A DNA stretch of 64,000 bases from positions 310,001 to 374,000 of the forward strand of contig CM065648.1 in NCBI GenBank assembly GCA_033220425.1, in the 5' to 3' direction. The notes beneath the pieces were generated by a model that saw nothing but the letters and a program-made list of their open reading frames with translations, was not told the DNA's origin and did not search any database. Within the stretch, counting starts at the first letter, position 1. Each line of letters opens with the position of its first letter. This stretch comes from Lepraria neglecta (lineage: Eukaryota > Ascomycota > Lecanoromycetes > Lecanorales > Stereocaulaceae). A program made the position numbers and the translations under genes. Below, one piece after another: positions 1-64,000 of this stretch.

Positions 1-343
1 CCACCACCGCTGCCCCAGCTGCACCAGTTGCCGCCTCCCCAGCTGCTGGCTCCCCAGCTGCCGGTACCGCTGTTCCCCCAAGCCCAGGAGCCCCAGCACC
101 AGTTGCTGGCTCCCCAGCTGGTGCCGCACCTGCCTCAGGCACTGCCGCTGGCACTGCATCTGGAACTGGGTAAGCTACAATCCACTCTCTCACAAAATTG
201 AACAGTTTGCTAACTAATGTCTTAGTGTTGTCAGCAAGCCAACCAGCCCCCCCATCCAGGCCTTCCAGGGCGCAGCCAGCACCCTCGGCAGCTCAATGGC
301 CATCACCGCCCTTGCCGCCTTCGCCGCCATCTTCCTTGCATAA
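1..343 (+). CDS. 3' end of a Pro/Ala/Gly-rich, probably GPI-anchored cell-wall protein
   Basis: Only the C-terminal part is in the window. It reads in frame 3 (first full codon at base 3) as a low-complexity Ala/Pro/Gly/Ser stretch with several ASPAAG- and PVAGSPAG-like units. An intron at 170-225 has donor GTAAGC, branch-like GCTAACTAA and acceptor TTAG, and joins phase 2 to phase 1. The last exon encodes VVSKPTSPP..., a small-residue cluster (GAASTLGSS) and a hydrophobic tail ending AALAAFAAIFLA before TAA at 341-343. A small-residue site followed by a short hydrophobic C-terminus is what a GPI-anchor signal looks like. The N-terminal signal peptide and any domain such as CFEM lie off the window, so the family cannot be named. 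Confidence 0.75.
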
Positions 344-1339
344 ATCAACTCATGACGATAAGCGCCCTCCAAAAAGGAAAGATAGCATAGATGTGGTTAT
401 ACATATGCGTGCATTGACGAATAGTTTCTTGTACTCTAGATGGGGCAGCTGGTGCGAGTCACCTGAGCTTCATTGCCATGCCAGGCATTGCGAGCTTTTC
501 ACATTCTCGTACAGATGTAATTCATAATTGAGAGGTGTTGAATAGGAAGTCTAGCATTTACACAACTACACGTGTCACTGACTGTTGATTCTCGAGCCAT
601 GATCAAGGCTTTTTGTACATAATAGATGAATCCAGTCATGACAAAATCTCTTCCTTTCTCTCGACCATGGCTCAATTCTCCAAGCTCCTAGATCACAACA
701 TCACACCTCTTCCCGAATCTAAGTCCTCGAGTCCCCAGGATCACCGTATTGCGCAACCGAGACAACTCCCTTCAATCTAATCACGAAATTGCCAACCGAG
801 CTACTGAGCCGATGTAACCCTTAATATCCGCAGTCACCTAGCTCCTGCTAACGACAAGCGGTCCACGATTCTTCGGTGCGCGTTCCGAATATTCTACGGC
901 TTCTGTTCATGGTAAGACACGCGAGAACTTAGAAGACTGGTTTCATCATCGTCCTTGGTGAGGCTAGCTATTATGAAGGACGCTGAAGTCGCTCGAATGA
1001 TACGAGACTGTTCAACGTGGGATGAGGACTTCAGTATGCCTTGTCAGCGATTGACGAGAGAATTTGATGAGAGATTTGTTTGTGTTTCAGCCTCCGGCAA
1101 AGTGTGGTACTAGCTGTAGATCTTCGACGAGGGTTCTCGTAGGTATGATTTGGATATTCTTGCTTGGGATGCAAGGCATTGTGCATTCGGCTGGCGATGA
1201 CAACCCCTTGCACATGGCAGATTGTGCAGTGTAGTGTACTCACGAAATTGAGACTCACGACACTGGTTTTTGCTTCGATATTTTCCCTCTTTGAAATAAC
1301 GACAGAATACATCATACAGAAACGCATGCATGTCACAAA
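344..1339. other. intergenic, no supported gene
   Basis: This holds the 3' flanks of two convergent genes. A short ATG frame at 667 runs to TAA at 778. Another frame then gives LITKLPTELL, a faint F-box/2EXR-like string, but nothing continues it. Small frames on both strands at 1031-1394 overlap each other and lack any recognisable motif. Confidence 0.5.
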
Positions 1340-2100
1340 TCAAAGCAACTCCTTCAAATCATCCCTCGTCCTCATCTCCTCCAGCATATCCTGAAAATCC
1401 TCGTCCCCCTCATCAGCCTTCGCCTTGAATGCCGTCACATTCTCCTTCAGCCACATCTTATCTTTTCCGGCCTGCCATTTCAATATTAGCTATCCCGAGC
1501 AATTATCCACATCATGAGACATGAACGAGTTAAGAGTGCCCATCGTTCCCTTACCGGCGGTAATTCAAACCCAGCCTCAGACCCAGCAATGATGGTGCCG
1601 AGCACGAAGATTGCTCTGAGTTCTAAATCCTCTGATTTTTTCTTGTGAGGATTGACGATTTTCTCCCAAGCTTCTGTTACTGAGGTGCAGAGCTTGTTGA
1701 AATCGGCTGTTGAGCGGCCGCCTCCTGGTCGCACGTGGGCGAGGATACTGTTTGCTTGTCTCTGATCACAAGAGCATGTTAGACGTGCGAGTTTGATCAC
1801 ACTTAATGAACAGACACAAATAAAATACTCCTTTCGTGAATAGATTTGATAGCGTGAATCGTAGGACCAAGCTTGTAGATTGTTTTCTAATGAAGGAGAA
1901 AGAAGTAACAGAGACATGGAGCTACTGACCTTTTTACCTCCGATATATACGTCGTGACGGGAAATATCTGTAAAGCGTACGTTGACGAATAGAGAAGGAG
2001 TGGTGAAGAGTTGAGAATGGATTTGTGTGATATCCTTGGCTAACGAATGTTTCTGGGAAACGGATAGAGGGGTGATGTGCTCGACTTCGTAGAGAGGCAT
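1340..2100 (-). CDS. tautomerase / cis-3-chloroacrylate dehalogenase-like protein
   Basis: Three exons (2100-1930, 1761-1555, 1471-1340) encode 168 aa. The introns have donors GTCAGT and GTAAGG, acceptors CAG, and are both phase 0. The protein begins MPLYEVEHITPL, so Pro is exposed as the N-terminal catalytic residue after Met removal, as in the tautomerase superfamily. Also visible are a His about residue 28, FVNVRFTD, the Arg-containing AHVRPGGGR segment, ELRAIFVLGTI and a C-terminal GKDKMWLKENV. These are hallmarks of the fungal Tautomerase_3/cis-CaaD-like group, which is slightly longer than bacterial cis-CaaD. Family members tautomerise keto-enol substrates or hydrolyse haloacrylates in vitro. 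The natural substrate in fungi is not known, and the dehalogenase label rests on fold and residues only. The gene looks intact. Confidence 0.88.
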
Positions 2101-2884
2101 CTTGAATATTTACAACAGTACAGAGATCAAGCTTCAATTGAAGATATCGTTGAGGAAGCCAAGTTACAAACATACGTCGTGCCAGCTACGTCATCCTTAC
2201 GGACTAGACCGGAGAGATGGAAGTAGATCATGCTCTGCAATTGGTACTTTCCAATGTAGAAAACCAATTCTGTTTCTATAGGAGTCTATTTTCAAGACAC
2301 ATGAATAGTCAAAGAACAGCTGATGACCTCAACCACGCTTTGCCCTCCAACCACAACCGCGGTAGCATGTCTTCTGCTTCATCACACTCCACTTAATCCT
2401 CGACGCACCATATTATTCCCAAATGAACAAGTACCAGCTACACCGAGCTCATGAACATCAGCGTACCAAGCAGTCATTCTCCTTGCCGTGCTCGTTGTCG
2501 CGCTCTTTCCTTAGCCATAGGTCTTGAGATTACTGCTTTGCAATGCCATGACACCAGAGCCGTACTTTAGTAAATCATGTGTAGCTTGTTCGCTGCGAGT
2601 AGCATCCAGATGGTCAAGGAAAGATCCTTGGACCTGTGAATCGTGTCCTGCCTGGTGGGTTCGACACTCCTTGAACCCAAAGAGCAGGTGTGAAAGCTTC
2701 CACTTTCGAAGACAAGATTTGGCTTCCGTCCATTATGTGAGATCGGGAGCATGTAAATACGCCCTATCCCTCGCTCAAGAGCTGAGAAGTATCATATGTT
2801 AGCTCTATCTGTCAGCCAAGATGCACATCTCCAGCTCAGCACAGCAAGCAAATGCCAATTCCACTTGGCTACTTTCCCATCCCA
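2101..2884. other. intergenic, upstream of tautomerase and downstream of Nudix gene
   Basis: Small unrelated frames on both strands only (2524-2802, 2567-2752, 2796-3002 overlap the Nudix 3' end). No repeat or motif stands out. The part near 2100-2300 must hold the tautomerase promoter. Confidence 0.4.
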
Positions 2885-3729
2885 TCAATCATTCCCCTCC
2901 ATCTGCCGCCTCAGCTTGATGGCCTCCCGTCCTTTTTTCACGACATCTGCAGAAACACCCCTACCCAACCGTTCAATTGCTTCCCCAACCGGCACTAAAT
3001 AACTCTCATACAGCGCCTCCTCTTCATCCACCCCGGTATTCTCATGCCTAACAGGCTCATACCCCTTGCCTTTTCCCTCCGTTGGGGTTTCCATCTCCAC
3101 CCTTTCCTTCAACGTCAAGTCCGCCGGAAACTTCCGTGGATACTGATACGCCCCTCCCTGCTCTGTCGTTTGAGTTGTTAAGGCGGTTTCGAGGTCAGGA
3201 GGAACGGTCTCGGCTATGTACCAGAAAAGAATGTATTGCGCTGTTCGCGTTACGGGGACGAGTTGCGTCCAGACCGGTTCCGTGACGAAGGGAGTAGATT
3301 GGATGCCCGAAGGCGGATTATGGGCTGAAGGTTGCCGCGTAGGGATAGGAAGTGGGAGGAGGCGGTTGCGGTAGCCTGACTGCTTTGGCTGTCAGTATGG
3401 CGTTTCAATTCGGGCGAATTGTTTACCTCTTCAAAACCTTCTCGCTCGGCGCCTGAGCCGGTGTCTTCACTTGCATCTCGGCGGCCTTTGGGGAGGAACC
3501 AGTATTTGTCGACGGAGTGGTAGCAGAGGACTATGCGGGAGCTGGCGAGGTGGAATATGGCGACGCCGGCGCCGATGGTCGTGTGGGCACTGTCCCAATT
3601 GCCGATGATTGGGGGATCGGATCTTATGGTGGGTTCTTGAATGGTTTCTGGAGCGGCATTGTGGGACATTGTTGTAAGTGAAGATGTTGCGGATTGGGAG
3701 GGTTTCGCGCGATGAAAAAAGGACTTCAT
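2885..3729 (-). CDS. Nudix hydrolase family protein
   Basis: Two exons (3729-3427 and 3379-2885) are joined across a 47-bp phase-0 intron (GTAAAC...GCAG) and encode 264 aa. The Nudix box is complete once spliced: G-R-R-D-A-S-E, seven residues, then REGFEESGY, matching GX5EX7REUXEEXGU. The two Glu of EE are the metal ligands. The intron falls exactly inside the box, between EE and SGY. The stretch GAGVAIFHLASSRIVLCYHS before it is the usual first strand. The C-terminal half (WTQLVPVTRTAQYILFWYIA, then an acidic/basic helix) is shared with fungal relatives. These enzymes hydrolyse nucleoside diphosphates linked to another group; the substrate here is not predictable. An internal Met at residue 21 (MSHNAAPE) is an alternative start. 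The first 20 residues are basic and Ser-rich and could be a mitochondrial presequence. Confidence 0.87.
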
Positions 3730-4179
3730 GGTAGGAAAAAGGCTTCAATCGTGGAAAAGTAACTGGCTAACAGCCGCGACCTTACACGATGCCGCTGAGA
3801 TGAAGTGTAGGCAGTCATTACTACAGGATGAACACGAAGCTGGACTTTTAGGAGATCTGATAGAGAAGGAGTTACCCTAAAGCTAACCTCTATTCTCTCC
3901 GGGCCTAGCTCGACTAGCTCGACTAGCTCGCTACGTCAGTTGTCCTCGAAATGCACGTACACTCCATGCATGTTATCTCGTTCGTGATTGCATTCGCGGG
4001 CACTTGATGCCTCTATGCACCAATCGGGCTCCCAGTAGCCAGTGAGAGAACATCCCGACTATAATGACTAGAACGATATGTCGTTAAGAAAGTTATGACA
4101 GAAGGAGACGAGCAGGGCCCATTCAGACTTGAGAAGAACCATAGAGGCCACTGCCGCCGGTCCATAGTATTGTTCTAAG
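3730..4179. promoter_or_regulatory. divergent promoter region between Nudix and molybdopterin synthase genes
   Basis: A 450-bp head-to-head spacer. It contains a 9-bp tandem repeat (CTAGCTCGA, three copies) at about 3905-3931. No other motif is convincing. Confidence 0.5.
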
Positions 4180-4760
4180 ATGGCCGAGAATTCAAATGCA
4201 TTCCATTGTCTTAAGGAAGAGGGCATCTCTGTTGCCCTTACGCACGACACACTTGATGCCCGCTCTATAATGGACGAGGTCAGAAGCCCCAAAGCCGGAG
4301 CCATTGTCCTCTTCGCTGGTAAAACCCCCCTTTACCCCATATCTCAAACGTACAGAGCTCAACATATGCAGGCACTACCCGCGACAACTTCGACTCCAAG
4401 CCTGTCCTCCACCTCTCGTACGAATCCTACCCACCACTCGCTCTCCAAACCATGCTCAGCATCGCCCGCGCCATAAGACAGAAACATTCCTTAAGAGCCA
4501 TCAGCATAATACACCGGCTGGGCGTTGTCCCAATTGGCGAAGAGAGTGTACTGATTGCAGTGTCGGCGCCGCATAGGCAGGCGGCTTGGAAGGGAGGTGA
4601 GGAGGCGCTCGAGGATGTCAAGGAGAAGGTCGAGATTTGGAAGTTGGAGGAGTTTGGCGGGGAGGAGGGAGGGGTTTGGAGGGCTAATAGGGATGGGGCT
4701 GCGGGTGTCAGAGTGGATGAGGAGCGCAAGGATGGAAGAGGACGAGTGATGTCAACTTGA
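4180..4760 (+). CDS. cnxH: molybdopterin synthase catalytic (large) subunit
   Basis: Exons 4180-4318 and 4372-4760 are joined across a 53-bp intron (GTAAAA...GCAG) and encode 175 aa. The protein is the MoaE/MOCS2B subunit, which with the thiocarboxylated small subunit converts precursor Z (cPMP) to molybdopterin; the Aspergillus name is cnxH. Family marks are the N-terminal VALTHDTLD, GAIVLFAG|TTRDNF across the splice (conserved GTTRD), LSYESYPPLAL, IIHRLGVVPIGEESVLIAVSAPHRQAA and VKEKVEIWK, which carries the Lys region of the active site. The C-terminal tail beyond WK is longer than bacterial MoaE, as usual in fungi. The organism therefore probably uses molybdenum-cofactor enzymes such as nitrate reductase. 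No lesions are seen. Confidence 0.93.
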
Positions 4761-5930
4761 AGGTTGTGGCATTATTTGATAAGCATAGAATTAAGACTCG
4801 AAATGCTAGTGGTTAAATTTACGCTCCCCTGGCTGGTATTTTTCCTCAATCGTCGCTTTAATATGCCCTTGAATTAACCTGAAATATCAATGTTGGAGCG
4901 GTGAGCCAGCCATTCTCTGCTCTGTCTCCATCAATGCAATCAATTAAGATATCGAAGCTGAGACTTGTCCATTCTTAGCTCAATTCACCTCAGAGAATCC
5001 TTATTTCTAGAGCAAAGGCAAGGACGTTCGAGGCTCAAAACTCTTCTAAAAATGACGAATACGGCGGTTTGCGAAGCCAAATCATTGCCAGTTTTGGTGG
5101 CCGGTGGCCGGTGGCCTTATCAGAAGCACTTGCACGCTCACCAGTGATGCCAATTCACGGATAACAGCCACTTTGTATATTGCTTGCTTGGAGGGATTAA
5201 AGACCAAGTTCCGGCAAACAGGTGACTCAGTAGCCTTTCTATTTCGACATTATCGCTAGGAGATTGTCCTAGTTTTTCAGCATGTAGAGTTCAGCTAGTT
5301 GCCGCTATAGCACTCTTATTGGGGAATTGAACTCAACATAAGTATGCCCTATGTTCGATCACCCTAGGTATTCGGGGTTTTCCTACGCTTTTACTGAATC
5401 AGATGCTGATGCAGGACTGGGATGTGGTTGCTTCTCAGGTCTCACGTAGCTCTTTAAGTGCAAGAAGACGCTTGTAATATGAATGGATTCGGCTATGCCG
5501 ATGACACGAGGGGCTCTCCTTGCTTGCTCTTGACGAGGGTCGCGAAGTCGATACCGCCTCATCTTCGACCGCTTTAAGATACCTTGCTAGGCCTTAACGG
5601 CTGTCACGAAGAGTACCTATCCATCTGTGCATCTGTCATCTGCAGTCTGCCCGCAGGCTGACCCATCTAGGACTGACGCGCCTTTTGACAATTTGTACGC
5701 AAAAGCAACGCAAAAGCAACGCAAAAGCACACCGCAATTACACAGAAGATTCCAACCAAAATTTAAACAAAGCTCCCCTGGCTAATAATCAGAATACCGC
5801 CGCCGTGAGGCAAAGTAAAATAGAAAAAAACAACGCTCAAAGAAAGTTAAGGTAACGATTGTGATAGGGGTATCTTCGCAGAAAATCTCGGAATCCTAGG
5901 CAAAACTTCTTCATCGCTTTCGGGTGGTAA
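4761..5930. other. 1.2-kb intergenic region
   Basis: No supported gene. A direct tandem repeat of an 11-bp unit (ACGCAAAAGCA, three copies) lies at about 5698-5730. Numerous stops in all frames. Confidence 0.5.
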
Positions 5931-6909
5931 TCAAGTTGATGATCTCTGCCTCTTTCTTCCTTCTTGATGACTTATCATATGGCGCTTGTGGTGATCTTTT
6001 CGGAGCGTCTTGTAGTCGCAGCTAAGGCATGTGAACATTAGCTGCGGCGTCGGCCGGCTGTCTGCATGGACTGTGTCTTGATGACGGCGTAAGTCCTTGG
6101 GGATCGTGAAGGCCTTTCCGCAGTTCTTGACATCACACAAGTGTTTCTTGTGGGTCTTTGCGTGTCGACTGTCATTGGTCAGTCCATCTGGTTGGACCTG
6201 TTATTGAGAAGCATACGTACGTCAGTTGAGCAGTGGACGCGAAGCTGTGTGCGCACTTTGTGCATTTAACACGAGCCGCCATCGGCTGAATTGGTAGATA
6301 GGCTAGGCCCGGTGGCTTGGTAGATGCAGGTTCTGAGCGCGTCAGACCCAAAGAAACATGCTTTGGCGGCAAAGTATCAGGAATAGTACTTGGTGACAGT
6401 AGTGGTATTTGTGATACTGGACGACTTGAAGTGTCTCTATCACTGGAGGTTGAAGAAGAGGGATTGCCGGTAGTAGGTGGCGTAACATTTATTGTAGCTG
6501 GCTGTTCGAAAAACGATGAAGAAGAATGAGTGCTATAACCAAAGTCGAAGTCATAGTCCAGAATAGGCTCGGCAGCGAGTGAAACATCCAATTCCGGTTG
6601 TAGCATTTCCCAATCAAAATGCCGGTCCGGAGGCACGTCTCTTGCACTTCCACGACCTGAATGCAGATCAGGGAAGGGCGCACCGAAGGCATCTTGGGGT
6701 GCTGGTTCAAGGGACGCGAATCCTCCGAAGTTTGATGGTCCTGGCGAAAACGATTGATCCAGAAATGGATCTCCGGCTGCCGAGATCTGGGATTGATCAA
6801 AAGAATGGACAGATCCGCAAGGATCAAACGCAACATGTTGAAACTCTCTGTGTAATTGCGGCGGGCTGGACTGATAACCTACATAATGATCATATTGGTC
6901 TGCAGGAAT
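5931..6909 (-). CDS. three-finger C2H2 zinc-finger protein, copy A
   Basis: A probable transcription factor. The first exon runs to 6221. A 52-bp intron (6220-6169, GTACGT...ACAG, phase 2) splits finger 1 after QLT, and exon 2 is 6168-5931 (238 nt). Fingers after splicing: C-x2-C-x12-H-x3-H (CTKCAHSF...HAKTH), C-x4-C-x12-H-x4-H (CDVKNCGKAF) and C-x2-C-x12-H-x3-H (CLSCDYKT...HMISH), followed by a basic tail. The N-terminal ~220 residues are Ser/Pro/Asp-rich and look like an activation region. It is a paralogue of the gene at 11973-13260, with identical exon-2 and intron lengths. The 5' end is unresolved: the open frame extends to 6942, but the first in-frame AUG is well inside (M of EMLQPE, near 6606). 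Similarity to copy B begins before that (LRANVI.A...DH). The given start at the ATT codon is a placeholder. Confidence 0.8.
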
Positions 6910-6940
6910 GACGTTCGCGCGAAGGCTGGCCTCCGCGCAA
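6879..6940 (-). promoter_or_regulatory. conserved leader hairpin plus 5-codon upstream AUG mini-ORF, copy A
   Basis: On the minus strand, 6940-6915 can fold as an 11-bp stem (TTGCGCGGAGG against CCTTCGCGCGA) with a CCAG loop and two G-U-type pairs. Twenty-one nt later an AUG (6893-6891) opens a mini-ORF of M-I-I-M-stop (ending 6879). The same arrangement lies ahead of copy B. Role inferred, not shown. Confidence 0.55.
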
Positions 6941-7033
6941 GGTCAACGCAGGGTATTGAAGGGGGCCTAGGAATTATTGTCAGAGCGCATTTCTGGACGA
7001 CGAAGAGCTAAAGGAAGAATGAAGAGAGTTACC

Positions 7034-7470
7034 TGCTGAAGGGCAGGAGGGAGGCGCACACTGCGCCGTGGGAGCTACAGTGGTATTCAATGGCTTTTGG
7101 TTGTCGTTCAACGGTCAGGACGTATATACATGAGCGTGTGGAGAAGGCGAGTAGGAGCGTAACAATGTCGAAGAATGGTAGTCAGAGATGGGATAGGTGA
7201 GAAGATGACAATGGGCTACTATTGGACAACTCGGGCCTAAGCCCAGTTGCCCAGATGAACGCGCACTGGTGCAAGTGCTGAAGACTATCAACAATATAGC
7301 AGGTGAAGCGAGAAATTTTGAGAAGAGAACACTTGGGTGAAGAACAAGGGAACCTCTGGAAAAGACGCAGTCAAGTAATAGCCGGATTGCCCCAGGCAGA
7401 TGAGCCGCCACATCCTATTGGTGGCCTCCTAGTGCATCAGCCCCATGTCATGATTGGTGGCCTCACCAAC
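7034..7470 (-). promoter_or_regulatory. promoter region of C2H2 copy A with two CCAAT boxes
   Basis: Two copies of ATTGGTGGCCTC (CCAATs on the minus strand) lie at 7417-7428 and 7453-7464. The same 10-12 bp word occurs twice ahead of copy B. A probable leader intron donor, CAGCAG|GTAACT (about 7034), is also shared with copy B. Between this and the relic at 8124 no gene is supported. Confidence 0.5.
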
Positions 7471-8123
7471 ACAGCCACCCAAGCATACGATGCACACAGA
7501 CGCCCAGATTTGGAGTGTAGGTGTATGGTAGTGTTGAGAGATGGCGGAACTGTCGTATAGGATGCTGATGTTGCACACGGGAAGTTTCCAGACCCGATCT
7601 TGCCGATCTTGTCACTAAAGCCACCTTTCCAGAGCCCTTTCCAATGATGGCGATCGATACGATCCTTGACAAGATGTCTGAAGATATGTCACACTGTTTT
7701 ACTTCATCACCGACAACGCTCAAGATTCCGCCTTTTTGCCTTGGCCTTTTGTATTGTCTAAGTCGTGAGCCTATCCGTATACTAGTCTTCTCATATTGGG
7801 GGGCTTGCCCTCACGCTCTTCTAATGTACCACCAAAACAAGTCAAATACACCAAAGCTACTACTCCAAAGAAGTCGATCATGCAGCTCTTCTGGTGGATG
7901 CCATGTGAACAAGGATCCTGATCTTAACCGTCGACAGCCAATTAGAGACGCAGATTTCATCCGCGAAACGTCTAATGTCAAGAAGCCATTGTGAGAACCC
8001 AACACAGACCCTACAACCTCCAAGCATTTCCGAAGGGAGAAACACCAAGGCCACGCTGCCAGGAGCCGTCATTACCACTCACAAAATAAATACAAACCGG
8101 CCTCAAGAGAGCTTGCGGGTAAT
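7471..8123. other. spacer, no supported gene
   Basis: Short unrelated frames on both strands only. It may include the decayed 5' part of the relic that follows. Confidence 0.35.
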
Positions 8124-8910
8124 TTGTTTCCGCAATCGGGTCTTGACGAGGATGAACCAGCATGCTGGAACGGGATAGAATGCCTGTCTCCCCCTGTAAA
8201 AGACTACTTTGAAGGTCCGGAATCAGAACTGGAGATGCTTTTACAGCCCGAGACCAGGCCAATCTCTCATGAACAACTCGTGATAGAAGTCGAAGGTATC
8301 TACGCTAGATTAGTCAGGGTCGAAGTGAAGTGCATTGATATTGATGAAAGAGATTCTGCTGCAGCCCAAGGAAAAGGACTCATTCAAAAGGACCCATGAA
8401 AAACAATCAATGGCAGTCTCTTATCGCACTCCACAAGCAGCTACTTCACGAACATCATGATTTCTTTCTAGCATCTCAGCATCCTTCTGTAAGCCCAGCT
8501 CTAAGCAGACTCGCTTCAAATATCCAATGCCGGCGAGGATGTGGCAGGATTTTGGACTACCCGAGGAAGACAACTAGAGAAACTCTTACGAGAATTATAG
8601 GCAAATCTTCGTGTCAGAGTGCTCAGGGGATTTAAAGGAAGAGTATCAGTCTGAAAGTAAGGTCCTCGACGGTACAAAGGCAGAGTCAGAGATGACCTAT
8701 CCGTATCCTGAAAATCTGCCATGGTATTTCCCTTACGCCTGGCTTACCAATGGAGTGATTGACGATGACGAATGTGTACTGGACATGCCATCGATACATG
8801 AGCCCCTAACGGAGAGGACGTTTTGGCTTGGGTATCGGCTTGCTTCCGTTAGTCTCGCGATATACAGTTTTCATATTTCCGTTGACAAGTGACTAGGCAA
8901 ATAGTTGGAT
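8124..8910 (+). pseudogene. decayed EST1-like (DNA/RNA-binding domain) fungal gene
   Basis: The frame from 8124 gives QLVIEVEGIYARLVRVEVKC and an acidic linker. A 1-nt shift at about 8397 (CCC run) is needed to continue into NNQWQSLIALHKQLLHEHHD, FFLASQHPSVSPALSRLAS. A further 1-nt shift at about 8525 (AAA run) leads to KYPMPARMW. From memory, this order (QWQALIALH, EHHDFFLASQHPS, KYxMPARMW) is typical of a widespread ascomycete family annotated with an EST1-type DNA/RNA-binding domain. After ARMW the expected RHGIHSFLE block is absent, a TAG follows, and the sequence diverges to FWLGYRLASVSLAIYS. I read this as a truncated, frameshifted relic. The protein match is from recognition only. Confidence 0.6.
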
Positions 8911-9428
8911 TCGGTACGAGCTTGAGAAAAGAGAATTCACAGCAAACACCTACAATGAAGATCAACTAGAACCTGAGTACGTCCATATCGACAGACAAGC
9001 TGCTACTACCAAAGGGAAGAGGACATTCAAGCTATTCAATCCTTTTCCAAATCTGTAGCTATCGACACTACGTTTACACAAACAATCTTATCACGAGCAT
9101 GAAAAACCTTCACTACCAATACAGTATCTAATCATCACAAATGTTCCCAAGCTTGTGTGCTCGCAAAGGAAGAGGAAGGAGTAGAAGTGATGAACCCTTG
9201 GTCTAATCTGCCGGATCTCATTGGGAAGGCAAAGATTCAAGCGTGGAAGAACGGTGCCGGCAAAAAAGGGGACTGGAGGTCATCTCCTTATACCAAATCT
9301 GGAAAAAGCGCCAGCAACCCACTGTCCGCAACCAAAATTTGAGAGAATGCTTAGACCATGTCTGCTCAGCGCCTTTCCAGTCACCAACTAACTAGTAGCC
9401 TATTCACAATATCACAGTGCCTACCAAT

Positions 9429-10605
9429 ATGGTGCGTCCACAAGTTGCATTGCGCCCCTTGACTACGCCTTCATACGGAACGTAAACGTGGGGTTCGCAA
9501 CACTTATAAATAAGACTCCGCCAAGCTGCATGCTGTTGAAGACCATGATGATGAAGAAGTCGCAGGATTCGGGATCAAATTTGGCGTTGATCAGAAAGAT
9601 GTCGAGTGAGTATATGGAACAATACTATGAGAACATTGTGCATTTCAGTGTTATCAAACAGACTGATACTCATCCAGCTCCGTTGAATCGCCCTGGACCA
9701 TCTTCCCTGCCCGAACACCATATTTTCCGGCCCCGACAGATTTTGGCCTAATGAGAAGCGCTCATAAAGCGAGAATGTGCTCTCTGACTCATCTACTCCC
9801 ATAGGAATCCTTCACGGACGCCATTCTCGGCGGATTCCTCCGTCTGAAGGGCCTAGTCCGTACTGAGCCTCATTACGAGCTCTACGCCGCCGAGTCGCTT
9901 ACCAACGAAAGCCAACAATACGAGGTCAGATCGTACATGGTCCGAGGTCTATCTGCTAAAGAGCGAAACTATCGGATTAGAAATTTGAAGAGGTGTACTA
10001 CGATGACTTCGTTTGTGGGCTCTTTAGAGCAGGCAGAAAAGAAGTGGATCGTCTTTACAAAGGCTCCTATAGAACTCGAACCACATATTTCTAAGCAGTG
10101 TGGTCCTGTGTGTCCTGTATGGTGGACCAAGGAGGAGTATGAGAGTGCCTTCCCAATGCTAGGTAAATCCAAACCTCCCACGTATAGAGCAGCCGACATT
10201 GGAATCTCCTGGAGAGACGCATTAGCTGGTGACTCACATAACCCCAGCTTCACAACTGCGTTGGAAGAGGAGCTGGTGAAGAGGCTAGACCCTAATCGAT
10301 TGCTTCAAGTGATCAATCTGCTCCGCAAGCGAATGATGGGAGCTCATGCTTCTGGCTCCCAAAACGAAACGTACATTCCACTTCCCGAGCGACGGATCAA
10401 GGTAAAGTCCTTGGAGCAGAAGACATGTACCAGAGAGCGGCAGCGGCTCGCAAGGCAAGCGAAACGAATGTCAGAGGCCTCTCAAATGAGTTGCAAGTAC
10501 ACGGTTGATGAGTTAGAGGATCAAGTAGAATGTCCCGGGGTAGAGTGGAAGAGATACCTCAGAATGATAAAGATAGAGTGTGTCCTGTTTGTCTCGTTGA
10601 GATGA
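9429..10605 (+). pseudogene. decayed fungal hypothetical gene
   Basis: Reading with small frame corrections gives one coherent protein: MVRPQVALRPLTTPSYGT from 9429, a shift near 9482, VNVGFATLINKTPP, a shift near 9525, LHAVEDHDDEEVAGFGIKFG, then an intron (9606-9677, GTGAGT...CCAG), SVESPWTIFPARTPYFPAP, DFGLM...SLTHLLP, an in-frame TAG at 9802, FTDAILGGFLRLKGLVR, HYELYAAESLTNE, YEVRSYMVRGLSAKERN, and on to TGA at 10603. Such blocks (WTVFPxRxPYxPAPxDFGLM, ...RGLVxRDPxxELYxAExLTNE, ...VRGLSxxER) look like a repeated ascomycete hypothetical family. I cannot name its function. Two shifts and one stop make it a pseudogene. The segment 9937-10605 alone is open for 222 codons. Confidence 0.55.
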
Positions 10606-11484
10606 ACTCATCAAAGACGTCTGCTCCTGAATTGAAACGCTAAGAGGAGCAACTGGCACACGGAAATGAAGCAGTGAAACAGCTTGCGTGTGCTCAGCGA
10701 TTTTCGTTGGCTTACATATGCTCTTGATTGAACGCCGTATCGGGAAGAGCCTCCATGACATCTAATCTATCACTCACAGTGGGAGTTAAGAAAAGAAGGC
10801 AGCGGAGAAGAATCGTCGAAAGTACTCTGTAGATAGTGCCTTTTCCGGCTACACTTGTAGGTATCTCCACAATATCCTTTCGGTGTGCGCATAGGCATAC
10901 CAAGAATATTGCTGATACATACAATGTTGCAACAGGTATAGAGAAATCCAAGAGGTAGCTTCCGAGCACACTCTTTACGAGCTTGACTTACGGATGGACC
11001 GTAGGATAATTGCTAGTATTTGAGTTGCCTTCGTGAAGTTACTAGAGGATCTTCTTCGCTTCTTGGCATTGCAACTTTTCAAATTTTATTCCGTCAACGA
11101 TTGACTTTGTTAGATAAATTTTTATACAAAAAGCATAATGCTTATTTCTGCGATTCTATCACCGCAAAAATAATAACATTCTGTCAGGCATTGCTTGAGA
11201 TATCATCAATTAAAAATTGGTTGAAGATTTGAAAGATCTTGCCCTCGGCACTAGCTGGTATCCGCGAATTTTCTTAAATTCTTAATATCTCAACAACTAC
11301 TATATAGAATTTTATTATTCTTGCAGTGTTAGAGTCGCGGTATTATAGGCTTTAAGATCCTCTTCTAGAATTTAATGGTTGTGTTGAAGATTTAATATTC
11401 ATTAGCGGAGGTATGGAAAAGTTGAAATGCTAAGAAGTGAAGATCCTGCATACGCTAAATTATCCCTAGGCGAATTCGTCCCGC
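10606..11484. other. AT-rich degenerate spacer
   Basis: After about 10985 the sequence becomes visibly AT-rich (runs such as AAATTTTTATAC, AAAAATAATAAC) and has no coding potential on either strand. It leads directly into the foldback element. This could be RIP-eroded repeat DNA, but base counts were not computed. Confidence 0.5.
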
Positions 11485-11654
11485 GCACGGCATCGCCAAA
11501 ATAAAATTCAATATGCGCCCCGGAGCCGCCCCGGAGCCCCCCTCCGGGAGCCTCCCGAGATATCCCTGGCTGGGGAAGGCGGGGCTGCTTAGGGGCGCTT
11601 TAGGGGCATTGCTTAGGGCTCCCCTCATTGAATTTTATTTTGGCGATGCCGTGC
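11485..11654. mobile_element. 170-bp foldback/MITE-like element with 28-bp perfect terminal inverted repeats
   Basis: The left end GCACGGCATCGCCAAAATAA (continuing AATTCAAT) is the exact reverse complement of the right end at 11627-11654. The interior is GC-rich (several GGAGCC and TTAGGGGC words) while the flank is AT-rich. A 3-bp CGC directly abuts each end and may be the target duplication. There is no coding capacity, so it would be non-autonomous. The parent transposon is not in the window. Confidence 0.8.
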
Positions 11655-11972
11655 CGCGGTCTCTTCCCGTGCATTGGAACTCATGGTTCCAAGCTCGTCC
11701 TCCTCTTAATGGTCCAAGAAAGTAATTCATCACATATCGTCAATAGAAATTTCGCTAGTTGCAAGAATAACGACTGAAAATTTACCAAGACGATACTGCC
11801 TCCCATGCACTCGGTACTTGATCATCCAAACCTGAAACAGCCCAAAACCATCCTAAGTACACTAAAAGCTCTCAGCAATAGAGCACGATCAAACCCGACG
11901 AAACGATAACAGCGGAGTACAAATCATCATTACCATCCTCCGAGGGTGGCAATGCCTGGTTACAAAACTCTC
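11655..11972. other. spacer downstream of C2H2 copy B
   Basis: 318 bp with no gene. It probably contains the 3' UTR of the minus-strand C2H2 gene. Confidence 0.4.
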
Positions 11973-13260
11973 TTAGTCCTCTCTCCTCTTTCTCTTCCTT
12001 TCGTTCTCATGACTTGTTATATGGCGCTTGAAATGGTCCGCTCGGCGTGTAGTGTAGCCACAGTCGCCACAGACCAGTAGTTTTAACAACGTTGATACTG
12101 TGTCTGCATGAACAGTCTGGCGATGGCGGCGAAGGTCTTTGAGGGTCGTGAAGTCCTTCCCGCAATTGACTATATCACAAGCGAATCTCCTGTGGCTTTT
12201 TGCGTGACGCCTGTAGGTCTGATGAGTGGAAACGATACTGCTTGACTGACAAAGACACTTACGCAAGTTGAGCGCTTGACGCGAAGGTTTGGCGACAATC
12301 CGGGCATCGGTAAGAAGGCGCCGGTGGCAGTGCCAGATGAGTTAGTTGAGGCACCACTTCTGAGGGCGGCGACTTGGAGGACGCAGGATTGGTCCACGGT
12401 GAATCCACAGGAAATTGTGCCGGACAAAAATTGCCCGAAGTCGAAGAAGGTGAAGTCAGAGGAAGTAGCGATCCAGACCGATTTGAAGGATTTGAATCGC
12501 TGGGTGTTGAAAGAGAGAAATGGCCGTTGGCCGTGGTCGCGCTTTCAATGGCGTCCACGTGTCTAGAAAATGGTAGTGATGATTGACTGCGGTAATCAAA
12601 GCCACAGTTCAGAGCGAAATCAACGTCGACAGAGAGATCCAATTCTAACGGTAGCGGTCCAACGTTCAAACAATGCCAGCTTTCCGGATCATATTCTTGA
12701 TCCTGAGGGAATTCGGTGGCATCTCTCCCATGTGCTACTTTACTCTGAGAAGTATCGATGCTTTCGCTTCTAACGCCTGGAGCAGGGCTCCCTCCGCTTC
12801 TAGCGATTCCTTTCCCTCTCTCAGCATTATCCCTTCTCAGGTCATCCCTATATGGCGGAGGTTCGCTTCTTTCTTTCCAGAACAGAGAGGAGTTCGTTCC
12901 TTTTTCAAGCTCTGGTTCGAAGCTCAAGCATGCACCATAGCCAGGTTGTAGACCCCCAATGTGAAGGTTCGAACACAGGCTGGGATCGCGCGCTCTAAGC
13001 GTATCTTCCAGTGCTGATTCAAAGAATTCCGAGGCATACTCCTCATATTTCTGGTGTTTTTTATTATCAATAGCCACACATTTTGAATTGTTGGTAGGTG
13101 TCGAATATAGAAAAGGGTCTTCAAACGTCGATATCCGAGATCGGTCGAACGAGTGAACAGATTCGTCGGGTTCACGCTCTACATGCTGAGAGCTATTGCA
13201 TGAACTCAGCCGGCTGGGCTGCGACTTCGTTATGTGATGATCATTGTGTTCTGCAAGGAT
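11973..13260 (-). CDS. three-finger C2H2 zinc-finger protein, copy B
   Basis: A probable transcription factor, paralogue of the gene at 5931-6909. The long first exon ends at 12263, a 52-bp intron (12262-12211, GTAAGT...ACAG, phase 2) interrupts finger 1 after QLA, and exon 2 is 12210-11973 (238 nt). Fingers: CPDCRQTF...RHAKSH (C-x2-C-x12-H-x3-H), CDIVNCGKDF...HRQTVH (C-x4-C-x12-H-x4-H) and CGDCGYTT...HITSH, then a KRKRRED-type basic end. The N-terminal ~330 residues are Ser/Pro/acid-rich. Shared with copy A: LRANVI.A, QHV, SVHSFD.S.IS, DPFL. There is no in-frame AUG anywhere from the upstream TAA (13308) to the intron. All AUGs in this exon's leader are in other frames and close quickly. The given start (ATC) is a placeholder for a non-AUG start or an unseen upstream exon. 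Confidence 0.8.
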
Positions 13261-13293
13261 GACGTTCGCGCGAAGACAACGGCTTCGCGCAAA
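13230..13293 (-). promoter_or_regulatory. conserved leader hairpin plus 5-codon upstream AUG mini-ORF, copy B
   Basis: On the minus strand, 13293-13283 (TTTGCGCGAAG) pairs with 13275-13265 (CTTCGCGCGAA) in an 11-bp stem around a 7-nt loop. Twenty nt further, AUG at 13244 starts M-I-I-T-stop (ending 13230). Compared with copy A, stem bases differ but pairing is kept. Confidence 0.55.
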
Positions 13294-13377
13294 GTCAACT
13301 GCAGTTTATCAGATTGAGACCTAGGACGGACCGTCAGTGACAGGAATTTTGCAAAAGATTCTGGCAAAGAAGGATTT

Positions 13378-13720
13378 ACCTGCTCAATGGCAGGAATTGA
13401 GTGTTGAGGACGCTCTTTGATGCAAAAATGAGGAGGCGGAAACCTGGGCCGAAGCCCGAAGTCCCTTTGGGAAATGTACTGTAGAAGTGCGAAACAGTGT
13501 CAGAGGCTAGGTGATTCCTTCTGGCAGCTCCGCAGGAGGAGCCGTAGTGGAAGGAGAAAGCAAGAGCGGGAGAGTAAGCTGCCTTATAAGCTGCGAGCGG
13601 GGCGAGCCCGCCTTTCAAGCGAATTGATAACGCCCGAACCCCTCATTGGTGGCCTCTCTTGCGATTATGCGGGTTGCGTTCCCCCAAGGTGGCCATTGTG
13701 ATCATTGGTGGCCCCAGGGT
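13378..13720 (-). promoter_or_regulatory. promoter and leader of C2H2 copy B: TATA plus two CCAAT boxes
   Basis: ATTGGTGGCCTC at 13645-13656 and ATTGGTGGCCCC at 13704-13715 are minus-strand CCAAT boxes matching those of copy A. CTTATAAGGC (TATAA core at 13585-13589) lies about 55 bp downstream of the nearer box. A candidate leader intron donor GAGCAG|GTAAAT (about 13378) and a CCTAG acceptor (about 13322) are shared with copy A. No AUG lies between the TATA box and the mini-ORF. Confidence 0.55.
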
Positions 13721-13896
13721 GACCTAAGCGATGGCTGCGGGCGAGCACCTTATTTTCCTTTGGGGTAGCTTACGGCGGGTGGTTCTTCTCATACGACACT
13801 TATACTAGCTCATCTGTCTCAGCAAGAGTGAGGCTGAAACCCTACATCATCTTCAATTGCTCCAGAATAAGTTCATATGCTTGCACCCCACAAGTC

Positions 13897-15806
13897 ATGG
13901 ACCCACTCTCTGTATCAGCATCTATAATTGGTATTCTTGGCGCAGCAGCCAAAGCATCTTCCATGTTGATCACCTTTGTGCAAAATACGAAGGCAGCCCC
14001 GAAGCTTGCTCAGACTGTGCTTGCCGAAGTCAATGGCCTAAGTGCTGTTCTCGGCCACCTACAAACATACCTTATAGGCGTTGCAAGCCCCTCTAAGTCC
14101 AGGGCCTCACTTATCTTGGTCGAACAGGTCATTGTGACCCTGGCAGAATGCGTCACCACATTTTCCGAGCTCGAAGACCTTCTCGGTATTTCAGACCATA
14201 ATGATATGGCTGCACTCGACCGCATGAAATGGGCCATGAAGGAGTCAAAGGTATCTGACATTCAGAGAAGGCTACAGAGCAACAAATCTTCGTTGACACT
14301 TATGCTCACAATCTTGCAATGGTTCGCTAGCCCTTTTTCATGACTGTTCTCGTTTATCTCACATGAGATTTGGCATTGATTCTTTATTAGCAAGTCTATG
14401 GAAGAGGCAGAGTCCGCAATGACGCGCTTGTGTGATCTGGTAGAGCAAGTGTTGGCCAACAACCAGGACATGAGCCGGCGCCTGAGAAATATGGATGATA
14501 AGTCCACCTATCAAGCAACATCAATAACATCAAACGTCAAAGATGGTGCTAGCACCACATCGAGTAGGACGGTCACTCCACCCCCAGACGCTCCTGAAGA
14601 TACCAGGACCGATTTTGTGCAACGGAATCATTTTGGGTTCGCGTTTGAAGAAGACCTCATGGCGTCTCGTGTGTATCGCAAACCTCTCTTCAGCGACTCT
14701 GGAGAATCGCTCGTAACATCTGCGGCCAGGACCACGGCGTCATCCATACTATCGGCGCTTAGTTTGACAGACGTCTCAAACATTTCAATTTTCGCAGTCC
14801 CGATTTATGCCCACGAGATCACTAACAGTGGTCGGTATGTGTTTGGAGACTTCCAGCCGGCAGCTTTGGACGTACAGGAACAGCAAATACCAGCAAAACT
14901 ACTCAAAGAGACACTGAAAGCTAACAAATGGGACGGTTTTGCTTCTGCTGTCTGGCGCCGCAGGAGGAACAAGCTCTCTAAGTCGGGTGCCTCGCTAGGG
15001 CCAGAACCAGCTGTTCTAGGCGTCCCGCTGTATGAGAGTATCAAATATGCCAATGTGGCTATCTCTCTTACCAATGAAGAGGGTGAAAAATACATATATG
15101 GCTACGTTCCCCTCTATGTGGCCAAAATTGGAGTCTTCCTTAAAGAGAAAGGTCAGTCCTCCATTCACCTCTTTTTGCTCACGCCGGTCTTCAATCCATT
15201 TTTAGACGAGCGCGTATTGATATTGCTCATCTAGCTACGGACCTGCAAGACGTTTTTACCATTAGTGGATCCCCTCTTCGCTTGCAGGAGCTTGAGGCTG
15301 CTTTCAACGAGCCTCCAAATTACGGCAAGGGGTTTGACTGGACCGGATACACGGTACACGATGCAGCCAGCATCTTGCTAAGATATCTCTTGCGAAGTCC
15401 TGAGCCTGTCATACCACTTGTAAAATACCAAGCCTTTCAGAAACCCTTACGACCATATTCATCTTTCTCGACAAACCTCAGTGACAGTTCTTTCGAAGAG
15501 GACGTAGCGATTCGTGAATATCAGCGGCAAATCACACTTTTGCCGCCTCTATCGCGTCAACTGCTTCTATATCTATTGGACTTGCTAGCTGTCTTTGCTT
15601 CAGAATGCGAAACCAACAGAATGACTTCGTTTTGCCTGGCTGCAGTCTTCCAGCCAGCAATCCTTTCGCCTGTGAAGGCAGGTGAAGATTTCATCGAAGA
15701 AGAGAAGTCTCGTCAAATCAGTCATCAAGTGCTCATTTTCCTGATTGAAAATCAAGACTCATTTCTGGTTGGCATGTCAGGAACGGCCGTAGAATCCGGA
15801 GCATAG
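13897..15806 (+). CDS. Fungal_N-type N-terminal domain fused to a degenerate RhoGAP domain
   Basis: Three exons (13897-14321, 14391-15151, 15211-15806) encode 593 aa. Start chosen at MDPLSVSASIIGILG, the usual opening of the fungal STAND/NLR N-terminal domain; an in-frame ATG lies 23 codons upstream. Residues ~1-150 form that helical domain. Residues ~200-300 contain SALSLTDVSNISIFAVPIYA, a signature seen in fungal relatives. The C-terminal ~280 residues match the Sac7/Bag7 RhoGAP type: VPLYESIKYANVAISLTNEE, IYGYVPLYVAKIGVFLKEK, GKGFDWTGYTVHDAASILLR, QLLLYLLDLLAVFA, MTSFCLAAVFQPAIL. The canonical GIFRxSG arginine finger is VFTISG here (R to T), and the Asn of MTxxNLAxxF is Cys. So it probably binds a Rho-type GTPase without accelerating hydrolysis. 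The second intron uses acceptor GACGAG at 15210, chosen because it alone keeps the frame. Confidence 0.82.
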
Positions 15807-16201
15807 TCTAGTGCAAGATGTAATGATTTATGGGCTGTTTTCTTTCTGCAAAGCAAACTTCTGGGGACCTCACCGTTCGTGGTAAGACTAGTCGGAAATA
15901 CCAGTCCGAGGAGGATCTCAGGCTTTTCTATCACAGAGTCAAAGACGGCAATGTTCACTCACATGTTTTCACTGCACTGTAAGCGGATGAGCAGATGGCG
16001 TTTAATGCTAGACGAGTAATATACCCAGTCCTTCCCAGTCATCGGGATCCCAGAACCATGACCCATCAAGTTCGACCTGCGCGCCTTAGGCCTGAAGCTA
16101 GAAGTCACGAGATCATTCTCTCGCACGCTTCACCCTATTGGACTTTCAACCTTTGCAGAATTCCCTACGTCTTCGTAAATACTGGACTCCATGATGAGCT
16201 A
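15807..16201. other. convergent 3' spacer
   Basis: About 395 bp between convergent genes. A weak 83-codon frame at 15995-16246 has no motif and is not called. Confidence 0.4.
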
Positions 16202-17030
16202 TCAAGCGACAGCGCTGCCAAAAACAGTCGCCAAAAGCACAATTAACATCCACCCGCTTCCCATCCGACTAGCCATACTAACCGTTGCCAGGGTCGGCAC
16301 CCCGTACTAAACCCAGGCGCAGTCATCACTCTCGCCGAAGCCCCATAAGTGCTCGTCGCAGCAGCCCCTATCCCAGAAGAAGTCCTCACATCGCCAGCAC
16401 TAGTGCACAATCCCACCGCACTCCCAATACTCTCCGCCACACCCACAAACTGCGTCTGCGCCTTCACATAACTATCACAACTACTCATGAACCCATCGAA
16501 CGGCTCCGGCGCCCAGCTGGATGTGTGAATGGCTCCGCTTGGAGCATAGCATTGACAACTTGCTTGCATGCTTTGTGCTTCGCCGCCGAAATTGGGGTAC
16601 TGGATGAGCAGGATGTGTAGAGGCTTTGGATGCTTAGGCATGCGGAGGCAGCTGTAGGTAGAGTTGCTACGGCGGTCATGGTGGTAGAGCCAACGTTGGA
16701 GGTCGAGACGACGGATATGGCTGCGTTGAGGAATTGTTGTATCTCCTGGCCTATGTCTTCTGTTGGGGGCTGATCGGGAATTCTAGGAGTCTGGCAATCG
16801 GCTCCTGTGCAGCCGCTTGAGGGATCTGATGAGGTATCTGGGGGTGTGTCGTCTGGAGTCGACGAATTTGGGTCACCAGCAGGATTGCCAGTGGCTGAAC
16901 CTGCGCCAGATGCTGAACCAGATCGCGAACCAGAACTTCCACCTCCACCTCCTCCACCTCCGCCGCCGCGCTGTCCCAGCGCAAGCGATGCACCTAGCAG
17001 AAGCAACGATAGGAATGAGGTTAGACGCAT
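16202..17030 (-). pseudogene. secreted, probably GPI-anchored Ser/Gly-rich protein, frame broken twice
   Basis: The gene starts MRLTSFLSLLLLGASLALGQ, a clear signal peptide, followed by a G10 run and a Ser/Gly/Asp/Pro-rich linker with CTGADC. The body has ACLSIQSLYTSC, then, in another frame, NFGGEAQSMQASCQCYAPSG, WAPEPFDGFMSSCDSYV and LCTSAGDV. The tail lies in a third frame: VPTLATVSMAS, then GWMLIVLLATVFGSAVA, a GPI-type hydrophobic end, stop at 16202. The Cys pattern (SLYTSC, ASCQCY, SCDSY, LCTSAGDV) resembles a common small family of fungal wall proteins. Both breaks are repaired by one extra base in a short homopolymer: CCCC at about 16595 and GGGG at about 16305. An 87-nt intron (GTGAGG...TTTAG) could explain the second break instead. 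Either the gene is dead or the consensus lacks two bases. Confidence 0.65.
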
Positions 17031-17589
17031 GATGGGGTACTTTGATCGATAATGTCTTCCAGTGTTACCTAGAGGGTGGATTGTCAGCAGTAGAAGTACT
17101 TGTAGAAGTATAGTGGACAGCTAGGGTAATATGGAGCCCGCGAGGACTCTTCCCAGGAATTGAGAAGAGTAGCGTAGTGCTTAGAATCATCTTGTGCATT
17201 GAATGGGTATTCTAAGATGTATGTATAAATGTGAAGGCGGATGAGACTGATGCCTAGGTCATAGGCTGATTCTGAAACGCACAAAGGAGCCGCGTTAGTT
17301 TCGGTGTGAGGCTGTGTCAACATAAGCCTTGTGATGGAGTTTTCGCAGGAATAGAAGATCTGCGATTCTGCCTTGAAGTGATCGATGATCATCGCCCTTA
17401 TCGGGGCTTAAAAAACGGCTAGTAAAGGCAGTGATGGGGCACGGGTGAGTTTTCGAAAGTATCAATAAGAATGTAAGTACATTGTGCGATATCAAAACCC
17501 AACAGCAGCGGGGTACTTCGAAAAGAAAATCTTGAGCACCTGCGTCTGGGGATCAATAGCCCGCATCGAAGGCTTCCCAGAAGCTTTTG
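17031..17589. other. upstream region of the GPI-type gene
   Basis: No supported gene; small overlapping frames only. It contains the promoter of the minus-strand gene ending at 17030. Confidence 0.4.
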
Positions 17590-18520
17590 TCATTCCGATG
17601 AGTCCATATCTGCCAGCAACAATTTGCATGCATAGTCCCCATGAGATAAATTCTTTTCGGTCTTAGCATACGGTGGGGTGATAGCATTACTGGAAGGCGT
17701 AGAAGCTGGCGCTGCGGTGTGTGAGGGAATCTCTTCTTCGGTTACGGCGAGAGCCGTTTCGGAATCTGTCTCCGAGTCCCTTTCATCGCAATGATGGCTG
17801 TTCTCGTAGGCGGAGTCGCGAATGTTGGGGATAGAATCATCTGATGGGGTCTCAGGATTGGTGTTTGAGGTGTTGAGTAGAACATGTGCCAGCGCCCCGA
17901 AGATCATACGCCACTCCTCAGACATTGCAGAGTATTTTGCAATGACCCGGGAGTACTTGCTGAGTATCTTGGCACGGTGATCCATTTCGCGAGGGGTTCT
18001 GTAAGAGTATCGGTAGATGAAGGGTGGGAAAGATTCATGCAGAGAGATTGTAGGGAAGACGAAGAAATAGAATGCGAGAAGTCCTGTATATCACATAAGT
18101 AATCACAGTCATCGAAGAATATGATCAGGAGCATGTTTTTAATGTTTTGAATATCACACATGACTTGACTTATGATAGTCCATTGAAGCATACGATTCTT
18201 CAGCCGCAAGGCTTGGCGCCAACTGAGCTGAATTTTGTTGAAACTGGCCAGGCACTGTGGCCATTTTTGTAGCAGATTTGAAAGCTTCCTTCTCGTAAGC
18301 GTCGTTTCAGCAGTTTTCGAAAGCTGTCTTTTCATGGGCATCCATGTAGTAGGTCTTAGAAGGTTTCTCCTTGTAGGCGTCTTCATAGGAGGTCTTGAAA
18401 ACTCTTTTCTCGTCAAAACTTTATAGCGAATTTTTATAGCAATAACTGAAAACCTCCTTCACGTATGCATTCTTGTGGTAGGCCTTTGAAGCTCCTTCCC
18501 AGTAGGCGCTCCCTTTAAGG
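17590..18520 (-). pseudogene. probable decayed gene with a short internal amino-acid repeat
   Basis: One minus-strand frame reads through a run of about 13-residue units of the form AYxKExFxxxY: NAYVKEVFSYCY, SYEDAYKEKPSKTYYMD, AHEKTAFENC, NDAYEKEAFKSA. It is interrupted by TAA (after KNSL) and TGA (after ENC). It then gives PGQFQQNSAQLAPSLAAEES. After a probable intron (acceptor GATATACAG near 18083) a second part follows: HRAKILSKYSRVIAKYSAMS, EEWRMIFGALAHVLLNTSN and an acidic Ser/Thr-rich tail to 17590. The second part is a clean 131-codon frame with its own ATG (17985). The whole could be a repeat protein broken by two stops, or only the downstream part is expressed. I do not recognise the family. 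Confidence 0.42.
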
Positions 18521-18525
18521 CAATT

Positions 18526-21500
18526 TCACACTGTCATGTCTGCATGCCGGGGGATGTTGTCCAATTTCCTGCACTGACAGTCGCAATCCGGCACCGGACA
18601 GACATCATGCTTGTCAAACCAGTCCAGAGAGTGTCCTGCATGCGCCATATGATCGCAGGTCAGACACACGCTGATAAGTCTGTTCATCATCTCTCTCCTA
18701 GTCGGTGCAGCAGCTACACTGCCGCGAGAGTGCGGGTCCGGCATCCCGAGCCAATCCATACACACCACACAGCGGGGCAAATGTTTACCACATTTGGGGC
18801 ACACGGTTCCTGTCTTGGCGTCCCCAAAGATTTTGTCAGGGTGAGTACCGAAGCCTGGTGGCGGCGCCTCAGGTCGAGGATTGGCGGTGCCGCGATCGAG
18901 CGCTCGGTGGCAGTGGTTACATTCAAGACTGAATTGGCGCGGAGGTACAGCCAATTGCGGTTTGCCGTTCGGAGGCGTTGAGACTTTGGTGGCTTGTACG
19001 TCGTATTGAACTCGAGGTATGAACAGGCGCAATCCGTTGAGATATGAGCGGTAAGTCTCACGCCATTTGTCGACTCGAGTGTCCGCGAAGTAGCGAGGAC
19101 AGGTGAAGGATATAGCTAGAAGAGCGGTTTGAGTGTCGGAAAATTTCTCGATATATTTCTCGAAGAGAGGAACGGCTTGTTCGGTAAGGCCGGTGAGGAC
19201 AACGCCTTCAATGTCACCTTCTTTGATGCTCTCTGCAGTGCTGTCATTGATGTATTGTGTGAGTTCCTCATCATTCAAGTACAACAAAGCAATGCCGACC
19301 CGGTTTCTCAGAGGGAGCATTGTTTCGGCTAAGACATCGTGCCAGTCACCATAACTGACGAGTGCCAGGATAGACCGTGCATAAGGGTCGTCGAGGTTCT
19401 CTTTCATATCTTGGATAGTCTCGTTCCAAGCCTCGTCGGTTGTTCCTAGTCCCTTGTTGAATCCAGCTAGTGCAACTGCAAGCTCTCTATGTACTGAGGA
19501 TGGCTTCCCGTTCTTCAGAGCCAGATAAGCTAGCTTGGCTTGATCGTGTATCATGGCAAGAGCAGCAGCTTTGGTATTCTCGCCCTCGAAAACAAGTTTC
19601 TTGACACTTTCTTCAAGCTGCTGATAAGGAAGTCCTAGGCCACAAGTATGGAGGCACAACCGGCGATGGTTTGGAAACGAAGTTTCTGTCATGCGAAATT
19701 CTGGTAGCTCAAGTCTCGTACACAACGCCTCGACGGCAGTAGCAACTTCTTTGCTGTAGGTGGGCTTGCTCAGCTTATTTGATGCTCGCTGCGAATCTAA
19801 ATTGCTATTAGAAATGTATGGGATAAATACTTGTGTTATAGCTTACCCAAGTCGTTGTTCCATATGCTAGCAACGCCGAAAAAGCTGAGATCAAGAGTGT
19901 CTGTGATCATGCCATTATCCTCAGCATTGTCTTTGGCCCCTGTTACTAGTCAGCGACAGTTTAATAAGTCATAGGAGTAACATACGATCAATCCAAGTCC
20001 ACAGCTTCAGAAGCCATGGATTATCACGAACAATTCCAATGTTTTTCTTGCAGTCAAATAGGTAACCCTCAATGCAGCGGCGACGTGCAGCAGTGGAATA
20101 GTTCACCGATTCCGCTATGCTGAGCTTGTCCACGTCCGGTAAGATAAAGCTGACATGATGTTCATGAGACTCGCGACTTGAGGAAGGTGTGCTGTCAACG
20201 GTGTCACGATTCCCACTCCTCTTAGGATCTGACTGCTGGTTGCCCATGGCGGTATCACGTTTCTTCCGTAAATTGATTAGAAGATCTGCGGCTGTTCCAC
20301 CCTCAGATGGGTTGAAAATGCGGATATTATTGGCGAGGAATTGATCTTCAGAAGATGATTCGCCTTTGTAGGTGATTGTGTTGTCGACTCTACTAACGAT
20401 AAGGCTAGGACGCCAGGAAATACTTAGCGCCGGAGGGGGACCATTAAGACCAACAATATCAACACTTTGATCACTACGAAGAATGATTGCACAAGGTGTG
20501 CCCTTGGATCCAGCCAAGTTGGTGAAGTCAAAGGCAACGACTCGCGGCTTCTCATGGTTGTTTGTCTCACCCTGTGCATGCTCGATATGATGAATCCGTT
20601 TCGTCAATATCGAACGTCGGTCAGTATTTAGGATATCGTAATCCGGATACTGCTGAGCTTTGCCTTGTTCCTTCAAAAATGAGTACTCATGCTTTGTCTC
20701 GAAGACTTTGAAATCCCCATTGCTTGCCAGAGCACCAAGATAACCACTTTTGCCTTTACAGTATCGCATGCTCCATATACTCACGTCACTGCCCTCACTA
20801 CCTCGACGCTGAGGCGAGACCTTTGGCGTGTTGAATGCTTCTGCATATTGGAGCACAGGACCTTCCGCTTGGACTCCAAACTCTGATCCAGATCCCAGGC
20901 TTAGTGCCGTATAGGGTATCCCAGATCGACGATCCCAGATTTGGATGGTCGTATCCTTTGCAGCACCGGCGCACGCAAAATAGTTCTCGTCAAGAGGATC
21001 AATGGCAAGATTGAATACGGAAGTCGTCTGGAAGTGCAGTGACGGGCTCCCAGCGTTTTCTCGCAGATCATATATTCGAACGCCCCTGCCTTTGACACCA
21101 GTTACCAGAACTTCCGGTTGTGCAATATAGAATTTGATGCTCGATATTGCTTCCGAGCTTGCGAACTTGCGATACGGTTCCACGAATGGTTTAGCAGCTC
21201 CGCCTCCTGGTGACAAGACAGTAGGGAAACGTTGGTTCACATCCCAGATGTTCAAGCAGAAGTCGTTCCGAACCCTTTCCAAGCCAGCAGCCATCAATCC
21301 TGTTCTACTAAACGCCACAGCATTGCAGAGACGTTGATTCTTTGCTGGCAAAGAGATATTGGAAGACGTGTCGTCAATTCGAAGAACGGTGACTTCTCCT
21401 GACCATTGGCCTACGGCCACGAGAGTCTCATCATGCGGAGCCCAGTCAAAGGCGCGGAAAGGAGGCACATTGCTGTACGTTGATTGTGTGCTGTGCTGAA

Positions 21501-21621
21501 AGTTCTTCCCGTCATACTGTTCGACCTTACAGCGTTTGAATGAGCGGCCGTTGACGTCGACGACAAGGAAGCGCTGCTCAGACAGCGTTGAGCTTAGAGA
21601 CCACCTGATTGCTTTCTCCAT
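18526..21621 (-). CDS. SEA4: SEA complex / GATOR2 subunit SEA4 (Mio homologue)
   Basis: Three exons (21621-19986, 19939-19847, 19796-18526) with GTATGT and GTAAGC donors encode 999 aa. The first ~350 residues are WD40-like: RAFDWAPHDETLVAVGQWSG, NDFCLNIWDVNQRF, VRIYDLREN, TTIQIWDRRSG. The middle is helical solenoid. The C-terminus has a zinc-binding module with ordered Cys/His pairs: CNHCHRALD, CPKCGKHLPRCVVCMDWLG, CLTCDHMAHAGHSLDWF, CPVPDCDCQC. This WD40-solenoid-RING layout defines Mio/SEA4, a scaffold of the SEACAT/GATOR2 complex that relieves inhibition of TORC1 at the vacuole when amino acids are present. Length fits the family (about 1000). No lesions are seen. It is head-to-head with EFG1. 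Confidence 0.93.
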
Positions 21622-21950
21622 CTTCTCATATCATTCGTCTCGGTCCACGACTAGATCATAGCGGAGTTCATAGGGTGGAGTGAGATGGCTGTTATAGTGT
21701 TTATGATTTGCTATATAGGAACGCCTACATCACCGACAGCCTGAGCCCCTAAACTGGGGTCTCTGGCTGTCATCATCCTAGCATGGGCTTGCGGTCATAT
21801 GCTGTTATATTCTCAAGGCTTATTAGCGCCAAATTAAATTACGATATCTCCGATCCCCGATGGTCCACTTCTCGACTTTCCAGTTGCTCATCTTCCCCCA
21901 ACATACCTTGAGCACCCACAATTACATTGACAGTATAACACTCCGAGGAT
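21622..21950. promoter_or_regulatory. divergent promoter SEA4 / EFG1
   Basis: A 329-bp head-to-head spacer between two growth-linked genes. No single motif is convincing by eye. Confidence 0.5.
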
Positions 21951-22917
21951 ATGGGGCGAGGCAGCTCTTGGAGGCCGGCCGGCACTAGAGATCCTCCCTC
22001 CAAAGGACATCGTGGGAAAAGTGCCTCTTACAGGCCGAACTACTCTCAAAATTCCCTCCCAGAACGGCATGAGCCTCACACGCGAGCAGAGCCAGACTCC
22101 TGGAGGCCCGACCCTTCTCAAACTCATGCCTTACCACGGCATAAGAGGCGCAACAGAGCACCACTTGACTCAAACTATCCCTCCGTGAACCCTCTCAAAT
22201 CGAAGATTCGTGACCTGACTCGTGCACTCCAGCACTCAGATCTGCCAGCCGATATCCGAGTAGAAAAGGAGAGAGCACTGGCTGGGTATGAGCAGGACTT
22301 GGAAAATGCCCTCGAAGAGAAGCGGAAACAGGAGCTGATTGGGAAATACCACATGGTGCGATTCTTTGGTACGTAACCCCGAGCCCGCTACACAGTGATC
22401 CCGAAGGCAAGCCATGCTGACAATGTGCAAAGAGCGCCAGAAAGCTACTCGACATATCAAGAAGATACAGAAGCGCCTCGTATCCACACCACCAGACACA
22501 CCAGATTACAAACAGCTAGAAGGAAAGCTCCATGTAGTGCAGACAGATCTCAACTACACTCTCTACTATCCTCTGAACCAGAAGTATGAAGCTATCTACC
22601 CACGAAAGGAGAATTCCAAGAGCGATGTGACGGAGAATGGGGAGCCTGTCTTGAAGCCCGCAATGTGGAAAGTTGTGGAGAAGTGTATGGAAGATGGAAC
22701 ACTGGATGCCTTAAGAGATGGTACCCTGGATATTGTCCTGGGCATCGGCCGAATGAAGCTCTTCAAAAAGGAGACTCGAGGCCCTGAATCGCAAATGAAG
22801 AACAAGGTCAACTTCGGGTCTAAGCCGTCTATGAATGGACAGTCAACAGAGATGGATGAAGATAGCGATGGCGGCTTCTTCGAAGAATATGGAGGCGTAA
22901 AGCTAGAACCATCTTGA
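21951..22917 (+). CDS. EFG1: rRNA-processing protein EFG1
   Basis: Two exons (21951-22368, 22433-22917), 64-bp intron GTACGT...CAAAG, 300 aa. The N-terminus is basic and disordered. The core VNPLKSKIRDLTRALQHSDL, PADIRVEKERALAGYEQDL, KYHMVRFFERQKATRHIKKI and LNYTLYYPLNQKYEAIYP is the EFG1 domain, mostly coiled coil. Yeast Efg1 is a nucleolar small-subunit processome factor needed for 18S rRNA maturation and for G1 progression. The splice joins RFF to ERQKA inside the core, which confirms the intron. The tail is acidic (STEMDEDSDGG). Intact. Confidence 0.93.
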
Positions 22918-23378
22918 TCAGCTCTACCTCACGAACGATATGAGCACGACGAAAAGCGATGCCCTTGAATATGCAACGACCAACCCTTTCAGTCTAGCGG
23001 AGTGGGAAACACTTTGGACATTCGGGGATTCTGAATGAATACCGGTATCCTCTATTGAACGACCTTGTTTGGTCGAATCTCATGTCCTGAAAACATGAGC
23101 ACGAAATGATTTATGCTTCCAGTAAGTGTCAGAAAGAGTCGAACAACTGCTCTAGGATACTGACTCAAGCAGATTTGGCGCAGCCGAGAGACATCTTAGA
23201 GACTCTTCTTACATGCATCTTCCTTTAAATGCCTCATGAAGGCAATGTTTCTCGTCTTCTGAGGCATACTCTATCGATAGAATTCTTTACCGAAACCAAC
23301 CATCCTCAAACCTCGTCATTAAGGAAGTCGAAACCCCTCGCTCACCACCAGCCTATCCTCAATCATCCCAATTGTCCT
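22918..23378. other. convergent 3' spacer EFG1 / TPT1
   Basis: About 460 bp without a supported gene; it must carry both terminators. A plus-strand frame at 23229-23759 is a low-complexity shadow of TPT1. Confidence 0.5.
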
Positions 23379-24722
23379 TCACAGGACCCTTGTCTCCTCC
23401 ATCCCGGCCCCGTCTCTATCTGTCTCATTTCCCTTCCTTTCTTCCAACTTCTCCGCCGCAGGCCTGTCCTCTATACTCAGAGTCCCGAGCCCCTGCTCAA
23501 CAGCATCCTTCCCCCTCCTCAACTCCTCCTCCCACCCTTCGTCCCTCTTCCCCCAAAGCACCTCCCCACCCCCCTCAGGCCGCCTAGCCTCCACCCAACT
23601 AACCCACTGCAACTCCAACACCTTCTCCTTCCTCGCCTCCTCCCCATGCCCAACGATCTTCTCCACCCCATCAGTAAGGATAACCCCATTTCGACTCCGC
23701 CACCACTCCACCCCTCCCTCCAGCACACTCCGTTTCACATCCACCCACACCACGATTGAAGCATCTTTTCGCATACCGCTTATCACACCATCGTCCTGGT
23801 CGTCCTTCTTTGGTTTACTCCGATCCTGGCACTTGTTATCCAGTGGGGGCATTTTCTTCGGCAGGTCTGTCGCGAAATGGATGTGTGTTCTTTTCATAGG
23901 TTTCAAACCACCGAATTTCTTGATCTCTTCCCAGGATTCAGGGTAGGTGCCATGCACGACCAGAGTTGGGCAATCTGGGGAGGAAGGGTCGAGGCGCTCG
24001 TGGATGTTTGAGTTGGCGATGCCGGTGACTGAATGGCCTTGCGAGGCGCGGATTCGGTATTGAGAGGGGTCGGTGGTGGATCTAGGGCTTGTGGAGGTGG
24101 CGAGGGATGCGGCGGGGAGAGGTTCGAGGCTGAAGCGTTGTTTGTCGTTGTTGCTGACTGTTTGGGAGAGTTCTTCGAAGGTTACGTTTAGAGAGGCGAG
24201 GCGGCGCCAGTGGAGCTGGAGAGAAGTATGGCATTAGTATAAAATACTTAGACACATCTTTGAAGAAAAGTCCAAGTGAGATCTTGCTCTTCCTTCATAG
24301 AAAAACACGAAGCCGCAAGATACCAGAAGCCATACTAATTGCTGCCCGAAAGGTTCATTCCCTCTCCCCTTCCACTTCGTAGAAATACAGCAATTAAACA
24401 TATGAATACAGGAGAAAATAACGCAGACACAGACCTCCGAGTCGACATTCTTCAAGCATGAGAGAAAGTGCAAATGGGATTCAAAGGACGCAGAGTTTCT
24501 ATACTGAAGGACTGCAAAAGTGACTCCGGAGACGCAAATAATGAACACTCACCACATCAGCAACATTCGCCCACCCCCCCTCATCAATACCCACCCCCTC
24601 ATCCTTCGCCCCATGCCTAAGCAAAAAGCTCAAAGCCTTCGAAACAGTAACCTGCCTACTCTGCGGCCTACTACTTCCGCCACCCTTCCCCCCCTAAATT
24701 TTCCTCTTGCCGCGGGCTTCAT
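23379..24722 (-). CDS. TPT1: tRNA 2'-phosphotransferase (TPT1/KptA), one base short in a G run
   Basis: The enzyme removes the 2'-phosphate left at the splice junction by fungal tRNA ligase, moving it to NAD+. Exon 1 runs from 24722 to 24553, then a long 337-bp intron (GTGAGT...TCCAG), then exon 2, 24215-23379. Seen: SKALSFLLRHGAKDEG, WANVADV|LHWRRL across the splice, IRASQGHS, VVHGTYPESWEEIKKFGGL, KPMKRTHIHFAT, GVISGMRKD, WVDV, NGVILTDG. These include the Arg-His-Arg-Arg catalytic set. The ATG at 24722 opens MKPAARGKFRGG in a different frame from SKALSFLL. One more G in the run at 24688-24694 (7 G on the minus strand) would give a single frame, MKPAARGKFRGGKGGSSRP. As written the conserved frame has a TAG just before the run. 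I treat this as a likely consensus error, since the enzyme is essential in yeast. Confidence 0.88.
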
Positions 24723-25517
24723 TGAGAACTCAGAAGTTTGATTGGTACGAAAAGAAATTGGGGCTCGCGGGAAACGCCCCGCATACGATTGGGGGTGTAT
24801 GTATTTTCGCAAATGAATTGAGAATGAGCAGGAATGGTGATAGAGGGGTTTTGTGGGGATTGGGGAATGACTCCTCGCCGTTCCAAATGCTGGCACTGGG
24901 TTTAAGGAAAGAGCACCAGTAAAGGAGGGGCAGTAGTGGGACAAGTGATGGGGGTTACGAAGCATATGCATGTAGACTCCGTCAGTGAAGTGGAAATGTC
25001 TCAGAAAACGATGTGTAACAGTAATAATGCTAGCGTGAAGATTCCGGGTCCTTCTGAGTCAAAAGCTTGAGGCTATCCGCACCATCGTGAAGCCAATCAG
25101 GTGTTCGTTACGAATACTATGGGACACTACTGGATTGTTCCTGCAAGACACGGGTACCCTGCATGACCTAGAGATTAGTGGGCTCGTCTACAGTTGGTCA
25201 AAACGGAGAAAAGACCGGCTCTGATATCTTCTATTACAAAATGTGATATATCTTAGAATATCTACTGTGCATGCAGTTCAAAGCACGCTATCATGAACCA
25301 ATCGTCCAGCGATTTACCGCTTCCCTGAGCATGAGCCCTGCTTCGATCTAAGAACGCCGTTAAACCGAACGAATGTTCGTGGCCTGCCTTCCTGGCTCCA
25401 AAATTGCGGTAACATACATCATACAAGCCGACTTTGACCGAACGCTCACTTTTCGTAGCACTCCCACCGTAATTAATGTCAAAAGAAAGAGAAGTCATGC
25501 AATGCCAGCATTCCAAT
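24723..25517. other. intergenic, TPT1 promoter side
   Basis: About 800 bp with small frames on both strands (24630-24971, 24707-24922, 25262-25516). None has a motif. No repeat seen. Confidence 0.45.
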
Positions 25518-28112
25518 TCAGCGCTGCTGCACCCCTTCAGACTGCCTAAGCCTCCCAGCTGAAATGCCTATCCGTGACTGGCCTGCAGAGGTGTGCTGGC
25601 CAAGTGAAGCGATCCTGCGTTGTCTTGCCTCTGCCAAGCGCGCACTATCGGCCGAGGAAGGTGGTGTGGACCGTTCGAGATACCTTCGGTTCCCAGGCTG
25701 CACAATTGGTGTGAGTGGGGAGGTCGAAACCTGAGAGAAATAGCTCTTTCGCTGTGGTAGAGACGACTGCACAGAGGGAGATCGCTCCAAATTATTAGGC
25801 ATGGGATGTTGGGATGTGTACTCGCGAGATATTCTCGATTGTGGAGAGGGCCTTAGCTTCCCAATTTCTGTTGCAGCTCGAGATGGAGGTCTATCATTGC
25901 TTGTTGTTTCGTCTGATTCCTTCTTCGCACGACTGCGTAATGTGACGGTGGAAGTCCTGTCTATTCTGCTTCCCAAAGGCGTCACTGTCTGGGTAGGCGT
26001 CGAAACTTCCGGAGTGGACTCCCTACGACCATACAGCGGAGAAGAGCCCAGTATACTTGTACGCCGTGCTTCCAGTCGACTCATGACCCTAGAGCTAGCT
26101 CTAGCCTCAGGCTCAATGCTAGTACCACGAAGAAGCCTCGAATCTGGTAGAGCTGCTTCAGTCCGCTGCACTGTTGAGGGGGAGTCGTTGCTTCCAGGCC
26201 GAGATCTGGCATTTGGAAGCTCGGGCTCTGGCGGTTCTTCAGCCAATGCTATGCAGAGTTCCGTCAGACTTCGACACATGCTCTCAGCCTTTCTGCGAAG
26301 TTGCCTATCGATTCCACCAGCAGGGCCAACAACGGGTGCTGTCTGAGAAGCTTCTTGCGAGCCCGCACTGCCAGTCATAGCCGCCAAGGTCAAGGCGTCT
26401 GATGCAGTAGCCTCTAACGCTCTGTACAGACTTGCACTGACCGTGGGCTTCGCTTTTGCTAAAGCCGAGTGAAGAAGAGGATGTATGTTGGTATTTCCTG
26501 GACTTTTCACAGTAGAAGCTTCTGGAGAGATATTCTCCACTTGGCGACGCTTGGGCGACGAGGACATGGTTGTCATGGTAGTCGTTGCAGTAGGCGGGCG
26601 ATCATTCATAGCGTTTGATATTGCTGCATTTGATGATTTTGGTAAGATTCCAGTAAGCTCAAGCTTCCGTAGTCTGGACTTTAGATCATCTAGCTCATCC
26701 CAAACGGTTGACGGGGCTGTAGTTGAGACAGTTGACTCTGTACCTGCGGCATGGAGGGTCACCAAGGCTGCCTCTTGCCCATGAACTGGCGTGGATTGAA
26801 CTGGAAACGGCGAAGACCCGTACTTGCCATTTGTAGCGTATGACAGATTAGATTGCTTATAGCTGCGAGTTCCAGCTCCCGGTGAAGTTTCGCGAAGGGA
26901 TCGTCGACGATCGTAGCTTGAAGGGAGGTCGGGTGACCCTTCCTGGGACAAGCCATCGCGTGGCGGGGTGCCAAACGAGGTCCTGGCATTACGCGTCCGG
27001 AACCGTTGATCGAGTGGATGTGCAGATGCAGCGTATGGTCTGTTGCCGGAAGCTGCATCTCGAAGCGATGCAAGCGAACCTTTCTCTGTTGAACGGTGAA
27101 ATGCCGAGTCGAAAGAAGACTTGTAGTGGTGATTCTGTTTTGGGGAAACTTGCTGTCCAGCAAAGCTCGCACCACTGGTGCTTGGACGGCTAGAAGGCGA
27201 CGGTCGAGATGTCCGTGCTTGTGGCAAACCTGAATTCCCAATGTGTGAGCGTCGTCTTTCGCGCCTGGCAGAGAGCTCTAATCCTTCGTCAACCACTGAG
27301 TCTGCCTTTGCGAGGTTGAGGAATAGGTCCTCGTTTGACGAAAATGACTGGTCCTGGCCGTCTTCGTTCTTGGTCTTCGCGCTCCCCTCCCAGTTATTGC
27401 CATTCATACGAAGAGTTGAGTCCTCGTCATCCTCTTCTTCGAAGCGTCCATATTTGTATCGTCCTGCCATTGTAGGGTCCGTCCTGTCGTCTGTCAAGGA
27501 CTTGGATCGTGCCACTCGGGCGTTGGAAGGGGTGGAGCCCGAGTCTTCATTCGCAGCTCGGTATGTCTGCTTGACTATAGTATCGATGCTGGAGGAGGTA
27601 ATTGGCCGTTGGGATAGAGGCGGACGTGCGACTCTCGGGTCGAATGAGGGTGAATTTCGCCAGGGAGAGTCAGCGTTGTAAGATCGCTGGGTGCTGAGAG
27701 CTGGCGGAGGTCCCGATGACGTTTCTATCCCGTGACTGGAACGTGAGGCAGGTGGCCTTCTGTTCAGGGGAGATTGAGGTTTTGCGCCTGAAGCTCCAGG
27801 TTGCTGTGCGAAGTAAGAGCCGCCTGGGGTGAGAGGAGGTAGCAAAATCTTAGACGTAGGAGACAAATCAAGCTGCTGTTTACCTGTAATCCCAGAAACG
27901 CCGTCCACCGATGATTGGTATGAAGTGAAGTTGGCAGGTGCGATGGATTTATGTGGTGATGACGGCCGAGGCGCTGATTGGCCGATACGAGAACCACCTT
28001 GGCTGGACGACGTGTTTCCTGAATTTTCTGACTCTGCTGAGACAAATGACTTCTCGCTCTCTGAAGGAGTCGAACCTTCACGTACATTGCTTTCTGTTAC
28101 GCGTGAAGACAT
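25518..28112 (-). CDS. large Ser/Pro/Arg-rich, mostly disordered protein
   Basis: One uninterrupted frame of 864 aa from MSSRVTESNVREG; an ATG 14 codons upstream (28154) is in frame but less likely. The bulk is low-complexity Ser, Pro, Arg and Thr with many SP/TP and RRxS sites, suggesting heavy phosphorylation. A short ordered piece, STVWDELDDLKSRLRKLELT, is a leucine-rich helix. A second helical part follows (LYRALEATASDALTLAAMTG and RKAESMCRSLTELCIALAEE). These two helices are the parts I recall as conserved among filamentous ascomycetes, where such proteins carry uninformative or cell-wall-anchor labels. No signal peptide or transmembrane segment is visible. It could be a cytoskeletal or septation scaffold, but that is only a guess from composition. 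Confidence 0.8.
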   Translation of the reverse strand: MSSRVTESNVREGSTPSESEKSFVSAESENSGNTSSSQGGSRIGQSAPRPSSPHKSIAPANFTSYQSSVDGVSGITGKQQLDLSPTSKILLPPLTPGGSYFAQQPGASGAKPQSPLNRRPPASRSSHGIETSSGPPPALSTQRSYNADSPWRNSPSFDPRVARPPLSQRPITSSSIDTIVKQTYRAANEDSGSTPSNARVARSKSLTDDRTDPTMAGRYKYGRFEEEDDEDSTLRMNGNNWEGSAKTKNEDGQDQSFSSNEDLFLNLAKADSVVDEGLELSARRERRRSHIGNSGLPQARTSRPSPSSRPSTSGASFAGQQVSPKQNHHYKSSFDSAFHRSTEKGSLASLRDAASGNRPYAASAHPLDQRFRTRNARTSFGTPPRDGLSQEGSPDLPSSYDRRRSLRETSPGAGTRSYKQSNLSYATNGKYGSSPFPVQSTPVHGQEAALVTLHAAGTESTVSTTAPSTVWDELDDLKSRLRKLELTGILPKSSNAAISNAMNDRPPTATTTMTTMSSSPKRRQVENISPEASTVKSPGNTNIHPLLHSALAKAKPTVSASLYRALEATASDALTLAAMTGSAGSQEASQTAPVVGPAGGIDRQLRRKAESMCRSLTELCIALAEEPPEPELPNARSRPGSNDSPSTVQRTEAALPDSRLLRGTSIEPEARASSRVMSRLEARRTSILGSSPLYGRRESTPEVSTPTQTVTPLGSRIDRTSTVTLRSRAKKESDETTSNDRPPSRAATEIGKLRPSPQSRISREYTSQHPMPNNLERSPSVQSSLPQRKSYFSQVSTSPLTPIVQPGNRRYLERSTPPSSADSARLAEARQRRIASLGQHTSAGQSRIGISAGRLRQSEGVQQR

Positions 28113-28154
28113 TGCGGGAAAAGAGGGGCCGCGCTCTATCGCCTTGCATAGCAA

Positions 28155-28918
28155 TACCCTTCCCCCTTACGTATTTCAGCACGCTCCTCAGGGGCTGCAC
28201 CGCAATGGCGACGGCGAGCTTCAATTTGTCACGGCTGACACTCAATGGTAGCGAACAAGCAAGAATTATACCTTAGAGGCTTAGACATTTAATTTGTGCA
28301 GAGGGGCTAAGAGACACTTTCCCCCTGATTGGTCAATGCGTGCCGACAGGGGTGCTATCTACTACCTAAACAAACGGGAGCCCACAGACGCGGCTGCTAG
28401 CTTGGCCAGATCTACCTAGATATGCGTTTTGGCGGGGACCCACTGTGCGAAAGCTTGTGTGTTCCTTGGTTACATTCATTCAATATTTAGTCTACTGTAT
28501 GTTCGACTGGTAGTGGGACTCAGAGGTTGAATAGGATTCCATAGTTGACGGCTCTCCATAGTCATATGTGATATGTGACGGCCTATCCCCTGGAATTCGT
28601 ATACATTTGCCTAAATATCTTGACCTTGGAGCCAGACCCGTCAGCGCTGTCGCCGCCCTTCAAAGTCCACAGATTTTGACCACTCCTTCTCCTTAACAGA
28701 CTTCCCCGTTTTTGATAGCAATGACCTCACCGCGAGTAGCTGGCCAGCTGCTGCATGGAAAATTATCTCCATTCCTTCTCCGATTGGATAGCCATTAGCT
28801 ATGGGGCGGGGGCGTATCAGTGATTGCAGCATGTATCCGGGTGCAGTGCAAGTTTCGAGGGTCAGAACTTCCCAATATGTCCGTTCGCTGCTGCGAAGAC
28901 ATGCTGTTTGGCACAGAC
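28155..28918. other. intergenic upstream of the disordered-protein gene
   Basis: No gene supported. It contains the promoter of the minus-strand gene at 25518-28112. Small frames at 28641-28832 and 28795-29250 lack motifs. Confidence 0.45.
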
Positions 28919-29145
28919 CCTGCTCTCAGATAGCTCATTTCTAAAACACCGGTACCTGAGAGTTGTCTTTTGGCGCAATGTCTGTTCCTGAGACCTGCCC
29001 TTGGATAAGGCTTATGCCGGCAAACAGGGGTTCGTTCCATGCATGCTGCTCTTGAGACTTGACTTTGCGCCCAAAACCTGCTCCTAGATAGCACTTTGTG
29101 CTCAACCCCCTGCTCTTGAGACTTGTGTTTTGTGTCAAAAAAAAT
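28919..29145. repeat. diverged minisatellite, about six 31-35 bp units
   Basis: Units of the form CCTGCTCTTGAGACTTG..., followed by TTTGTGC..AAAA, recur with drift: starts near 28919, 28949, 28981, 29041, 29078 and 29111. Core words are GAGACTTG, CTGCTC and a closing poly-A. It lies in the 1.1-kb spacer 28155-29246, which otherwise has no gene. Confidence 0.65.
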
Positions 29146-29246
29146 TCCTACGAGCGGCAATACTGAATCCGAAATTTGCAGGTGGCATTCTTTGTTCTCT
29201 GTGGACACGGGGAAGAGAATATTTGAAAGCCATTCACGAATGCCTT

Positions 29247-30983
29247 TCACTCATTCGCTTCTCCAGTCGGGTAAACTTCTACCGTTATACCCTCTCCTCG
29301 ATCAGGTCTCCCACTAATCTTATACTTTCCAGCAATCAGATCTTTAGCAACAACTTCACGCGTCCTACCCAGACTTTCAATGGCAGAGATCCGGTCGAGC
29401 GTAGCCTCTAAGTGCGCCTCGAACCCAGGCTCACTGCAGATTTCTCGGAAGGCTCTTTGCATCGGTACTGAGTCTGCGCGTACCATTGCCTGGGCATCAA
29501 TTGTGAAGATGTTGATATGATCATAGCTCTTGATGAAGTCTGCCCTCGTCATGATCTCGCGCGCTTTGTGCAAGGGTATCTGCGGAAGCAAATAGGGCTT
29601 ATCGCTGCTGCTGCCGGCCTCCTTCTCCTGATCGACGAGAGCCTTAGCAAGCACCATGGCGGCTGCAGCATACTTCTGTTGATCCATGACGTCGTCATCA
29701 CAGCCGTCCCCTAAGATCCAACAGTTGTTTAAGAACCAAGTCTTCTCCACCTGGCAAATCTCCTCACAGGTGCGTAGCATATCTGGAGACTTGGCTACCA
29801 GATTGAGGAACGTCAGTCTTCCACCCAATCTGCTGTATACTTCTTCAAGCAACTTAGATGAAGGCTGCTCCTCGTCCTCGTAGTGTCGTTTGCGAAATTG
29901 CATTAAGGCTGAGATTGCCTGGTCTTTGGGCAGGTCAAGCACGGGAAGGACCTCCATGCGCGTAGAATATTGCTTTAGACTTTCGTAGACCCAGTAATCG
30001 TCGCTGTTAAGGACCACAGTGACAAGGTTGCTCGCAGCCCATTGCTCAGCTCGTTGCTGGATGAGCTCTAGAAGGTCACGTCCGTCGGCGTCATCTCTGA
30101 GAAGATGTGTAGAATTGACGATAAGCACCAGGGGTCGACCAACCGTCTTTCGCCTAATTAATGCAAGCTTTTCCAACTTGTTAAACGCTCGCTCGATGTC
30201 CAGAAGCGCAGTGTTGCCTTCCCGTGGGCCTTTGATGCTGAATAGACTCCCGATATAGTCTTCATGAAACTCATAATCAAGCGCCTTTCCAAGTCTTATG
30301 CGAAAGATCTCAAGGTCTGCATGAGCCTCGAACATGGAGATGCCCTCTCCATCGACCTTTTGCATGGCGTGTAGTAGCATGGAAGATTTACCGGTGCCCT
30401 TTTCGCCAATGAGAAGATGGTAGTGGCCTCGATCAGTCCCGTTAATGATCCCATCTATTTTGGTTTGCTCAGCGTGACGTATCCAGTGCTGGTCATCTCC
30501 TTGCAGGATATTGTTAGGAAGGCCTTTTCCTAGAGCGGCCAATTCGAGGACTGGATCGCCCGGTTCAAACGCCTTTGCCATTTTCTTAAGAATGAGATAC
30601 TTGTAATATTTGTGATAAGTATAACCAGCTAGCCTGAAGACTTGCAGTCAGCAACCACCTTCTAAACATCGGCTTGACCGTGTGTACACTTACCCTAGAA
30701 CAAGGAGGGATGCGAATGTCGTGACAGCACTTTCAAACATTTTGAAAAGGGTTGCGCTCCATTGTGATCTTAGCCTGTCCTTCTCAGCTTTGGGAGGTTC
30801 TTCAGAATCGTCTGCCTGAGATCGAATTTGGCCAGGCGAGGGTCCACCGAATCCATTGACATAGCGTCTGTCATATTGGAACGCCAATGGGGTTCTTTGA
30901 AGCCGTACAGCAAGGCTTGTGTGAGGTTTCCCAATCTTGTACGAGGCACGAACGAAGGGAATCGAGCGAAGCAACGTCGACAT
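29247..30983 (-). CDS. mitochondrial membrane-anchored AAA/Orc1-like ATPase
   Basis: Two exons (30983-30694, 30633-29247) joined by a 60-bp intron (GTAAGT...TTCAG) encode 558 aa. The first ~90 residues, starting MSTLLRSIPFVRASYKIGKP, are basic with few acids, as expected of a mitochondrial presequence. A membrane segment (ESAVTTFASLLVLGLAGYTY) spans the splice. The ATPase module starts near EPGDPVLELAALGKG. Walker A is GEKGTGKSSML. The strand expected to end in Walker B reads RPLVLIVNSTHLL, without the usual acidic DE. NLVTVVLNSDDYWV may be sensor 1. The C-terminal part (LGGRLTFLNLVAKSPD onward) looks like the lid and a winged-helix region. Fungal relatives are annotated as AAA proteins of unknown job in mitochondria. 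I give no symbol. Confidence 0.85.
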
Positions 30984-31398
30984 TGTTCTTACATTCAGTA
31001 AGCCAAACGGAACGTAAGCAGTGACAGATATATGATTGCTTAATGAGGAAAAGAGCTGGCCGCAAAAGGCTTGAACATTAGTTCAATCGTACGCCATGGC
31101 AACCGCGCCGAAAATAAGCGTATACCAGGTTCCATCATGGCAGAGGTTCCTTTGATCATCAAGGGACTGCTCCTCGCCTCGCTCACCAAGGACAACGTTC
31201 TACGGTTTGAGGTCAAGCTTTGGAGACCGCCATTTTAGGGCTTGGCTGTCTCAGCCAATCATATTCCACCAATCACGTCATAATAAACATTCTGGCACGC
31301 GTTAAGCTTGGTTCCTTTGTTGAACCTCACTCATCTGCTGTAAACATCAACTCTACTCACAGCCCATACAGCCAGGGGAATCTCAGAATCACATCGCA
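30984..31398. promoter_or_regulatory. divergent promoter, AAA ATPase / membrane protein
   Basis: A 415-bp head-to-head spacer. AGCCAATCAT and ACCAATCACGTCA, about 20 bp apart near 31250-31280, are CCAAT boxes; the second abuts a CACGTCA word. Confidence 0.55.
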
Positions 31399-32454
31399 AT
31401 GGCAAGAACTAGAGGTGCCTCCAAGAGCGTGACTCCATCGAAGCCACCAGCTACTTTACCGGCAGCATCGCCTGCGCCGACTTCGAAGCTCCCAACCCAA
31501 CTGCGCTTCCCTCTTCTTGTGCTCTTAAGCCTTGCCATCTCCTCTGGTGCATACTCTATGGTATCTCCATTCATGAGCGGTGATCTCGCGACCGTGAGTA
31601 GGAGCCGCGACGAATGGTGGGAGGTTGTTGGATTGCTTGGTTGGAAGGCTGGCCAATTGGCAGTCGGGTGGTATGGAGGCTATGACAGTATGCTACCACC
31701 GACGAATATGCAGGGCAAAGCTGACTCTGCCCCCCTAGGCTCGGACGTCGCTGCTTTGACATTCATGTCACACGTCCCCTACCACTACTTCCTCGTCACC
31801 TTCTACCTTATACGGCCCACCACGTCGATTGCCTGCATTGCAATCGATACAGCTGCAGCCTTCCTCCCATTCTACACTCTCAAGGTCTCCTCCAGCATCC
31901 ACAGCATTAAAACGCCAAAGGGAGTCGCTGCAAATCGCTCAGTGATCAATGATTATCAAGTGCAGATCTTTACCAGCCTCCTCGCAACGGGCATCTATGC
32001 GGTCGTGGTGTTCGGCAGCTATACTAGCTGGCTGCCCGTCTACCTGGTGACTCACTTTGATGGCATACGGGACATCTCAACTCTCCACAATAACAACTTC
32101 CCATACCTCATCGCCTCATACCTGCCGATTGGATTCGCAGCAAAGATATTCTTGTTCACTCCTTCCGAAGCTGCGAAGCCCGACTCGCATGATAAGGAGA
32201 TTGCCAAGTTCAATCCGGAGACTGCTACGTTGAGCGAGACGGTGATGTTCAATTTGTGGGGATATTCGAAACGGACAAGGACTTTGATGAAGCGGACTGC
32301 CACTTTGGCTGCAGTTTCTGGGCTACATACATACCTGCAGACATATGTTTCACTAGAGGGTACGGAGGCTTTGGGAGCTGCTGGATGGTCGAGCGTTTGG
32401 GCTCTTGCTGCAACCGTGACAGGAGCGGTATATTGCTGGGTTGAAGATGTGTAA
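31399..32454 (+). CDS. multipass membrane protein of unknown function
   Basis: MARTRGASKSVTPSKPPATL is a basic start. Hydrophobic spans follow: LRFPLLVLLSLAISSGAYSM, YFLVTFYLIRPTTSIACIAI with AFLPFY, IFTSLLATGIYAVVVFGSYT, and a final GWSSVWALAATVTGAVYCWV. That is about five or six membrane segments with a cytosolic loop between. The frame is open as written (351 aa). However, 31688-31738 has all the features of a 51-bp intron: donor GTATGC, GCTGACTC branch, pyrimidine run, CTAG. Removing it gives GGYDS|SDVAALTFMSHVPYH (334 aa), which reads more naturally than the polar insert. Because 51 is a multiple of three, both forms would be translated. Function not recognised; relatives are common conserved hypothetical ascomycete membrane proteins. 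Confidence 0.75.
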   Translation: MARTRGASKSVTPSKPPATLPAASPAPTSKLPTQLRFPLLVLLSLAISSGAYSMVSPFMSGDLATVSRSRDEWWEVVGLLGWKAGQLAVGWYGGYDSMLPPTNMQGKADSAPLGSDVAALTFMSHVPYHYFLVTFYLIRPTTSIACIAIDTAAAFLPFYTLKVSSSIHSIKTPKGVAANRSVINDYQVQIFTSLLATGIYAVVVFGSYTSWLPVYLVTHFDGIRDISTLHNNNFPYLIASYLPIGFAAKIFLFTPSEAAKPDSHDKEIAKFNPETATLSETVMFNLWGYSKRTRTLMKRTATLAAVSGLHTYLQTYVSLEGTEALGAAGWSSVWALAATVTGAVYCWVEDV

Positions 32455-32928
32455 GCGATGTTCGTCTGAAGGGCAAGGGCCACAACGGGCAGGAAGGTGA
32501 TGGAGAAGGGGCGAAGACCAAAGAGCAGTTCTCTTTTGTTCAACCAGCCGAAGGCGTTCAGCAGGATATCCCACGAGAGCTTTATCTTCGATAGGTCAGG
32601 GTTTTTCTAAGCGTGCAATAGATCCAATCCTAAGTTCGGAGAGCTGAAAACCGAAGAATTCAATACCTTTTGAGTCTCGAAATACTGCGAAGTGAAACAA
32701 TGCAAGCATGGCATCCGTTGAAATTCGATTACTTGGAGTATGGATTGAACATGGCTCGAAACTAGACAAGCAATGAAACAGCCAAACTATGGGGCTGTGA
32801 CCCTTCCCCGCGGTACATGCTTGTTCAAGATAGTCTACAAATTCAAATGTTTTCGGGGGAAGTTGAGCGGAAAGCCTGCATAACTTTAGGGTAAATGATC
32901 CATCATTTTGTTCACCAGCTCCTGATCA
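32455..32928. other. convergent 3' spacer
   Basis: 474 bp, no supported gene; holds the terminators of the membrane-protein gene and SEN15. Confidence 0.4.
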
Positions 32929-33501
32929 TCAATTTTGTCTAGGCTTTACTATCCCATCGTGGACGATGTAATACACAACCGTGCTGTCGTCCCCTAGGGT
33001 CGCCAGCAATATTCTCTTCCCTCCTCTTCTCTTCTTACGCCCTGGTCCCCCTTCTGCACCTCCACCTTCACTCTCGTCTCTCGAAACATCCTCCTCCCCC
33101 GCTTCCTCTGGTGGCTCCTCCCCAACAGCACCGAACACCTCCCCAAACCTCCTCAAGCTCCACTTCTCTGCCAAATGTGTCGGCAGCACCCACTCCCTTT
33201 CTGGCTCCCCCTTCGTAGGGTCCAAGCCCCTCTTCAATTCCTCGACCTGATCATCTGGGTGCACATATATCCTATGAGGTGGCAATCCTGATATCAGAGG
33301 TCTCAGTAACAGCTTTTGCGTGATGGGCGAGTGTGTGTGGATGTGGAGTGACGTCCAGTCATGCTGGTATTGGAGATTATGCAGGATTTGAAGGGCGAGA
33401 GTCTGATAGTGAGGCGAGTGAGACCCATCTAACGCATGGGACTTGAGATAGGAAGTCAGGGCGGAGGGCTGCGGAGCTGGCGGGGTAGTATCGATAGCCA
33501 T
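32929..33501 (-). CDS. SEN15: tRNA-splicing endonuclease subunit SEN15
   Basis: Single exon, 190 aa. Structural subunit of the heterotetrameric endonuclease (Sen2, Sen34, Sen15, Sen54) that cuts pre-tRNA at both ends of the intron. Seen: HYQTLALQILHNLQYQHDWT, PLISGLPPHRIYVHPDDQ, EWVLPTHLAEKWSLRRFGEV, then an acidic/basic insert and the very conserved end KRILLATLGDDSTVVYYIVH with DGIVKPR. The last block is the small beta fold through which Sen15 pairs with Sen34. Start: MAIDTTPPAPQPSALTSYLK, the usual short N-terminus. No catalytic triad is expected in this subunit. Its pathway partner TPT1 is 8 kb away. Confidence 0.92.
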   Translation of the reverse strand: MAIDTTPPAPQPSALTSYLKSHALDGSHSPHYQTLALQILHNLQYQHDWTSLHIHTHSPITQKLLLRPLISGLPPHRIYVHPDDQVEELKRGLDPTKGEPEREWVLPTHLAEKWSLRRFGEVFGAVGEEPPEEAGEEDVSRDESEGGGAEGGPGRKKRRGGKRILLATLGDDSTVVYYIVHDGIVKPRQN

Positions 33502-34244
33502 TCAGTGCACTGTGCAACGGCCGTTTTTGGAGCGCCGGGAGACCGTACGAGCCCCCGAAGGACGAGAATGGCCGTCAAAAAGCTTCTTTGACAGCTCGCG
33601 TTCGTATCCAATAATTTGGTGGGGTACGTAGCACTCTAGAGTGTCTAGTTGCTGAGTGATAGACTTAGAATGCTGACTCGGGGCCGAGATCGTGGCAACT
33701 CCTGGCTAGTCCTGACTAGTCCTGACTTGTCATCGACTCGCAGCAGCGTCTTTTCGAAGACAGCAAAATCGTACATAACTACTCCACCTTGCCATTGCCA
33801 TTGTCCCTCATATCACCCTCTTTGGTGCATAGAGGCTCAATTTGAATTTACTCGAGAGAACAGTGAAACGATCGACATATTTGGCTCGTAAATAGCTCGG
33901 CCGTTCACAGTCGCGCTAGTCGCGAGCCTCAAGACCCTTGCTTGGTTGAACTCACTACAAATATTTGCTGAACCGTCAATCTTCATTCTTTACTTTTATA
34001 TTCCGTCAAAACTGTTGCCAGCTGCAGGACGCTTACTGTCCGCCGGATCCGTATTGAGCCGAAAAACGTTGAACGCGTTGCCATTGACAAAAGCTACACA
34101 TTTGCTGATCAGTAATCCGCCAACAACCGCCTCCCCGGCTCGCTATCAGCACATGATGACAAGCCTGTAAGACATTACAACTTGGTTTCGGCCATTCGCC
34201 AACAGCTACTCCACTACCCTCATCTATTTCCTACAAAATCAGCC
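33502..34244. promoter_or_regulatory. divergent promoter, SEN15 / DUF2985 gene
   Basis: 743-bp head-to-head spacer. A CTAGTCCTGA decamer repeats directly at about 33705-33725. No other clear element; a 74-codon frame at 33946 lacks features. Confidence 0.45.
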
Positions 34245-35951
34245 ATGGACAGCGACAAACAGGACTCTCCTCCCCCTCGGACACCTGCATCCCCAACCGA
34301 TGGCGCCTCAGATGCAGGACGCAATCGCTCGTCAACGGCCAGCTCAGGCCGCCTTCGCAGCGCTTCCCTTCGATTCCTTGAATCTAATCCACCCTCGGGC
34401 ATGTGGATGGCCACAGGCACTGCTCTTGCGCAAGCACCGACACCCTTAGAGATACGGAGAGGGAGTTTTGGGTATAGCGGTTGGGATGGGGAAATGCAGA
34501 GGAGGAATAGCACGGTCAGCGAAGAAAGTGTTAGGAGGCTGTCGAGGACACCCTCGGCGCAGACACCTGGGAGCTTGGGAAGAAGTCCAACAAATCCGAT
34601 GACAACACATGCAGAAGCAATTGACGAGGGAGAACAGTTCCCAAAGTTCGTTCGACAGGGGGAGACGTCAGATCAAGCTCATGTTCCAAACGCACAAAAG
34701 GCGCCTCAGAGATCTGCGACTGCTGGAGATGACGACGATCCATTCTCTATGTTTGTCGGACGTGGGAGAATCGACGATCAATCTTATGCGCCAAAACAAA
34801 AGACTGCTGCTGAGAAGGTCGCTGCAAAGAGGAAGAGTGCTGATCCTTATGCAATTCCCGATGACGATGACCATGAGGAAGAGGAGATCGACCCCCTAGC
34901 CAAACCAAAAGGGCTACCGAAGAAGTTCCTCGATCCAGCAAGCGAGAAATCCTCGAAACCTAACGAAAAGGACGTGAAGCTCACTGCAGTCACGACTGGC
35001 ACTGCTCGCCCATCCTCCTCATCATCCGGTGACAAAGAGCAAGGTCCTGACGAAAACGGCGTCTATCCCACAGGCTACAAATTCCCACCTAAACACACCT
35101 GGGGCGAAGCCACCAGGATCGGCCTCAAAGCCTTCTGGAGGTTCACCATCACGCCTCTTGGCTTCCTAATCGTCCTCTACGGTCTCAATGTTGTAGCCTG
35201 GGGTGGCATGCTCTTCCTGCTCCTCATTGGTGGCGGCCAAGAATTCATGTGCTACCCGCCTGGCTCGCACGGCGTCAAAGAGTGCAACAATATCAATTCT
35301 CCTCGCCGTATCTGGATTGAAATCGACTCCCAAATACTCAACGCTCTTTTCGGCGTTACCGGCTTTGGCCTCATACCGTGGCGATTCCGCGACCTTTACT
35401 ACCTCCTCCAATTCCGTCTACGCCATAAGCAAGATGCTCTCCGCAGATTAGGCGGCATCCACCGCTCCTGGTTTCGCCTCCCAGGAAGCCAGGAACTCCC
35501 CACTGACCCAGACGCCCCTTTCGCCGATCCAGAAAACAACCCCGCCACCCCCATTCCTGCTTCCAAAGCCCCCGACGCTCCCTTGACGGGTATTCGCGCA
35601 CCCGCCTCAAAGATGTGGAAACTCGACTATGTGATCTGGGCTTACGTCCTCAACACCTTCCTCCAGGCCGTCCTCTCAGGCTTCATGTGGGGCCTGAATC
35701 GGTACAATCGACCCAGCTGGAGTACAGGATTGTTTGTGGCATTGGCTTGTACTGTGGCAGCACTTGGGGGTTTGATGGCATTCTTGGAGGGTAAACGAGT
35801 TAAGGCGGTGGAGGGAATACCAGTAAAAGAGGAGGAGATGCTGAGAGACGTGGAAAGGGACGTCATCGATGGAGAGAAAAAGAATGGCAAGAGTAAGAGA
35901 AGGAATCATACAACTGGGGGAAAAGGCAGTGCGCCTGAGGTCAGAGTCTAG
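34245..35951 (+). CDS. DUF2985 family membrane protein
   Basis: Single exon, 568 aa from MDSDKQDSPPPRTP; another in-frame ATG is 21 codons upstream. The first ~290 residues are disordered, with SxR and acidic patches (DDDDPFSMFVGRG, IPDDDDHEEEEIDPL). Then comes the DUF2985 domain: FWRFTITPLGFLIVLYGLNV, VAWGGMLFLLLIGGG, IWIEIDSQILNALFGVTGFG, LIPWRFRDLYYLLQFRL, RRLGGIHRSWFRLPGS. Two further membrane spans follow (VIWAYVLNTFLQAVLSGFMW and LFVALACTVAALGGLMAF) and a charged tail. The family is widespread in fungi with no assigned biochemistry; membrane location is clear from the sequence. Intact. Confidence 0.88.
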   Translation: MDSDKQDSPPPRTPASPTDGASDAGRNRSSTASSGRLRSASLRFLESNPPSGMWMATGTALAQAPTPLEIRRGSFGYSGWDGEMQRRNSTVSEESVRRLSRTPSAQTPGSLGRSPTNPMTTHAEAIDEGEQFPKFVRQGETSDQAHVPNAQKAPQRSATAGDDDDPFSMFVGRGRIDDQSYAPKQKTAAEKVAAKRKSADPYAIPDDDDHEEEEIDPLAKPKGLPKKFLDPASEKSSKPNEKDVKLTAVTTGTARPSSSSSGDKEQGPDENGVYPTGYKFPPKHTWGEATRIGLKAFWRFTITPLGFLIVLYGLNVVAWGGMLFLLLIGGGQEFMCYPPGSHGVKECNNINSPRRIWIEIDSQILNALFGVTGFGLIPWRFRDLYYLLQFRLRHKQDALRRLGGIHRSWFRLPGSQELPTDPDAPFADPENNPATPIPASKAPDAPLTGIRAPASKMWKLDYVIWAYVLNTFLQAVLSGFMWGLNRYNRPSWSTGLFVALACTVAALGGLMAFLEGKRVKAVEGIPVKEEEMLRDVERDVIDGEKKNGKSKRRNHTTGGKGSAPEVRV

Positions 35952-36751
35952 TATGATGCGCTTGTTGCATTGGTATTTGTTGGGTATGGACGGCTTATAA
36001 GCTCCACTTAGGATCTGCGTACATAGATTGTTTCTCTGAGTGATTGTCCATAATCGTGGAGCGGAGAGCGATCTATCTAATTCTATGAATTCATGTCAAC
36101 GCATCGTTGCATGATCTATCCTTTACTTTCCGAACTCCTCGAAATAGGCTCTCATATGTCAACAGTGTCTTGAAGGAATTTTGAAGAAATTGGAAGCCTT
36201 TGGTGGTGATCTGACATGATCCATTGAGGATGAAAGCAGCAGTATCTATTGAAACTAAACGTATGTGCTAAAATGACCCGTTGACCAAAACCCTTAAGGA
36301 TCCGGATCGCTGAGACAAGCCTTACAGACAATCATCACAGCTATCAGAGCTTGCATACCCTGGTACAAGAGCATTTTCGTTTCGTATTTCGGAACATCCG
36401 GCCTCAACAGCTCCAAATCGTCCCATTTCCCACTCCCCCTCCCTCTCAGAATGCAAATCCTGTTCTGCTTCCATTTTCTCCTCTTTCCCCTCAACCATTG
36501 CGGTTCTATTCCTGCCCAAAGTACGCCCATACTGTCTGTAAGTGCCAGAATATTGAAGATAGGACGTGAATGTTTCTTTCTTCGTCCATGGAACATTGTA
36601 CAGCAAGTCTTCTGCTTTCGCGATCTCCGCGTCAGTTCCCGCGACGTGCTAGGTACTCGTTGCCGAGACGTCTAGCGATTTGGTTTTGTTGTTGCTGCTC
36701 GCTTGCAAATTCGATCCTTGTTTGAACTTCGTCCTGCCATTCGTTGAACGT
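35952..36751. other. convergent spacer
   Basis: 800 bp, no supported gene. Overlapping frames at 36294-36606 on both strands lack motifs. Confidence 0.4.
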
Positions 36752-37450
36752 CTACCCGAATCCCTGCAAAATTTTGAAAGTCCACTTTTCGCCTGGAGGT
36801 CTTTCATCAGTTGGAGGGTATTTTGCTCGGACCTCTGCCATCTCTTCTTCTAATCCTTGGAGAGACTGTTCTTGAGATCGAATATACTTCCTGTGTTTCT
36901 TATTTTTCGTCCGTACTTCTATCCTCGTCTTCTCCTGTTGCTCCTTGGCCTTTTCTTCCTCTATGCAGAAACGGTCATAGCCTTTACATGTATTCATTAA
37001 ATCCTCAATTACCTCTCTATAATCCTGAACTTTTATAGCCAAGGCGTTCTGCACCTTAAGGTCATAATACGTCATGATATGCTTCTCAGCATCGGCGTGC
37101 CAGTTAGCGAGATGTGCGTGCTTCGATACCATCGCTTGATTGAGTTCTTGAGTCGATTCTTCCGGGTGGGCAGATTTGTATGAAAGGGCTAGCCGAGTAA
37201 AGTGTTCGCACATACGAGCTTCTTCTCGAGCCATGGTGAGCGTTTCATCTTGATCCTCTTGTTGTTCTTCACTTTCTGACCGACGTTTCTTATTCCGAGG
37301 CTTCTGCATAGCTCGCATGTTGAGCTGTAGCTTGTCCTGATGTTTGGTTGCCCGAGGAGCCATGCGATCGCCCTCCCTATGCTGGCTCTCCACGGGGAAT
37401 GCTCCAGGCCTGGTCTTCGTTAGACATGTCGAGATTGGGATCGGCTTCAA
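36752..37450 (-). CDS. basic/coiled-coil protein, WH-DAEK family member 1
   Basis: Uninterrupted 232-aa frame. A bipartite-like basic patch (PRNKKRRSE) sits near residue 55, a likely nuclear signal. From about residue 70 the protein is mostly charged helix: EEARMCEHFTRLALSYKSAH, LANWHADAEKHIMTYYDLKV, KGYDRFCIEEEKAKEQQEKT, ending EKWTFKILQGFG. The WHADAEKH.M..YD block matches WHTDAEKEILNIYD in the plus-strand gene at 49760-50599, and the C-terminal EEEKAKEQ matches EKQKAKEQ in the broken copy at 50929-51642. A small, apparently lineage-specific family; no known domain recognised. Alternative start: MAPRATKHQ at residue 30. Confidence 0.65.
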   Translation of the reverse strand: MKPIPISTCLTKTRPGAFPVESQHREGDRMAPRATKHQDKLQLNMRAMQKPRNKKRRSESEEQQEDQDETLTMAREEARMCEHFTRLALSYKSAHPEESTQELNQAMVSKHAHLANWHADAEKHIMTYYDLKVQNALAIKVQDYREVIEDLMNTCKGYDRFCIEEEKAKEQQEKTRIEVRTKNKKHRKYIRSQEQSLQGLEEEMAEVRAKYPPTDERPPGEKWTFKILQGFG

Positions 37451-37943
37451 GGTGGACAGGACAAGATTGCACCATGACCGAAAGGGTGGTAGCTATTTTT
37501 GATGCATGATACAGATAATTCGGGAGATATTGCAAGAGGGACACATTTTCTAAGTTAGCCGAGAAATATTGATATAATTTTTACACATGAAAAATCGTCA
37601 AAACTTAGGCACCATGATACAGCCCTTTCAAGAAATCCACTCAAATGTATTTGAGAGACCCCGTATTAAATGTTTGTGTGAGCTTGGTTTATACGAATTC
37701 CGGCGATTTCTGTCCTGTAGAAAGTGTCAGAAGCGGCGCTGCTTACTGTTGGAAATACAGAATGCATGCTTTTACATACCAAGATAAGAGACAAACCCAG
37801 CTTTGCTGAATGCTGTGACCGGCCAATGCGTCTATTCTATTGAGCTATAGTACAGTGTATGAGCGCTGTATATTCCCGGTCTATATGCGAAACATAACGT
37901 ATTAAATGCAGTAGCCAACTCCATCACATCCAATGTTGTAATA
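37451..37943. other. intergenic spacer
   Basis: 493 bp, AT-leaning, no supported gene. Confidence 0.4.
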
Positions 37944-39221
37944 TCACAACCCCTTTGCTTTCTTGGCTTTCTCTTTCGCGATTTTCTCCCTCCTCTGTAT
38001 TACGCCCTCAGCCCCTACACCCCCGAAAACCAACCCCACGCCAACCCACTGCATCCCACTGAGCCGGTGTCCAAACCACAGCACACTCAGCATCATAGTC
38101 AGCATCTTCCTCGTCACTGTCACGGTGACTAACACCAGACTCGAGAACCGACTGAGGGTATAGTAAATGAAGATCTGGCCGATTGCACCGCAAGCAGCAA
38201 ATGAGAGTATAGCAGGTAGGACGGCGGGGTTGCGTTGGATGAAAGAGAGGGCGGCTGAGAATTCAGAAGGGTCCGTGCCCTTGGGTGTGAGTGGTGTTGG
38301 TGGAAGGAGAGGCGAGAGGAGGAGATAGAGGGTTGTGAGGAGGGTGGAGAGGACGTTCTGAGCTACCATCATTTGCGGGCCCGTGTAGGAGCGGTATGTG
38401 CTGAAGATGTGATCTTGGGTGCTGTTTGTGAGGCCGTCGAAGAGAAGGTTGATTCCCAGCAGCGAAAGCCCCCAGACTGAACTATTGTTGCTCGGAGACG
38501 ATTTCTTAGGGGATGATGAGGGGTGGTAGAGCGTGAACACTGCAACTCCTACCGTCACGAGCGCCACCACGAGGTATTTGTAGAGAGGATAGGATCTGCG
38601 AAAGATGGTCAAATGGAGGAACATGACAGGCAGGAGCTTGCATGATTTGGCAAGGATGAAGGTTATGTAGTCGATATGGGCGAGAGAGGCGTAGCCGAAG
38701 GGAGAGGCGAGGGATGAGGTTATGGCGACGAGAGTCAGGGGAAGGAGGATTGAGCGAGTTGGGAAGATTGAAGGGGTTCGGGAGGACGAGTGCGTGGAGA
38801 AAAGAAGGTAGGCGTAGCCAACTAGCGCTGCGAAGGTTGATTGGATGGTATTGAGGAAGACGGAGTAGGTGAAGCGTTCGGGGGAGGTGGGGGGCCCGTA
38901 GCTGGTCGTGGTTATGCGTTCTTGGAGGAGGGCCCAGGAAAGACTGGTGGAGGTCAGTAGGATGTATAGGCTGAGAATTGAGTAGTCCCTGTCTTACAAA
39001 GAAGCGTAGATACCAGCGACGCATATAACGAGTTGAGTAAGTCCAGCTTGCTCTTGGGTAGCTGCAGGTGAGGGGCCCCTGGGTTTGCCATTGCTCATCA
39101 CCGCAGGGCTCTTGGGAGTGCCATTGGCATGTTTCCAACCGTGGCCCGGAGACTCAGGCGGTCCCTTGTCGAAGTCTGAAGGCTCTCTTTGTAGCGGAGC
39201 TGCTTGCTTTCTCCGTGCCAT
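37944..39221 (-). CDS. HUT1: UDP-galactose transporter HUT1 homologue
   Basis: Exons 39221-38998 and 38943-37944 with a 54-bp intron (GTAAGA...CCAG) encode 407 aa. Start chosen at MARRKQAAPLQREPSD, the family's opening; an in-frame ATG is 26 codons upstream. The first span begins at LVICVAGIYAS and the splice restores FLSWALLQERITTTSYG, a HUT1/SLC35B1 signature. Further marks: YITFILAKSCKLLPVMFLHL, YKYLVVALVTVGVAVFTLYH, GLSLLGINLLFDGLTNSTQD, IGQIFIYYTLSRFSSLVLVT, VTVTRKMLTMMLSVLWFGH, and a Lys-rich ER-retrieval tail (EKAKKAKGL). About ten membrane helices of the EamA/nucleotide-sugar fold. The yeast protein moves UDP-galactose into the ER, and SLC35B1 relatives are proposed ATP/ADP exchangers. 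Intact. Confidence 0.92.
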
Positions 39222-39882
39222 TGGGAGTATGCTAATGAGCGGATAACCACGAAAAGAGAGACAGGGATCAAGAATTGGGAGATAATGAGAGTGGCTCAAT
39301 GTGCACCCAGTACGGCGATGTTATACTGAGAAAGATTCAATAGGTAGTTATATTGTTGTGCTTTGTCGTCGGCAACAGCAGTCAGAGTTGCGATGTGGCC
39401 ATAACTCCCGCTCGCGAATGTTAGAAAAAGCCGAATGGGGCTCTTTGCAAGCTGTTGTCTCGGAAGGTAAAGCTTCGCCAACCAGTATCCAAAGGCGTTC
39501 TACTGACGACCTGAGTTAAAGGTAACCTGCTTTTGAGTAGAAAGGAACTGTAAACGTGAACCTGAACCTGAACCTGAACGACGAAGAGGAATATCGAAGG
39601 TGCTTTCTCCGTCACGGCGTTGCCAAGGCCAAAATTATTGCAGGGATCTTTGGCCTCGGAAAAAGACGGATCCGCGGGACTGGCGTTTTTTTTTTTCTCT
39701 GGCGGAGCTGTGGATAGGCAGTTCTGGATTTCGCTCATTTCGTTGATTTCTTGTACAATACTGGTCTATGACACCTCCAATCGCTCTCTAATATTGTCTC
39801 AATACTCCGCTCTTTCTTAGTCCAAATCCAACGCTCTCTCGTTCAGTGTCTGTACAAATATTATTCCGTATACAGCTTTAAT
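39222..39882. promoter_or_regulatory. divergent promoter, HUT1 / CLU1
   Basis: 661-bp head-to-head spacer with a direct hexamer repeat (TGAACC, about four copies) at 39557-39579 and a T11 tract at 39686-39696. Confidence 0.5.
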
Positions 39883-42800
39883 ATGTCAGAGAGCAATAAT
39901 GATGCAACCACGAAGCTTGGTAGGTACAGCTTGCGTGCTGTGTGGTTTCCACGCTATTGCCCAGCTTGCCCAAATATATTTGCTAATGTCTCTCTATACA
40001 GAAGACCCCATACCTAGCAACAGTGAAGACAACCCCTTTCAAGAACCCTCGACCGCCATGGTAAATGGAGAAGCTACATTGCCAGCGAATGGCGAGGCGA
40101 AGGAGGAGCAGACTACCGACAGTATGTCCAAATATTGCATGACGGGCCCAGAGCTGACAATTGCGAAGATGTCTTCCAAGTCAACATCAAGCTCCCCCAC
40201 CACCCTTACCAGATCCAGATCATGGTATCTACCCAAGAGCAAGTTCAGGACCTTCGACAATCCATCATGGACTCACCGGGAACTTTCCAGTATTCTTGTT
40301 TCCACCTCGAACACAATGACACCCGGATCAATGACTTCGTCGAGCTGTCAGAGGTCAAAGGACTGGTGGCAGGCTCGGAACTAAAATTGATAGAAGACCC
40401 ATACACAGAGAAAGAGGCACGGATGCACTTGATTCGGATACGGGAAATCATTGGAGCTGCGGGGAATAGGATAGACACACTCCATGGTATCTCAGCAGGT
40501 TTATCCCTCCATGACACCGTCTCGCCTTGGAAGGACCCCAACACGACCTCTGCTGCCGCAAACAAAGCTCTCAATGGCAACACGTCCGGAAACCTCAATC
40601 CCTTGTTAGACTGTTCATTCGACGGTCTACCTGCGGTTTCTACCATCATACCATCAAAACAAGAACAACCGCCGAAGACTGTAAAATCCATTGGCCTGTC
40701 TCCTTGGAACCCTCCACCTCCATTGCTGCGCCAACAGGGCCACCTACTCTATTTACAACTTACCACAAACGAAGGCGAACAATACCAGCTTACCTCTCAT
40801 ATATCAGGATTTTTCGTGAACAAGTCATCGAACAGCAAATTCGATCCATACCCAAGACCAGCGCCAAAAAACGTAGCTGCTCACTCCCTCTTTTCCCTAA
40901 TTGCAAACCTCTCGCCATCCTTCAAAAAATCCTTTGAAGCTTTACTTGAATCAAATAACAAGCGGGACCCCTTAGCAAGTTTCCAACTGACCAACGCTAT
41001 TCCGTCCAGTCCGTGGCTTGTTTCCCCTGCAGTCAATTCCCTGTCGGCTCATCAGCCAGATCTTACAAGGACGCAAGAGACATACCTGATATCTGGGATT
41101 GAGAATACAGAGACTTTACGGGATTGGAACGAGGAGATTCAATCGACCCGGGAACTACAAAGAGATACTGTTCAGGACCGGGTTTTCAGGGAGCGGCTGA
41201 TATCAAAGATCTTTGCAGAATTTAACGATGCAGCTGCTCGTGGAGCTATGATGGTCGCACGAGGAGAAGTGGCACCTCTGAACCCTACAGAAAGCAAAGA
41301 TGCACAGATTTTTGTGTACAACAATGTCTTCTACTCGTTTGGGGCTGACGGCGTAGGCACTTTCACTTCAGAAGGCGGCGATGAAGCTGCTAGAGTAGCC
41401 GTTGGAAAGGACGTTGGAGGTGTGAAAGCCGTCAATCAACTCGATATAGCCGGCTTAGCGGCCCCTGGTACTATGATTGTCGACTACTTGGGCAAGCGTT
41501 TAGTCGCACAGAGTATCGTTCCCGGCATCTTCAAGCAACGAGAACCTGAAGAGCATCAGGTCGACTACGGTGGCGTGGAAGGCAGAGACGTGGTCGCGGA
41601 GAACGAGGCATTTGTGCCGACCTTTTCTCAGGTCTCGAAAGCTTTGAAAGTGAAAAAGCATGCTGTTTGGGATAAGGAAGGCAATAAGCACGTACTCGAA
41701 GGAAGCGTCGAAACGAAAGGCCTTCTAGGCACCGACGGCCGCAAATACATCCTCGATTTATACAGACTCACGCCGCTAGATATCACTTGGCTTGAAGAGA
41801 ATTGGAGCGATAACACCGACGAAAACGCGAAGCCCAGCACGCACAACTACCCCCACCGCATGACCGTATTGAGGCCGGAGCTTATCGAATCGTACTGGGG
41901 ACTCAAAATGGGCGAATATGTGAAAGACGAACTTGAAAAGCGAAAATCAACAGGGACGAAACTCCAAACCCCGTCTTTGACTAATGGGTCAGAAGAAAGC
42001 TCAACAAATGGGGTCAATCTGGACGGAAGAGAAAGCGCAGCAGGAAGCAAGGAAAGAACTGTCGAACAGAATGCTGAACAGGAGCGTGTCGATATATCAG
42101 CTTTCTCTCTAACCCTCAATCCAGATGTCTTCTGCGCGCAGGTACCACAGACAGACGAAGAGAAGGAAGAATGGGCAAGAGACGAACGGGAAGTGCGAAC
42201 TGTTTGCGAACACCTTCACGACAAGGTCATACCCGATGTGGTAAATTCTTCCCTGGTCTTCTTGACTTACTTTCCTGACCATTCTGTTCGTTTAGATACA
42301 CGATCTCAAAGAAGGGGAGGTCGGCTTCCCCATGGACGGCCAGTCCTTGAGCCGGTTAATGCACAAACGAGGTATCAACATGCGGTACCTCGGAAAGCTC
42401 GCTAGACTTACCAAAGAGGAGGACCCCCGGTTACGGGCTCTGAGATCATTGACTATACAGGAAATGATTGCAAGAGCTTTCAAACACTTGGCTAACAACT
42501 ATCTAAGAAACCTGTCAATGGCTTTCGCTACAAGTTGCTTAGCTCACCTCCTCAACTGCCTATTGGGTACGGGTCTCAACAAAGCACCGAAGCCACACCT
42601 TGATGAGGACCTCAAGGATCTATACAATGATGCAGATTACTCCTTCGCCAAAGTAACTCCCAAGAGCTTAAAGTCTGACCTTGAAGCTCAAGTACAGCTA
42701 CGGTATCGACATTCTCTTGAAGAAAACTGGATACTGGATATCAAGCATCTTCAGCTTTTGCGAAGTATCGCGCTCAAGCTTGGTCTACAGTTAATCGCCA

Positions 42801-44038
42801 AGGATTACCATTTCACAGCCGAGACTTACGTTCCCAGCGGGGAGTCGAGAGCGATGACCAATGGGAGCGCCGCCCATGCTGAAACTAATGGTCATGCTCA
42901 CGGTGTCACCAATGGGAAGAAGAAGAAGAAGAACGGGGGCCGCAACTCTCCGACTCATACTAATGGGTCAGATTTGCCCGGTCAGCCTCAGACCTTCAGT
43001 CCGGATGACATTGCGAATCTGGTGCCAATGATCAAAGACGCTTGCCCAAAAAGTGTCCTTGCTGAGGAAGCCTTGGAGGCTGGCAAATCCTCCATGATGC
43101 AAAATCAGAAAGAAATAGGCCAGGAATTGCTGCTTGAATCGTTGGCGCTCCACGAGCAGATATATGGTATCTTGCACCCTGAGGTGGCACGAGTATACCA
43201 TCAACTGGCCATGCTCTACTATCAGCTGGACGAGAAGAATGCGGCTATTGAACTGGCGCATAAAGCAGTGATCATTTCCGAGCGTACACTGGGCATTGAC
43301 TCCAGCGAGACTATCCTGGCCTATCTCAACCTTGCTCTATTCGAGCACCACAACAGCAACACGGGCGTTGCCATGTCTTACGTCAGGCATGCCTTGGAGC
43401 TTTGGAAGATTATCTACGGGTCGAAGCACCCAGACTCTATCACCACACTCAACAATGCTGCTGTCATGCTCCAAAACCTTAAGCTTTATCCCGAGTCACG
43501 GCAGTGGTTCGAAATGTCTCTGTCCATCAGCGAAGAGGTTTCGGGAAAATCATCTGTAAATACGGCTACACTCCTATTCCAATTGGCCCAGGCCTTGGTC
43601 CTCGACCAGGATCATAAAGGCGCCGTTAATCGCATGCGAGAAGCATACAGCATATTCCTTTCGAAACTTGGCGCTGAAGACCCAAACACCAAAGAGTCCG
43701 AGAAATGGCTCGAGCAGCTCACGCAAAATGCGGTCTCTATGGCAAAGCATGCCAAAGACGTTCAGGCCCGACGGGTTCGAAGGGTCGTGTTCAATCCCAG
43801 AGTTAGCACAATGGGAGCTCGCCCGCAGCCGCAGGTCGGCCAATCTACCGCAGACATGTTCAACGACCACGAACTACAACACAGCAACAGGGCTTTCGAT
43901 TCTCGAAGCATCGATGAGCTGATGCGGTTCATTGAAGGCGGTGGGGACATGTCGAAGTCACAGACGACGAAGAAGCGGACGACTCATGGGAATCCGAGAC
44001 GTCGTGGAGGAGGAGCAGCGGTTGGAGCTACCGCCTGA
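39883..44038 (+). CDS. CLU1: clustered mitochondria protein CLU1/TIF31
   Basis: Four exons (39883-39919, 40002-40121, 40169-42240, 42296-44038), 1323 aa. The first exon is only 37 nt (MSESNNDATTKL); intron acceptors are ACAG, GAAG and TTAG. The N-terminus after the third exon start, VFQVNIKLPHHPYQIQIMVS, STQEQVQDLRQSIMD, QYSCFHLEHNDTRINDFVEL, is the CLU-N ubiquitin-like part. SGIENTETLRDWNEEIQSTR, FVYNNVFYSFGADG and YLGKRLVAQSIVPGIF form the CLU domain. HDLKEGEVGFPMDGQSLSRL, MHKRGINMRYLGKLA is the eIF3-like part. TPR repeats follow (ALHEQIYGILHPEVARVYHQ, LAMLYYQLDEKNAAIELAHK, TLNNAAVMLQNLKLYPESRQ). The tail is basic and Gly-rich. Yeast Clu1/Tif31 binds mRNA and mitochondria and spreads mitochondria in the cell. 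Length is normal; no lesions. Confidence 0.93.
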
Positions 44039-44395
44039 TATTCATCAATCTCAACTCATTCCACCATATTACACAACCTTTGTACAAATATTTCTTACAA
44101 GCTGTCGATTCAACCTGCATAGCACACCTACCTTACGGGTTCTCATCTCCTTGTACAGGATACTCTTCGCTTCAGATCGTTATACGCTCACAATATACTT
44201 TCTGCAAAAGCGGACGGAGGTCGTTTTTCATGTTTAGCATCCCCGCTCTGGGTAAGGAGGCTTGTATTATAGCTCGGCGCATACATAGCATTGTTAAGGC
44301 GCAATACCACTCATACTGTTGCATGCAAAGAAAGCTTCCTCCGGATTTCTGACTCTCCTACCTCCGTACCAACTTAACGAGCACAGACAGACTCT
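44039..44395. other. convergent 3' spacer after CLU1
   Basis: 357 bp, no supported gene. Confidence 0.4.
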
Positions 44396-45295
44396 TTATC
44401 GTCCAATCCTCGAGCTGCACGACCTTCCCCTAGCACCGTACACTCGATCCCTACCTACATCCTCACTAACACTGTCCCAATACACCGACCTTCCAAAGTT
44501 ATAACCATAGTCAACAGTACCAGCACCGGAGTTGTCATACCCATATCTTCTAGAAGCTCCAGAATACACGCCTCCGACGCCATTCCAGGGCTGCTCTCTG
44601 CTACTCTCACGCTCCCTTCTCGGCATCGGAGTGCTCAGATAGCCATTACCGCTGTAGCCAGAATTATCGGATGCTCTTTGACGGTCTTCTCCCCATGAAC
44701 GATGAACGGGTTCATACAGCCCCAACTCTCCATCCGGACTTCTGCGAGAAGAGTATCCATCATCGTCATAACGCCATGTTCGACGAACAGGATAAGACGC
44801 CCCCAACGCTCGACTTTGACTTCTGCGAGAGGAGTACCCATGTTCATTATCACGCTGGACAGGATAGTACCATTCTCCATCTCTGTTTAAGCCTCCGCGA
44901 GAAGACGATGCGTAGGGATTGTCACCATGAGGCTGGCGAGACGCAATACCGTTCTGGAGCTGGAAGGGATAGTCTCTGCTGGAGTAGGGATTTTCGAGGC
45001 TAGCATAGCTGGCATAGTCTCCATCGAGATAGGCATCGTCTAGGCTTAAGGTTCGTGGGTAGGTTGAGTGATGCGGGACACTGGGGTCATTGGAGCCCCA
45101 GGCACCGTAGGTATCGAAGCTGCGTGTGCGGTTTTGTCTTGGAAGAGTGTAATTTGGGGCCATGATTTCGGCCATAGGAGTAAATGAGTTGGATGATGCG
45201 TGGGTCTGGGAGGTTGTTGTTTTGCGGATGAAATGGTTCTGTTCTGGGAAGTCGAAGAAGAATTTGGGGAGGTGAGAGGGAGAAGGAAGGGACAT
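44396..45295 (-). CDS. Tyr/Arg/Ser repeat protein, unknown
   Basis: 299 aa from MSLPSPSHLPKFFFDFPEQN; the same frame has an ATG 32 codons upstream that would add a hydrophobic MFALVLVFIVCDFF. The central part holds three degenerate units of about 27 residues: YASSSRGGLNRDGEWYYPVQ, YSSRRSQSRALGASYPVRRT, YSSRRSPDGELGLYEPVHRS. Each has YxS-x-RR near its start and (Y/E)PV(Q/R/H)R near its end. The remainder is rich in Tyr, Gly, Ser and Arg. No domain recognised. The composition is that of a disordered, possibly RNA-associated or phase-separating protein, which is only inference. Confidence 0.6.
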   Translation of the reverse strand: MSLPSPSHLPKFFFDFPEQNHFIRKTTTSQTHASSNSFTPMAEIMAPNYTLPRQNRTRSFDTYGAWGSNDPSVPHHSTYPRTLSLDDAYLDGDYASYASLENPYSSRDYPFQLQNGIASRQPHGDNPYASSSRGGLNRDGEWYYPVQRDNEHGYSSRRSQSRALGASYPVRRTWRYDDDGYSSRRSPDGELGLYEPVHRSWGEDRQRASDNSGYSGNGYLSTPMPRRERESSREQPWNGVGGVYSGASRRYGYDNSGAGTVDYGYNFGRSVYWDSVSEDVGRDRVYGARGRSCSSRIGR

Positions 45296-46250
45296 AAGAC
45301 TGATTTCTAGGTTGATTGTATGACGGCGAACTGTTTGATATGTTCGTGGAAAGAAATCACAAACAATGAAGACGAGGACGAGAGCAAACAAGAACAGCCC
45401 GAGGAGGAAGGAATGTCAGACTTAAAAACAAGTCTATGCCAACTCATCTTGAGCGAATATTACCCATTTTGCATGCAATCATCGTCCAGGAATGGCTAAA
45501 GCAGGGCCGATGATAGGGTGAGAAGTAAGGCCTCGCAACCCAAAAGTAGTTGAAAGACAAGTATTGCACCTCTGGGAAGAGCAGGGTAACAGTCATTCGG
45601 GGCCTCAATGGAACCAGGCAAGTGAAAAGCCACCGATCACAGATGTACCTAGGTTGCGTGTTTCTCGAACGATTCGCGCAGAAATGCGGCCCCAGAAGGG
45701 TCATTCAACCCACAAAACCCACTTCATGAACTTGAATGTTGGAGAAAATTAACATCATTGGTGCTCAGAGGGGGCCTCAAGAGTATGTGAGATCGCTCTT
45801 GTGGAGTTGGGAATCGCGCTTTTTGATTGGGGGCCCCAATCATTATTCAGCCTGATAGAGAGCTGGCCTGAGTTTCCGTGTAGGCGTTACCTGAGATGCA
45901 TCAGCCGCAATTAGCTTATTTGTATTGGATATGGAGTGCGGGAAGGACTTTGAACAGGAAGATTTGAGTAGATAGGTGGAGATTTGGGGCCTCAAGTCCG
46001 CTTGCGAGCGATAAAGAAAAGCTGGATGCGCACCACAATTCTGGCAAGTTGAAAGCTCAGCTAAGATGTTGAAGTCCAAGTACTCAGCTTCTTCCCGGCC
46101 CACAACATGATATTTTCAACTCAATTTATCAATGTAATGCCATAGGATTTCCATTGGTGGAGTTTTGAAACCCCATACGTGGAGAGCCTCACCTATGCGG
46201 GAAAGGCGGAATGCTTGCATGAAATTGTAACAACTCTTCTCCGACTTCAT
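45296..46250. promoter_or_regulatory. spacer with a 17-bp palindrome of opposed CCAAT boxes
   Basis: At 45825-45841 GATTGGGG and CCCCAATC are perfect inverted arms around one G, so two CCAAT boxes face each other. No gene is supported in the rest of the 950 bp. Confidence 0.5.
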
Positions 46251-46596
46251 CTATCCTGGTTCCCCCGAAAATCTCGCAAACGTGTAGAATAAAGCCTTGT
46301 TAAGTGCCATCATGCCGACAGAATACCCCAAAGAGAGCTCGGACGCTTCTCCACCTTCTCGGATCTCCCCTCCTCCACACCATCGCTGGAACCAAGAGCC
46401 GCCTTGTTTCTTAGCCCAACACTCATGGTGAACATCGAAAACCCTGGCGTGTTGCGCCCATTTTCCCTCGCTGTAGAGGCGCATTGAGATCGCCAGATCC
46501 TGTCTTGCCTGGTCCGCTAAGACTGCTGACAACATAGGCGACTAGCCTTTGCTCTGTTCTTCTTGGCGCATAGCACCTACATACTCTTTCTGCTCC
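46251..46596 (-). pseudogene. orphaned C-terminal helices of the APH-fold gene
   Basis: Continuation of the kinase at 46597-47567 in another frame (FEEQKEYVG...). It is broken again by TAG before SPMLSAVLADQARQDL. It would restore the normal family end if the lesions were absent. Confidence 0.6.
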
Positions 46597-47567
46597 TCAA
46601 ATAATGACCCTAGACTCTTCGTCTATAGGTACGCCATTCTCATCGTAATCTTGTGGCTCAGCTATCGGGGCTGGCTCATTCTGCAGAAGTATTGGGAAGT
46701 CGACAATCTCCCATGGCGCGGCGTATGCGTTCTCCCAGTCGATGACTCCAAGCACTTTGTAGTCATCATCGACAACGATGTTGTTGTGACCGAAATCGTT
46801 GTTGAAAAGAGGGAACGGACCGTGATCACGAACATGGATGTTAGCAGCGAGCTGCTCAAGTCGGAGAGGGAAGTTGTGAATTGAAGCAGCAATTTCATCA
46901 CTGTCCTCTCCGCACGCCTCTTCTAATTCGTCCATGGGGCTACCAAATTCTGTCTTTCTCGCCCACGCTTCGAGGAGTTCTGTTGCTGTATCAAAAGGTC
47001 CTCCCAATCCTTGAATTGGACCCACGTGGTAGGCCCCATCTTCAAGCCGAATGATATCACCGATCTTGGGAAATGTTATTGACGACATTTCTGTCTAGTT
47101 GGCCTTAGACCTGGATCCCACGACCTTTAAAGCGCTGTGTAACTTACCTGGTACCTAGCCATATCTGCGTAGAACCTAGACTTGTGTTGAGGCGAGGTTG
47201 AGCCACTGTTTAGGTCATTCGCAACATTGCCTGCCAGGCATTCCATCAACATGAATGGCGCTCCGATGTCGTTGTTAGCGCTCGCCCTGTAACCATACAC
47301 TGCTGGTACAGGCATGGTAGTACGCTCTTTTACCAGCTGGATGCCATCGACCTCTCTCTGAAACAACATACTCCCCTCCCCGTCTTCATCATCAGGATCG
47401 ATAGGCGGCATTCGAAGTCTCGCTATCCAGCGTGAGCCATCCTTGAATTCAACGATGCGAACCTTGTGGTTGGCTCCCATCGTCAACTGCTCATTGACCG
47501 TGCAAGGCTCGTCATTGTGAACCTTCGAACCAAACTGGCAGAGGGTTTTCCAGTCGATGCTGTCCAT
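46597..47567 (-). CDS. APH-fold (aminoglycoside phosphotransferase-like) kinase, C-terminus lost
   Basis: Exon 1 47567-47148 and exon 2 47094-46597 join in phase 0 (GTAAGT...CTAG; ARYQ|TEMSSITFP) to a 305-aa protein. N-terminus: TMGANHKVRIVEFKDGSRWI, ARLRMP, FQREVDGIQLVKERTTMPVP, FMLMECLAGN (nucleotide-binding lobe). Active site: PLFNNDFGHNNIVVDDDYKV, LGVIDWENAYAAPWEI, so the catalytic Asp (DFGHNN) and metal-binding Asp (IDWE) are present. The protein stops after EESRVII. One frame over, the sequence goes on as FEEQKEYVGAMRQEEQSKG, then TAG, then SPMLSAVLADQARQDLAISM, RLYSEGKWAQHARVFDV to 46251, which is the usual C-terminal helix set. So the gene is truncated by a frameshift and a second stop; catalytic parts could still be made. 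Substrates of these fungal kinases are unknown. Confidence 0.78.
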
Positions 47568-49759
47568 GAATGTTGTGCTCTGTCGTGTCAGGGAGTGTCT
47601 TCGTCATAAGCGTCCAGCCAGGCCCACTTGTAGCCTTCAAAGTTTTCTGATGTTGTTATGAATGCGGAGTATTGATTCCAAACTTCAAAGAGGGATGGAA
47701 TTGTGAGGAGGGAAGGCGAGTGACACAGGATTTGGCTCTCGATCACAGGCTCAAATTACCTAGAGCGCGATCCTCCCCCGGCTCACGTGAATAGCCAAAA
47801 TGCGAGTACTAGACTCATAAACGCACAGAAGTAGCGTATTATTCGAAGCGTTTGAGCTGCAAACACCGTAACATGACTGGTCGTTGAGCAGCGAAGCGTC
47901 GACTCCCACTGATAGCGAAGCAAGGCTTCCGTTGATATTCTATCAGTTGAGCAACAATAGTATCAAAATCACAGAAAATAGAGCTGGACATATATAAATA
48001 TGCCCAGCATTTAAGCCGAGGGAACGCCCGTCCATCTGTACATTAGAGTGGGAGTTGGACAGATCTCGCCCTGTTTGCAACGCTTCAAGGTTAAGCTGAA
48101 GGTCCTTGTGATCATACTCAGGCTTTTTCTCAAAAGTAAACAAATACCTCTAACCGCACGTTTCTTCGCGCCTATTAGCCCCCTTTATCGCGCCATGGAG
48201 TATTAACAAATTCGCTTATGGTGAAGCAAGTTCTCTGCAGTTCTGGTATCGAGAGAAGCAGGCAGCTTATAGTCTCAACGAAAGATCGAGTGACTTCTGA
48301 CATGACTGAAAAAATTCTCTCAGCCATACGACTGGACAAATGGAACCAAGGAAAAGAACAATGGACGTTGCTATCTATCTACATCCGGATACCATTCCCC
48401 CGCAAGGAAATGGCCTCTTGAAGCTTGTTCCTGCGCTCACACTGTGCAATTCCTTCCACAACCATGTCGGATTTCCATCTCGGTCATGCCCCAAGCACAC
48501 CACGATTTCGGATCGCACATGTGCTTATGGTCACATTTCTTGCCGAAGAAGTGCATGTAGCCGCAGAGCACAAAGATGAAAGCGTACCAGGTGTAGAGAA
48601 TGCCGATGAGGACACAGATTGGAGCTCAGGGTAGCGAGTCCCTGGGTCCCTGTCTCGCTTGTGGCATAGAACGTGTAATTTTGGTAGGTTTTTGGGGAGT
48701 CGGTGCTTTGGATGTCGAGTTTACTGATGGCCTGTTGCTGTCTTTGGAGGATTTCGGGTCCTCCGTGGAGGTATCTTGGATGATTCGTGCGCCATGTAAG
48801 GGAATTCCGGCATTATAAATCTCAGTCATTTCCAACCTTCCAGGCTCTCTAGGCTGAACTTCCTCGAAGGTGTTGTCTGTACGAGGGTTCCTTTTTGGTC
48901 ATTGAATAGAAGCATGTTTGGAAAGGTTTTTGATGAGGAAAGCCATCCAGCAATGCGTAATTCTGGAGATTCGGGTCAGGCAGCTTTGATATTTGTGCAG
49001 AATTCAGTATTCGGTACTGAGGCAATCGGCATCTACAAACAAGGACGGAATTTTCCAAGCAAAGTGCGAAACTTTTTTTCAGGGAGAAGTTCCCTTGTCA
49101 TTACGCCCACACCGCAACGTTTGCCAAACTACTGGCGTTGAAGTTGACAGTCTTTACCAAGCTGCCCACGGCTTGACGGAATTTGTGACTCTACATCTGC
49201 GCTCAGAAATCACAATTTGTACCAGTCTCCAACGAGCAGCGGCTTTGTAACGGCGTATCAGGGAGTGCTTGGTCTTTTGGCAGCACAATTAATGCTCAGA
49301 TTGAGCAAATATCATGCCATACTGTTATCATCTGTTGGCAGTCTCTGCATGGTCTAGTGGTTGGCATTCTGCTGGTCCTTAATCGCTTTATCAAAGGTTA
49401 GCGCAACGGACGACTCGGGTTACGCTCAATGGTAATTACAACTGGCTTATTTGGTTGATAAATTGAACTAGTTATTACCGAACTCCAGCTTGATTGCCCA
49501 TGATAGTAAATGTTTTCCAGCTTCGTTGTCAGTTTAAGCTGACGGCTTCAGTGCCCCGATAGAGAGCATTTGAGAGAGAAGTTTTCGAACAGGTCGCAAA
49601 ATGGAATCACAGCATGATCCCACAGATATGCTGACTTGAACAATACAGTACAAATCGCTCAAACTAAGCCGACACAATTTGCGCTGCATATGCTTAGCCT
49701 TGGGGCAAAAACCAGGTCAAACCGACATTCTTCACATACACACAAATAGTTAATGCATT
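47568..49759. other. 2.2-kb spacer, no supported gene
   Basis: Many short frames, none with a motif. A tRNA-like box A (TGGTCTAGTGG) sits at 49350-49360 without a good box B. This may be eroded repeat DNA. Confidence 0.4.
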
Positions 49760-50599
49760 TTGATATATTACCACTACTTACTCCTTGCATATTCCACTTG
49801 CCTTAACAAATCCAAGTTCCTCTATCTCAGACATCATGCCGTTAAAACTCTTTCAATTACGGTGACTTGGGCTTCTCCATTTGAATATTCCAACGACAAC
49901 AGCGACTTACCCGATGCGAACAAAGATCGGATCTGGGGCACTCCCGATGGAGAACCAGAATGGGGGCCTCAACCCAAGAAAGCCTCCGACAGTAATCGTC
50001 TTACAGGCACCAGCAATATCCACCATACAGATACAGCCACAGTATCGGATATCCCTCCCAGCGAGCGAGTAAGGGCCCCTCAGCTCGTGAGATCCTTGGA
50101 CAGCGCAAACTCGTCCGAAAATATCTCCGATCACCGTGTGAGCCATGAAGCGGCCTTGGAACAGGACTCCACGTTAGAAGTAGAGGAAAAAAACGAGGAA
50201 GCAAGCAAGGACGAAGGCGAAGAAGAAAGCGAAGACAGTGACCAAACAAGCGAAGAAGAAGATTGCACGCTCAAGACGCCTGCCTGCACTATGGCTGCAA
50301 AGATCACTCGATTAGCACAGTTAAATACAATTCTAATTATCAACGCCAACCTCTCCGGGCCACTTCAAGAGCGCTTCCGAGCTAAGTGGCACACCGATGC
50401 AGAGAAGGAAATCCTGAATATTTATGACAGGAACTGTGGTTACGACAGGAGGACGGAGCTTTGGGAGATTGAAAGGGATTTCCCGAATCTTTCCGATGAC
50501 TTTCAAACAGTGGTAGCTGGTGACATACAATTCTGGATCGACGAAGGTGAAAGGAGGGCAAGAGCGGAGAAGATTCGCTACAGTGGGACTGTGGGTTAG
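49760..50599 (+). CDS. acidic/coiled-coil protein, WH-DAEK family member 2
   Basis: Open frame of 279 aa. The N-terminal ~50 residues are hydrophobic and irregular. An alternative start, MPLKLFQLR at 49834, would join SDLPDANKDRIW through a 43-bp intron (GTGACT...ACAG). Then an acidic block (EEKNEEASKDEGEEESEDSD) and a helical end: ACTMAAKITRLAQLNTILII, RFRAKWHTDAEKEILNIYDR, ELWEIERDFPNLSDDFQTVV. The end aligns with the gene at 36752-37450 (WHADAEK) and with the broken copy 330 bp downstream (SWDIEKEFPSLYDDF). It stops earlier (YSGTVG) than the others, so it may itself be truncated. Function unknown. Confidence 0.6.
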   Translation: MIYYHYLLLAYSTCLNKSKFLYLRHHAVKTLSITVTWASPFEYSNDNSDLPDANKDRIWGTPDGEPEWGPQPKKASDSNRLTGTSNIHHTDTATVSDIPPSERVRAPQLVRSLDSANSSENISDHRVSHEAALEQDSTLEVEEKNEEASKDEGEEESEDSDQTSEEEDCTLKTPACTMAAKITRLAQLNTILIINANLSGPLQERFRAKWHTDAEKEILNIYDRNCGYDRRTELWEIERDFPNLSDDFQTVVAGDIQFWIDEGERRARAEKIRYSGTVG

Positions 50600-50928
50600 T
50601 GTGTCTCATGATCAGATGCGGTTTCAGCCATGCGCCATGACCATGGGCCATAGCGAGAGATCCGTGCTTCCTGAGAGCACTATTTGTATGAGCATCCCAC
50701 CAGCAGTTGGCTCTTCAGTCGAGTTCATCTCTTTCAGAGCCATAGCAGTTCTTTCCCGCCCACCCGCACCTTATACATAGCCTATATATAGCCTATCTAC
50801 ACTCCAGGTCTATGCCGCCTAGGCATGGGAGTTTTCTAGCGCTGGGGCACCTGTTGTAGCCTTTCTAGGCCTGCTAGCCCTGGCGTTAGACCGCCCAAGC
50901 ATCTATTTACATATCCACTTGTGCCGGT
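50600..50928. other. spacer between the two coiled-coil paralogues
   Basis: 329 bp, no supported gene. Confidence 0.35.
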
Positions 50929-51642
50929 GTGTATAGCTTCAGGAGTGAGAACACTAACGAGGCGCAAAAATGCGCAAGAGAAGGGGAGAGTGAAGAAGAA
51001 GGAAGCCTCAAAAAAGGTACGGAAGAAAGCGAGGAACAAAGCGACGAGGGAAACGAGGAGAAGAGTGAGGGAGACACCAGAGAAGAAAGCAGAAAGAAGT
51101 ACACGTCGAAGATGGGAGCCCGCATGGCCCGCGGAATCACTCCTCCAGCGCGATGGTATAGGATTGCTAATAAATACATGGATCCCATCGAACCAGCTCA
51201 ACAGTACTTTCCAGGGGCTCAGTGACACGCCAGAGCTGCAGATTATGTTCTATTCCAGGTCCGTAACGCTGGGCTATCAGAGTCTTGGGACATTGAAAAA
51301 GAATTTCCAAGCCTTTACGACGATTTTATGATAGTGCGTGAAGGCTGCAAGCTTTTCGAGGCTGAAAAGCAGAAGGCCAAGGAACAAGAATATGCGAGAC
51401 AAGAGAGCCTCGGAATTCTTGTAGAAGAGGAATGGGAAGACGTGGAAGAAGTGGAGGCAAGACACACTCTACCAGACTGTAGACCCGGTACTCTTCTCAA
51501 GCTTTTCAAAGATCAGAATGAGGCTCAAAAGAAAGAATTGGCGGCAAAACAGCAGGAGATCAAACCATGTCTCAACGTTGAAGTGCGCGGACAGAGGGGA
51601 CCGTGGATGCTGAAGGTGTATCCGCCACTTGTATGTAGTTAA
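50929..51642 (+). pseudogene. WH-DAEK family member 3, broken by one TGA
   Basis: One frame runs 50929-51642 except for TGA at 51223-51225. Before it: an acidic block (EESEEQSDEGNEEKSEGDTR) and ARWYRIANKYMDPIEP, QQYFPGAQ. After it: HARAADYVLFQ, SWDIEKEFPSLYDDFMIVRE, KLFEAEKQKAKEQEYARQE, GPWMLKVYPPLVCS. In both paralogues the residue at the TGA is Trp (KWHTDAE, NWHADAE), so TGG to TGA explains the stop. No in-frame ATG begins the frame (it opens at GTG). Either this copy is dead, or the start is in an unseen exon. It lies in tandem with member 2. Confidence 0.62.
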
Positions 51643-52868
51643 CCTAGTGCTAGATGATGTCACCTTGTGACATATTGAACCCTCTCGTTCACACTTGATG
51701 TCTCCCGAATGTTTCACTGGACCTACAACGTTTTCACTGTCAAGCTGCTCGTTGCAAGTGTTCAATCATGTGCTCATTGAAAAGCTTGAGAAGGTGCTAT
51801 GGAAGACTTACATTTTGTACTCACCGTCGCGTTCTCGTTCATGCTATTATTAGAATGTGTAAATGCAAAAATGTTCCCCAGAGAAGATACTTAATCCAAA
51901 TACGAGGCCTATAAACTCTAGTCCCTACGTTGACTCTGCCAAGCCGACTGCAGCGCGATATCAATATTGCCACGACTTATGAACATTAGGGGTGTCCTAG
52001 CGTCCACACGTCGGGCATCACTCGATCTTAAGATGCTTCTTGCCACATACCTGTCCGTTGATGATGGCTGGACAGAGAATTTGACGCGTAGCGCAGGAGC
52101 CTTTGGGTCCAGGACGACAGTTCCCTTTTAATTTATGGATCTTCGGTCTACGGCAGTGGTGAGTCTTCGTCGTGATGTTCGTTGCTGGTGAAACTTAGTG
52201 ATGTGCTTTCTTGGTGTGTTGCTGGATTTGAAGGACTCGGGAATGATCTCTTTGGGTGATGGATGTATTCATGAGTTTAGAGGAAGGAAATGGTCTAATA
52301 ACTAGCTGACTAAAAGGTGCCTAATGATAAGTGTTGCTTCTATGAATGGAATTACGTGCAATGGCAATGAAAGGCTTTGTATATAGTCTTGTAAAGCCAT
52401 TTCTTGCTTCTTTGTGAGGAACCAGCGACATTCCTTGTCGTACTCTTCAACGAGAACAACCTCTGCTAAGTGCATTCGTATAATGATAAGTAACGCAAAG
52501 AAAAACTGGCCAAGGGCTAACAAGCAAGCAGGCAGCGCATTGTTGGGCATCAGCCGAGCAGCAGAAAGTAGACTGCTCACAAATGATCACGTTTGCCGGA
52601 TTCAATCACAACAAGCCTTGTTGCTTACCAATAAACAAAATATCTTTGTACGACTACCATTGTACCACTAACGGCATTTTTCTTTCTATGATTTTCTTGA
52701 GGTCCTCCATTTATTATCCTCCCTCTCGGTGACAAAAACTTTTCACTGCCTACAACATCAGACAAACAAAAATTTCCGAGAAATTCGTCAACTCTGACAA
52801 CACAGATATCAGAGCAAGCGTTTGAAGACGCACCCAATCGTGACATTACTTCGATACGATCGCGGGCT
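51643..52868. other. 1.2-kb spacer
   Basis: No supported gene. A frame upstream of 52869 (SLPTTSDKQK...) is open but has no ATG and may be 5' coding or leader of the next gene. Confidence 0.4.
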
Positions 52869-54185
52869 TTGTCGGTGTCATCTTCCTCCACTTCCTCCTC
52901 CTCCATCCACTCTGAAACCTCTACGATACGTTGTTCGCAGGAGTCCTGGGACGATTTCAAGCCACGAGTTGAAAAACTATGTGAGAGCCTATGGCCTCCA
53001 CAAAAATCCATGAAGCAACTTGTCTTGGACGCCCTGCGTGCGAACAAGTTCTTTGGGTCTTTTGTACCGCCGCCGCAAGCACCACTCATCGAGCGGCTTC
53101 GAGGAGGTGACTATAATCGAATCACAAGTATCACTCTACCGTCACCGCATAGCAAAGGAGCCCAAAAGTTCATCCTTCGAAACTCAAGATGGGACGAAGG
53201 ACGTGCTGACCGAGACGTGGCCGCTTTGACATATGTAGGCCAACGAACTTCGATTCCGGTCGCTGAGGTCGTTGCAAAGGACTTCAGCTGTGAAAATGCA
53301 CTAGGAAAGCCGTATGTGATCCAAAGTTGGATTCCAGGGAGTGACCTCAACTCGATTTGGGATACACTCAGCCATTCACAGCGGTGCACGGTCGCGTGTG
53401 AGATGAGTCGCACTATCAAGACTCTTCTGTCCCTAGACAGTCCAGTAGCAGGCCTGGTTGAGGCAGCACCGCTAGACATAGACTCTGATCAGTGCCCAAA
53501 GATTGTACCTTTCGAGCTGAAAGAGCCAGATGGGGAGCTCATTGAAGAGCTGCAGCCAGGAAATTCCATGGAAGCCCCTCGAGCGCGCGAGAGAACCGCT
53601 GACTTCTTCAAAACTCAGTTCGGAAGATGGCGGGCATATGCTCTTACGAGGCTCTTTGAACGAGATATCGCACTCTCCAGTGGTCTCCTTGAGACGGTAT
53701 GCGAAATGGGCAAGCTGGGCATGTTCGATAATGCAGCTATGCACTGTCTCTGCCACGTCGACCTGCATTCCCGCAACATCATGGCCGAGATCTAGTCTGA
53801 TAGCTCCATCAAAATCACAGGTATACTGGACTGGGACGAGGCTGTCATTGCCCCAAAGTTTGTGAACTGCCAGCCTCCTTGGTGGCTATGGGAAGAAGAG
53901 GGCGATAAACGCGAGGATGAGGATGGCTGGCCCACCTGGCCGTATGAACTCAAAATATCCACCGATTTCCCTGCCACGCCGGACAAGCAGGAGCTCAAGC
54001 GTCTCTTTGAGGAGAATACAGGACCCGAATTCATGCGCCTAGCATACGATGATATCCCTCGGCTCAGCAGAGGATTATTCATTTTAGCCAAGGAAGGCTT
54101 GCCTTCGAGCGAGCATTATAAAGCAGCTGAGAGGAGAAAAAAAATGAAAGAGTGGAAGGAGATGCGCCAGGCTTTAACTCAATAG
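52869..54185 (+). pseudogene. APH-fold kinase-like gene interrupted by one TAG
   Basis: A single frame of 438 codons plus stop, intact except for TAG at 53793-53795. The N-terminal lobe has SKGAQKFILRNSRWDEG and YVGQRTSIPVAEVVAKDF. The catalytic loop is HCLCHVDLHSRNIMAEI, directly followed by the TAG. SDSSIKITGILDWDEAVIAP (metal-binding Asp), QPPWWLWEEEG and a helical end come after it. In relatives as I recall them the motif reads ...EIQSD..., so CAG to TAG, a C-to-T change at CpA, explains the stop. The product made without readthrough lacks the metal Asp and should be inactive. The start is unresolved: no ATG precedes residue 52 (MKQLVLD, near 53010), and the frame is open back to about 52705. 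Substrate unknown. Confidence 0.78.
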
Positions 54186-54723
54186 ATCAACGGCCTTTGA
54201 AGCACGGGTTTTATACAGGTGGTAGATGGAAAACATGTACTATTTATAGGCAATAGGCTAATGATAATGCATCATTGCTCTGACGATTCTATCATACCTA
54301 CCCTCGTAGCTCGTTCCATACATATTATTCATGACTCTATGCATTGATGTGGTCATCTTTTGGATGTATTTGCACACAGAAAAGCTAGTAATATGTCAGT
54401 ATTAATCTTGCTAGAGCGAACTCTTCATTGAGCTCTAATAAGCAGGATAAATGGAATCAGAGGGAGAAACGAAGCTTGGAAAGTATTGGTTTTACACAAG
54501 TGAAAGCGCATCAACGTGTTAAGGAGATAGAACGAAGAGCTGGTGATATGTCAAGATATGATTTGCTAGAGTAAAAATCTCAGTCATTCCAAGCCTCGAC
54601 AAGCAGAGGGAACTAGAGAAGTGTTGAATTTGTACAAGTGAAAACGTTCGATGTTCAAAATCTGACTACCAAGTCTCAGAGTCAGAGCCTGAGAACTCGC
54701 GACGCCATAGAATAGAAGTGTTC
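54186..54723. other. spacer before the second foldback element
   Basis: 538 bp, no supported gene, AT-leaning. Confidence 0.4.
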
Positions 54724-54888
54724 ACCCCCTGAGTTGTCAGTTGGGCCCTAAAGAAGCTCCTCCGGGGAGCCGAATTGGCACCCGAGACGGACTAAATCCG
54801 AAATCTCTGGGGACGCTTGCCTTCCCCCAGATGACTAGCTTTAGGCCCCTGTCCAAGGGCGGCCCGGGCGGGTGACAACTCAGGGGGT
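54724..54888. mobile_element. 165-bp foldback/MITE-like element with 16-bp terminal inverted repeats
   Basis: ACCCCCTGAGTTGTCA at 54724 is the perfect inverse of TGACAACTCAGGGGGT ending at 54888. The interior is GC-rich and non-coding. No clear target duplication. The termini differ from those of the element at 11485-11654, so it belongs to another family. Confidence 0.7.
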
Positions 54889-55128
54889 AAACCCTTCTAG
54901 GGCTGAACAGGGGGCGCCAAGCTTCCCATAATTTTCAGCTTCCAATATCATACTTTTACTCGAGTCCTAAGGATATGCCGAAATGCAAAGGCTGCTAGGG
55001 CTTCTGAGCGGCAAACAAGCCTAAAGTTGAGAATGTGCCGTCGCAGATAATTGTGCTGCGCCTAGAACTTATATTTCGAGCGGGACTGGACTGCACTTGC
55101 TCCGCCAACTTCCGCCAATGTACGCTCG

Positions 55129-56997
55129 ATGAGACGACGCTCATCTGTCGGCATTTATGTTGGCTCAAACTTCAGGAGGATTATGAGAAAAACACAGCTC
55201 GCCACATTCGTGGGGCTTTTTGTGTTCATCAGCGTCACCCTTTTCTTCCTGAGAAATCATACACCCCCATCGGTACCCATCGACACTACTCCGCCAGCGC
55301 TTACAAAGGAGCTTCCTCTGTCGACTGAAGCCTCGCATCCCATCTACCAGCTCATTACGAAAGCGGAGGTAGAGTTCAAGTCCCTCAAGGATAGGCAATC
55401 TGGTACCTTGGCGAAGGCTGTTGAGGAGTACAGACGGAGATACAAAATACCCCCACCTCCAAACTTCGAGAAATGGTACGAATTCGCGACATCGAAAGGT
55501 GTCGAGCTGATCGACGAGTATGACACTATATACCATTCCTTGCTCCCTTTCTGGGCCTTGAAACCATCCGTCATCCGGGGAAGAGCTAGGGAGGCGCTAG
55601 GCTTTGACAATGCATTGCTTGGGGTGATAATACGCGATGGACAAGTCATCAGCGCTTTTGGAGGGACAGAATGGCAGCAAAAGTCAACGGTGGGCATGGT
55701 TGCAGACTTTGTCAAATACTTGCCCGACATGGATCTGCCGTTCAATATCCACGATGAACCCCGGGTGGTTGTCCCTCATGACGACCTAAGCAGACTGGTG
55801 GCTGCCGCAAAAGACAAGGCAATGCCCGCAGCTTTTGGGAACCAAGCACCAAAGAATTCTTGGTCTCCACGACCGGCCGATATGGACGATGGGACGCGAC
55901 CGAATGAGGCCAAGATCACGAGGTTCAACAAATATGCCCATCAGCCTACTTGGACAGAATCGAGGATGTCATGCTCGCCGGGCAGCCCTGCACGCAATCT
56001 AGATGAGAGCAAAGAAGATGATGAAAAATCGTTCTACTTCTCACAATTAGGTCTGGTCTTCAACAAAACCGCACTGTCAGACATCTGCCTGTCACCTTCT
56101 CTCGAGGAGCGCTATGGCTTCTTCAATCGCCCCAATGCTTACAACATCGTGCACGATCTGTTCCCAGTTTTTTCTCAAAGCAAGATTAGCAGCTACCAAG
56201 ACATTCTTTATCCTTCACCATGGTACTGGTCGAATAAGGTGGGATACAATGAGAAGGATGATTACAACTGGGAAAAGAAGAAGAACAAGCTCTACTGGCG
56301 TGGCTCTACAACAGGTGGTTTCTCCAGGGACGGAGGCTGGAGACGACAGCACAGACAGCTGTTCGTTGAGAAGATCAACGCTCTGGATAACGCCAAGGTC
56401 ATGAAGAGCCAAAATACTACTGGCTCAGCCGAATGGCAAATGGAAGAAGCACCAAGGACAGAATACAAAGATCTTTTTGACGTCAAATTTGCCCATGTTG
56501 GACAGTGCGATCCTGGAGATTGCGACGCTCAAAAAGAGTTCTTTGATGTGGTCAAGCCGGACAAACAGCACGAGGCTTGGCAATACAAGTATCTACTGGA
56601 TATAGATGGTAACGCTTTCAGCGGGAGATTCTATGCGTTTCTGAAGAGCATGAGCTTGGTGTACAAAATGGCGATATTTAGAGAGTGGCACGAGGAGTGG
56701 TTACGACCTTGGGTGCACTACGTCCCTCTTGGTCTCAAAGGGGATGAGTATGTGGAGAGTGTACGATATTTCAATAACGAACCGGATGGGCGAGTACAGG
56801 CGCCCAAGTTGGCTATACAGGGACGAGAGTGGGCAAGGAAGGTGCTCCGGAATGAGGACTTCGAGGTCTGGTTCTTCCGGTTGTTGATAGAGTGAGTATT
56901 GTCCAAAGCATTATGGGGTTCTGTACTGACACTTTTCTGCAGATATGGCCGAATAGTCGATGACAACAGGGAGAAAATCGGCTACGGCAATGTCTAA
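55129..56997 (+). CDS. CAP10-type glycosyltransferase (GT90)
   Basis: Exon 55129-56891, 51-bp intron (GTGAGT...TGCAG), exon 56943-56997; 605 aa. The start MRRRSSVGIYVGSN leads to a type II signal anchor (ATFVGLFVFISVTLFFL), so the enzyme should face the Golgi lumen. The lumenal part has SRMSCSPGSPA, the LYWRGSTTGGFS block, RHRQLFVEK, FAHVGQCDPGDC and DIDGNAFSGRFYAFLKSMSL, then WVHYVPL and DEYVESVRYF. WRGSTTGG and DGNAFSGR are hallmarks of the Cryptococcus Cap10 / POGLUT group, which transfers xylose or glucose in walls, capsules or glycoproteins. A final short exon adds YGRIVDDNREKIGYGNV. Donor sugar not predictable. Intact. Confidence 0.9.
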
Positions 56998-57000
56998 ACA

Positions 57001-57060
57001 TAATATACCCATATATACACAATATACCCATATATACACAATATACCCATATATACATAC
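57001..57060. repeat. 19-bp tandem repeat, three copies
   Basis: Unit ACAATATACCCATATATAC, starting a few bases after the GT90 stop codon. AT-rich microsatellite in the 3' UTR. Confidence 0.85.
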
Positions 57061-57395
57061 ATTTCCTTTCACTTATCCTCCTGGCTTTGGAGATGACCAG
57101 ATTTTACTTCAATCTGATTCGCCGGTGACCATTCCGAGGACTTTCAAGGCTACCAGCGAACGCGCCTACAACCAGTACGCATTTCGTAGCCACTGATTGC
57201 AAACGTGGCGCTGCAAGCCGTCGTTTCAGTTCCCGCCATTCCCAGTCCAGCAGCATTCTGCGAGCTAAGTACCTAGCCTTACAGTACTCAACTTATAGAT
57301 CATGCAGCTAGCAATAGCTAGTAATGATGATCAACTTTGCTATAAGAATGGCCGTTCCCTCCTAATCTTGTGATTTCTTGAATATTGCCAACAAC

Positions 57396-58427
57396 ATGGC
57401 GAACCCATACCCGCCTCCCGGTCAAGCCCCCGGATACTACGCTCCACCCACCCAAGCCCCTGGCCAATATGCTCTTCCCATTCAACAACATCCACCCCAC
57501 CCTCCTGGACCTCAGTTCCAGCAAGCCCCACCATATCCTCCACCTCCCCAGTCACAGCAACCCTCGCCATACCCTCCTGTCCCTCAGTATGCTCAACCTC
57601 CACCACTCGCCCAAGCTCCCCAGCTACAGCATCTCCCACCATCCAACAACCGCCTCCTCCACGTCCAGAACGGTGGCCTACTGGGCCAAGTCCAAATCGT
57701 CGACGCCACGACCGGGGCACCCCTCTACACCATTGTCAAGAACAAGCGCTCCCACTTCAGCTCAGACCCCCATTTGACTATCCTGTCGAGCCTTAACAAT
57801 ACACCAATTGGCACAATCCGCTTCCACCACCCCAGCGATGACATTGAACTCCAGATCCACGGCCACACTGTTGAATTCATTTGCAGCTCCTTTAGTTCGT
57901 CTCATGAATTTAAGAGCAGGGTTCCTGGTGGCCCGACGCTGAAGTGGAAGAATCATGATGTTTTGAAGGGTGGAGACACGCGCTGCACGGATCAGAAGGG
58001 ACAGGTGGTAGCGAGGTTTGAGGCGAGTAGGTGGAAGGATGTGCACAAGGTAAGAAAGCATTCATACATTAACTCCATGTCCCCTGTCGGAAGAAGGTTC
58101 AAGTTCATCAATTTGAGTAGTTTCTTTTTGTGCACATATTTCACGGTCTAGGAGTTGAGATTTGGGCTTGAACGCTGACTTGAATATCTTCTATAGCAGG
58201 GAATATTCGAGCTAGGACCAGGCCCGGCAGCTGGGGGACCTCCAATGGACGAGGTTGTTGTTAGTGGGATTGCCATGGTGGAGTATAAGCACAGAGAGAG
58301 TGGAGGTGGTGGGGGCGGGAATCATGCGGCTAATTCGACCAACTCTGTGACCGGATTGTTTAGTGGTGGTGATGGGGGTGGTGATGGAGGAGGAGGCGGC
58401 GGTGATGGTGGGGGTGGCGGTGGCTAA
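57396..58427 (+). CDS. Pro/Gln-rich protein with a tubby C-terminal-like (LURP-one-type) domain
   Basis: Exons 57396-58049 and 58200-58427 (150-bp intron, GTAAGA, alternative acceptors ATAG or GCAG) encode 293 aa. The first ~95 residues are PYPPPGQAPGYYAPP-type Pro/Gln/Ala repeats. The middle is a beta-rich domain: GGLLGQVQIVDATTGAPLYT, LSSLNNTPIGTIRFHHPSDD, IELQIHGHTVEFI, PTLKWKNH, GQVVARFEASRWKD, then a closing GIFELGP and DEVVVSGIAMVEYKHR. This layout is that of scramblase/LURP-one-like folds common in fungi (DUF6593-type). The C-terminus is a Gly/Asp run. The family is not characterised enzymatically. Confidence 0.72.
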
Positions 58428-59457
58428 GGGTTGGACCACGATGTGGAATTGAGCTAGAATAGCTATAGTATTCGCACAATGTTTTGAAGCCCTCGGTACG
58501 TGTCAACGAATATTCGGTTCTTCAAACATGAAATCGAGTCAATGGAGCCACTTGGCTGGGACAATTAGAGTTTAGCGGCAAACTTCTTCCCCACACATGG
58601 ATGTGTCTAAGCCTTTCAACCATGGTCCTCCTCGCTGGCTTTGATATCTCTCGGACAAACTTTGCGGAATCCAGCAACGGTATTCGAGATCAACAGGAGA
58701 CATCGATCTCAAAGCTAATTGAGCTCGGAAATAGTAGCCGCCATGCGCTCTCACTTTCGGCAAAGACTCGAAAGATGCCACAAGATTCCAGCGACTGAAG
58801 GACGATATGCAATTAGTCTTCCCGGATTGTTGTAGGCGTAACGAAGGTTCTGCATTGCTGAGGCACAGTGACAGCGCGATGCGAAAAGCGCGCCGGGTTC
58901 GGCGATTCAGTCGATCAATACCTTGGCAAGTCGAGGAGAGGAGAGCAGGCACACGGGAAAGAGAAAAAGAGACAGATCAGATGGCGGGGTTGGAAATGGA
59001 AGAAACTGCTCTATAGCTAAGTGTTAGCATTCTCCGTCGTGACACCCCTTCGGTTGTCTTGATATGGTCTGAGCCTACTTTGGCCGGAGTGTTGATAGGT
59101 AAACGGGCGGATCTACAGCGTCGGCTAAGAGGGCATGGAACCTATGCCTATTAGGGCGAGGGTAGATAAAGGGGCAGAGTCCAAAATGATATTCGAGTCG
59201 ACCCCAACAGCGGAGATGGACGAATGCGCCGAGCTAGTTGGCAAGTTGCAAATGAGGAAATTTGGCCGCTTCAGAACAACTAGTGTACGGTGTACGGTGA
59301 GAACAAAGATTATTCAAGCACTGATGCGAACCATTCCCGGTAATCCTTGTCGGACCAGTCGACCAGCAGGTCCAGGGCCGCAACCATCTGGAAAGCACCC
59401 AAAAGGGTCCTTGTCGAACCAATCGGAAGCTGTCCGTATAAATTCTGCGCCTTGAGG
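58428..59457. other. 1-kb convergent spacer
   Basis: No supported gene. Frames at 58572-58952 and 59135-59455 lack motifs. Confidence 0.4.
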
Positions 59458-61023
59458 TTAGCTAATCATATCGGATGATGCAGTTGGAGCACCAACATTG
59501 CTATGATCATCTCCCTTGATTGCGGACAGAAACAGATCGTGACCATAGAACGTGAGGACTGGCAGAGTGGGTACCTCACCGCCAGCTTTACCATGCTGCT
59601 TCAGAAGCTGTGCCAGTCTCAACAAGCCTGCGCCGGCCCAGACTGCCAACTGTACATCTGCAACATCCCCACCCGTGAAGGGTATCTTGGTCTCTATGCT
59701 GAGGCTAATAGGGTTCAAGCGCAACGAAGCGCTCAAAGTCTGATTGATGGACTGGGAATTTTTATCCAGGTTAGTAAGGGCTCGGAGGATTCGCTCTTGC
59801 ATATGCGCTGTTGGTTTGAGGTAGACGGCGAGGTCAACGAGCTTACTTTGCATCGAGGTGCCGGAGAGATGGCTGGGCGATAGCGATGGGGGTTGAATGC
59901 GGGCGTCGGTTCTGTAAAGACAGTAAGGTCAGCCGTATATCACTGACTACAACACAGCGGAACACACATATTTAGGTAGTCCATTGATTCGTGGTATTTG
60001 GGATTCTGGATGACCAACTCCAGGATGTGTTCATGTACTCGGCTGTTCCAATTGGCTTCGGAGTGGAACTCCCTTACACATTTCTTCGCCTGTTTCGAAA
60101 CATTCTGGAGCTGACCAGTCCATGAACGCTGGTATTCTCGCTCGTCAACTTCCGTGGTCTCGGAAGATGTGTAGTTGTAGTCTAATGGCCAATCATGTTT
60201 GTGGAGAATTCGTTCGACGTCGGCCTGCGAGTCGCGCTGTTAGAACCGAGGGTTACATTGAAGGGATATTGAACACACCCTGAGATGGACTGGTACGACT
60301 TGTTGTCCACGGCTAATCTCGACCAGTCTCTCGTATCGGTCCATTACCCCACCCAACCTTTCGGCTACAGCACCATCCAGGTCGCAGAGCTTTGTTGGTC
60401 TATTCACCATCAGAAGGTCGGCCATCCTCTTCACAGGACTTCGCGACCGAGTGCTGGAAGCTTCATCATTGGTAGACTTGCGTGAGGGAGATGATACGGA
60501 GGCTTCTAGCCTGGTGTCTGGGTATGGAAGCCTTGGTACATGGCCAGAAGCAAGGGTAGCTCGGCTCCTAGCTTTCGGTGTTGGTTCTTCCAAGTCCGTC
60601 TCGTCCTCTTGCATGCCATGGTCTGGTTCCTCTTGCGTGCCATGGTCTAATTCCTCTTGTTCTACTTCCGCTGCTTCTTCCTTCTCTCGTATCTGGGCCT
60701 GCACAGGTTGGCCGCGTCGCGTGACTGGCTTCTTCTGGGGTGATGGGCGGACCTCTGGCTTTTGGCCTTGCATTTCGTTGTTTGGAAGGCGAGGCCGGGA
60801 GGCTTTGTTGGGTCTCGCGTTCAGCACGAGCGTGTCTATCTTCCAGTGACCGAGGCATGCGGTTCCTACTTATCTCAGCGAGTGGCGGCAAGCAAGATGG
60901 ACGAAAGTCGTGGCCGTGCTGCTGAAGGTCGCGTTTCCGTTTGCGTTTGTTGTGACCTTCACTCTGCTGCTGCTCGGAAGGGATAGTCTCGAGCCAAGTC
61001 AGCACACTGCCACCATCTGACAT
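59458..61023 (-). CDS. PD-(D/E)XK nuclease-like domain protein
   Basis: Four exons (61023-60870, 60802-60279, 60236-59968, 59911-59458), 466 aa. Start MSDGGSVLTWLETIPSEQQQ, basic NKRKRKRD. Exon 1 to 2 uses donor GTAGGA and acceptor AAAG, the only join I found that keeps the frame. The rest of the N-terminal half is disordered and acidic with SPVKRMADLL at its end. Then come HLRRDSQADVERILHKHDWP, EANWNSRVHEHILELVIQN (first acid), MQSKLVDLAVYLKP (metal Asp) and LSIETKIP (ExK motif), giving the E...D...ExK order of the nuclease fold. This is a large ascomycete-specific family, usually hypothetical; whether it cuts DNA is unproved. Confidence 0.8.
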
Positions 61024-61344
61024 TGGTGCTGATCGTTGAAGTGGAAGATAAGTTTCATGGTAGGGTCGTAGTAGAGGGGAACAAATAGGGACGCGCAAAA
61101 ATGTGGCCCAGCAACGCAATCCGACGGCCGCGATACCGCTTTTTGCAAAACCATTATCGAAAATTTGATTTTTTTCCGTAGCCCCCCACCAAAATTTGGT
61201 GCAAAACCTACGCATCTGGATCCAACCACTATAAAAGCCAGAATCCTTATAAAAGCTTCCTAAAAAGGCAAATTTAAGGCAGGATCTTGGTGTTGCTAAT
61301 AAGTCTTATATCTTAAGAGACCCTGAGGCTACTGCTGAAGCCAT
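61024..61344. other. promoter side of the nuclease-like gene, AT-rich end
   Basis: The part from about 61150 has runs such as CACTATAAAAGCC and AAATTTAAGG, then leads into the decayed gene. A frame with DPEATAEAIWCQI may be its lost N-terminal part. Confidence 0.35.
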
Positions 61345-63098
61345 TTGGTGCCAGATACACCGTCTCGAACGTCTGTAACCTCATTTCGATATGATGTGCT
61401 TGATGAGGATAACGATTCTGATAGAGCTGGGCCTAAGACTCAGTTATCCAACACTCAGACGTATTTCAACACCCAGCAGCCTCGAAGAAGACGCCGTTTG
61501 TCTGAAAGCCTGTTGATAGGCGTTGAAGGTGAACCGAACAAGAGGTGGACACAGGCTAGGAAGGAGAGATCTTATAGGTAGGATATTTCCAGTGAAGATG
61601 AAGAGACTCCAAAGGATATTGATATCTCACAGTCTAGGCTTGGTCAGCAATCCCACGGTTCTACTGTAAACAAGAAGAAGGGGAAGGCAAGTTCAACACG
61701 CCTACCAGTAGCTAGTGAGGATAATCTTGAATCACTAGAACCTATCGCTATTAAATATAAGCTGGCTGTTAGGTCGTTCTGGGAGAAAGACACACAAAAT
61801 TCAAATATTCGCAGTCAAACCTTCTGAGACTGCACTATAAATGGTAGTAACCACATCCTTGTTAGAACTATGCATAATCAGCAGAAGGATCTCGCCACTA
61901 AATGGGCTATCGAGAGAGGCAACGCCTGCTTTCGTATTTCAGTCCAAGCAACACCGTTTCATGAGAAGCTTACAGGGCCAAAGGATGGAAAGAAAGACTT
62001 ACAAGTAGACCTCATATATCATTGGGCCCGCAACAGCACTGGGGAGACCCCTGCAGTTGGCAAAGCCGCTGAGAAGAAGGCTGGCAGTGGGACGACTATT
62101 TCAGGAACAGCAAGAGGCTCTACACATATCCCTACCAATAGGCTTCTTGGGGAGTTGGATGAGATAAACGCAGAGAATCCTTGGAGGCAAAAACAACAGG
62201 AAATACACAGTCGATGGGCTTGCAAAAGTTCGATATGTAGTAACACGGGCCACTATTGCTATTTGCATAAGGGCGAGCATTTACCTTTCCTTCCAAAGCA
62301 GTCAAAGATATGGGCAGCTGCTATTCTAAAAGATATTACAGGTCGAATGAGTGATAATGAGCCTCCTGCATCCCTACTTGTTGAACTACAGCAGACGCAG
62401 AAGAAGGAGGCTCGTAAAGAAAAGAGACGGCATACTACTGAGAAACCTATACAACCTACAAACACACCTGCTTATCCTACTGTAGGAGGGCAGTTTGGAC
62501 AGCCACCGCCTTTGTATCCATATGGATACAACTTTCAGCCTGGTTTTCAGCCACTGATATCAGGATCCCAGTTGCTGAGAGATACGAGAACGTCAGATCC
62601 GATTAAAGAACTACGCTCTAGAGACGTGGATCTACCTGAGACAACTACTCAGCCCCCTCGCTCGATCGCTGCTCAGTTACAGTAATACCAGACCTCTCGT
62701 CCTATCGAAAAAACAGCCCTGTTGAAGGCGAACTGGCTGAGTTCGTTAGATGGCTAAGCAAAAAGCACCCGAATACATAGAACAAATATGAGAAGGCTAA
62801 GGACGAGATTATAGATCAGGGCTATACTACGGATATCATACATGCCTGGAAGAATGACAAGCATGAGGAGCAGTGGCGTAAGCTTGGTATCAAGCCTGGG
62901 ATTGGCCGCCAATTGGCTAGAAATGTTAGTAAATGGGGCCGTGAGAGGCAGGTTGAAACAACTCCTGTTGGAAGTCTCGGAAGAACTCTCCCATTATCGC
63001 CGCCGCAGCGGGGTTCAACAAGCAGGCCCCAGCAGATGTCCTATAATCTATACAGTGGAGAGGATCTTAGAGATCCAGACTGTTTTACAGAGACCTGA
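61345..63098 (+). pseudogene. decayed gene, four stops and one homopolymer shift
   Basis: One frame from about 61345 shows SRTSVTSFRYDVLDEDNDSD, TAG at 61579, EDEETPKDIDISQSRLGQQS, TGA at 61825, HILVRTMHNQQKDLATKWAI, CYLHKGEHLPFLPKQSKIWA, TAA at 62683. An A6 run at about 62707 must be A7 to join PVEGELAEFVRWLSKKHP. TAG at 62778 is followed by NKYEKAKDEIIDQGY, then KLGIKPGIGRQLARNVSKWG. The last part is like a small C-terminal helical (SAM-like) module often seen at the end of lineage-specific fungal proteins. CpA-type changes (CAG to TAG) could explain some stops. Function not known. Confidence 0.5.
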
Positions 63099-64000
63099 AA
63101 TTATACATAGTCTAGATTGCAAGTTTTTCCTATATAATTATATATCGTAGATCCGAAAAACCTGTTGTAGCGCGGTTTTAGTTATCGATTGGCGCGCGCA
63201 CACACCAAAATCTGAACAAAGTCGGCTTTTTACTAGATCTCCACTACCAGTAGTCAGAATCGGTCCCAAATGGGCAAAATTGAAGCTCTTGGTGTAGTAT
63301 TGCTTTTGCCCTATAAGCGGAGCTCTTGCCCGCGCTGTCGCTGCCTACCACCCCCGCCGCCGCTAAAATGCCACCAATGTGTTCTCGGGCATTTCCTACG
63401 CTTCAACCCAAGAAATGCCTCAATGGCCGTGCTGCCAACTTGGATCATGCCGAAGCGCTCGGGTGCTTCGCCGCAATACTAGAACTCGATGTACCGGATC
63501 CCAGCCGTGTGACTTACATACGATAATGAATACCGCACCTTCTGGCAGGATTCTTTGCCCATTTCCTACGATTGAGAGGGACAAGAATCGATAGCAAGAT
63601 AGAGCTTCTTGGCAAAGGGCCTGGAGCATAAAGTGCCAAATTCATGGCAGTAAGATCTCTATGACAAGTAGATGCGTCTCGCAAGTATCTCCGAGCCTCT
63701 AAAGACTTAAATACCAAGTACACCCCTAGCGGGATGAGGTGTCTGCTCTAGTCTAGAACCCTGACCCTTGCAGCAGAGCTCTCGCGAATCCAATGGCCGG
63801 CGTCTTTCCGTAATCCGAGCTCGTAACCTCTCCCCCTCTCCCATCCCAGGTTACCTTAGTCACGACTCAACTCTCGTTCCTACCTTATGACTTCCGGTCC
63901 TTCGCCATCATCATCGTCAGTCAATTGCACATTCAAGCACTTGTGTCGTGTGCTCCTTTAGTCATTCACCCTCCTCATCACCAATCGGCGGGGTCAGCCG
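63099..64000. other. terminal spacer, possible promoter of an off-window gene
   Basis: No supported gene. From about 63860 the sequence is CT-rich with a CCAAT box (ACCAATCGGC), like a 5' leader running off the + end. Confidence 0.35.

Follow-up and report, generated by a model that had tools for sequence, protein, structure and literature searches.

The window analysed here, a 64,000-nucleotide stretch of DNA, carries two C2H2 zinc-finger genes on the minus strand: gene A, which ends at position 5,931, and its tandem paralogue gene B, which ends at 11,973. The two copies lie about 6.3 kb apart, and their features are collected in Table 1. The genome searched comprised 42 Mb in 11 contigs, and its fungal assignment in this analysis was read from introns and genes. 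The B product, queried with a slightly wrong exon join, matched PF00096 with 43.7 bits (E=2.7e-11), above the curated cut-off of 25.2, and the A product reached 24.9 bits, just under that cut-off. A and B are tandem C2H2 zinc-finger genes and as such probable transcription factors.

The products of A and B shared the residues QHV, the motif SVHSFD.S.IS..DPFL and the zinc fingers. Differences between the exons numbered 92, 73 and 133 at the first, second and third codon positions of 215 aligned codons (third positions, 133 of 298), in an alignment that was poor in mid-exon. Across the 36 codons of the finger stretch they numbered 9, 12 and 15 (third positions, 15/36), a modest bias. Because the two copies have these protein segments in common and differ most often at third positions, the C2H2 open frame looks real in both genes, as judged from sequence comparison. 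The N-terminal frame of B found only B and A in the genome at E<1, with one further match at E=1.87, and an RNA model of the hairpin block built from A and B revealed no further copy at eight loci around distant C2H2 and weak matches. No fungal relative emerged from prokaryote genome and viral collections, the sole match being one MAG locus that agreed over 11 residues. CCAAT-box-like repeats, ATTGGTGGCC on the plus strand, were observed upstream of both genes, at 7440-7464 for A and at 13632-13656 and 13691-13715 for B, which suggests a common promoter feature.

Table 1. Features of gene copies A and B in the 64-kb window
Feature	Position	Strand	Remarks
Copy A putative leader intron, GTAACT..CTGAC..CCTAG	6967..7032	minus	66 nt; canonical signals, aligned with B
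Copy A fold, 5' side: CUGC, UGAC, 5' arm UUGCGCGGAGG	6930..6951	minus	non-coding in any shared frame
Copy A core hairpin, stem TTGCGCGGAGG/CCTTCGCGCGA, loop CCAG	6915..6940	minus	11 bp
Copy A AUU, probable start, context aacgucAUUcc	6907..6909	minus	sole near-cognate in 34 codons
Copy A out-of-frame mini-ORF, ATG ATC ATT ATG TAG	6893-6879	minus	A at -3
Copy A coding exon, main frame from AUU	6221..6909	minus	308-aa spliced product, first Met at residue 102
Copy A putative intron	6220-6169	minus	52 nt
Copy A last exon	5931..6168	minus	contains the greater part of the C2H2 domain
Copy B putative leader intron, GTAAAT..CTGAC..CCTAG	13321..13379	minus	59 nt
Copy B fold, 5' side: CUGCAG, UGAC, UUUGCGCGAAG	13283..13304	minus
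Copy B core hairpin, stem TTTGCGCGAAG/CTTCGCGCGAA, loop CCGTTGT	13265..13293	minus	11 bp
Copy B AUC, probable start, context aacgucAUCcu	13258..13260	minus	first in-frame near-cognate, aligned with the AUU of A
Copy B out-of-frame mini-ORF, ATG ATC ATC ACA TAA	13244-13230	minus	A at -3
Copy B coding exon, main frame from AUC	12263..13260	minus	belongs to a 348-codon Met-free open frame
Copy B putative intron	12262-12211	minus	52 nt
Copy B last exon, C2H2 fingers	11973..12210	minus	PF00096 match; 411-aa Met-free spliced product

A block of 66 nt was 81% identical between A (6886-6951) and B (13237-13304, minus strand), and it was found nowhere else in the genome. Around it, the identity was 40% in exon 1, 49% in the intron and 44% in the stretch before the fold. 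Within the fold, 83% of positions agreed in the 5' arm (19/23), 2/5 in the loop and 15/16 in the 3' arm, that is, the hairpin arms were conserved and the loop was divergent. From the AUU of A or the AUC of B (together, AUY) to AUGAUCAU the identity was 19/24; it then fell to 46% up to QHV and was 65% (53/81) from QHV on. The exact pattern of the 3' arm occurred in the genome only in A and B, the other 27 of 29 matches carrying two mismatches, and the reversed pattern, used as a control, gave 38 genome matches.

The alignment of A and B was interrupted by two gaps of 1 nt, one within the loop and one close to the base of the fold, and the main frame of copy A was closed by a TGA in the 5' arm. 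Because of these two gaps and the TGA, the 5' arm lies outside any shared frame, and its conservation would therefore reflect a constraint on the nucleic acid itself. Between the block and QHV the two copies differed by a gap of 3 nt. As the 1-nt gaps lie upstream of the 3' arm and the gap to QHV is a multiple of one codon, the shared frame begins between the loop and QHV. The identity of the 5' arm exceeded the 42% of the neighbouring non-coding background (p=8e-5), and codons for the same residue were identical in 8/9 cases in the block versus 31/88 in the rest of the exon (p=0.003); both p-values come from a comparison of two homologous copies, assume independent sites and refer to segments picked once the alignment had been seen. 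These results suggest that the block is constrained beyond its amino acids.

The earlier note on this DNA had described, in both copies, an 11-bp stem followed after 20-21 nt by AUG-AUY-AUY-(AUG/ACA)-stop, with the loops CCAG in A and CCGTTGT in B, and this observation was confirmed in the sequence. On both strands of the window, 39 hairpins combined 10 or more uninterrupted pairs with a loop of 3-8 nt (25 on the minus and 14 on the plus strand). Only 3 of the 39 had at least six G-C pairs, and A and B were two of these three. Against dinucleotide shuffles, the z-scores over 73-75 nt were -2.8 for A and -3.6 for B and fell to about -1.5 in both copies over 139-143 nt; the folding signal is therefore local. 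By folding energy, A ranked 70th and B 115th among 12,785 overlapping 75-nt windows of the minus strand. The hairpin of A and B is more than chance.

For folding of the presumed leaders, transcription starts were assumed at about 7,290 (A) and about 13,590 (B), from TATA-like sites picked by eye. The core hairpin was retained in these leaders whether spliced or unspliced, and in the spliced leaders the mean pair probability of the core stem was 0.97 in A and 0.99 in B. The fold extended past the 11-bp stem through UGAC/GUCA and CUGC/GCAG helices in both copies. Of the 19 pairs in the extended fold, 17 were invariant, one showed a one-sided change (G-U/A-U) and one was broken in B. The hairpin had earlier been called compensated; this description was too strong, as two-sided changes were present in 0/19 pairs, in a comparison of two sequences that could hardly show covariation. 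Rfam models searched against 5900-14000 gave nothing on the hairpin block and a single match at E<=1, at 7983-8061 on the plus strand, below the gathering score. HAC1-type loops follow the pattern CNGCNGN; a loop of this type was rejected, since the B loop fits the pattern partly and the A loop does not.

The block may alternatively be a DNA element, in which the palindromic sites TTCGCGCGAA and ATGATCAT are bound by protein, perhaps by the C2H2 proteins of A and B themselves, and the hairpin is a by-product of such a site being present twice. The 3' arm is a perfect palindrome, as is ATGATCAT, and the 5' arm of B closely resembles a second copy. TTCGCGCGAA also occurs in DNA modelled with animal E2F8, according to the available part of that source (PMC4686757). 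However, TTCGCGCGAA was not enriched, with 17 sites in the genome versus 31 for its reversed control, and conservation also included the UGAC/GUCA and CUGC/GCAG helices. The RNA model, which was built from A and B, matched them on the sense strand with 102 and 93 bits, far above the 24.5 bits of B and the weak 13.8 bits of A on the opposite strand; such opposite-strand matches are as expected from palindromic symmetry. A DNA element would moreover leave the missing AUG, described below, unexplained. We consider this explanation decidedly unlikely.

The main frame of neither gene appeared to offer a start codon of the usual kind. From its AUC, spliced B encodes 411 amino acids with no Met at all. 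Thirty stop-to-stop frames in the window reach 200 codons, and the 348-codon exon of B was the sole one free of Met. Spliced A, read from its AUU, has its first Met at residue 102 of 308, from which a truncated product could also be made. We searched for an upstream exon with an in-frame AUG among ATGs at or below position 7,900 (A) or 14,000 (B), using the donor GT[AG]N[GTA] and a branch motif, and obtained 0 models for either gene with one or two introns of 45-220 nt. When a single intron of 45-1,500 nt with any GT donor was allowed, 152 in-frame AUG models were obtained for A and 254 for B, of which 37 (A) and 44 (B) had consensus-like donors, with shortest introns of 777 nt (A) and 475 nt (B). 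Neither gene appears to have a normal AUG start.

These longer models leave room for the main rival, a hidden 5' exon that supplies the AUG via an intron that is long or non-canonical and terminates within the block. As a variant, the conserved TGCAG/A (6900 in A, 13251 in B; the slash marks the splice site) would be the 3' splice site and TTGAC the branch site, with the hairpin shortening the distance between them. YAG acceptors, including TGCAG/A, do stand in the open frame of both copies, and TTGAC lies immediately 5' of the stem with TGCAG 3' of it. However, no model with one intron and a consensus donor had an intron shorter than 475 nt, and by inspection no correspondence between A and B was seen among the 37 (A) and 44 (B) consensus-like-donor models, which this comparison covered; non-consensus donors accounted for the remaining 115 (A) and 210 (B). 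With the donor common to A and B, exon 1 of B would read TGA GCA G/ and so meet a stop four bases before the splice site, and both copies have an alternative acceptor, CCTAG, with its own CTGAC branch site. We regard a hidden AUG exon as unlikely.

The missing AUG could also be a loss in two genes that are now decaying relics or non-coding transcripts, the similarity of the block being due to local gene conversion. Start loss is plausible as an early lesion, A and B stand in tandem about 6.3 kb apart, and the third-position bias of the finger stretch is modest, as given above. Against this, open frames of 308 and 411 amino acids have been kept together with C2H2 motifs and matching 52-nt introns, and the exon differences by codon position again favour the third (92, 73 and 133 over the 215 codons). 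Since both copies have the same defect, decay would require an ancestral loss, and gene conversion would not account for arms that are conserved around a loop that has diverged. With their frames intact, the two genes are unlikely to be in decay, and we assign this explanation little chance.

As no usable AUG was found, the proteins probably begin at the AUU or AUC in the base of the fold. AUU and AUC are weak near-cognates. In the main frame of A, the 34 codons from the upstream stop to QHV (6942-6840) contained one near-cognate, the AUU at 6909, and no AUG. In the 39 corresponding codons of B, the AUC at 13260 was the first near-cognate and four more followed; further downstream in the frame, near-cognates made up about 10% of codons. 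AUU and AUC stand at the same alignment place in 2/2 copies, with G in the -3 and C in the +4 position. Within AUY, folding of the presumed leaders gave an unpaired probability of 0.02-0.16 for the A, 0.99-1.0 for the U and 0.88-0.95 for the Y. The conserved Ile codon is modest evidence for a start, because the block appears to be conserved at the DNA level. The near-cognate start is supported by exclusion, and an earlier guess that such a start is used gained strength: the spliced frame of B is free of AUG, and the two copies have one in-frame near-cognate in common at corresponding positions. The proposal of a conserved leader hairpin exactly where the C2H2 frame opens was likewise supported. 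Another candidate, stimulation of an upstream CUG by the hairpin, was rejected by eye, as the CUG conserved 11 nt ahead of the stem is in different frames in A and B.

The mini-ORF was separated from the hairpin by 21 nt in A and 20 nt in B, and its AUG lies 16 nt past the first base of AUU or AUC. It had been described as five codons long; the length is indeed the same in both copies, and it consists of four sense codons plus a stop. In simulated blocks with the same number of differences, the AUG and stop of the mini-ORF were kept in 15% of cases (P=0.15), so that its survival in both copies is unremarkable and near the expectation from local similarity; conservation in its own right was not borne out. 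Nor does the label of a minimal uORF fit, since the C2H2 frame is already open through the mini-ORF in another phase. Because the mini-ORF overlaps this frame downstream of the probable start, it would be an overlapping decoy and no classical uORF. On the whole, the interpretation offered in the earlier note was partly supported.

In the spliced leader, the AUG of the mini-ORF had an unpaired probability of 0.03-0.05 in A, where it was mostly paired, versus 0.41-0.78 in B, where it was more open; as its accessibility differs between the copies, its role may differ too. The presumed leader of B contained zero AUGs ahead of the AUC, and that of A contained one ahead of the AUU, opening a uORF of seven codons. 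B carried two extra out-of-frame start-stop ORFs on the minus strand, ATG CAA TAG (13193-13201) before QHV and ATG TAG (13179-13184) inside QHV. An ATG of A at 6836, located in the H-V codons where B has its ATG TAG, opens a 115-codon frame instead. Two routes from the mini-ORF AUG into the main frame were rejected. A -1 frameshift would require a slip within four codons, where no slippery site was seen by eye, and joining by an intron fails in B, which has no GT ahead of the stop.

Taken together, the reading that we prefer is that A and B have no usable AUG and that initiation occurs at AUU or AUC at the base of a conserved leader hairpin, to which we give a probability of roughly 0.57; from the sequence comparison and the exclusions we infer both this start and a role of the hairpin. 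Scanning 43S complexes would open and cross the hairpin, and a minority of them would initiate at AUU (A) or AUC (B), whose first base is predicted to pair in the UGAC/GUCA base of the fold. Complexes passing over AUY would reach the AUG with A at -3 located 16 nt on, where initiation would yield a four-residue out-of-frame peptide followed by a stop, and these complexes would be lost. As AUY would be missed by most complexes, protein output would be low. The output may be tunable via start-codon stringency (eIF1/eIF5) or via unwinding of the hairpin by a Ded1-like helicase or an RNA-binding protein. The hairpin might mask the base of the start region or delay the arrival of complexes; the switch would be an RNA-binding protein or helicase. 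We tentatively extend this to a structured AUU/AUC start, in which both regulators are made only from the near-cognate and the fold and the decoy AUG act as a sensor of start stringency or helicase activity; this fuller version is possible and we regard it as doubtful.

Proteins made solely from non-AUG codons are very rare. Human TEAD1 is a transcription factor. In the part of it available, a 2022 study gave EIF4G2, TRPV6, TEAD1 and STIM2 as the sole non-AUG cases together with several candidates, listed TEAD1 among these very few cases with an AUU start, and stated that the evolutionary reason is not known (PMC9789052). The best reading of A and B would resemble EIF4G2 and TEAD1. The main protein of mammalian EIF4G2/DAP5 is likewise thought to start only at a non-AUG codon; however, this is an experimentally supported GUG, the protein is an animal translation factor, and the accessible text does not mention a hairpin at the start codon. 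TEAD1 differs from A and B in being an unrelated protein, and a comparable leader fold is not mentioned in the excerpt available. If the reading is true, a fungal pair with the same start, fold and decoy AUG would be a small and genetically tractable model in which the reason for such starts could be studied. AUG-less genes would be easily missed or mis-annotated by pipelines that demand an AUG.

Near-cognate starts have also been reported in fungi. In the portion of the source available, 64 of 100 Pezizomycotina species have AUU, and 10 have AUC or AUA, at a conserved start of cpc-1 (PMC5487733). Neurospora cpc-1 is thus like A and B a fungal transcription activator with a conserved AUU that interchanges with AUC or AUA, but it also has a main AUG, and its near-cognates give N-terminal extensions, as described in the same partial text (PMC5487733). 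The mitochondrial form of Cryptococcus ArgRS starts at AUU, according to the available section of that report (PMC7049704). In both systems, as far as these excerpts go, the near-cognates make alternative forms, unlike the sole start proposed for A and B.

A duplex beside a start codon that tunes initiation in a helicase-dependent manner has been described for the GATA4 uORF-dsRNA (PMC10547706, available part), which in this respect is like the reading proposed here; however, the GATA4 duplex lies downstream of the start of a true uORF, whereas the hairpin of A and B lies upstream of the probable near-cognate main start. Stimulation of near-cognates by structure has been placed about 14-16 nt downstream of the codon in the accessible text of another study (PMC9082881), unlike the position of the A and B hairpin. 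The suggestion that the hairpin promotes a near-cognate start hence does not agree with the known geometry. Among the literature matches listed, none by title dealt with an AUG-less or hairpin-controlled fungal zinc-finger gene, the subscription literature being mostly outside the scope.

Other features were observed in the window. Adjoining B, a divergent plus-strand gene occupies approximately 13899-15806, and its open frame at 15144-15803 encodes a RhoGAP domain (E=1.3e-21). A MITE-like element of 170 bp with perfect 28-bp terminal inverted repeats lies at 11485-11654, and related copies were found at about 20 or more places across the genome (20 candidates were scored). An AT-rich segment at 11143-11345 contains a 72-nt imperfect inverted repeat (72% complementary). 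At 40027-42402, an open frame encodes a CLU (clustered mitochondria) protein (PF13236, E=5e-78).
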